Made by a program: the position numbers and the translations under genes
Assembly: GCA_024278695.1 (NCBI GenBank)
Contig: JAJRSR010000129.1
Location: 1-36,793, forward strand
Origin: Planctomycetota bacterium
GTDB lineage: Bacteria; Planctomycetota; Phycisphaerae; UBA1845
Direction of reading: 5' to 3'
Length of the DNA: 36,793 nucleotides
The notes under the pieces: generated by a model
Seen by the model: only the letters and a program-made list of their open reading frames with translations
The model's database searches: none
What the model was told of the DNA's origin: nothing
In this document: positions 1 through 36,793 of the stretch, one piece after another
Numbering within the stretch: position 1 is the stretch's first letter
Layout of the letters: the number at the start of each line of letters is the position of its first letter

Positions 1-2
1 CC

Positions 3-2780
3 GGGTTCGACCGGGCGATCGGTTTTGACATGGGCGGCACCAGCACCGACGTGTGCCGCATCGACAAAGATGGCGATCTCGACTACCAACACGAAACCGT
101 CAAGACCGGCGTGCGAATCATGACACCCATGCTGGCGATCGAAACGGTGGCCGCTGGCGGCGGTAGCGTGTGCGGTTTCGACGGGCAAAAACTCGTCGTC
201 GGACCGCACAGCGCAGGCTCCGATCCGGGCCCAGCCTGCTACGGACGCGGTGGGCCACTGACCGTCACCGATATGAACGTTCACCTCGGGCGCGTCGTGA
301 GCGCGTTTTTCCCCTTCCCGCTCGATCGAAAAGCTACAGACACCAAGCTGCGTTCCCTCGCAGATGAAGTCAACTTGACCACACTATCCCGCCTCTCCCC
401 GACCGATCTCGCGGCTGGCTTTCTCGACATCGCCAACGCGAACATGGCCGCCGCCATCCGGAGCATCTCCGTCGCCAAAGGCTACGACGTGCGCGATTAC
501 GTCCTCACCGCCTTCGGCGGTGCCGGCGCGCAACACGCCTGTGCCATCGCAAGACTCCTAGGCATGACGCAAGTGCTCTGCCACCCCTGCGCCGGCGTAC
601 TCAGCGCGCTTGGGATCACCGTGGCCCACGTCAAGCGTATCGCCGAGCGCAGCGTACAACACCCGCTCAACAACGACTCCCTGTCCTGTGTAGCACCAAT
701 TTTCGATGAGCTAGGCCACGAGCTGACAACCGCACTCATTGGCGACGGCGTATCAAGAAACGCTATCGCAGCGCCGGTGCGATCGGTCGATCTTTGCTAC
801 ACCGGACAGTCCACCCGGCTCCCCGTCCCGCTGCAATCCGCTAGCGTCATGCGTGATGCCTTCGAACGGCAACACAAGCGGCTCTACGGCTACATCCACG
901 CGAATCGCGATATCGAAATTCGTACGATTCGCGTCGAATGCGCCGACACGACCCCCGCGATGCGTGACCATTCAAGCCCATTACCGAGCACCACCAAAAC
1001 CGCGCGAACCACCCCCATGCTCGTCGATGGCTGCATGACCGAGGTGCCGGTGCTTTTGCGATCTGAACTTCTAGCCGGCCAATGCGTCAGCGGACCGGCC
1101 ATCATCGTCGAGCCGACCAGCACCATCGTGATCGACAACGGTTGGGAGGCGACGGTCCGCACTTCCGGCGAGGTGATTCTGCAAGACCAAGAAACCATGC
1201 CGCACCAAGCAGCGGCATCAACCGAAACGGATCCGATTCAACTAGAGTTGTTCAACAATCGTTTCGCCAGCGTGGCCGAACAGATGGGCGTCACGCTTCG
1301 GCGCACGGCACTATCCACCAACGTCAAGGAGCGGCTGGACTATTCGTGCGCCGTGTTTACGGCAAAGGGGGAGCTTGTGGTCAACGCACCGCACATCCCC
1401 GTGCATCTCGGCGGCATGAGCGATTGCGTCAAGTGCCTGCGCGAGGACGTCGAGACGTTTGAGCCTGGTGACGTTTACGTCACGAATGATCCCTACCGCG
1501 GCGGCTCGCACCTCAACGACATCACCGTCATCACACCCGTACATCATGCGTCGGGTGAGCGCGTGCTTTTCTTCGTGGCCAGCCGCGCTCATCACGCGGA
1601 GATCGGTGGAACCAGGCCGGGTTCCATGCCGCCGGACTCGACCAATCTCGCTGAGGAGGGCGTGCTCATCCAAACGTTCCGATGGATGAAACGCGGCACC
1701 GCTCAAACCGACGCCCTGCTTGCGATTCTGACTGCCCCACCTTATCCCTCACGATGCCCCTCCGACAACCTGGCCGACATCACCGCGCAGGTCGCGGCCA
1801 ACCAGACCGGCGTACGTGAGCTTTTGTCTTTGATGGCCCTTTACGGCACGGGTGTCGTCACTGCCTACATGCGCCATATTCAAAACGCCGCAGAGGCAAA
1901 GATGCGTACGACGCTCGGCAAACACCCAGACGGTATGCGTCAGTTTTCAGGCACGCTTGACGACGGTGCCACCATCCGCCTTGGGATCACGGTCAACGGT
2001 AACGCTGCGACGTTCGATTTCACCGGCACGGACCCCGTACTCGCTGGCAACCTCAACGCCAACCGTGCGATCGTGACCAGCGCAGTGCTCTACTGCCTTC
2101 GATGTCTGATCGGTGAGGAGATCCCGCTCAACGCCGGCATGCTCGCGCCCGTTGAGATCATCCTACCGGAGTGCTTTCTCAACCCCACCGCCCGGCAAGA
2201 CGCAGCCGATTGCCCCGCCATCGTCGGCGGCAATGTTGAAACATCGCAGCGCGTGGTCGATACGATCTTCGGCGCGCTGGGCATCGTGGCCGCAAGCCAG
2301 GGCACGATGAACAACCTGCTCATCGGGGATGCCACGTTCGGCTACTACGAGACCATCTGCGGCGGGACCGGCGCGGGACCAAGTTTTCACGGAACCGACG
2401 CCGTGCATTCACACATGACCAACACCCGGCTCACCGATCCGGAAGTGTTGGAGTCGCGCTACCCGGTCCGGTTGGTTCGTTTCGCGATCCGACACGGTTC
2501 CGGCGGAAACGGCGAATTCAAAGGCGGTTGCGGCGTGATTCGCGAGATTGAGTTCCTTCGCCCGCTCGATGTCTCCATCCTCTCGCAGCGAAGAACGACC
2601 AGCCCCTACGGCCTATGCGGCGGCGAACCCGGAGCCTCCGGGAGAAATCTATTGCGGCGGGCCGATAGTGACGATGAAAAGCGACTCGCTCCGGTCGTAC
2701 ACCTCAACGTGTCGTCCGGCGATCGGATCACCATTGAGACGCCCGGCGGCGGCGGATGGGGGCACGTGGCGAACAGCTAG
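3..2780 (+). CDS. 5-oxoprolinase / N-methylhydantoinase-like HyuA-HyuB single-chain protein (5' end outside window)
   Basis: Frame is open from base 3 (GFDRAIGFDMGGTSTDV...). The HyuA motif GFDMGGTSTDV and DPGPACYGRGGPLTVTDMN are followed by HyuB hallmarks (FNNRFASVAEQMGVTLRRTALSTNVKERLDYSCAVF, IPVHLGGM, VTNDPYRGGSHLNDITV, HHAEIGG). The N-terminal ~280 aa of HyuA would lie upstream. Confidence 0.93.
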   Translation, partial: GFDRAIGFDMGGTSTDVCRIDKDGDLDYQHETVKTGVRIMTPMLAIETVAAGGGSVCGFDGQKLVVGPHSAGSDPGPACYGRGGPLTVTDMNVHLGRVVSAFFPFPLDRKATDTKLRSLADEVNLTTLSRLSPTDLAAGFLDIANANMAAAIRSISVAKGYDVRDYVLTAFGGAGAQHACAIARLLGMTQVLCHPCAGVLSALGITVAHVKRIAERSVQHPLNNDSLSCVAPIFDELGHELTTALIGDGVSRNAIAAPVRSVDLCYTGQSTRLPVPLQSASVMRDAFERQHKRLYGYIHANRDIEIRTIRVECADTTPAMRDHSSPLPSTTKTARTTPMLVDGCMTEVPVLLRSELLAGQCVSGPAIIVEPTSTIVIDNGWEATVRTSGEVILQDQETMPHQAAASTETDPIQLELFNNRFASVAEQMGVTLRRTALSTNVKERLDYSCAVFTAKGELVVNAPHIPVHLGGMSDCVKCLREDVETFEPGDVYVTNDPYRGGSHLNDITVITPVHHASGERVLFFVASRAHHAEIGGTRPGSMPPDSTNLAEEGVLIQTFRWMKRGTAQTDALLAILTAPPYPSRCPSDNLADITAQVAANQTGVRELLSLMALYGTGVVTAYMRHIQNAAEAKMRTTLGKHPDGMRQFSGTLDDGATIRLGITVNGNAATFDFTGTDPVLAGNLNANRAIVTSAVLYCLRCLIGEEIPLNAGMLAPVEIILPECFLNPTARQDAADCPAIVGGNVETSQRVVDTIFGALGIVAASQGTMNNLLIGDATFGYYETICGGTGAGPSFHGTDAVHSHMTNTRLTDPEVLESRYPVRLVRFAIRHGSGGNGEFKGGCGVIREIEFLRPLDVSILSQRRTTSPYGLCGGEPGASGRNLLRRADSDDEKRLAPVVHLNVSSGDRITIETPGGGGWGHVANS

Positions 2781-2830
2781 ACCGAAAGGCCAACAGGCAT
2801 GCATCACGAGCATCGCAGGATGAACACCAC

Positions 2831-4621
2831 ATGAGCGCCCGGATTACCTCCATCGAAAACCTCATCACAAGAGACCCGGGTGGCCGCCACATCTTTGAGC
2901 TGATGCTCACGGATCAATTGCGGCTTGCTGCACTTTCGCTGCGCCTCGCGCGTCGCGTCGGCATCGTCAGCGGTTTCTATGTGCCCGAGGCTTCTGCCGC
3001 AGAGACCGATGGACCGCCGGGAGCCAAGGCACTGGGCAACGCGCTGCAATCGCTAGGCGTGGCCGTGGACTACATCACCGATTCGTGGTGCGCTCCAGCA
3101 TTTCGTGCGATCGGTATGGAGCCGCTAATCGAGCCGGACAACTACATCACCACAACCAACCCGAGCCACCTTGTTTCGATCGAGCGGCTTGGCCGGGCCA
3201 TCGACGGGCGCTACCACAACATGCGCGGGACCGACGTCACCGAGACCACAGCACCGCTCGACGGCCTATTCCTGGAAGCGCGCCGGGCCGGGCTCACAAC
3301 AATCGGTATCGGAGACGGCGGCAACGAGATCGGCATGGGACGGGTCTTCGCGGCCACCTGCGCGAACGTGTCGCACGGCAAGCAGATCGCGTCACTCGTT
3401 TCAACGGACTTCTGCATCGCCTCGGGCGTATCGAACTGGGGGGCGTATGGGCTGGCCGGCGCGCTCTCTGTCCTTGCCGGTCGAGACCTGCTCCCAAGCC
3501 CGGACGAGGCAGCAGACGTGGTACGCGCGGTCGTTCGTGATGGCGGCGCGGTAGACGGCGTGACGCTGCGCCGCGAGGCCACCGTCGATGGGATCGCACT
3601 ATCGGAAAGCATCGCCACGTTGGAAAGCATTCGAGCGCAGATCGCCCCACCACCGCTGGCAGACAAGTCCCCACAATGTGTCGGCATTTTGGGATACGGC
3701 GAAACTGGTCGCGCGGCCGCACGCCTGCTCGCACAGCGCGGTCACAAGGTGCGCGTCTCGGATAGCGGCAGCGTCGCGATTGAGGCAGGGCTCGTGTTCG
3801 AGGGCGTCGAAACCGGCAAGCACACGATCGAATTCCTGAAAAGTTGCGATGTCGTCGTGGCCAGCCCCGGCGTACGCCCGGACCACGCGATCCGCGACGC
3901 GCTACACCAACAAGCCGTGCCGGTCATGAGCGAACTGGAGATGGCCTATCAACTCTGTAACCGTGACATCATCGCCGTCACCGGCAGTGTCGGTAAGCGT
4001 GCCACCATCGAGCAGATACAACGGCTCTTCACCACGGCCAACCGCAAGCTGCCCATCGGCGGCAACCGGGGCTTACCGCTCTCGGCCTTGCTATTGGAGG
4101 GTGTCAGTGACGAGCCGCTGGCGCTTGCGGTATCCAGTTTTCAGTTGGAAACGATTGTGGGCTTTCGACCAAGGGTGGCCGTGATTCTCAATCTCGACGA
4201 CGCGCACCTCGATCGGCACGAAACGATCGCGGAGTATGTCCGGATCAAGAGCCGTGTCTTTATGAACCAGGGATACGCACCGAGCACCGTTCAGATGTCA
4301 AAACCCACCCCCAGCGGGGCCGACCTCCTGGTGCTACCGTTTGACGATGAGCGTCTGCGGGCGTTGTCGCGCAAACATCACGGGCAAACCCTCTTCGTCT
4401 CATCGCGGCAATCGATCGATCGAGGCGCGTGGGTTGATGGAGACACCATCGCGCTCAACATCGACGGCGATCTCGAACGAATCAACGTCGACCCACAGGA
4501 TTTGGGCAGCGACGCCGTGAATCTCCTTTCGGCCGTGATCGTGGCGCGGGCTTACGGAATCAGCAGCGAAGCGATTGCGGCATGCCTACGTGAAGAAACT
4601 TCAGCGAAGGTCATACGGTGA
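2831..4621 (+). CDS. DUF4392 (D-glutamate cyclase C-terminal family) domain fused to MurD-like N-terminal and central domains
   Basis: ORF track starts at 2756, but ATG 2831 (MSARITSIENL) is the likelier start. N-terminal half has SGFYVPEASAAETDGPPGAKALGNAL and TIGIGDGGNEIGMG (DUF4392). C-terminal half has a MurD-type Rossmann segment (VGILGYGETGRAAARLLAQRGHKVRVSD, VVASPGVRPDHAI), TGSVGKRAT at the P-loop position, SSFQLE, and VILNLDDAHLDRHETIAEYVRIKSRVF. Confidence 0.88.
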   Translation: MSARITSIENLITRDPGGRHIFELMLTDQLRLAALSLRLARRVGIVSGFYVPEASAAETDGPPGAKALGNALQSLGVAVDYITDSWCAPAFRAIGMEPLIEPDNYITTTNPSHLVSIERLGRAIDGRYHNMRGTDVTETTAPLDGLFLEARRAGLTTIGIGDGGNEIGMGRVFAATCANVSHGKQIASLVSTDFCIASGVSNWGAYGLAGALSVLAGRDLLPSPDEAADVVRAVVRDGGAVDGVTLRREATVDGIALSESIATLESIRAQIAPPPLADKSPQCVGILGYGETGRAAARLLAQRGHKVRVSDSGSVAIEAGLVFEGVETGKHTIEFLKSCDVVVASPGVRPDHAIRDALHQQAVPVMSELEMAYQLCNRDIIAVTGSVGKRATIEQIQRLFTTANRKLPIGGNRGLPLSALLLEGVSDEPLALAVSSFQLETIVGFRPRVAVILNLDDAHLDRHETIAEYVRIKSRVFMNQGYAPSTVQMSKPTPSGADLLVLPFDDERLRALSRKHHGQTLFVSSRQSIDRGAWVDGDTIALNIDGDLERINVDPQDLGSDAVNLLSAVIVARAYGISSEAIAACLREETSAKVIR

Positions 4622-5442
4622 CGCCGCACGAATTGGCTAGCGCTTCCCCTCAGCAAGTTCGCACGGCATGTCGAACCGGCACGTTCGATGGCCCCACGGC
4701 CGGGCTCGCCCCGGGATTCGCGCAAGCCAACCTCGTCGTGCTACCCGCGGACTTGGCCGACGACTTCCGGCAATTCTGTGCCAACAACCCAAAGCCTTGC
4801 CCGGTCTTGGAAATCACGAAACCCGGCAGCCCCGAACCAGTACGATTCGCCCCTGGTGCCGACCTTCGCACCGACCTACCACGTTATCGCATGTTTGAGC
4901 ATGGGGTGTGCGTCGCCCGAACCACCTCCGTCGAAGACCATTGGCCGATCGGTGCAGACCTTGTGGCCTTCCTGCTCGGATGCTCGTTCACTTTCGAACG
5001 TGCCCTGATCGACGCGGGTGTACCCGTGCGTCACATCGAAGAAAACCGCAATGTCCCGATGTACCGCACCAACATCGAATGCGAACCATCGGAGGTTTTC
5101 TCCGGCCCACTTGTCGTTTCCATGCGTCCCATGACGAGGGAGCACGCTAAGAGCGCCACGACAATCACGGCCCGATTCGCCCGCGTCCACGGCGCACCGG
5201 TACACGTCGGACGCCCCGGAGAACAGCACAGCCGCGATTTGGGCATCCCCGACCTGTCCGCACCGGACTACGGAGACGCCGTCACGATCCATCCCGATGA
5301 GGTGCCGGTCTTTTGGGCGTGTGGCGTCACGCCGATGGAGGCAATCGCCCGCGCGCAACCGGCTTTCGCGATCACCCATGAACCCGGACACATGTTCATC
5401 ACAGACGTTCGAGATTCCAAACTGCGTGATCCTGGTGCATAA
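4618..5442 (+). CDS. DUF1445 / YcsI family putative hydro-lyase (D-glutamate cyclase N-terminal family)
   Basis: GTG start overlaps the upstream stop (GTGA). Family signatures: GPTAGLAPGFAQANLVVLP, FCANNPKPCPVLE, RTDLPRYRMF, FLLGCSFTFERALIDAGVPVRHIE, NVPMYRTNI, GPLVVSMRPM, VHGAPVHVG, PDYGDAVTI, EVPVFWACGVTPMEA, AITHEPGHMFITD. Confidence 0.93.
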   Translation: MTPHELASASPQQVRTACRTGTFDGPTAGLAPGFAQANLVVLPADLADDFRQFCANNPKPCPVLEITKPGSPEPVRFAPGADLRTDLPRYRMFEHGVCVARTTSVEDHWPIGADLVAFLLGCSFTFERALIDAGVPVRHIEENRNVPMYRTNIECEPSEVFSGPLVVSMRPMTREHAKSATTITARFARVHGAPVHVGRPGEQHSRDLGIPDLSAPDYGDAVTIHPDEVPVFWACGVTPMEAIARAQPAFAITHEPGHMFITDVRDSKLRDPGA

Positions 5443-5462
5443 GACCATCACCAGCGCAACGA

Positions 5463-6317
5463 CTACGGCGTAGGGGATTTCGGCGGCGCCGGTTTTGATG
5501 ACGGCTGTTGCGGCGACGTGTTGTACGCAACGGTAACGATCGCCTGCGCATCCCCGATAAGCATTCCGATGGCGGCCGGCCTATCGTACTCCGACAGCGG
5601 AGCGCGAATATGGAAGTCCGAAACCGGCATGACCAGCTCCACCGATCGGAGCAGGGGCAACTTCGACGTCGAAATCTGTTTCGCAAGCGCCTTGGGCACC
5701 GTAACCCGAACTGCGGCCGCCTCGCTGGCGACCAGCCGTTCCAACGCAGCGGGCTCAAACCGGTCCCGCAACATCCAAATTCGGTCGCCGATCTCGTCGA
5801 TCGCCTCGTGGTGGCGTTGGATGATATCTCTCTTGATCTCGGTGCCGTCGGTCAGCTTTTTCATCCCTTTTTGGTGGCGAGCATGCATCGCGCGAATCGC
5901 TGCCTTCAGTTCGTCGATCTGTTTCTTTTCGTCGCGCGTATAGAAGTTTTCTGAGTTTCCACGACGAACGGCCGTGGTTCCGCGAAGAACCAACGCCCCA
6001 GAGGGTTGCACTTTGGCGCTATTGACCAGCAGGAAAAATGTGACCGGACGGTCGAAGCCTCGCGCGCGACGCACAGCGGCGCGAAGCCCATCGTAATCGT
6101 CAAGCCTTTTTCCCGAGAGCTTCCCATACCACTTTTCAAGATCACCAAGCGCTACGCCGGAAGCATTCTGCCATACCGCAGGATTGGCATCTTTCGCGCG
6201 GATCACGGCGTCAGCCGTCGCAACGGCAAGCCGAAGCTCGCGGTGCTTCACAGGCGGGGGTGCCAGTGGCACGATCGCAGCCATGGCCACGGTTACTGCT
6301 AATGCGGTACTCATCAT
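5463..6317 (-). CDS. Hypothetical secreted protein
   Basis: 284-aa ORF with signal-like N-terminus (MMSTALAVTVAMAAIVPLAPPP) and SD-like GAGGATGC upstream. No family recognised. Confidence 0.6.
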   Translation of the reverse strand: MMSTALAVTVAMAAIVPLAPPPVKHRELRLAVATADAVIRAKDANPAVWQNASGVALGDLEKWYGKLSGKRLDDYDGLRAAVRRARGFDRPVTFFLLVNSAKVQPSGALVLRGTTAVRRGNSENFYTRDEKKQIDELKAAIRAMHARHQKGMKKLTDGTEIKRDIIQRHHEAIDEIGDRIWMLRDRFEPAALERLVASEAAAVRVTVPKALAKQISTSKLPLLRSVELVMPVSDFHIRAPLSEYDRPAAIGMLIGDAQAIVTVAYNTSPQQPSSKPAPPKSPTP

Positions 6318-6514
6318 CGAAGCATCCTCACAACCTCCGGGAACCCATTCCTATTGCGACCTCTGGCGGTATCTCTTTGTACCGAAACGCGACGTCCGAG
6401 GTCAATCCCCCCCCGTGGCTCCCTCGCCCCACCACCACTCAAGCCAGCCAACCGCAACCAGTTGCGCAGCGGTGACAGCCCGCAGCATCAACAACCAGAC
6501 CGAAAGCTTGGCGG

Positions 6515-7678
6515 CTACGCCTTCGCCAACGCCTGATCCATGTCCTGGACCAAATCGTCAATAGCCTCCACCCCAACCGACAACCGGACCAGCCCATCGG
6601 TCACCCCGCGGGCCTCACGGATTTCCTTGGGAATCGACGCGTGGGTCATGATGGCCGGGTGACAGCAGAGCGATTCCACCCCACCGAGCGACTCGGCCAA
6701 CGAGAACACCTGCAAACTCTCGCAAAAACGAATCGCCCGACTGTCATCCTTGAAAAGGATCGTCACCATGCCGCCACCAGCGCACATCTGTCGCTTGGCG
6801 ATCTCAAAATCAGGGTGGTCCTCGAAAAAAGGATAGACGATGCGCTCGAGTTTGCTGTGCCCCTTGAGGTGTGTCGCTAGCTGTGTGGCGTTGGCGCAGT
6901 GCCGCTCCATACGAAGCGACAGCGTCTTGATCCCGCGATGCTGAAGATAACAGTCGAACGAGCCTGGAACGCCACCGATAGCGTTTTGCATAAACGCCAC
7001 ACGTTCCATGAGTGCTTCATCCTTGACAACCACGGCACCGCCGATCACGTCGGAGTGCCCCCCGATATACTTGGTCGTGCTATGAACCACATAGTCAGCA
7101 CCAAGCGTCAACGGAACTTGAAGTGCGGGCGTAGCGAATGTGTTGTCCACCACCAGCTTGGCACCCACGCCATGCGCCACCTTCGCCAGCGCAGTGATAT
7201 CCAGGCACCGAAGCAAGGGATTCGTCGGTGTTTCGATCCATACGAGCTTGGTCTTGTCGTCGATCAGGTTTTCAAACTCTGCCACAGTCACGTCGTCAGC
7301 GAACACCGAAACGATGCCATACGCCTCAAACACCTGCTTCATCATCCGAAACGTGCCACCGTAGACGTCGGCATAAGCCACCACCTTGTCGCCCGGGGCA
7401 AGCGTGTGCAGAATCGAAGCCGTTGCGGCAGAGCCAGATGCGAAGGACGCACCAGCCGCCCCTTGCTCCAGGGATGCCAGGCACGCCTCGAGGCGGATCC
7501 GCGTCGGGTTTCCTGATCGTGAGTACTCGAAGCCCTGATGCTGCCCGGGCGAGGATTGCGTATAGGTGCTGGTCAGATGCAGCGGCGGCACGGTGGCCCC
7601 GGTCTCGGCATCGGGCTCCTGTCCAACGTGGATCGCCCGAGTCGCAAAGCCTCGGGCGGCGTAGTCTGTTTCTTTCAT
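6515..7678 (-). CDS. Cystathionine gamma-synthase/gamma-lyase (Cys/Met metabolism PLP enzyme)
   Basis: ATRAIHVGQEPDAETGATVPPLHLTSTY, FEYSRSGNPTR, SFASGSAATASILHTL, DVYGGTFRM, WIETPTNPLLR, VVDNTFATP, HSTTKYIGGHSDVIGG, SLGGVESLCCHPAIMTHASI. SD GGAAAGGTG before ATG. Confidence 0.95.
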   Translation of the reverse strand: MKETDYAARGFATRAIHVGQEPDAETGATVPPLHLTSTYTQSSPGQHQGFEYSRSGNPTRIRLEACLASLEQGAAGASFASGSAATASILHTLAPGDKVVAYADVYGGTFRMMKQVFEAYGIVSVFADDVTVAEFENLIDDKTKLVWIETPTNPLLRCLDITALAKVAHGVGAKLVVDNTFATPALQVPLTLGADYVVHSTTKYIGGHSDVIGGAVVVKDEALMERVAFMQNAIGGVPGSFDCYLQHRGIKTLSLRMERHCANATQLATHLKGHSKLERIVYPFFEDHPDFEIAKRQMCAGGGMVTILFKDDSRAIRFCESLQVFSLAESLGGVESLCCHPAIMTHASIPKEIREARGVTDGLVRLSVGVEAIDDLVQDMDQALAKA

Positions 7679-8028
7679 AGTTCACCTTTCCTGCAGCGGA
7701 TGTCATACGACGACCGCCTTTTTTCTGCTTAGCGCGGTCCCGTTCCGATGGGCAACGGTCCGAGCCCATCCGGATCGTCACCGCCGTGTATCATAGCAGC
7801 ACTGCCGAGGGATACACCACCTCGCCGCGACGTCATTCGGTTATCGGACAGGCGATACCCGACCAAGCCAACGACACACGAGCATCGGCCGAAATTTCGA
7901 ACACGGGAGACGGCTCGGTCCGGAAATTGGGCGACTCCAGCACACGCGAAAAAGTTCACAAAATCAGCGTTATTTTGGGACCCGGTCTATTGTAATGGAT
8001 TGCCGATGTGCGTAGAGTAAAGGCCTTT

Positions 8029-8116
8029 GGTTCGCGATCGCAGCGCGACGAACCGGATCCCACGAGGATGGCCTGTACGGAGCCTCGTGCCGAAGGACGT
8101 GGGGAGCTTGCCCCAC
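8029..8116 (+). other. Three consecutive hairpins in the intergenic region upstream of korA
   Basis: Stems GGTTCG(8029-8034)/CGAACC(8049-8054), CACGAGG(8061-8067)/CCTCGTG(8083-8089), GTGGGG(8099-8104)/CCCCAC(8111-8116). Confidence 0.5.
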
Positions 8117-8530
8117 CCAAGATCGGGTCCACAGAGGACTCGCATGGTGGCTGGTAAGCATAGCACTGGCGGCTGTTTGGAAACCGAGCAATAACGTGTT
8201 TGCGATCTGCGGTACCATGCCCTTGTCCCTTTGGGACGCCTCCGAGCGCCCGGCCGAATCACGGCGCGCCCCGCTCCTGTTTTTCCCTAACAACACGACA
8301 AACGCCCGCGCTTCAATGCGGCACCATCAGGCTGCATATAAATCGCGGTGGCGTTCGCCGGTAACGTTGTTCGATTGTATGTTTGAACCAAGTCAACCGA
8401 ACCGCGACCGGTTCAATGGTTTGGCGAAGGAAATAGACCGTCCCATATTGGCAATGCCCGGCGCAGAACAAGCTCGGCGTATTTGAAACGTCGTTTGTTG
8501 GTCTGCCCCGCAAGAGGAGCGTTGTAAGTC

Positions 8531-10408
8531 ATGGTCGTTGCGACCGAAACAAAGAACACAGACAGGCAGCCTAAAAAGGTTATCGAAGTCAACGAGATCA
8601 CGGTGCGGTTCGCCGGTGACTCTGGTGACGGCATGCAGCTCGCCGGCACCCAGATGACCAACACGTCGGCCATCTTTGGTAACGACATCAGCACCCTGCC
8701 GGATTTCCCGGCAGAGATTCGCGCCCCAGCCGGTACGCTGGCTGGAGTCAGCGGGTTCCAACTGCGGTTTGGGTCACAGAAGGTGCTGACGCCGGGAGAC
8801 CAGGTCAACGCATTGATCGCAATGAACCCCGCCGGTCTCAAGGCCAACCTGTCCGATCTGGAACCCGGCGGCATTCTCGTGGTCAACAAGGATGCCTTCA
8901 CCAAGAGCAACTTGGACAAAGCCGGCTACGAAGCTAATCCGCTCGAAGACGACTCACTCCAAGGCTACAAGCTCTATAGCGTTCCTATCGACACGCTCAA
9001 CAAGGAGGCGTGCAAGGACTCAGACCTCACGGGCCGCGCGGTGGGTCGCTGTAAGAACTTCTTCGCACTAGGCTTGGTTTACTGGATGTACGGCCGACCG
9101 ATGGATGCCAGCTTGTCCTGGATCGAGTCAAAGTTTGGCAGCAAGCCCTCCGTCGCAGACGCCAACGCCAAGGCCTTGAAAGCCGGGTTCTATTTCGGCG
9201 AAACCGCCGAGATGTTCCCCGTTTGCTACCTGATAGCGCCGGCCAAGATCCAACCGGGACAGTACCGTCGCGTAAGCGGCAATGAGGCGACGGCCTTAGG
9301 GCTCATCGCCGCCGCCAGCCAAGCCGGCAAGACCCTGTTCTACGGCACCTACCCGATCACCCCGGCCAGTGACATCTTGCACGAACTCGCACGACACAAG
9401 AACTTTGACGTGCGAACTTTTCAAGCTGAAGACGAAATCGCCGCGATGGTCTCAGTCGTCGGCGCTGCCTATGCCGGAGCGTTTGCGGCGACCGGCACCA
9501 GCGGCCCGGGCATGGCGCTCAAGGGTGAGGCTCTCGGCTTGGCCGTGATGACTGAACTACCGATGGTGATCGTCAACGTGCAGCGCGGTGGCCCGAGTAC
9601 CGGACTACCCACCAAGACGGAGCAATCCGATCTCTTCCAGGCGATGTTCGGCCGAAACGGCGAGGCCCCGCTATGCGTCATCGCAGCCGCCACACCGGCA
9701 GACTGCTTCGGCATGGCCATCGAAGCGTTCCGCATTGCGGTAGCGTTCATGACTCCGGTGATACTGCTGACCGACGGCTACTTGGCCAACGGTGCCGAGC
9801 CGTGGAAACTCCCCGACGTCGCGAGTCTCCCGAAAATCAGCGTCAACCACCCGACCGACCCCGGAAGCTTCTTGCCCTATGGTCGCGACGATAACCTCGT
9901 GCGTCCCTGGGCTATTCCATCAACGCCCGGTCTGGAGCATCGACTCGGCGGACTGGAGAAGCACTTCGAGACGGGTGAAGTCTGTTACGACTTTGAGAAC
10001 CATCACCGTATGACCGAAACGCGTCGCGCCAAGATCGACGGAATCGCCAACGTGATTCCCGATCTCGAGGTCACCGGTGATGCGTCCGGAGAATTGCTCG
10101 TTCTTGGCTGGGGCAGCACCTACGGTGCCATTGCCACGGCCATCGACCGCTGCCACGAGAACGGCGTCAAGGTCTCCAGCGCTCACCTGAAATACCTCGA
10201 CCCGATGCCCAAGAACACGGGCGACGTGCTAAAGCGCTTTAAGCGCGTGCTGATTCCAGAAATGAACCTCGGGCAGCTTCTGCCCATTATTCGTGGAAAG
10301 TTCCTCGTCGATGCCGTTGGCCTGAACAAGGTACAGGGCAAGCCATTCATGGTGGGCGAGATTGAAAATAAGATTACGGAACTCTTGTCGAACGGATCGA
10401 AGTCATGA
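8531..10408 (+). CDS. korA: 2-oxoglutarate (2-oxoacid):ferredoxin oxidoreductase, fused gamma-alpha subunit
   Basis: Gamma domain ITVRFAGDSGDGMQLAGTQ...DFPAEIRAPAGTLAGVSGFQL. Alpha domain GNEATALGLIAAASQAGKTLFYGTYPITPASDILHELA...FQAEDEIAAM, TGTSGPGMALKGEALGLA, ELPMVIVNVQRGGPSTGLPTKTEQSDL. SD AAGAGGAG upstream of ATG 8531. Confidence 0.93.
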   Translation: MVVATETKNTDRQPKKVIEVNEITVRFAGDSGDGMQLAGTQMTNTSAIFGNDISTLPDFPAEIRAPAGTLAGVSGFQLRFGSQKVLTPGDQVNALIAMNPAGLKANLSDLEPGGILVVNKDAFTKSNLDKAGYEANPLEDDSLQGYKLYSVPIDTLNKEACKDSDLTGRAVGRCKNFFALGLVYWMYGRPMDASLSWIESKFGSKPSVADANAKALKAGFYFGETAEMFPVCYLIAPAKIQPGQYRRVSGNEATALGLIAAASQAGKTLFYGTYPITPASDILHELARHKNFDVRTFQAEDEIAAMVSVVGAAYAGAFAATGTSGPGMALKGEALGLAVMTELPMVIVNVQRGGPSTGLPTKTEQSDLFQAMFGRNGEAPLCVIAAATPADCFGMAIEAFRIAVAFMTPVILLTDGYLANGAEPWKLPDVASLPKISVNHPTDPGSFLPYGRDDNLVRPWAIPSTPGLEHRLGGLEKHFETGEVCYDFENHHRMTETRRAKIDGIANVIPDLEVTGDASGELLVLGWGSTYGAIATAIDRCHENGVKVSSAHLKYLDPMPKNTGDVLKRFKRVLIPEMNLGQLLPIIRGKFLVDAVGLNKVQGKPFMVGEIENKITELLSNGSKS

Positions 10409-11427
10409 GTAGCGACAACGCGATGGTACAACTGACGGCCAAAGATTTCGCGAGTAGCCAGGACGTACGCTGGTGTCCGGGGTGCGGAGATTACTCCATC
10501 CTCGCCCAGGTCAAGAAGGTGATGGCCAGCCTCGGCACGATAAAAGAAAACACCGTGTGCGTGTCCGGCATCGGCTGCTCAAGCCGGTTCCCCTATTACG
10601 TAGATACCTACGGGTTCCACAGCATTCATGGCCGCGCGCCGGCACTGGCCACCGGCATTAAGCTCGCCAACCCGGAGCTCAACGTATGGTTGGCCACGGG
10701 CGATGGCGACGGACTCAGCATCGGTGGCAACCACCTGTTGCACGCCATCCGCCGCAACGTGGATATCAACATCCTACTCTTCAACAACCGAATCTACGGT
10801 CTTACGAAGGGGCAGTATTCTCCGACATCACCCCTCGGCAAGAAGACCAAATCTTCCCCGATGGGCTCGGTGGATTTCCCGTTGCACCCGCTTTCCGTGG
10901 CTATTGGCGCAGAGGCCAGCTTCGTCGCGAGGTCAATCGACATCAACACCAAGCACCTCACGGCGACGCTCGAACGGGCCGCGCGCCACAAGGGCACGTC
11001 GTTCATCGAGATCTACCAAAACTGCAACATTTTCAACGATGGTGCGTTTGAATACGCCACCGGCAAGGAAACGAAAGAGGACACCACCGTTTTCCTTGAA
11101 CACAACAGGCCACTCGTCTTCGGCAAGGATGGCTCCAAAGGCATCCGCCTTAACGGCATGAGTCCAGAGATCGTTACGCTAGGCAACGGCATCACAGAGG
11201 ATGACCTGTTGTTCCACGATGAGGCGCTGGCCGAGCCAAGCTTGGCGTACCTCTTGTCTCGGATGCACTACCCCGAGTTCCCCGAACCGATGGGCGTGTT
11301 CCGAGCGGTCGAACGACCAATCTTCGAAGATCTCGTCATGGGCCAAGTCCATAGCGCGGTGAAGTCAAAGGGCAAAGGCGATTTGGCCGCCCTACTCGCC
11401 AGCGGTGAGACCTGGAAGGTCAACTGA
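10405..11427 (+). CDS. korB: 2-oxoglutarate (2-oxoacid):ferredoxin oxidoreductase beta subunit
   Basis: ATGA overlap with korA. Motifs RWCPGCGDYSILAQV, SGIGCSSRFPYY, HGRAPALATGIKLANPEL, TGDGDGLSIGGNHLLHAIRRNVDI, NNRIYGLTKGQYSPTS. Confidence 0.95.
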   Translation: MSSDNAMVQLTAKDFASSQDVRWCPGCGDYSILAQVKKVMASLGTIKENTVCVSGIGCSSRFPYYVDTYGFHSIHGRAPALATGIKLANPELNVWLATGDGDGLSIGGNHLLHAIRRNVDINILLFNNRIYGLTKGQYSPTSPLGKKTKSSPMGSVDFPLHPLSVAIGAEASFVARSIDINTKHLTATLERAARHKGTSFIEIYQNCNIFNDGAFEYATGKETKEDTTVFLEHNRPLVFGKDGSKGIRLNGMSPEIVTLGNGITEDDLLFHDEALAEPSLAYLLSRMHYPEFPEPMGVFRAVERPIFEDLVMGQVHSAVKSKGKGDLAALLASGETWKVN

Positions 11428-11453
11428 CCCCAGGCAGCCCGCCCGCGATCGAA

Positions 11454-13511
11454 CTAGCAATGCTCCAGGCTCGCCTTGGCCGGTCTGCCGACAGTGAAAA
11501 TAAACAGCAGCAAGAACAGAGCGCCCGCACCGAGCCCGTAGTACCACGGCCGGCTGTAAACGCTACACATCACATCGCCAAGACCCATCGCGGCGACTGC
11601 GGCGATCAGCGCGTACGGAATCTGCGTCCAGACGTGCTCCTCATGCGGACAGCCTGACGCAATGGATGAGAGCACAGTCGTATCGCTAATGGGTGAACAG
11701 TGATCGCCAAAGATCGAGCCGGCCAATACGCTACCGACGGCCGCGAAAAAGAGGTTTTGTGCCGCGGCGGTATCCAGCCCGGAATCAGCGGAAAGCCCGA
11801 CCATGATCTGCACGGTCGCCGGACAAAGTATTCCCATGGTCGTCCAGCTTGAGCCGGTGGCAAAGGAGATGATCGCTGCGCTGACAAACACCGCCAGCGG
11901 TGCCCACACCACCGGGAACGCCATCCCCTGCAATCGCGCCGTGACGATTTCACCAAGCATAAGATCATTCTGCACACTGGAAAGCGACCAAGCCAGAACT
12001 AAAATCACGATAGCCGGAAACATGCGGGCCATGCCCTCAAGACCGGCGTCGGCCACACGACGGATGCTGCCCGCTCTGGCGACAATGGTCAGCAGAATCG
12101 CAACGATGGCCGCAAGAAACGCGCCGTAGTAGATCGACAGGTAGGAGTTACTGTTCTCCAAGATCGTCGAAGCCTTCTGCCACAGGGGCATCCCCCCCCA
12201 TGCTTCAGATCCGTCACTAACATTCATCGCGGCGACCGTATCCGGATCGCTCAGACTCGTGCCGATCAAAATGGCGAGCGTCGCAAAGACCAGCGTGAGC
12301 ACCGGTCCGAAACCAAGCCACCATCGCGGCGTCGGCTCGTCCGCTTCCGTGAGCGCGTCGGCCTCTTCGTCCATCCCTACCGGTGCATCAAGCTTGCTGA
12401 CGGCGCGGCTCTGGGATTTTTTCATAGGACCAAAATCACGACCGGTCACGCAAGACAAGAACACGAGAAACAATGCCAGAATCGGGTAAAAACGGTACGG
12501 CAGACTGCTAATAAAGGCAGACATGCCGGTCATGACCTGCCCGGAATCACTGAGTAGGAACGCCGGAGCCGTGGATGCCGTGATCTTGCTAAGACCATCC
12601 TGAATGAATCCAATCTCCGCACCGACCCAGGTACCGATCAGCGCAAGCGACGCCACCGGAGCGGCCGTGGAATCCACAATGTACGCGAGCTTGGCTCGCG
12701 AGATTTTCAGCCTGTCGAACACCGGCCGCATCGTGGGTCCAACGATCATCGTATTGGCATAATCATCAAAAAACACAACGAGACCCGCAGCCCAAGCGGT
12801 TAGCGCGCCGCGGCGCGATGAGCTTGTCTTTCCGCTGACGAGGTTGACCATCCCGGCCGTGCCGCCGTTGGCACCCATGACGCCGACCATAAACCCGATC
12901 AACAACGTGAAGATGATGATCTTCATGTGGTCGGCATGGAGTGCCGCGCCGAGGACATACGTCTCAGCGGCCAAGCGGAATCCGGCGACGACGCTGTTTT
13001 GCCCGGAGAACGCGTGACTCGCGGGAAGGCACGGCACCATCATGAAAGCGCCGGTCAACAAACCAAGAAACAACGCCGGCACGACCTGTCGCGTGAAGAT
13101 CGCGAAGAGAATCGCCACAAACGCCGGCACCAAGACAAACAACCCGTAGCTTTTCGGTTTCTTCGGTACCGAAAGTTGCTCGGAAGGTGTCGTATCGGCA
13201 GGGCTTGCCGCCACGGAAACCCCATCGGACGATGTGTTCGTATCTGTCGCTTCAATCGGCGAGGTCGGAACCTGGGGGGATTCTTGGCTCTTGGTCGCCT
13301 CGGCAATCTTCTTGGTCGTGGCGACGTCAACCGCGGCCGGTGCTTCGTTGGCGGCAGACTGAGCTTTCGCCGGTATTGGCTCTTTCGCTGCACCAGTGGG
13401 TTGCTGCGCGGGAACGGCTGTCGCGTACAATCCTCCGATCGCCGTGAAGGCAAGAAACACCACAAGTCTCGATCTGAGTGGTGTCGCTCCGTACTTTCCG
13501 AAAAGCTGCAT
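11454..13511 (-). CDS. NhaC-family Na+/H+ antiporter with N-terminal signal-like and low-complexity extension
   Basis: Multi-TM protein with GLLTGAFMM, VVFFDDYANTMIVGPTMRPVFDRLKISRAKLAYIVDSTAAPVASLALIGTWVGAEIGFI, SSWTTMGILCPATVQI, GSIFGDHCSPISDTTVLSS. Start ATG 13511 (MQLFGKYG) with GGGAG upstream is preferred over track start 13556. Confidence 0.88.
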   Translation of the reverse strand: MQLFGKYGATPLRSRLVVFLAFTAIGGLYATAVPAQQPTGAAKEPIPAKAQSAANEAPAAVDVATTKKIAEATKSQESPQVPTSPIEATDTNTSSDGVSVAASPADTTPSEQLSVPKKPKSYGLFVLVPAFVAILFAIFTRQVVPALFLGLLTGAFMMVPCLPASHAFSGQNSVVAGFRLAAETYVLGAALHADHMKIIIFTLLIGFMVGVMGANGGTAGMVNLVSGKTSSSRRGALTAWAAGLVVFFDDYANTMIVGPTMRPVFDRLKISRAKLAYIVDSTAAPVASLALIGTWVGAEIGFIQDGLSKITASTAPAFLLSDSGQVMTGMSAFISSLPYRFYPILALFLVFLSCVTGRDFGPMKKSQSRAVSKLDAPVGMDEEADALTEADEPTPRWWLGFGPVLTLVFATLAILIGTSLSDPDTVAAMNVSDGSEAWGGMPLWQKASTILENSNSYLSIYYGAFLAAIVAILLTIVARAGSIRRVADAGLEGMARMFPAIVILVLAWSLSSVQNDLMLGEIVTARLQGMAFPVVWAPLAVFVSAAIISFATGSSWTTMGILCPATVQIMVGLSADSGLDTAAAQNLFFAAVGSVLAGSIFGDHCSPISDTTVLSSIASGCPHEEHVWTQIPYALIAAVAAMGLGDVMCSVYSRPWYYGLGAGALFLLLFIFTVGRPAKASLEHC

Positions 13512-13616
13512 ACGGTTCACTCCCAAGCCTGGGTTGGTGCTCGCCGCACTGACCACGCAGGTATTCGCGAATCCTGTTCGATATTGTCGGCGATTATCCC
13601 GAAGCAGCTCGACGAA

Positions 13617-14141
13617 TCAGCTCGTGATGCCCAAATCGGTCTTGGTGAACAGCGATTCGAACGTAAAACCGGCCGCCTCGATGTTTTCCTGGGCACCCTG
13701 CTGACGATCGATCACGGACACGATACGCTCGACCTTGGCACCGATCTCCGTGATGAGCTTGGCCGCCTCCAACACCTGCCCGCCGGTCGTGGCGATGTCT
13801 TCAACCAAGAGCACGCTATCACCGTCGCACAACTTGCCCTCGAACGGCTTGCTGGTGCCGTAGTCTTTCTTGGCGTTGCGAATAATGACAAACGGCTTTC
13901 CCGTCGCGAGCGAGGTGGCCGCTGCCAATGAGACACCGCCAAGCTCCGCACCGGCGATTAACGTCGTTGTATCCGAGGTATGCTTGGCGAAGAGCGCACC
14001 AAGTGCCGCGAGGATGTCCGGCTGCGTCTCGAAGAGGTATTTGTCCAGATAGTATTTGCTCTTCTTTCCCGAGCGAAGCGTGAAGTCGCCTTCAAGATAG
14101 GCGGTGTCTTTGATTCGTTGCAATAATTCCGTGCGATCCAC
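13617..14141 (-). CDS. pyrE: Orotate phosphoribosyltransferase
   Basis: ELLQRIKDTAYLEGDFTLRSGKKSKYYLDKYLFETQP, PRPP motif VLLVEDIATTGGQVLEAAKLI. GTG start at 14141 with strong SD AAGGAAGG; the track start (14225) is probably too far upstream. Confidence 0.92.
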   Translation of the reverse strand: MDRTELLQRIKDTAYLEGDFTLRSGKKSKYYLDKYLFETQPDILAALGALFAKHTSDTTTLIAGAELGGVSLAAATSLATGKPFVIIRNAKKDYGTSKPFEGKLCDGDSVLLVEDIATTGGQVLEAAKLITEIGAKVERIVSVIDRQQGAQENIEAAGFTFESLFTKTDLGITS

Positions 14142-14244
14142 TTGTGCCTTCCTTCTTGTTGCGCGGCGTCGTATGCCTGTCTTGTTTTCCCGTGGTGTTG
14201 ACGTTCCGCACGGGCAAGCTACCACTTGTCCATGCCACCCATTG

Positions 14245-15675
14245 CTATACGTTCAACTCACTCGCCCTTGACAGCACGCCGCGGTATCGCCGCCGAATCG
14301 GCGACACATAACCCTTGATAAACTCATCAACCTGTTCGGGCGCTCGCCCCACATACTGCTTGGGATTAAGCACTTTCTTAAGGTCTACCTTGGCGAACGC
14401 CGCGTCGCCCGCGAGCCGTCCAAGCAGGTCGTTGGGCTTGCCTTCCATTTTGACCACTGCGGCCGCATCGTGCGAGTGTTTTCGGATACGTTCGTGAAGC
14501 GCCTGGCGATCACCGCCGCCAGCCGCAGCGGCCATCATGATATTTTCTGTGGCCATGAAGGGCAGCTCTGCACGGAGATGCGCGTCGATCACCTTGGGGT
14601 ACACGACCAAACCTCGCGAAACGTTCGTAAGAATAATCAGACTCGCCTCCGTCGCCAGAAACGACTCGGGGATACTGATCCGCTTATTGGCCGAGTCATC
14701 CAAGCTACGCTCAAACCACTGCTCGGCTGCGGTTTGCAATGGAGAGTTTACCAGCGATAGCACCAGCCGAGCGAGCGCCGTCGCGCGTTCGCACCGCATG
14801 GGGTTACGCTTGTAGGCCATAGCACTGGAGCCGATCTGCGATTTTTCAAACGGCTCTTCGATCTCTTTGATGTTCGCCAGAAGCCGGATGTCGTTGCAGA
14901 ACTTATGAACGCTCGTGGCAACGACGGCCAAGGTCGCCGCGATCTGGGCATCGACCTTGCGCGAATACGTTTGCCCCGTGATCGGCTCGACCTGATCGAA
15001 ATCCAGCGCCTTCGCTACCGCACGTTCCAGGCGCAGCACTTTGGCGTGGTTGCCGTCGAACAAATGAAGAAAACTCGCCTGGGTTCCGGTCGTGCCCTTG
15101 ACCCCGCGAAAACGAAGCTTGCTCAGCCGGTCTTCGACTTCTTCCAGATCGCGCACGAAGTCATAGCACCACAGCGCCGCTCGCTTGCCCACGGTCGTCA
15201 CCTGCGCGGGTTGGTAATGTGTGTAGCCGAGCGTGGGGACGCGGCGCTGCTTCTTGGCGAAGGATGCCAATGCATCAATAGTTGTCGCAAGCCAATTGGC
15301 CACTATGCGAAGCGCGTCGCGCATGATGATGAGGTCCGCGTTGTCTACGATGTACGCACTGGTCGCACCCAAGTGGAGGATACCGCGAGCGTCTGGTGCG
15401 ATATCACCCCAGGTGTGCAGGTGGGCCATCACGTCATGCCGCAAGCGTTTTTCGTGCTTGGCCGCACGTTTGAAGTCGATATCGTCGATGGTCCGCTTGA
15501 GCGAAGCGATCTGCTTGGCGGAGATTTTGAGTCCAGCCGCTCGTTCCGCCTCGGCCAGCGCGAGCCAGAGCCGCCGCCATGTGAGAATTCGCCGCCTCGC
15601 TCCGAATAGCTCACACAGCTCCCGCGAGGCGTAGCGTTGAACGAGCGGCGATTCATAGGTTTGGTCGTTGGCCAT
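14245..15675 (-). CDS. purB: Adenylosuccinate lyase
   Basis: MANDQTYESPLVQRYASRELCELFG, HLGATSAYIVDNADLI, TLGYTHYQPAQVTTVGKRA, fumarase/ASL signature SSAMAYKRNPMRCE. Start ATG 15675 rather than track start 15792. Confidence 0.93.
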   Translation of the reverse strand: MANDQTYESPLVQRYASRELCELFGARRRILTWRRLWLALAEAERAAGLKISAKQIASLKRTIDDIDFKRAAKHEKRLRHDVMAHLHTWGDIAPDARGILHLGATSAYIVDNADLIIMRDALRIVANWLATTIDALASFAKKQRRVPTLGYTHYQPAQVTTVGKRAALWCYDFVRDLEEVEDRLSKLRFRGVKGTTGTQASFLHLFDGNHAKVLRLERAVAKALDFDQVEPITGQTYSRKVDAQIAATLAVVATSVHKFCNDIRLLANIKEIEEPFEKSQIGSSAMAYKRNPMRCERATALARLVLSLVNSPLQTAAEQWFERSLDDSANKRISIPESFLATEASLIILTNVSRGLVVYPKVIDAHLRAELPFMATENIMMAAAAGGGDRQALHERIRKHSHDAAAVVKMEGKPNDLLGRLAGDAAFAKVDLKKVLNPKQYVGRAPEQVDEFIKGYVSPIRRRYRGVLSRASELNV

Positions 15676-15878
15676 CGCGTCGTGTGTTGCGTTAATGTTC
15701 CAGCAGGGCTGACCGCGTACCCGATTGGTATTATTGTACGCATCAACGCGCGTCACGCTACCGGTGGCAAACGCGGTCGACCGATGCTTCAAGAGTCGCG
15801 GAGGTGTGGCGGCAGGCCGAATAGACCGGATGGGTTAGCAACCGGATGGTTTGGGAATAACAAAGGTGTGAGTTGTTT

Positions 15879-16814
15879 ATGGAAACTTGGCTGAGACTAA
15901 TCACTGCATCGTCATGTGTATCGCTCGTACTCCTTCTCGGTACGACGTCGTGTACGCTTTCCGGTGGATCAATGGGGCCAATGCCGGGCGGTGATCTTAC
16001 CGCGATGGCCACCATCGACAGCGCAACCGTTGCCTCGGGCGGCTCGGTCGCGCTCTCGGCAAGCGTATCCGGCGGGACGGCACCGTACGTGTTTCGCTGG
16101 GACCAAAATGGTGGCCCGACGGACGTGGCGGTTGCCCCGCCGACGGATGCAAATGTGACAGTTGGACCTCTGACGACATCGGGTCGGTACACGTTTCGTC
16201 TCGTCGTCACGGACCAGACTGGTCGCACCGACGAGGCATTTGTATCGGTCGAGGTCGATGCCGACCTACCCCCAACACCCCAGGTGCTCGTGGAAACGAA
16301 CTTCGGCGATTTCGTGATCGAATTGGATGCGGTGGCCGCACCGGGACACGCGGAGAACCTGCTCGCTTATGTGGACGAGGGTTTCTTCGACGGCCTGCTG
16401 TTTCACCGTAACGCCTGTTCAGATAACGCGGAAACCGGAGAATGTGAACCGTTCGTCCTGCAGGGCGGTGGCTTTGAGCGTATTGACGGAGAGATCGTGC
16501 CGAGGGTGCCGACGCGCGATGAAGTCCAATCCGAAGCCGACAACGGGCTAAGTAGCTCTGTCGTATACTCGGTCTCCCTGGCCCTGTCCGGTGGTGATCC
16601 GAATTCGGGCACCTCGCAGTTTTTCATCAACCTGAAGGACAACGGCTTTCTCGATGCTCAGGGCTTCACGACTTTCGGTATGGTGGTCGAAGGAACAGAC
16701 ATCGTGGACGCGATCGTAGCGATGGCAACAACGGACAGCCCGATTCTAACCGGCGAGGTGTCGCTCCCGGTGGAAGACGTTATCATCGAACGAATGTCGC
16801 GCGTCGCCCCGTAG
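15879..16814 (+). CDS. Lipoprotein with Ig/PKD-like N-domain and cyclophilin-type peptidyl-prolyl isomerase domain
   Basis: Lipobox-like LLLGTTSC, PKD/Ig-like repeat (SGGTAPYVFRWDQNGG...GRYTFRLVVTDQTGRTDEAFVSVEV), then cyclophilin domain VLVETNFGDFVIELDAVAAPGHAENLLAYVDEGFFDGLLFHR...FVLQGGGF...GTSQFFINLKDN...FTTFGMVVEG. Confidence 0.85.
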   Translation: METWLRLITASSCVSLVLLLGTTSCTLSGGSMGPMPGGDLTAMATIDSATVASGGSVALSASVSGGTAPYVFRWDQNGGPTDVAVAPPTDANVTVGPLTTSGRYTFRLVVTDQTGRTDEAFVSVEVDADLPPTPQVLVETNFGDFVIELDAVAAPGHAENLLAYVDEGFFDGLLFHRNACSDNAETGECEPFVLQGGGFERIDGEIVPRVPTRDEVQSEADNGLSSSVVYSVSLALSGGDPNSGTSQFFINLKDNGFLDAQGFTTFGMVVEGTDIVDAIVAMATTDSPILTGEVSLPVEDVIIERMSRVAP

Positions 16815-16895
16815 TAGGACTGAGCCGCATTGCGGGGAATGGGAATGCGTAGCACTTGGCTCGCGTGGTGACGCGACAATCGGAGTTAGCAAAGA

Positions 16896-18012
16896 ATGGC
16901 GTACTGCGAAAACCCTACCGAAACCCTAAAATCCCTGACCGCTCGGATCGTAGCTATCCGGGACTCTCTTTGACTTCCCAGCCAAAGAAGCTGCCCTGAC
17001 CGCCGTTGAAGGCGAGATGGCCGCACCCGATCTCTGGGACAACCCCGAAAACGCAAAGCAGACCGTCGATCGGTTAAAGGCATTGAAAGCCGTGGTGGAC
17101 CCAGTGCGTGATGCCGGCGCGCAGGCGGATGACCTGTCGGCCATGCTGGAGCTACTGGCTGAGGGCGACGACGACGACGTGCTTGCAGAGCTGCACGACG
17201 GGCTGGAGGCGTTGGACAAGGCCGTCGGACGCGTGGAGTTGTTGACGCTTCTGTCTCGGCCTGACGATTCAAGCAATGCGTATTTCAACATTCAAGCCGG
17301 CACCGGCGGCGACGACGCTTGCGATTGGGCCGAGATGCTGCTACGCATGTACCTGCGTTACTTCGAACGGAGCGGCTACGCGATCGAGGAACTCGCCATG
17401 CGACACGGCGAGAACGCAGGGATTCAATCGTGCAGTTTTCTCATTAAGGGACCATACGCTTACGGCTGTTTGTCTTGTGAAACAGGTGTCCACCGCCTGG
17501 TACGCATCTCGCCGTTTTCCGCACAGGGCAAACGCGAAACGAGTTTCGCATCGGTGGATGTGCAGCCGGAGATCGGCGACATCGAGATCGAGGTGAACTG
17601 GGACGACGACGTGCGCGAAGACACCTACCGGGCCAGCGGATCGGGCGGTCAGCACGTCAACAAAACCTCGTCGGCGGTGCGGCTCACACACCTAGCGACG
17701 AACTTGGTGGCACAGTGTCAGACCGAACGTTCGCAGCACAAGAACCGCGCGACAGCCAGGAAGATGCTCCAGTCGCGCCTCTACCTCTTCGAGCAGGCCA
17801 AACGCGACACCGAGCTAGCGAAGATCTACAGTGAAAAGGGGCAGATCGGCTGGGGCAACTCGATCCGCAGCTATTTTTTGTATCCCGAACAGCGCGTAAA
17901 GGATGCACGGACCTCTGTGAACACATCGGACACAACCGGCGTCTTGGACGGCGACATCCAGCAGTTCATCGACGCAGAGCTTCGCCGCAGAGCCGCAGCG
18001 CGGCACAAGTAG
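16896..18012 (+). CDS. prfB: Peptide chain release factor 2, expressed through a programmed +1 ribosomal frameshift
   Basis: ATG 16896 opens MAYCENPTETLKSLTARIVAIRDSL followed by in-frame TGA at 16971-16973 in CTT TGA C. Slipping +1 (skipping T16971) gives ...DSL-DFPAKEAALTAVEGEMAAPDLWDNPENA, continuous with ORF 17017-18012. RF2 SPF motif (VRISPFSAQGKRETSF) and GGQ (ASGSGGQHVNKTSSAVRLTH) present. Confidence 0.95.
16962..16976 (+). promoter_or_regulatory. prfB programmed +1 frameshift site (CTT TGA C)
   Basis: Sequence GACTCTCTTTGACTT. CTT TGA C is identical to the canonical bacterial prfB slip site; a weak G-rich element (CGGGA) lies just upstream. Confidence 0.92.
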
Positions 18013-18069
18013 CCCATAGCCACGATTGTTGCCCATACCACCCCACCCAAGGCCGCCCAAACGGTCTTG

Positions 18070-18096
18070 CCCCCCCCTCCCCCCCCCAAAAAAAAA
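18070..18096. repeat. Homopolymer tract C8-T-C9-A9 in prfB/beta-helix gene intergenic region
   Basis: Direct reading: cccccccc t ccccccccc aaaaaaaaa. Confidence 0.9.
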
Positions 18097-18155
18097 CGAA
18101 GCTCGCGTAATTTTCATTGCATTCGTAACGCGATACAGGTAGGCTCGGTGTCGTG

Positions 18156-18198
18156 GGCATCCAATTCGGCTGGCCGTAGGCGTCCAATTCGGCCGAAT
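18156..18198. repeat. Tandem 15-mer GGC[A/G]TCCAATTCGGC (two copies, 23-bp period), second copy overlapping a 12-bp palindrome
   Basis: ggcatccaattcggc at 18156-18170 and ggcgtccaattcggc at 18179-18193; palindrome ATTCGGCCGAAT at 18187-18198. Confidence 0.75.
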
Positions 18199-18224
18199 GT
18201 GCGGGCCTTTTAGGGAGAGCGAAA

Positions 18225-21200
18225 ATGGGTTCACTGCGACATCATTCCACGTGCATTTTCTTATGCGTTCTCGTCGCTGGCTTGTGTTCATCATCTGCGG
18301 GTGCAGCTACCATCTTCGTTGACGCGTCAGCCAACGGTGCCGTGCAAAACGGATCAAGTTGGTGCGCGGGATACCTGAATCTTCAAGACGCCCTGGCGGC
18401 AGCATTGTTCGGGGATGAGGTGCGGGTCGCTAACGGAACATACAGACCGGACCAAGGTGATACCGTTGTTGCCGGTGACCGTCTGGCGTCGTTCGGCCTG
18501 CTTTCCGGTGTTGCACTTCGTGGTGGGTATGCGGGCTGCGGTGCGATTGATCCCGACGCGCGAAATCTCGCATTGTATACAACAACGCTCAGCGGTGATT
18601 TGACCGGGAACGACGCTCCCGCATACGCAAACCGATCAGATAACAGCTACCACGTCGTCACCTATAACGACCCGAATGCAATTGATTCCGTGTTGGACGG
18701 GTTCACGGTGAGCGGCGGTTATGCGGATGGTACCGGACCGGCCGGCATCGCTTCCAACCAGGGCTCAGGTATCCATATCCGCCTTGATTCACAAATGTGC
18801 ATTCCCGGTGGTCCGACGATTCGCAATTGCACTGTAGAAGACAACTGGTCGGCCCATCACGGTGCAATCAACATCCATGCCGACCAAGCCCTCATCGACA
18901 ACTGCACGATTCGCAACAACTATAGTGATTTTCGCGGCGGCGGGCTGCTAATCCAAAGCGGCAACGCCACGGTTCGCAATTGCGTGATTACCAATAATTT
19001 CGCAAAAGATGAGGGCGGAGGCATCTGGACCGGGCACAGTGCCGATCCGACTTGCGCTGTTACAAGCGGCGCGCTGTTTGAAAACTGCACAATCAATGAC
19101 AACATGACCGACCTCAACGGCGGCGGTTTCTTCGCTGGCGATCTCAGTTCGTCCATCATCTCAAATTGCATCTTGGAAAGAAACGTAGCAGGCTTTCAAG
19201 GTGGAGGCCTGCATTTGGAGGATGGTCCCATCACGGTCACTGATTCGACCTTTCTCGATAACGCCGGGGGGGCTGGCGATCAAGCAGCGACCCTCGCGGG
19301 TGGCGGTGGCGCATGGTTGAACTGCCGCAGACAGGGATTTGAAGCCGTGTTGAGTGACTGCACCTTCCGGGGCAACGCCACCAGCATGCTACTCGGGCGC
19401 GGCGGCGGCCTCCAATCGAGTTCCACCAGCGTCTTGCGAGTAACTCGCAGTTTGTTCGAAAACAATCTGGGAGGCAGCGGTTCCGGAATTTGGTATGGCG
19501 GCCGAACAGTCGTGACGGACTCGATGTTTCTCGGCAACCAAGCCCGAGCCCTTGGCGGTGGTCTCTCCTCGGACAGCAATGGCGATCTCACGATGAGCCG
19601 CACGATAGTCTCCAACAACATCATTCTCGAAAATGTGGCCGGCGGCGGCGGTGCCGGGCTGGCCGTGTACGGAGGCTCTCTGAAGATCGCAAACTGTTGG
19701 TTCGTGGGAAACCACGAGATCAGTGACCTCAGCCTTGGCTACGGCTGTGGGGGTGTGTTGGTCAACGCCAGGGCGATTGCTGAAATCAGCAACTCCGTTT
19801 TCCTCGGCAACTTCGCGCACGCTGGCGGCGGATTGTGCGTCAACAATTTTTCCGAAGCACTTGTTACAAATTGCACATTCGCTCAGAACACGTCAACGAT
19901 TGACGGTGCCGGGATTCTCACCTTCAGGTCTGTGCTAACCGTCGTCAATTCCATTCTCTGGAACATACTCAACAACCAAGTTGGCGAGATGTTTACGATC
20001 CGCAGCTCCGTGGAGGAGCCAGCCAATCCGGCCGACGTGGTGGTTGAATCCACTTGCATCCAGGGCGGCTGGAGCGGCGTTGGGAACGACAACATCGACA
20101 TCGATCCCGGTTTCATGAACGTCTTAGGCCTCGACGGTATTCCTGGAACGCTCGATGACGATGTCCGATTGCAATACGATTCTCCCTGCGTTGATGCTGG
20201 CGATAATGCAGGGGTCCCGCTTGATGCCACCGACTTGGACGGTGACGGCGATACGTCGGAGCCCGTCTCAGTAGACCTGAACGAGAACCCACGTATGGTC
20301 GGCGCAGCGATTGATATGGGAGCCTACGAACGTGAGGACTGCAACAACAACGGCATCCCTGACAACGATGACATTCTTGCCGGAACCAGCGAAGACTGTG
20401 ACGGTAACGGCGTTCCGGATGAGTGTGACCCGGACTGCAACGCCAACGGCGTCACGGATGGCTGCGACCCAGACCGCGATGCAGACGGCACCATCGACGA
20501 TTGTGATCTCTGCCCCGATGACAGTTCCAAACTAGAACCGGGCGTGTGCGGCTGCGGTATTCCAGATGTTGATTCGGACAGTGACACCGTATTGGATTGC
20601 CTTGACGCCTGCCCCGGCGCGGACGATCTTGTGGATACCGACGGTGACGGGACTGCCGATGGATGCGATCCTTGCGACGCCACAGACACCACCCTCGATT
20701 GTAACCGCAACGGCTACTCCGATCCGTGCGAAGTCTTAGATGGCGTGGCTGTGGACCTGGACGGCAACAACGTGCCTGACGAGTGCGACTTCATGCCTAC
20801 CGCCGTGACTGAAGGCTGCCGGGCTCTTGGTGCGACACCCGCGCCAGGCACGGAAGCCGTTGCCTTGCGTCTCACCTCGCAGGACATGCTATGCCTGAAT
20901 CAGTTCGTCACGGAGAACGGTCAACTGTCAGACGCACCGACATTCCAAACGCCGACCGCGTGGGGCACCGTCGTGATTGTCGATCCGAACATCGTTCCCG
21001 ACATCTTGTATGTCCTAACATCCGAGTTCAAGGGCGGTGCTATCTCGGCCGGCGCGTGGGTTGCTTCAGCGCCCTGGGGCGACGTGGTGGGGAATGATCC
21101 GGGGAGTCTACCCGATGGCGTGGCCAACTTCCGGGACATCTCGGCATCGGTGGCATGCTTCCTAAATGACCCCGACGCACCGCCGATTTACCGCTGCGAC

Positions 21201-21305
21201 ATAGCCCCGGCCATCCCAGATGGCCAGGCAAACTTCGAAGATATTTCATCTGCCGTGGAAGGGTTTCTTCAAACCCCTTACTCGCTATCAACACCATGCC
21301 CGTAA
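18225..21305 (+). CDS. Secreted right-handed parallel beta-helix repeat protein with Ca-binding (DxNGxxDxCD) repeats and C-terminal EF-hand/dockerin-like module
   Basis: Signal peptide (CIFLCVLVAGLCSSSAGA). Repeating N-x-A-x-x-G-G-G-L / I-x-N-C-x-I pattern, then EDCNNNGIPDND...DCDGNGVPDECDPDCNANGVTDGCD...DTDGDGTADGCD...NRNGYSDPCE and two ANF-DIS repeats. SD AGGGAGAG before ATG. Confidence 0.87.
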   Translation: MGSLRHHSTCIFLCVLVAGLCSSSAGAATIFVDASANGAVQNGSSWCAGYLNLQDALAAALFGDEVRVANGTYRPDQGDTVVAGDRLASFGLLSGVALRGGYAGCGAIDPDARNLALYTTTLSGDLTGNDAPAYANRSDNSYHVVTYNDPNAIDSVLDGFTVSGGYADGTGPAGIASNQGSGIHIRLDSQMCIPGGPTIRNCTVEDNWSAHHGAINIHADQALIDNCTIRNNYSDFRGGGLLIQSGNATVRNCVITNNFAKDEGGGIWTGHSADPTCAVTSGALFENCTINDNMTDLNGGGFFAGDLSSSIISNCILERNVAGFQGGGLHLEDGPITVTDSTFLDNAGGAGDQAATLAGGGGAWLNCRRQGFEAVLSDCTFRGNATSMLLGRGGGLQSSSTSVLRVTRSLFENNLGGSGSGIWYGGRTVVTDSMFLGNQARALGGGLSSDSNGDLTMSRTIVSNNIILENVAGGGGAGLAVYGGSLKIANCWFVGNHEISDLSLGYGCGGVLVNARAIAEISNSVFLGNFAHAGGGLCVNNFSEALVTNCTFAQNTSTIDGAGILTFRSVLTVVNSILWNILNNQVGEMFTIRSSVEEPANPADVVVESTCIQGGWSGVGNDNIDIDPGFMNVLGLDGIPGTLDDDVRLQYDSPCVDAGDNAGVPLDATDLDGDGDTSEPVSVDLNENPRMVGAAIDMGAYEREDCNNNGIPDNDDILAGTSEDCDGNGVPDECDPDCNANGVTDGCDPDRDADGTIDDCDLCPDDSSKLEPGVCGCGIPDVDSDSDTVLDCLDACPGADDLVDTDGDGTADGCDPCDATDTTLDCNRNGYSDPCEVLDGVAVDLDGNNVPDECDFMPTAVTEGCRALGATPAPGTEAVALRLTSQDMLCLNQFVTENGQLSDAPTFQTPTAWGTVVIVDPNIVPDILYVLTSEFKGGAISAGAWVASAPWGDVVGNDPGSLPDGVANFRDISASVACFLNDPDAPPIYRCDIAPAIPDGQANFEDISSAVEGFLQTPYSLSTPCP

Positions 21306-21494
21306 TGGCAGGAAAGAGTCACGGGGCATTTCGAGGCTGCATCCACCTCAAGATCCAAGCGTCCTATGGGTACTCGCGTTACGCATCGCAACAAACATGA
21401 GCGAATAGGCGGACCAAGCTTGCGAAGGTGTGCCAGTCTTGTGATCACGGCGGTCCGCGACGCCAACAGGCTTGCGGGGTTCAGGAACTAACAC

Positions 21495-21974
21495 CTACTG
21501 GGCACTGGCAAGCCGATATTGACTCTGATATTTACTGATATCAAGGAGGTCAACATCGCCGTCGGTGTCGAAGTCGTACTGGCGATCCTTGCGCTTACTG
21601 TCTTTGCATTCGGCAGCGGCACCCGCCGCGGGACCGCTGACACAAAGCGAGATGTAAGCCGAGCCGGCCGCTTCATCTCGTATTTTCTGAGAAGCAACGC
21701 GCGACTGCTCGCCGATGTCGGACAGCTTCACATAGAACATGGCGGACCACACCACCGCCGCCAAACCAATGGTGGCCACGACAGGAATCCATTTGCGCCC
21801 GATCGTAACGGCGAGCGGCACCGGAACCTCCGATGACTCACGCAGCAAACGACTCGCGTCGATCCGCGTCTGACTAAAGACACCAGCCGACTCCGCAGCC
21901 GCAGCCTCCTTCAGGAGTTTCTCCATCGGAGTGATCGGATCGGCCGCGTTTGAGTTATCAGGATGTTGCGTCAT
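21495..21974 (-). CDS. Single-TM protein with extracytoplasmic dockerin-like Ca-binding loop; candidate ECF regulator
   Basis: Start ATG 21974 (MTQHPDNSN) with SD AAGGCGGAG. TM segment WIPVVATIGLAAVVWSAMFYV. C-terminal DFDTDGDVDLLDISKYQSQY matches a type I dockerin/EF-hand loop. Lies immediately downstream of the ECF sigma gene. Confidence 0.65.
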   Translation of the reverse strand: MTQHPDNSNAADPITPMEKLLKEAAAAESAGVFSQTRIDASRLLRESSEVPVPLAVTIGRKWIPVVATIGLAAVVWSAMFYVKLSDIGEQSRVASQKIRDEAAGSAYISLCVSGPAAGAAAECKDSKRKDRQYDFDTDGDVDLLDISKYQSQYRLASAQ

Positions 21975-22052
21975 CAAGACTCCGCCTTCTAAAACCCGGA
22001 ACGAGCCACCGCAATCGCTGCAAAGCAAGCCCAGCCCGTCCCTCTACGCTAA

Positions 22053-22778
22053 TTAGTCGCCACCCTCGGCCTCAGGCGCGAGACTTTTTTCACTTTTCGC
22101 CGTCATGCACAACCGCAGACGGTCCAATAACCGCCTCCACCGCGACCTTAGCGTAGATTCTGCCACGCCGAGGGATTCTGATGCCATTTTCCAGCGACGA
22201 CTCGTAATCGCCTCCAACTGCCCCAACAGCGGCCTATCCTCAGCCGCCACCGCAGCGAGGCATTTTTGTAGCGATTCCATATCCTCTAACTGGGAGAGCA
22301 TTTCAAGCGGGTCGGCCGCCTCAGCCCCGATTTTGCCTGCCATATCGTCCTGTGCGTCCAAAGACTCCGCCTCCAGCCCCTTCCGACGCAAGGCGCTCAC
22401 GGCTTGGTTACGTGCGATCCGGGTCAAGTAGGCCGGCATTGACGCGGGAAGCTGATCCGGGGCACGATTGAGCGATTGCACAAATCCCGTCCAGGTTGCT
22501 GAAGCGACAGAATCCAGCCACTGTGGGTCGTCATGGCACCGCTGTTGCGATACATGGAATACTGTATATCGGACCAACCGATCGTACCTGGCGAGCATCT
22601 GCCGCAGTGCCGCGGGATCTCCGCCGATAATGGACGCGGCCAGGAACCCATCGTCAACCCCGGTTTCGGGTGACTCCTCGCGGTAGCGGGGCATTGCAGC
22701 CCGAAGTTCGGCAGTCATACGCACATTATCAGTGGGTCCAGTCAAAGCCGCAAGCGGGCGCTGCGACCCGATAATCAT
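22053..22778 (-). CDS. ECF-type RNA polymerase sigma factor
   Basis: Sigma-70 region 2-like MLARYDRLVRYTVFHVSQQRCHDDPQWLDSVASATWTGFVQSLNR...AYLTRIARNQAVSALRRK, and region 4-like AEDRPLLGQLEAITSRRWKMASESLGVAESTLRSRWRRLLDRLR. Confidence 0.78.
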   Translation of the reverse strand: MIIGSQRPLAALTGPTDNVRMTAELRAAMPRYREESPETGVDDGFLAASIIGGDPAALRQMLARYDRLVRYTVFHVSQQRCHDDPQWLDSVASATWTGFVQSLNRAPDQLPASMPAYLTRIARNQAVSALRRKGLEAESLDAQDDMAGKIGAEAADPLEMLSQLEDMESLQKCLAAVAAEDRPLLGQLEAITSRRWKMASESLGVAESTLRSRWRRLLDRLRLCMTAKSEKSLAPEAEGGD

Positions 22779-22851
22779 CTGACCGTTTGACCGATGCTAC
22801 CCACATGATCAATTATTTCGCGAGAATTCAGTAGGAAAAAGCCTCAAACGC

Positions 22852-25095
22852 GTGTATCATGGTGTGGCGGTCTTTAGGGTGCGCATCTACACTGCACCGG
22901 GAAGGCTACACGGAGGGTCCGACTTGCTGGGGTTACGAAGATCAATACCGTCGGCGGTTTTCTTGTGCGCCGTCGCTACGTCCATGGTCAATCCGGCTGA
23001 AGCACAGTGGCACTATTACTACTTCGATGAGGTTCGACCGCTAACGCTTGATCCCTCCCGAGTAGCGGTGCGTATGGACGCAGGTGTGGTTGCTTCTGCC
23101 CCGGCTACGACCGATCCCGCTAGCGTCTCACCAATGTCGGCTGCGGGCTGGGATCTTGTTCAATCTCCTGGTGGCATCGCCTCAGCCGACATCGCCACGC
23201 GTGTCGCCGCCGTGGGTGCGGCCAACGGCTACGCATCGCCCGTTTTCATCGATCAATTCGGCGGACCGATTATTATCACGCCCGACATACTCATCGGTTT
23301 TCACGATGACGTCGGCACGACGCGCGCCGAGCAAATCCTCAACAGCGTACCGTCCGCTCGAATCACCGAACCACGCTTAGGTGGAATGTCCGGGGCCTAC
23401 CGACTATCGAGCGGACGCCAAAGCGGTTTCGATGTGCTAACCATCGCCAACGCGCTGGCCGAGCTGTCTGAAGTCAAGTTCGCGGAACCCAATATGGTGT
23501 TCACAGGGCACAGCGCCGGCGTACCAACGGATCCGTTTTTTGCCGACGCCTGGGGACTCGACAATACCGGCCAATTCGGAGGCACACCGGGCGTAGATTT
23601 GTCCGCGATTGATGCGTGGCAAGTAACAACCGGTGACCCATCCGTGATCGTCGTCATCCTGGACTCCGGCGTCGAACTGGGACATCCCGACTTGAATCAG
23701 TTCACCCCCGGCACGGACACCACAAGCGACGCCTCCACCGACGGAGGGCCAGTCAACCAGTTTGATGACCACGGCACAACCGTGGCAGGTTGTGTCTCCG
23801 GGGTTCTGAATAACGGCCTCGGTGCCGCCGGAATCGCCCCGGATTGCCTCACGGCTTCGGCTCGAACCTTTATTCACGTGAACGGCGCCGGCAACTGGAT
23901 CAGCGAGTCAAGCTGGACGGTGGATAGTCTTGCGTGGGCCGAGAGCATCGGTGCGAGCGTCACGAACAACAGCAATTGCTACGCCATCCAGTCGGCCGCC
24001 GTCACCGCGAAGTACGCAAGCAGCAGAGCCAACGGAATCGTTCATTTTGCAAGCTCTTGTAACGAAGGTACGGCCGTTATCGGGTACCCAGCTTCCTTGC
24101 CAACCGTTAGTGCCATAGGTGCAATTGATGCCAATGGACTGCGCGCCAGCTTCAGTAACGTTGGCGAGGCGCTAGCGTTTGCTGCGCCGGGCGTGAACAT
24201 CATCACGACCGACCGAACCGGCATTGAGGGATATGATCCGGGCGACTTCGCCTTTGTCCAAGGCACCTCATACGCATCCCCCTATGCCGCTGGCGTCGCG
24301 GCATTGCTCATCACGGCCAATCCCGGCATCACCCCCGAGCTTGTTGAAGCGGCCTTGCGGGAAACCGTCGTCGATCTTGGTGACCCTGGGCATGACATCC
24401 TCACCGGGTTTGGTCTCGTCAACGCGGCTAACGCGCTGCAATGGCAAATTAGCTGCGCTTCGTTAGAACCCACCCTGGCAGAGCCCGTCCCGACCCTCAA
24501 GAATCGGTATGTGTCGTTTGTGCCACCACAAGATGGCCAACGCCGAGCCATTAGGTTTACGTTACAAGATCTCCCGCCGCCACACGACACCCTCAATGGC
24601 ACAGAGCTCTGGGTGGGAGAGCCGTCGGTGTTTATTGATTCAATCTCGCAAGGGACGCAGTTCTTTGGGGCACAACTGCAATGCGCGCCGTTGTTTCGTG
24701 ACTGGGCTGACACGGACGTTCTCCATGTCTTCGGGCCGGAGATTATTCCCGGTGCCGCTTATCGAACCGAAACGGTACTGGAGTCTTGCTTCGCGATGAC
24801 GACGCAATTCCCAAGCTACTACTCAGCATCATCTTTCCCAGAAACCACACAAACCTGGGGAGATATCGAATCACCGTTTACCGAGGACAACAAGAACCTA
24901 CAGCCGGATTTCCTCGACATCAATGCTGTCATATTCGGCTTCCTGGATGATCCGGAATCGCCGGATAAACCCACAGCCGACCTTACGCCGGAGATGCCCG
25001 ACCACTTAGTCAACTTCAAGGATATCTCCGCCCTCGTTAAGGCCTTCCTCGGAGAGGAATACTCGCTCGACGGACCAACCATATCGTGCCCGTGA
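22852..25095 (+). CDS. Secreted S8 family subtilisin-like serine protease with C-terminal EF-hand/dockerin-like module
   Basis: Asp VIVVILDSGVELGHPDLN, His DDHGTTVAGCVSG, Ser GTSYASPYAAGVAALL. Signal-like LRRSIPSAVFLCAVATSMVNPAEA. The true start may be TTG 22924 with SD GGAGGG at 22912-22917. Confidence 0.9.
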   Translation: MYHGVAVFRVRIYTAPGRLHGGSDLLGLRRSIPSAVFLCAVATSMVNPAEAQWHYYYFDEVRPLTLDPSRVAVRMDAGVVASAPATTDPASVSPMSAAGWDLVQSPGGIASADIATRVAAVGAANGYASPVFIDQFGGPIIITPDILIGFHDDVGTTRAEQILNSVPSARITEPRLGGMSGAYRLSSGRQSGFDVLTIANALAELSEVKFAEPNMVFTGHSAGVPTDPFFADAWGLDNTGQFGGTPGVDLSAIDAWQVTTGDPSVIVVILDSGVELGHPDLNQFTPGTDTTSDASTDGGPVNQFDDHGTTVAGCVSGVLNNGLGAAGIAPDCLTASARTFIHVNGAGNWISESSWTVDSLAWAESIGASVTNNSNCYAIQSAAVTAKYASSRANGIVHFASSCNEGTAVIGYPASLPTVSAIGAIDANGLRASFSNVGEALAFAAPGVNIITTDRTGIEGYDPGDFAFVQGTSYASPYAAGVAALLITANPGITPELVEAALRETVVDLGDPGHDILTGFGLVNAANALQWQISCASLEPTLAEPVPTLKNRYVSFVPPQDGQRRAIRFTLQDLPPPHDTLNGTELWVGEPSVFIDSISQGTQFFGAQLQCAPLFRDWADTDVLHVFGPEIIPGAAYRTETVLESCFAMTTQFPSYYSASSFPETTQTWGDIESPFTEDNKNLQPDFLDINAVIFGFLDDPESPDKPTADLTPEMPDHLVNFKDISALVKAFLGEEYSLDGPTISCP

Positions 25096-25127
25096 CGTGC
25101 TGTGCCTGCCGCAATAAAAAACTTGGG

Positions 25128-26168
25128 CTATGCATCCTCTGCCGGTGAGAAGCCACGGGCTACGAGATCCTGAATATCGATCATTCCGACTAGCTGATCG
25201 CTGCCGTCAACGACGGGCAGCTCATCGATCGCGAAGCGACTCATGATATCCAATGCTTCCGTTGCCGTAGCGTCAACAGCGACCCGCTTGGGATCGCGCG
25301 TCATGATTTCCGATACGGGGTCCGACTTTCGCCATCCATCGGCATGGGTCATCAAACGAAAGAAGTCTCCGTGCGTGACGAATCCGACCAACTTACCGCC
25401 TGCGTCCACCACGGCCGCTGCGCCAGAGCGTCGAGGTGAAGCGAGAATCGCTGCAAAGCACGATTCGATCGACTCGGCCGTGGTCACTGCCGGGCAGTCA
25501 GCTTCCGTGCGCATGACATCAGACGCCTTCATCAAAAACCGTCCGAGCGCACCACCGGGGTGATAGCTCGCATACTGCTCGGGACGAACAGATTTCAACG
25601 CCATCACGCTCAATGCCAAAGCATCACCTAACGCCAGCATCGCCGCCGTCGAGCTACTCGGCGCTAACCCCAAGGGACAAGCCTCGGGCGTTTCGCCAAT
25701 GTGCAGAACGCAATCCGCAAACGCCGCAGCCGGCGACTTCGGGCAAGCCGTTAACAAGACCACGCCGCAACCGACCTCACGTAGACGCGGCAGCAAACGG
25801 ACCAACTCCGAGCCACCACTCTTGCTCAATGCGATGATAACATCGTCCGGGTGAATCATGCCGAGATCACCGTGCAGCGCCTCCACAGGGTGGATGCCGT
25901 AAGAGAGTGTTCCAGTGCTGGCTAGCGTCGCTTGGATTTTGTTGGCGATAAGCCCCGCCTTGCCAACGCCGGTGAGGCAAACACGCCCCCGACAAGCAAG
26001 AACCATCCGAACGGATTCGACGAAAGAGTCCCCCAAACGTGAGGCTGCATCGCCGATGGCCGCCGCCTCCGCGTCTAGCACGGCGCGACCCTTCGCAAGG
26101 ATGAACGCATCACTCTCGGCGGGCGGTACGGACTCGCTATTTGGCTTGTTGGTTTGTGTGGTGGCCAT
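25128..26168 (-). CDS. kdsD: Arabinose-5-phosphate isomerase, SIS plus two CBS domains (KpsF/GutQ family)
   Basis: LTGVGKAGLIANKIQATLASTGT, HPVEALHGDLGMIHPDDVIIALSKSGGSEL, YHPGGALGRFLMKASDVMRTE, CBS motifs LVGFVTHGDFFRLM and LVGMIDIQDLVARG. Confidence 0.94.
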   Translation of the reverse strand: MATTQTNKPNSESVPPAESDAFILAKGRAVLDAEAAAIGDAASRLGDSFVESVRMVLACRGRVCLTGVGKAGLIANKIQATLASTGTLSYGIHPVEALHGDLGMIHPDDVIIALSKSGGSELVRLLPRLREVGCGVVLLTACPKSPAAAFADCVLHIGETPEACPLGLAPSSSTAAMLALGDALALSVMALKSVRPEQYASYHPGGALGRFLMKASDVMRTEADCPAVTTAESIESCFAAILASPRRSGAAAVVDAGGKLVGFVTHGDFFRLMTHADGWRKSDPVSEIMTRDPKRVAVDATATEALDIMSRFAIDELPVVDGSDQLVGMIDIQDLVARGFSPAEDA

Positions 26169-26229
26169 AGGCCCGACATTGTCCTCTCAACGGCAAAGTT
26201 CCTCAACCGGCGAGGAATAATCTCGAAAA

Positions 26230-27252
26230 TCAGGGGTGTTCGCCCGTTTCCAGGTCGGTCGTAAGCCGTCCCGCTTCGATACCTGCGTCAACCAAACTCC
26301 GGATAGCCGCTCTGACAACCGCTGGCGACGGCTCCACATCAACCAATGCCACTAGGTGAACCACAGTGCCAAGCCTTTCTTTGGCCAGTGCCGCGGCAGC
26401 CTGAGCGGGCGTGACAATTGTCGAGCGCCGCCAAAGTCGCCCCTCATCATCTAACGACAACGTGAATGATCGACCTCCCCCCACGCCGATGAGCAGCACA
26501 CAAGCGGTACCCACCGGCGGAATCTGTGGCGTGTTTGCGGAAAGCCAAAGCTGATCATCATCAGCGCTGTGGGATCGATCCAATGAGAGCAGCGCGCTCG
26601 GAAAATCCACCACACACGCCACGGCACCCTCGACATCGGCAGCAAACCCACCGTCCGAATGCCTTCGCGACCCACTAAATACCCACCGCAGCCGCGTGGG
26701 AGCTTCGCCGTTGGCCAACCGGACCAAGTCCCTCGCCGGCACCTTGCGAGCGGCATGCCCCTTGCCAAACCTAACGGTGACCGAAACCTCAGCACCACTC
26801 GGCGGCATCATGCGCTGCAACTTCTCGCTGTAAGTCGGCGGGTGGCCAGGCTCTGCACCCAACAGCCCGATCGCCTGATAAATGTGATACGGACGGGCCG
26901 AAACGACCAAGACACTCTCGTGTTCACGTGAGTGCGGTGCGCACGCGAGAAGCTCAAGTGGTCCTCGACGAAACGCCACTTTGGCGCTAACCTCAACAAC
27001 CCGCGCTGACCAATCAATGCGGACGCCCGGCGCAAAATCCACGATCCGAGCATCCCGACTTTGCGCCAGCTCAATTCGATCAGTTAACTTGTCACCACCC
27101 GAAGCTATTGGCTGCGCATACGCACTGAAAACGGAGACCAGCATGAAGAGCGCAACGGCAATACCACGCGCAGCCACAGCACAGCGTGGCGGACGCCCGC
27201 AGGATTCGCGCACCACGCACGACCGATTGGCTAAATGCCGCGCATGAAACAT
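26230..27252 (-). CDS. Secreted protein with probable YdjY-like domain
   Basis: Signal-like GIAVALFMLVSVFSAYAQ. VVEVSAKVAFRRGPLELLACAPHSREHESVLVVSARPYHIYQAIGLLGAEPGHPPTY resembles YdjY (EHES...LLG..PG). Starts 15 bp after the secretin stop. Confidence 0.6.
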   Translation of the reverse strand: MFHARHLANRSCVVRESCGRPPRCAVAARGIAVALFMLVSVFSAYAQPIASGGDKLTDRIELAQSRDARIVDFAPGVRIDWSARVVEVSAKVAFRRGPLELLACAPHSREHESVLVVSARPYHIYQAIGLLGAEPGHPPTYSEKLQRMMPPSGAEVSVTVRFGKGHAARKVPARDLVRLANGEAPTRLRWVFSGSRRHSDGGFAADVEGAVACVVDFPSALLSLDRSHSADDDQLWLSANTPQIPPVGTACVLLIGVGGGRSFTLSLDDEGRLWRRSTIVTPAQAAAALAKERLGTVVHLVALVDVEPSPAVVRAAIRSLVDAGIEAGRLTTDLETGEHP

Positions 27253-27267
27253 TCGCTCAGGCCGACG

Positions 27268-30200
27268 TTATGCCCCAGAGAACGAAGGAAACGCCAGCTC
27301 CTCCTGCTCGGACTGGATGATGATCTTTGGCTTGATTAGGATGAGCAGGGTCTGCTCGTCCTTGATCATCGTGCGCGACGAGTACGCGCGTTTGAGCAAC
27401 GGAATCTTGGAGAGCACCGGCACGCCGGCTTCCACTTCGGTCTCGCTGGCAAGCTTCTGGCCACCGATTAACAAGGTACCGCCGTCAGGCACTGAGACCG
27501 TCGTCTGCACGCGCTGACTGGACAGCGTCGGCAACTGAATGAACGCCGCAAGCGCCGTGCCACCACCAAACCCACCGCCCGCACCACCACCGCTGAACGG
27601 AATCGTCTGCAAGTCCAGCAAACGGGTGAGACCGGGTCGCAGCGTCATGGTCACGTACCGTTTGTCAGCCGTAACGGTGGCGTTCACATCGAGCACGGCA
27701 CCAGAATCGATCGTACCGGTCTGCGGAGCCTGAGCCACCGCTCCCGTTGCGACAACCGGGTTAAGCGTGCTCACGAAATTCTGCTGGACAGTCACCGCTA
27801 CCCAAGATCGCTGACCATTAAAAAGCACCAGACGCGGGGCCGTAAGCACCGACGTCCGCGAATCGGCTTGTGTCGCCCGAATCAGGAAGTCAACCTGGAT
27901 GTTATCAAGGAAGCTCCCAAAAATGCTGAGAGCCGGTCCAACCGTGGTGCCGGCAAAGCTACCAGGAATATCACTACCGAGGTTGGCGGGATCAGTGTAG
28001 CCCAGGGTGTTGCCAGAAATCGGAATCGGCGTTCCCCGGCCACCACTCCCACCGGAAAAACCAGGCGTCAGGTAAGGCTGCCCAAACGGCTGGTTGATGA
28101 CACCGTTCGGTGTAGCCATCGCGGTTCCCAGCCCCGGGGTGTTTGGAACGAAACCAAGCCGCGAGAACGATCTCGGAAGAAGCAGGTTGCTACCCAGGAC
28201 AGGGTCTGTCAGCGCGCCGCCGCCATCAGATGGAACGAAATCGAAACCGGCACTGCCCGAGTTCAAGACAATATCAAGATCAATACCCATCTCTTCCAGG
28301 TAGTGACTGGACACGGTGATAAAACGCGCATCAACGGCAATCTGAACCGCCCGTTGCTCACGAAGTTTCCCCAACAGACTGCTGATTTTCTGCTGGCCCG
28401 CCGAGTTCTGCGTGATGACAAGCTGACCGTTGAACTCGTCAATCGTGCCGATCGAACCGCCACGCCCCTTCCAGCTATTCGGGAAAACGTTTTCCTGCAA
28501 GAGGTCGATAATCTGACGAACGCGATCACGCCGCCCAGGATCCTCTTCACGCTCGTCATCGTCGTCGTCACCATAGAGCCACGGACGTTGCTGAGCCTCA
28601 GTCGTGGCGGCGGCCTGAGCCAAACGGTTCGCATCGCGAAGATCCATCAGCGGCGCGTCATTAAAAACGGGGATTTCCATCAACAGGTCGCTGATGTCGT
28701 AGACGGCTTGGTACGTCTCATGATCGAGCGTATCCTGGGTCGCTACCTTGATAACGCCATCGCTCAAGGCATAGCCCACGGCCACCTCGCCGCCGCCAGC
28801 CTGTTCAAGTACCTCCGTTAGCGCCTTCCGCAAAGAGATTTCCCCGGGAAGTCGCAAGTCAATAATGGCGTCAGCATCCACACCGGCACGTTTTAGGTCG
28901 TGCCAGTTCACTATGATCGGCAGCCGATTCGCAGTTGCCAACTCTTCCATGACATCGCCGAACGTCGCATCAGCGAACTGTACCGTCGTGTCCTGGTCCA
29001 GCGCGGAGATGAGACGGCGGTTCCGCGAAACGCCCGGTCCCTGCCGCTCGGGGCGGACAATCATCTCTCGCCAGTTGTCAGGATAACGAAGCTCCTCATG
29101 CCACGGAATCTTCGCCTCCTCGACCCCCTGAAGCACGCGCTGCGTCTCGGCGTAAAGCGCATCCCGCAACTCACGACTGCGCCTCATATCGCGTCGTTCG
29201 ACCAACTCATCGGTTAGCCAGCGAGCACTTTGGTTGCGTGGGTCAATAACGCTAACTTGACGAAGAATGTTGATGGCCGCGTCCAGGTCACCGTCTTTAC
29301 GATGCTGGATCGCCTGTGCCATAAGGCTTGCGACCTGCCGCGCTCGATCCTGCGCGTCCTGCTCCAATCTTTCTCGGCGTTCATCCTCGACCGCGCGTCG
29401 CGTCTCGGCCACCACACGCTCGTTGTAGTCACGGGCACGTTGTTCCACGCTCGCAGAGAGCGTTTCGTACTCATCACGCAGGCTATCATACTTCGATAGC
29501 GGGTCGGCGAATTGCTTCCCAGACTCAATCACTTGCCCAGCCCGAATCAACAGTTGCCTGCAGCGGTCAAACCGCTCACCATCAACTTCAGCGTTAATTG
29601 CTAACTCCACATCGCGATACTCTGCGACGGTGCGTTGCCAGTTGATCCGATCCTCACGGCGAATCTGGTCGATTAATGATTCCGCACGTGTTCCCGACGC
29701 ATTAATTTGAGCGTCCCGGACACGCGAAAGACCATCTACGGCCTCTGGAAATCCAGCAACCATCGACAGCGCTTCGGAAAACAGGCGCTCTGCCTGCGAG
29801 TAACGGCCGGCATCAAAAGCATCGTTCGCTTCAGCAGTGAGCGTGCGCGCCCGATCCACGTCAGATGTCGTCATCGGTACGTCATCAGCAGGCTCATTCG
29901 TCTGCGCAACAAGCTGAACACGGGCACCTCTTGCAGCATCGTTGCGCCTGCCCCGCGCACCATCGAGAAGCGTTTCAGCCGCCGAGCTAACTTGCGGCGA
30001 CACATAATCGTTAGCTAAGACGCCACGAAGCAGTCGTGTCGCCGCAGCGTGATCGTCGGACGCGAGAGCCGTCTGCGCATCTTCAAGATCACGCACGCCC
30101 TTCTCCTGCATCGTGATCGCCACTTGCACACGGTTGAGGTATTCGTCACGGCGCATTTGATCGGCTCGCGATAGTTGTGATCGATCAACACTGACGAGTA

Positions 30201-30354
30201 GCTCCTGCGCAGCGAAGTATTCGCCCGCCTCAAACATCGCCACGGACCGGTGAAGCGCATCACCTTCATCAGCACGCACGACGCCAGCTGGCATCACCAC
30301 CAAGAGTGCCACGGCAACAAACGCGACCCTCACAGGTATCTTGAAGCTATTCAA
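27268..30354 (-). CDS. Secretin (type II secretion / type IV pilus) with N-terminal TPR-like region
   Basis: TTG start with SD GAGGAGGAG; signal peptide ending VVRA. N-domain ATFGDVMEELATANRLPIIVNW...LRKALTEVLEQ. Secretin core VRQIIDLLQENV, AVQIAVDARFITVSSHYLEEMGID, VPDGGTLLIGGQ, GVPVLSKIPLLKRAYSSR, LLILIKPKIIIQ. Confidence 0.9.
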   Translation of the reverse strand: MNSFKIPVRVAFVAVALLVVMPAGVVRADEGDALHRSVAMFEAGEYFAAQELLVSVDRSQLSRADQMRRDEYLNRVQVAITMQEKGVRDLEDAQTALASDDHAAATRLLRGVLANDYVSPQVSSAAETLLDGARGRRNDAARGARVQLVAQTNEPADDVPMTTSDVDRARTLTAEANDAFDAGRYSQAERLFSEALSMVAGFPEAVDGLSRVRDAQINASGTRAESLIDQIRREDRINWQRTVAEYRDVELAINAEVDGERFDRCRQLLIRAGQVIESGKQFADPLSKYDSLRDEYETLSASVEQRARDYNERVVAETRRAVEDERRERLEQDAQDRARQVASLMAQAIQHRKDGDLDAAINILRQVSVIDPRNQSARWLTDELVERRDMRRSRELRDALYAETQRVLQGVEEAKIPWHEELRYPDNWREMIVRPERQGPGVSRNRRLISALDQDTTVQFADATFGDVMEELATANRLPIIVNWHDLKRAGVDADAIIDLRLPGEISLRKALTEVLEQAGGGEVAVGYALSDGVIKVATQDTLDHETYQAVYDISDLLMEIPVFNDAPLMDLRDANRLAQAAATTEAQQRPWLYGDDDDDEREEDPGRRDRVRQIIDLLQENVFPNSWKGRGGSIGTIDEFNGQLVITQNSAGQQKISSLLGKLREQRAVQIAVDARFITVSSHYLEEMGIDLDIVLNSGSAGFDFVPSDGGGALTDPVLGSNLLLPRSFSRLGFVPNTPGLGTAMATPNGVINQPFGQPYLTPGFSGGSGGRGTPIPISGNTLGYTDPANLGSDIPGSFAGTTVGPALSIFGSFLDNIQVDFLIRATQADSRTSVLTAPRLVLFNGQRSWVAVTVQQNFVSTLNPVVATGAVAQAPQTGTIDSGAVLDVNATVTADKRYVTMTLRPGLTRLLDLQTIPFSGGGAGGGFGGGTALAAFIQLPTLSSQRVQTTVSVPDGGTLLIGGQKLASETEVEAGVPVLSKIPLLKRAYSSRTMIKDEQTLLILIKPKIIIQSEQEELAFPSFSGA

Positions 30355-30676
30355 CAGAAACTCCTCCTCGCTAACCGCCGATCCAACACCACAAGCGACG
30401 CAACACCCGGCACGCCAAGCGACGCGTCTTACGATGCCAGCTTTAACTTCAGCCTACCACTCAGCACGGTGCCCTCACAACCAGCACCAATCCGCTACTA
30501 CGACCCAAGCCCGACCCGGCACACCCAATTCGAGCCTCCGCGGAGAAACCGAGCCCTAAGCCGTTGATTCTAGGGGTCTAGCGCGGTACTCGCAAGTCCT
30601 TACGCAAGCTAGTTTTCCGGCTGCGCTACGTACTGACGGGCACCAACGACGAACGCGAAACCGCCGGCCGGACATC

Positions 30677-32542
30677 CTATTTACTTGGCTTCCACTTTCG
30701 ACTCTGTGCCGCCCGTAGGCTCGGATCGTCCTTGTCAATAGGCAAGAACCGCTCTGAGAGCGTCCCGCTCGAGTCCACTAGCGCCACAGCACAGGCCCCC
30801 TTGGTGCGACCTCCGAAACGAACGCCTTCACGGCCGCCACCCCGCTTACGGTCCCGAAATGGGCGGTCAAAATCAACATCTAACAGAATGGCGTCGCTGT
30901 GAAAATCTACCAACGCAAGATCCGCCACCAAAGGATCCTCCAAGTCGGGGACTTCGACACGAACCTCGCCGGCTACCGCATCACCAACGGCAAGCTGAAG
31001 CTTGCGTGATTCGACCCAAACACCTTCATACCATTGGTGAACTCTAAACCCGACCTGGGCGTCCCGCTCATCCTGGCTGACGACGTAATACTCTACATCC
31101 GGGGCCACGACTATCGGATCTGACGGTTCGGACCACTCCCCAGCGACATAGACGCGCTTGGCATCTTCGGGTTCGCGAAATTTTCCCGGATCACCGGCGA
31201 GACGGTTGAAGAACTTCTGTCGAACCCGATACTGATAGGTCTTGCCGCTCTCAACCTGCCCCGGCCTGGCATCATTAACCCACACCTGTTGAAGCGGAAG
31301 CTTTTCTCTTGCTGGTCGCTCCAGGCCGTCGTCATTATCCTCGACTAATTTCTGATCCTGCCCGGCTCGTCGGCGATTTTGCCGCTCGATATCCCTGTAG
31401 AGCTGTTCAGCTTTCGCCTGCAATGTTTTGGCCTTCTGCTTGTCGGTGGGACTGGCCTCTGCATCCCGCATCACCTCGTTGTACATGTTCCGCGCGGACA
31501 TGGCGTCGTTGGGGTTGCTCGTTGCTTTGGCTTGCGCCACTAAGGCGGCCGCGTTCGCAAAAACTTGACGCGCACGGGCTGCCGCATTGTCCGCGGCTTC
31601 TTCATCTCCACCCACGCCACAAAGTCCATAACGATCCTCAGGTTCGGCCGCAGGTGCGTCATTGGGGTAGCTGATTTCGTCGTCTTGTTTGAGCACATCG
31701 TGACAGGTGGTTAGAATCGGGAACGACCACTCGGTGCCATTCTCAATGACAGGGATAAGCGGACGAAGCAACTCAAGCTGCACTTCTGGCTTGCTAAGCC
31801 CATCAACAAAGGCTTCCAAACGATTCAACGTCGCGGGATCGGACTCCACGCGCCCGTCGGCTTGACGAAAATTGATCTCAGGCTCACCCGGCAGCGGAAC
31901 ACCGATACTCCAGGGTCTAACCAGCACCCAATCGTCCTCTGACCAACTCCCGTCTGATCGCTGAGAGCGCCGCTGGGCCTCCGTGGAGCCGTAAATCAGC
32001 TCGGACCGTGTCGCGCCATAAGCCAACCGTTGGCGGCTTGTCTGTTCGCGAACATCAACCAAGGAGGATACCGTGACCCAGTTGGCCGGTACAAAGGCCA
32101 CCCCAGAATCACGCTCGATGGAATAGGTACTGCGTCCATGGGTCACGCGTGGCTTGGGCAATGGCATCACTTCGACGAGCTCATACTGCCCCGCAACCTG
32201 ACCGGCTTTGTCCACAAGGGGCGCAGCAGGGCGAATCGACACCACGGCCGTCCAGGTCTCGCTCTGATCCAACGGTGTGAGTGACGCCGAAAATTCGTCG
32301 ACCAAAGGCTCGGGACTCTCAGTCACAGTGCGTGCATCGCGGATACGTTGGCAAATCCGCTCAGCTTTGGAAGCGATAACGGTATCCAAAGATTGCGGCG
32401 TAACCCGCTGACCATCCAATTCAATCTGGTTGGGAGAAGACACGAGGTACCGCGCAACGGAACCCAGCAGCGCTACCACCGCAACGCCGAGAATCACCTT
32501 TTCTATGTGACGTTCGACCGGACTAACAAGTTGTTTCGCCAT
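30677..32542 (-). CDS. Single-TM protein of unknown function in the PilM/secretin cluster
   Basis: N-terminal TM (VILGVAVVALLGSVARYLV), large extracytoplasmic region including a charged coiled coil. Co-directional between PilM and secretin. SD AAGGGCGAG before ATG. Confidence 0.7.
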   Translation of the reverse strand: MAKQLVSPVERHIEKVILGVAVVALLGSVARYLVSSPNQIELDGQRVTPQSLDTVIASKAERICQRIRDARTVTESPEPLVDEFSASLTPLDQSETWTAVVSIRPAAPLVDKAGQVAGQYELVEVMPLPKPRVTHGRSTYSIERDSGVAFVPANWVTVSSLVDVREQTSRQRLAYGATRSELIYGSTEAQRRSQRSDGSWSEDDWVLVRPWSIGVPLPGEPEINFRQADGRVESDPATLNRLEAFVDGLSKPEVQLELLRPLIPVIENGTEWSFPILTTCHDVLKQDDEISYPNDAPAAEPEDRYGLCGVGGDEEAADNAAARARQVFANAAALVAQAKATSNPNDAMSARNMYNEVMRDAEASPTDKQKAKTLQAKAEQLYRDIERQNRRRAGQDQKLVEDNDDGLERPAREKLPLQQVWVNDARPGQVESGKTYQYRVRQKFFNRLAGDPGKFREPEDAKRVYVAGEWSEPSDPIVVAPDVEYYVVSQDERDAQVGFRVHQWYEGVWVESRKLQLAVGDAVAGEVRVEVPDLEDPLVADLALVDFHSDAILLDVDFDRPFRDRKRGGGREGVRFGGRTKGACAVALVDSSGTLSERFLPIDKDDPSLRAAQSRKWKPSK

Positions 32543-32624
32543 TCATCTCGCCCTTGCGTGGTCGGTTCAAACCGCCCGCTACCCGTTAACTAAATCCATT
32601 GGTGCTTGCACCGCCAGCTTGACA

Positions 32625-33911
32625 CTACTCGGCGTCAACGCACGCGTCGGTGTCACCGCGACAAACGATGCCAAACTCATCACGGACAACGCTCGGCATT
32701 AGGCGACGAAAGACATCGCCCAGTAGAATCGTTTCAAAGTCCATCACCACAATCACAGCCGGCTCGCTTCCGTAGATCTTGCCTCGCATGTCGGGGTTCG
32801 GCGGGACGGCCGCGTAGGAAACACGCAGCAATGTATGGAAACTGTTGTTGCACAACCGCGACACAAACGTTGGTATATCCCGCTGGTCCATCACAAGCTT
32901 GACCGTAAACTGAAGCACTTCATACGCTTCACCGGAACCCGAATGAGTAAAGACCGTCAGCGGTGTCCCCGGCGGCAAGGCTTCGCCGTAGCCCTTGGGG
33001 CTCCCACCGTAGGCTTCTTCATCAGAGTCGAGCGGAATGAACTCAGTCGGTACCCGTATCGAGATGACCTCTTTGATTGGCATCACACCGACCCACGGCG
33101 TGCCACCCTCCTTCTTAACCGCTTCAGCGGTCTCGTTGTTCATGGCGGCAATCAAATCAACGACGTCTTTTTGAATCCAGTACGCGATCTGCGCATACCA
33201 GACATCCTCGGGCCAGGGCGGTTCAGCCACTTCGACATCTTTCATGCTTTCTCGAAAATCCAAGCTGGGAACACCACCACGAGCTGTCCTCGGGAGATTC
33301 TGCCCAACCCCAATGCCGTAGCAGTAAAGCCGTTGAGCGGCAGCAAGATCAGCGCGCGACCGCGGGTCGCGTCGGGCACCTTCTCGCGTCAATACACCAG
33401 CAGGATCGCGCAACGGACCCGGATCGGGCGGCTTTTTCAGGCCTTGCTCCCGCGCTAGCACCTTGCGCTCCGCCTCCTCGTCATCCACGATATCCTTCAT
33501 CGTGGTAAACTCCGAGGAACTCGCGGGCAAACCAGCGGAAAGCGAATCGAACAATGCCTTCATCGCATCATGGTAGCTGCGGCGAAACTGAATCAACACC
33601 TGTGGTTGGCCATAGGGAAGGGCACCCTCAATGATCGGTTGATACCGGTATAACTTCTTCGCTCGCTCGATGACCTCATCATAATCGGCAACGATCGTAT
33701 CGATACGGCGCTTGGCCGCCTGGATTTGGGTGATGTTGGCTGGCTTGGACTGTAGACTGGACAGGTCCCGATCGAGCCCGGCCGCACCATTCAATGCGGT
33801 CTTGACCTTACCCATAGATTGGTGGCCCGTAAAACCGGCTGCGATACCACCTACGGCCACCAAGGCGCTAATGATGACGAACATGTGCCGTCGCAAGAAT
33901 TCCACGATCAA
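32625..33911 (-). CDS. Single-TM protein of unknown function in the PilM/secretin cluster (PilO-like topology)
   Basis: N-terminal TM (FVIISALVAVGGIAAGF) followed by coiled-coil-like region. TTG 33911 or, with better SD spacing (GGGAGG), GTG 33905 as start. Confidence 0.68.
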   Translation of the reverse strand: MIVEFLRRHMFVIISALVAVGGIAAGFTGHQSMGKVKTALNGAAGLDRDLSSLQSKPANITQIQAAKRRIDTIVADYDEVIERAKKLYRYQPIIEGALPYGQPQVLIQFRRSYHDAMKALFDSLSAGLPASSSEFTTMKDIVDDEEAERKVLAREQGLKKPPDPGPLRDPAGVLTREGARRDPRSRADLAAAQRLYCYGIGVGQNLPRTARGGVPSLDFRESMKDVEVAEPPWPEDVWYAQIAYWIQKDVVDLIAAMNNETAEAVKKEGGTPWVGVMPIKEVISIRVPTEFIPLDSDEEAYGGSPKGYGEALPPGTPLTVFTHSGSGEAYEVLQFTVKLVMDQRDIPTFVSRLCNNSFHTLLRVSYAAVPPNPDMRGKIYGSEPAVIVVMDFETILLGDVFRRLMPSVVRDEFGIVCRGDTDACVDAE

Positions 33912-33987
33912 AACCTCCCGCTGGTGGCCCGCTTCACAAGCACACCCACTGAATGCTACACGTCGATACCGCTAGCACCACAAACCA

Positions 33988-36006
33988 CTAGCCATCATCC
34001 CCAACGTCATCGCCGGTTTCTTCCTCGTCGACTCCGGGGAAATCTTCCAAGATCACCGAAACCCAAATCTCATACCGCCAATCATTGGCGAGCGGTTCGA
34101 ATGTGATCGGGTCAACACCGCCTTGGGGTTTCGGAGCCGAACCGCGGCGACCACGGGGTTTCGCTGAACCGCGAGAAGAACCAATCTTCTCGCCACTGAT
34201 GAGTACGACCTGATCAAAATAGAATCCGGTGCCGGGTTTGCGTCCGTTCTCACGGAGGGGGTCGAGAAACTCCTTCGCCAAAAACTCGATCGTACCCTCG
34301 TTGCTGCTCGTACACTTGATCTTAATCATGATCCCCGGCACATCGGTACCGGAGTCGATATCGTAGTCGTTCAGCGGCGGCGGAACCTCGACAAAACTCG
34401 TAAAATCGTTTTGTGACAGATTCGGCTCAAAGTGCGTATCAATTGCCGTAATCACGACCGTCTTGCGTTTCGGGCGTGGTGTTGCTCCAGCCGCAATGGC
34501 CGCGCGAATCGCCTCCGGATCTTTAAGTGACGCAAACGCTGGTTCCTGGGCGGGCACCGAGCGGTGCACGACCTCCAACACACGCGGCAGCAACGTCTTA
34601 TTGTGCTGAAGCATGATGAACTGTTCCGTGTCGGCCCGTTCCGTATCACCCTGGCCACTGAGACGTCCCAACTCCTTCTTGAGCAGGTTGCCGGCAGCCA
34701 CGATCGTCTTCGCCCGGGCGCGCGGAGAACCTGCACCCGACGGCCCGGAATCGATCACGTTGGCAGCGTCATCGACATCTGAGACAACCTGCGCCGCATC
34801 GTTACCAGCAGCCAACGCAGAGAGATCCGTTAATTGCCGAAACCAAACCAGCCCCCCAGCCAGCGCCAGGCAAGCGGCCGTCGCGGCAAAAGCGGGTTTT
34901 TTCTTCCGCCAAACGGCCTGCTTGGCGATTTCTCGCGGCAGTAGGTTGCTGTTTACCTTGGTGAGATCAAGCCCTTGCAATGCCAGCCCATACGCTGCTG
35001 CAAAGCTGGAGAACTGCTCGCGATAGGTATCCTGGTCGGCTAACTGAGCGGACGAGCCATTCTGAAAGGCGTCCGGGCGTACAACATCGATACCGAGGTT
35101 TTGCTGAAGGTATTTCTGAAGCCCTGGAAGCCGAAATGCGTTGCCAAGACCGACCACCCGGTTGATCTCTGCATCGCGGTGGGTGGAAGAGTAGAACCCG
35201 ATCGACCGCTGCAACTCCTGCACCAGATCCGCGAAAACCGGCCGCATTGCCTGGAATACCTGCCTGGCGTACTTGCTGTCAGCGGCGGTTCGCTTGAGAG
35301 ACTCGGCCTTGGCAAATGAGAGTTTGAATGCCTTTACAATCGCTTCCGTGAAGCTGTTGCCACCAATCTGTACGGTACGCGTCCAGAGACTATCCGGCGT
35401 CGCGATGATTAAGTCCGTATTATCAGCCCCAATATCCAGAAGAATGGTGGTGTTGTTTCCGAACATGCCGTCGAAGTTGGCTGCGTTGTACACCGCCAGC
35501 GGTGAACACTGCACCACCAACGGCTCGATTGAGGCCTGCTCAAAATGAAGCAGATGCTCGCGGATGAGCTCGCGTTTCATCGCAAAAATACCGACCTCCA
35601 GATCGGGCATGCCTTCCTGCTGGAAGGTTTGATAGTCCCAGATGACCTCATCAAGATCGAACGGAATCTGCTGGTCGGCCTCATACCGAACAATATCCGG
35701 CACACGTTTGGGGGCCACGGGCGGCAGCTTCGTAAACCGGGCCAAGGTATGCTGCCCCGGCACGCTCACCACAACCTGATCCTTGGTGATGTCATGACGG
35801 GAAAGAAACTTCTCAAGCGCAACGGTGATCAGAGCGTTGCGATCGGCGTCGGGCTGAGACAGAATCTCCTCGTGCTCAATGTACTCCACGGCCAGGATAT
35901 CGACCTTGCCATCAGCCGCAGAACGCAGCTTGACGGCTTTCAGGGCACACCGCCCCAGATCCAGACCCCAGACGGATTGTGAACTTGCCACTAACGTGAC
36001 CTCCAT
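33988..36006 (-). CDS. pilM: Type IV pilus assembly protein PilM, with C-terminal PilN-like TM extension
   Basis: PilM signatures: SVWGLDLGRCALKAVKL, LPPVAPKRVPDIVRYEADQQIPFDLDEVIWDYQTF, LLDIGADNTDLIIATPDSLWTRTVQIGGNSFTEAI, YSSTHRDAEINRVVGLGNAFRLPGLQKYLQQNL. Then NSNLLPREIAKQAVWRKKKPAFAATAACLALAGGLVWF (PilN-like). Confidence 0.9.
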   Translation of the reverse strand: MEVTLVASSQSVWGLDLGRCALKAVKLRSAADGKVDILAVEYIEHEEILSQPDADRNALITVALEKFLSRHDITKDQVVVSVPGQHTLARFTKLPPVAPKRVPDIVRYEADQQIPFDLDEVIWDYQTFQQEGMPDLEVGIFAMKRELIREHLLHFEQASIEPLVVQCSPLAVYNAANFDGMFGNNTTILLDIGADNTDLIIATPDSLWTRTVQIGGNSFTEAIVKAFKLSFAKAESLKRTAADSKYARQVFQAMRPVFADLVQELQRSIGFYSSTHRDAEINRVVGLGNAFRLPGLQKYLQQNLGIDVVRPDAFQNGSSAQLADQDTYREQFSSFAAAYGLALQGLDLTKVNSNLLPREIAKQAVWRKKKPAFAATAACLALAGGLVWFRQLTDLSALAAGNDAAQVVSDVDDAANVIDSGPSGAGSPRARAKTIVAAGNLLKKELGRLSGQGDTERADTEQFIMLQHNKTLLPRVLEVVHRSVPAQEPAFASLKDPEAIRAAIAAGATPRPKRKTVVITAIDTHFEPNLSQNDFTSFVEVPPPLNDYDIDSGTDVPGIMIKIKCTSSNEGTIEFLAKEFLDPLRENGRKPGTGFYFDQVVLISGEKIGSSRGSAKPRGRRGSAPKPQGGVDPITFEPLANDWRYEIWVSVILEDFPGVDEEETGDDVGDDG

Positions 36007-36101
36007 TCAGCGAGCCCAATGGCCCACCTGATGATACCTAGCCCAGCCGCAGATAAACTTCCGCGCTTTTGTCTAAGCCGGTTTTGTAGTAGTTTCCAAC
36101 C

Positions 36102-36793
36102 ATGATGGCTCGGAAGTATCGGCTTACAACACTAGGCTGTAAAGTCAACCAGTACGAGTCACAGGAACTCCGCGGCGTTCTGTCGTCACTCGCTTGGCAG
36201 CCCGCTCGGCAAGGTGAACCAGCCGACATCGCCATCGTCAACACCTGTGCCGTCACCGGGTCCGCTTCTCGAAAGAACCGCCAAGCCATCCGCCGTCTAA
36301 GCGACGGAGGAAAAACCCCTGTCATTGTCGTGGGATGCGGCGCAAGTGCCGACGCCGCCCAGCTCGAGCGAATTAGCGGTGTCGAGGCCGTCCTCGGGCA
36401 CGATACCGACATCCGCACCGCCGTGGCCGAGTTACTCAAGGCGCGGTTTGGTCAACCACAAGCCGAACCGCAACTACCTCAGCCCCCCGCATCCGGGACC
36501 GCCGATAATGCCAGCTCAACACGGATTATTCCCCTCACATTACCGGTAGTCAAGGCTGAGAACGCCCTGACCTCCCAGATCCGTGCCTTCGACGGACACC
36601 AACGCGCGTTCCTGAAGGTGCAGGACGGCTGCGATGCGTTTTGTAGCTATTGCATCATCCCCCGGCTGAGGCCCGCCCTGAAAAGCAAACCAGTCGAGGT
36701 GGCCGTCCAAGAGGCCGAGGCTCTTGTACGGCATGGGCACAAGGAAATCATCATTACCGGCATCTTTTTGGGGGCGTACGGCCGCGATACGGC
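36102..36793 (+). CDS. mtaB: Radical SAM tRNA methylthiotransferase, MtaB-like (3' end outside window)
   Basis: Manual translation from ATG 36102: MMARKYRLTTLGCKVNQYESQEL...IVNTCAVTGSASRKNRQAIRR...VVGCGA...RAFLKVQDGCDAFCSYCIIP...ITGIFLGAYGRDT, with no stop before the window end. UPF0004 cysteines and CxxxCxxC present. Not in the supplied ORF track. Confidence 0.92.
   Translation, partial: MMARKYRLTTLGCKVNQYESQELRGVLSSLAWQPARQGEPADIAIVNTCAVTGSASRKNRQAIRRLSDGGKTPVIVVGCGASADAAQLERISGVEAVLGHDTDIRTAVAELLKARFGQPQAEPQLPQPPASGTADNASSTRIIPLTLPVVKAENALTSQIRAFDGHQRAFLKVQDGCDAFCSYCIIPRLRPALKSKPVEVAVQEAEALVRHGHKEIIITGIFLGAYGRDT

Follow-up and report, generated by a model that had tools for sequence, protein, structure and literature searches.

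The three genes at the start of the DNA examined here (36,793 nucleotides in all, referred to below as the window) are a real conserved operon of a Phycisphaerae planctomycete, and the most novel feature of this operon is the second half of its middle protein, which derives from the Mur ligase MurD and was overlooked in an earlier, sequence-only reading. The operon is likely to serve the disposal of D-glutamate, an amino acid of the peptidoglycan cell wall. We further propose, tentatively and with some doubt, that the cyclase has acquired, in the form of a dead MurD, an internal sensor of UDP-MurNAc-L-Ala, through which the substrate of the real MurD would directly gate the destruction of MurD's second substrate.

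The earlier reading had described three plus-strand genes, the last two overlapping by GTGA, and this is borne out by the ORF calls together with the Pfam and NCBIfam matches (Table 1), GTGA being shared by the end of the middle gene and the start of the DUF1445 gene. The products it had named, a HyuA-HyuB fusion, a DUF4392 protein and a DUF1445 protein, were all found, with PF14336 matching the middle protein at E 1.8e-78 and PF07286 matching the third product at E 3.5e-65 (NF003969, 383 bits against a cut-off of 324), but the middle protein also has the MurD-derived second half, and the observation is thus partly confirmed. The window begins inside HyuAB, whose ORF is truncated by the contig start; the missing ~355 N-terminal residues are on another contig of the same genome, C259, the last 359 bases of which match window positions 1-359 at 99.4%. 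The start of the fusion gene was picked by homology (the longest ORF is of 621 aa), and with ATG 2831 (MSARITS...) as the start the gap after HyuAB is ~50 bases.

Table 1. Features of the operon in the window.
Feature	Coordinates	Strand	Basis
HyuA-HyuB single-chain ATP-dependent lactamase, 5-oxoprolinase-like (predicted)	3..2780	+	PF01968 and PF02538; 925 aa in the window
Fusion of DUF4392 (D-glutamate cyclase-like half) and MurD-like pseudo-ligase without C-terminal domain	2831..4621	+	596 aa; PF14336, TIGR01087, PF08245, PF21799
DUF4392 half of the fusion	2831..3655	+	PF14336; six metal-binding acids of TON_0340
MurD-like tail of the fusion: N-terminal UDP-binding and central domains	3677..4615	+	Aligned with E. 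coli MurD and with 26 genuine family MurDs
DUF1445 / D-Glu_cyclase (YcsI-like)	4618..5442	+	274 aa; GTG start overlaps the preceding stop; PF07286, NF003969

Residues 33-292 of the longest middle-gene ORF are DUF4392, and residues ~309-613 match positions 2-300 of the MurD model TIGR01087 (E 2.2e-50) as well as PF21799, PF08245 and MurD structures in the PDB. The TIGR01087 match scores 172 bits, under the model's cut-off of 211.95, and ends at position 300 of 441. An AlphaFold2 prediction of the whole fusion gave one confident model (pLDDT 90.3, pTM 0.89), and a Foldseek search with this model returned TON_0340 for the first half (TMt ~0.9) and MurD for the second. The six metal-binding acids of DUF4392 named for TON_0340 (PMC5132392), which are E59, D61, E119, D163, E167 and D243 in a numbering (A1) whose residue 1 is the codon at 2828, are invariant in 14/14 fusions. 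According to the profile and Foldseek matches, the tail corresponds to the first two domains of MurD, the N-terminal UDP-binding domain and the central ATPase domain. The C-terminal domain, which in E. coli MurD (residues 299-437) binds D-Glu (PMC3527612), is absent, and the chain stops at about MurD position 300 in all fusions. Because of the MurD half, a reading of the genes as just a plain split-DGLUCY operon was rejected.

We compared 16 tails with 26 genuine MurDs of the same GTDB family, using E. coli MurD numbering. The genuine MurDs have K115, S116, T117, N138, E157, S159, H183, K198, D317, T321 and S415 unchanged in 26/26. In the window's tail the P-loop reads GSVGKRAT, Ala stands at the E157 position, and N138 and H183 are retained as N413 and H460 (A1 numbering). 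S71, P72, G73, N138 and S159 are kept in 16/16 tails, H183, K115 and K198 each in 15/16, and D35 in 14/16; K115, H183 and K198 are gone from one diverged tail (L102). The position of E157 is occupied by Ala in 15/16 tails and by Thr in one, that of S116 by Arg in 15/16 and that of N268 mostly by Phe, and D317 is absent together with the rest of the C-terminal residues. MurD contacts UDP-MurNAc-L-Ala through L15, T16, D35, T36, R37, G73, N138 and H183 (PMC12844806; contacts and domain roles are given there and in PMC3527612). At L15, T36 and R37 the tails do not retain the MurD residue, so that the uracil pocket of the tail is altered; these three positions are not diagnostic, since the genuine MurDs of the family vary there too.

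Across the 14 fusions of the family the mean identity is 62% for the tail and 68% for the head, 72 of 287 tail columns are invariant, and head and tail distances are correlated (r 0.68, p 4e-4). By these measures the tail is maintained and co-inherited with the head. By its residue pattern the tail resembles a ligand-binding remnant of MurD and is not a MurD, defining catalytic features being absent, and the alignments and the structural model show a conserved pseudoenzyme that retains most of the UDP-MurNAc-L-Ala cleft, with S71, P72, G73, N138 and H183 among the preserved contact positions.

In a FastTree phylogeny of the DUF4392 heads, 16/16 fusions fall into one clade (SH 96) that also includes a single chain with DUF4392 fused directly to DUF1445 and a single contig without the tail (L104), and one fusion event followed by later loss of the tail would fit best with this tree. 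The fusion occurs in Phycisphaerae-type planctomycetes (L097, L099-L101, L103 and members of the window's family), in one other planctomycete (L102/L177) and in one MAG labelled Desulfarculaceae (L098). Two genomes, G278 and G312, have no tail and carry DUF4392 joined straight to DUF1445 in one chain, which indicates that the tail is dispensable; at loci L002 and L049 DUF1445 stands in place of the tail in the DUF4392 chain. Most fusion genomes also encode a full-length MurD that scores over the cut-off of the model, and the tail is therefore not the MurD on which the cell relies; in the seven family genomes first checked full-length MurDs of 275-313 bits ruled out the tail as the organism's sole MurD. 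The window genome has its full-length MurD on C259, ~12.5 kb upstream of HyuAB.

Our gene-neighbourhood survey of the window's GTDB family found that the linkage of the cyclase halves to HyuAB holds across genera of Phycisphaerae. DUF4392 is present in 17 of the 51 family genomes, DUF1445 in 16 of these 17, and a HyuAB orthologue in all 17, as against 8 of the 34 genomes that lack DUF4392, which argues that the arrangement is not due to chance. By coordinates, HyuAB lies immediately upstream of the DUF4392 gene in 14/17 genomes, and DUF1445 is adjacent to or fused with DUF4392 in 12/16; in one genome (G166) the fusion, HyuAB and DUF1445 are on three separate contigs. The orthologues upstream of the fusion at L012, L014 and L015, of 1,275-1,298 aa, have HyuA and HyuB in one chain, an OPLAH-type layout for which we took a single chain of about 1,250-1,290 aa as the guide, and the N-terminus of the window protein was recovered from C259.

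The operon had been interpreted as a two-step pathway from D-Glu through 5-oxoproline back to glutamate, and this interpretation is partly supported. In its favour, adjacent genes encode both halves of the cyclase, DUF1445 and DUF4392, in the manner of DGLUCY, the matches to PF07286 and PF14336 lying far over their cut-offs; the cyclase genes stay linked to HyuAB across genera, and there are parallels with PxpABC. PxpABC is the prokaryotic 5-oxoprolinase and is unrelated to the HyuAB type. Among 80 DUF4392 loci found in our survey of a genome collection, 29 have DUF1445 close to or in the same chain as DUF4392, so that a split of the cyclase onto two chains is common and nothing special to this operon. 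Five of these 29 (four Spirochaetes and one Clostridia) have PxpA, PxpB and PxpC alongside, and in one locus of this type DUF4392 is fused to PxpB. HyuAB accompanies only the Phycisphaerae fusions among the 80 loci, and no match to PxpA, PxpB or PxpC was found in the window's three operon genes or in the family's fusion loci. The recurrence of the cyclase with two unrelated oxoprolinases supports a cyclase-oxoprolinase pathway. Against this, the PDB scores of HyuAB are about equal for 7hk5, a single-chain protein named N-methylhydantoinase, and for the caprolactamase pair 6yra, and the substrate of HyuAB is thus not readable from its sequence.

The [L-Glu]/[5-oxoproline] equilibrium is about 0.035, with the lactam favoured (PMC13274462), and by symmetry the same holds for the D pair, so that the reaction is favoured toward cyclisation. 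Opening of 5-oxo-D-proline by HyuAB would regenerate D-Glu in a futile cycle, and a racemisation step is therefore still missing from the scheme; a racemase is required if the cyclase yields the D enantiomer while HyuAB opens the L. The name D-glutamate cyclase comes from the mouse and human protein. Our literature search found no biochemistry for any bacterial member and no study on the bacterial role of D-glutamate cyclase.

A separate connection between DUF4392 and the MurD step comes from loci that encode the MurL/MurD2 pathway. An Omnitrophota locus (L123) has the order Jag/EloR, DUF4392, MurL and a MurD with Glu182 and Arg348, its MurL scoring 200 bits with NF041275, under the strict cut-off of 700, and a planctomycete locus (L209) has DUF4392-MurL-MurD with the same Glu182/Arg348 signature. 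Reverting Glu182 and Arg348 switches MurD2 from L-Glu to D-Glu (PMC8788868). Since free D-Glu is no precursor in the MurL/MurD2 pathway, a neighbouring cyclase would handle recycled D-Glu, and the occurrence of DUF4392 with MurL and MurD2 in these two other lineages independently connects DUF4392 with the MurD step. The resident MurD of the window genome was considered as a MurD2 and ruled out by its His182 and Lys348, although P414 and F416 match. Literature searches that paired a pseudoenzyme with a Mur ligase returned no paper, and a search for MurL with D-glutamate cyclase returned nothing except one review containing both terms.

In the model that we favour, the operon would dispose of free D-glutamate under the control of peptidoglycan precursor supply. 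By analogy with DGLUCY, the DUF4392 half and the DUF1445 protein would be the two parts of a split D-glutamate cyclase and convert D-Glu to 5-oxo-D-proline, and HyuAB would be an ATP-driven 5-oxoprolinase-like enzyme that returns the lactam to glutamate, either directly or after racemisation. The tail would most likely sense UDP-MurNAc-L-Ala allosterically or serve as a module on which this precursor docks. The control presumably runs in the direction in which precursor awaiting D-Glu holds the cyclase back, and surplus or recycled D-Glu would be destroyed when precursor is scarce. To this model as a whole, a D-Glu disposal operon with a dead MurD as UDP-MurNAc-L-Ala sensor, we give nearly an even chance. 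Counting against it are the altered uracil contacts, the losses in L102, the tail-less G278 and G312, the dispersed genes of G166, the weak phosphatase activity reported for TON_0340, and the racemase that is required if the cyclase and HyuAB differ in enantiomer.

One alternative, which we consider rather unlikely, is that the operon disposes of D-glutamate while the tail binds no precursor and is a structural or docking module concerned with stability, oligomerisation or the binding of HyuAB, DUF1445 or the genuine MurD. The loss of the uracil-contact positions L15, T36 and R37 is consistent with this, as are the ability of DUF1445 to stand in for the tail (L002, L049) and the pTM of the AlphaFold2 model, by which the two halves appear to hold a fixed position relative to each other. 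However, the loss is specific, the ATP/Mg residue E157 and the D-Glu domain being gone where nearly every member retains N138, H183 and the SPG loop, and retention of N138 in every tail and of H183 in all but one would be unexpected for a mere spacer. That the tail is a decaying, functionless leftover of gene fusion is very improbable. More catalytic residues are gone in L102, the fusion most distant from the rest, and one genus has lost the tail, but the frame is open and in the 14 family fusions the tail is almost as well conserved as the head, with many invariant columns, a conservation by which this explanation is already disfavoured.

The remaining alternatives concern the metabolism that the operon serves. 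HyuAB might open or carboxylate a substrate other than 5-oxoproline, in which case the linkage would reflect another metabolism; we hold this to be distinctly unlikely. It is favoured by the near-equal scores for 7hk5 and 6yra and by HyuAB orthologues that occur without cyclase genes (G065, G299 and five more diverged cases), yet the equivalent Spirochaetes operons have PxpABC where HyuAB would stand, which suggests that the two enzymes have 5-oxoproline as a common substrate. Less probable again is a biosynthetic direction, in which a cell without MurI would make its wall D-Glu via 5-oxoproline and pass it toward MurD by means of the tail. In support of this, MurI above cut-off was found in 0/17 genomes with DUF4392 and in 11/34 others (genus-level hypergeometric p 0.0007, uncorrected for phylogeny), an exclusion that is suggestive and may follow phylogeny, and several genomes have MurD at a distance of 11-50 kb from the operon. 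However, MurI and DUF4392 are both missing from 23 genomes of the family, which means that MurI can be lost without a cyclase and that the operon is a weak explanation of its loss. Class IV aminotransferases that resemble the D-amino-acid transaminase model, under its cut-off, occur in 50/51 genomes and could be another source of D-Glu, and the equilibrium is strongly toward 5-oxoproline rather than glutamate (PMC13274462).

The dead-MurD fusion, the MurL/MurD2 operons and the association with two unrelated oxoprolinases together place DUF4392 chemistry in the D-Glu branch of peptidoglycan metabolism, and the fusion offers a testable answer on the function of DUF4392 in bacteria. Binding of UDP-MurNAc-L-Ala would make the tail a metabolite sensor derived from a Mur ligase, at a D-Glu control point absent from the literature that we searched, and a pseudoenzyme would then couple D-amino-acid catabolism to peptidoglycan synthesis by feedback.

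TON_0340, an archaeal DUF4392 protein from Thermococcus (PDB 4fc5, 5gl2-5gl4), was reported as a weak Mn-dependent phosphatase (PMC5132392) and has the fold and the six metal acids of the window's DUF4392 half; unlike the fusion, it is a stand-alone domain with no MurD tail. MurD shares with the tail its N-terminal and central domains, the SSFQLE and HLDRH motifs, and N138, H183, K115 and K198, whereas the tail lacks the D-Glu domain, has E157 and S116 replaced, is fused behind DUF4392 and scores below the TIGR01087 cut-off. The PxpABC operons with YcsI/DUF1445 and DUF4392 neighbours (L131, L147) place the cyclase halves beside an ATP-dependent oxoprolinase as the window does, but the window carries the unrelated HyuAB type. 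The DUF4392 operons of L123 and L209 have the MurD2 signature of the MurL/MurD2 pathway (PMC8788868), in contrast to the MurD of the window genome. Mammalian DGLUCY (9030617O03Rik) contains DUF1445 and DUF4392 and converts D-Glu to 5-oxo-D-proline (Ariyoshi 2017, PMC5339696). DGLUCY has these two domains in one chain, whereas in the window operon each has a chain of its own, their order is reversed, and the DUF4392 chain ends in a MurD-derived pseudo-ligase; we infer that the operon works like a DGLUCY-type cyclase to which a regulatory domain has been added.

MurI and DUF4392 occur together in none of the 51 genomes of the window's GTDB family (f1), where MurI is found in 11 and DUF4392 in 17. 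The genuine MurDs of this family, the separate full-length genes such as L021, are unusual, as SNAQLE (or SSAQLE) replaces SSFQLE and position 182 is mostly His. Three MurDs from genomes that carry MurI were looked at, and all of them retain Phe161.

The genuine MurD of the window genome sits outside the dcw cluster. It lies on a second contig which overlaps window positions 1-359 by 359 bases with two mismatches (G000:C259:18403-18761), and this overlap places it approximately 12.5 kb upstream of the operon. In four other genomes (G166, G230, G287 and G181) the distance between MurD and the operon is 11-50 kb.

The most diverged DUF4392-MurD fusion is L102:6001-7788, in which the MurD-like tail has decayed further, with a P-loop of GSIGRAST, Leu at the K198 position and no HLDRH motif. 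DUF4392 also has other fusion partners and operon neighbors (table). Within the window, neither the oxidoreductase-like gene pair nor the PF01053 gene has a clear tie to the operon.

Other DUF4392 arrangements, and window genes beyond the operon
Feature	Location	Strand	Taxon or remark
DUF4392 fused to PxpB	L147:5941-7497		Spirochaetales
DUF4392-DUF1445 fusion, DUF4392 first	L164:5797-7623		Clostridia
DUF4392 fused to DUF1445, MurD tail missing	L002, L049		genus g17 of the window's family
DUF4392-MurL-MurD2 operon	L123:5998-9739		Omnitrophota
DUF4392-MurL-MurD2 operon	L209:5801-9484	-	planctomycete
2-oxoacid:ferredoxin oxidoreductase-like gene pair	window 8531..11427		from sequence alone
Cys/Met-metabolism PLP enzyme (PF01053)	window 6515..7678	opposite	sequence-based only

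The passage of a review (PMC8788868) that lists MurL/MurD2 taxa includes neither Omnitrophota nor planctomycetes; both DUF4392-MurL-MurD2 operons found here encode a MurD2 with the Glu182/Arg348 signature.
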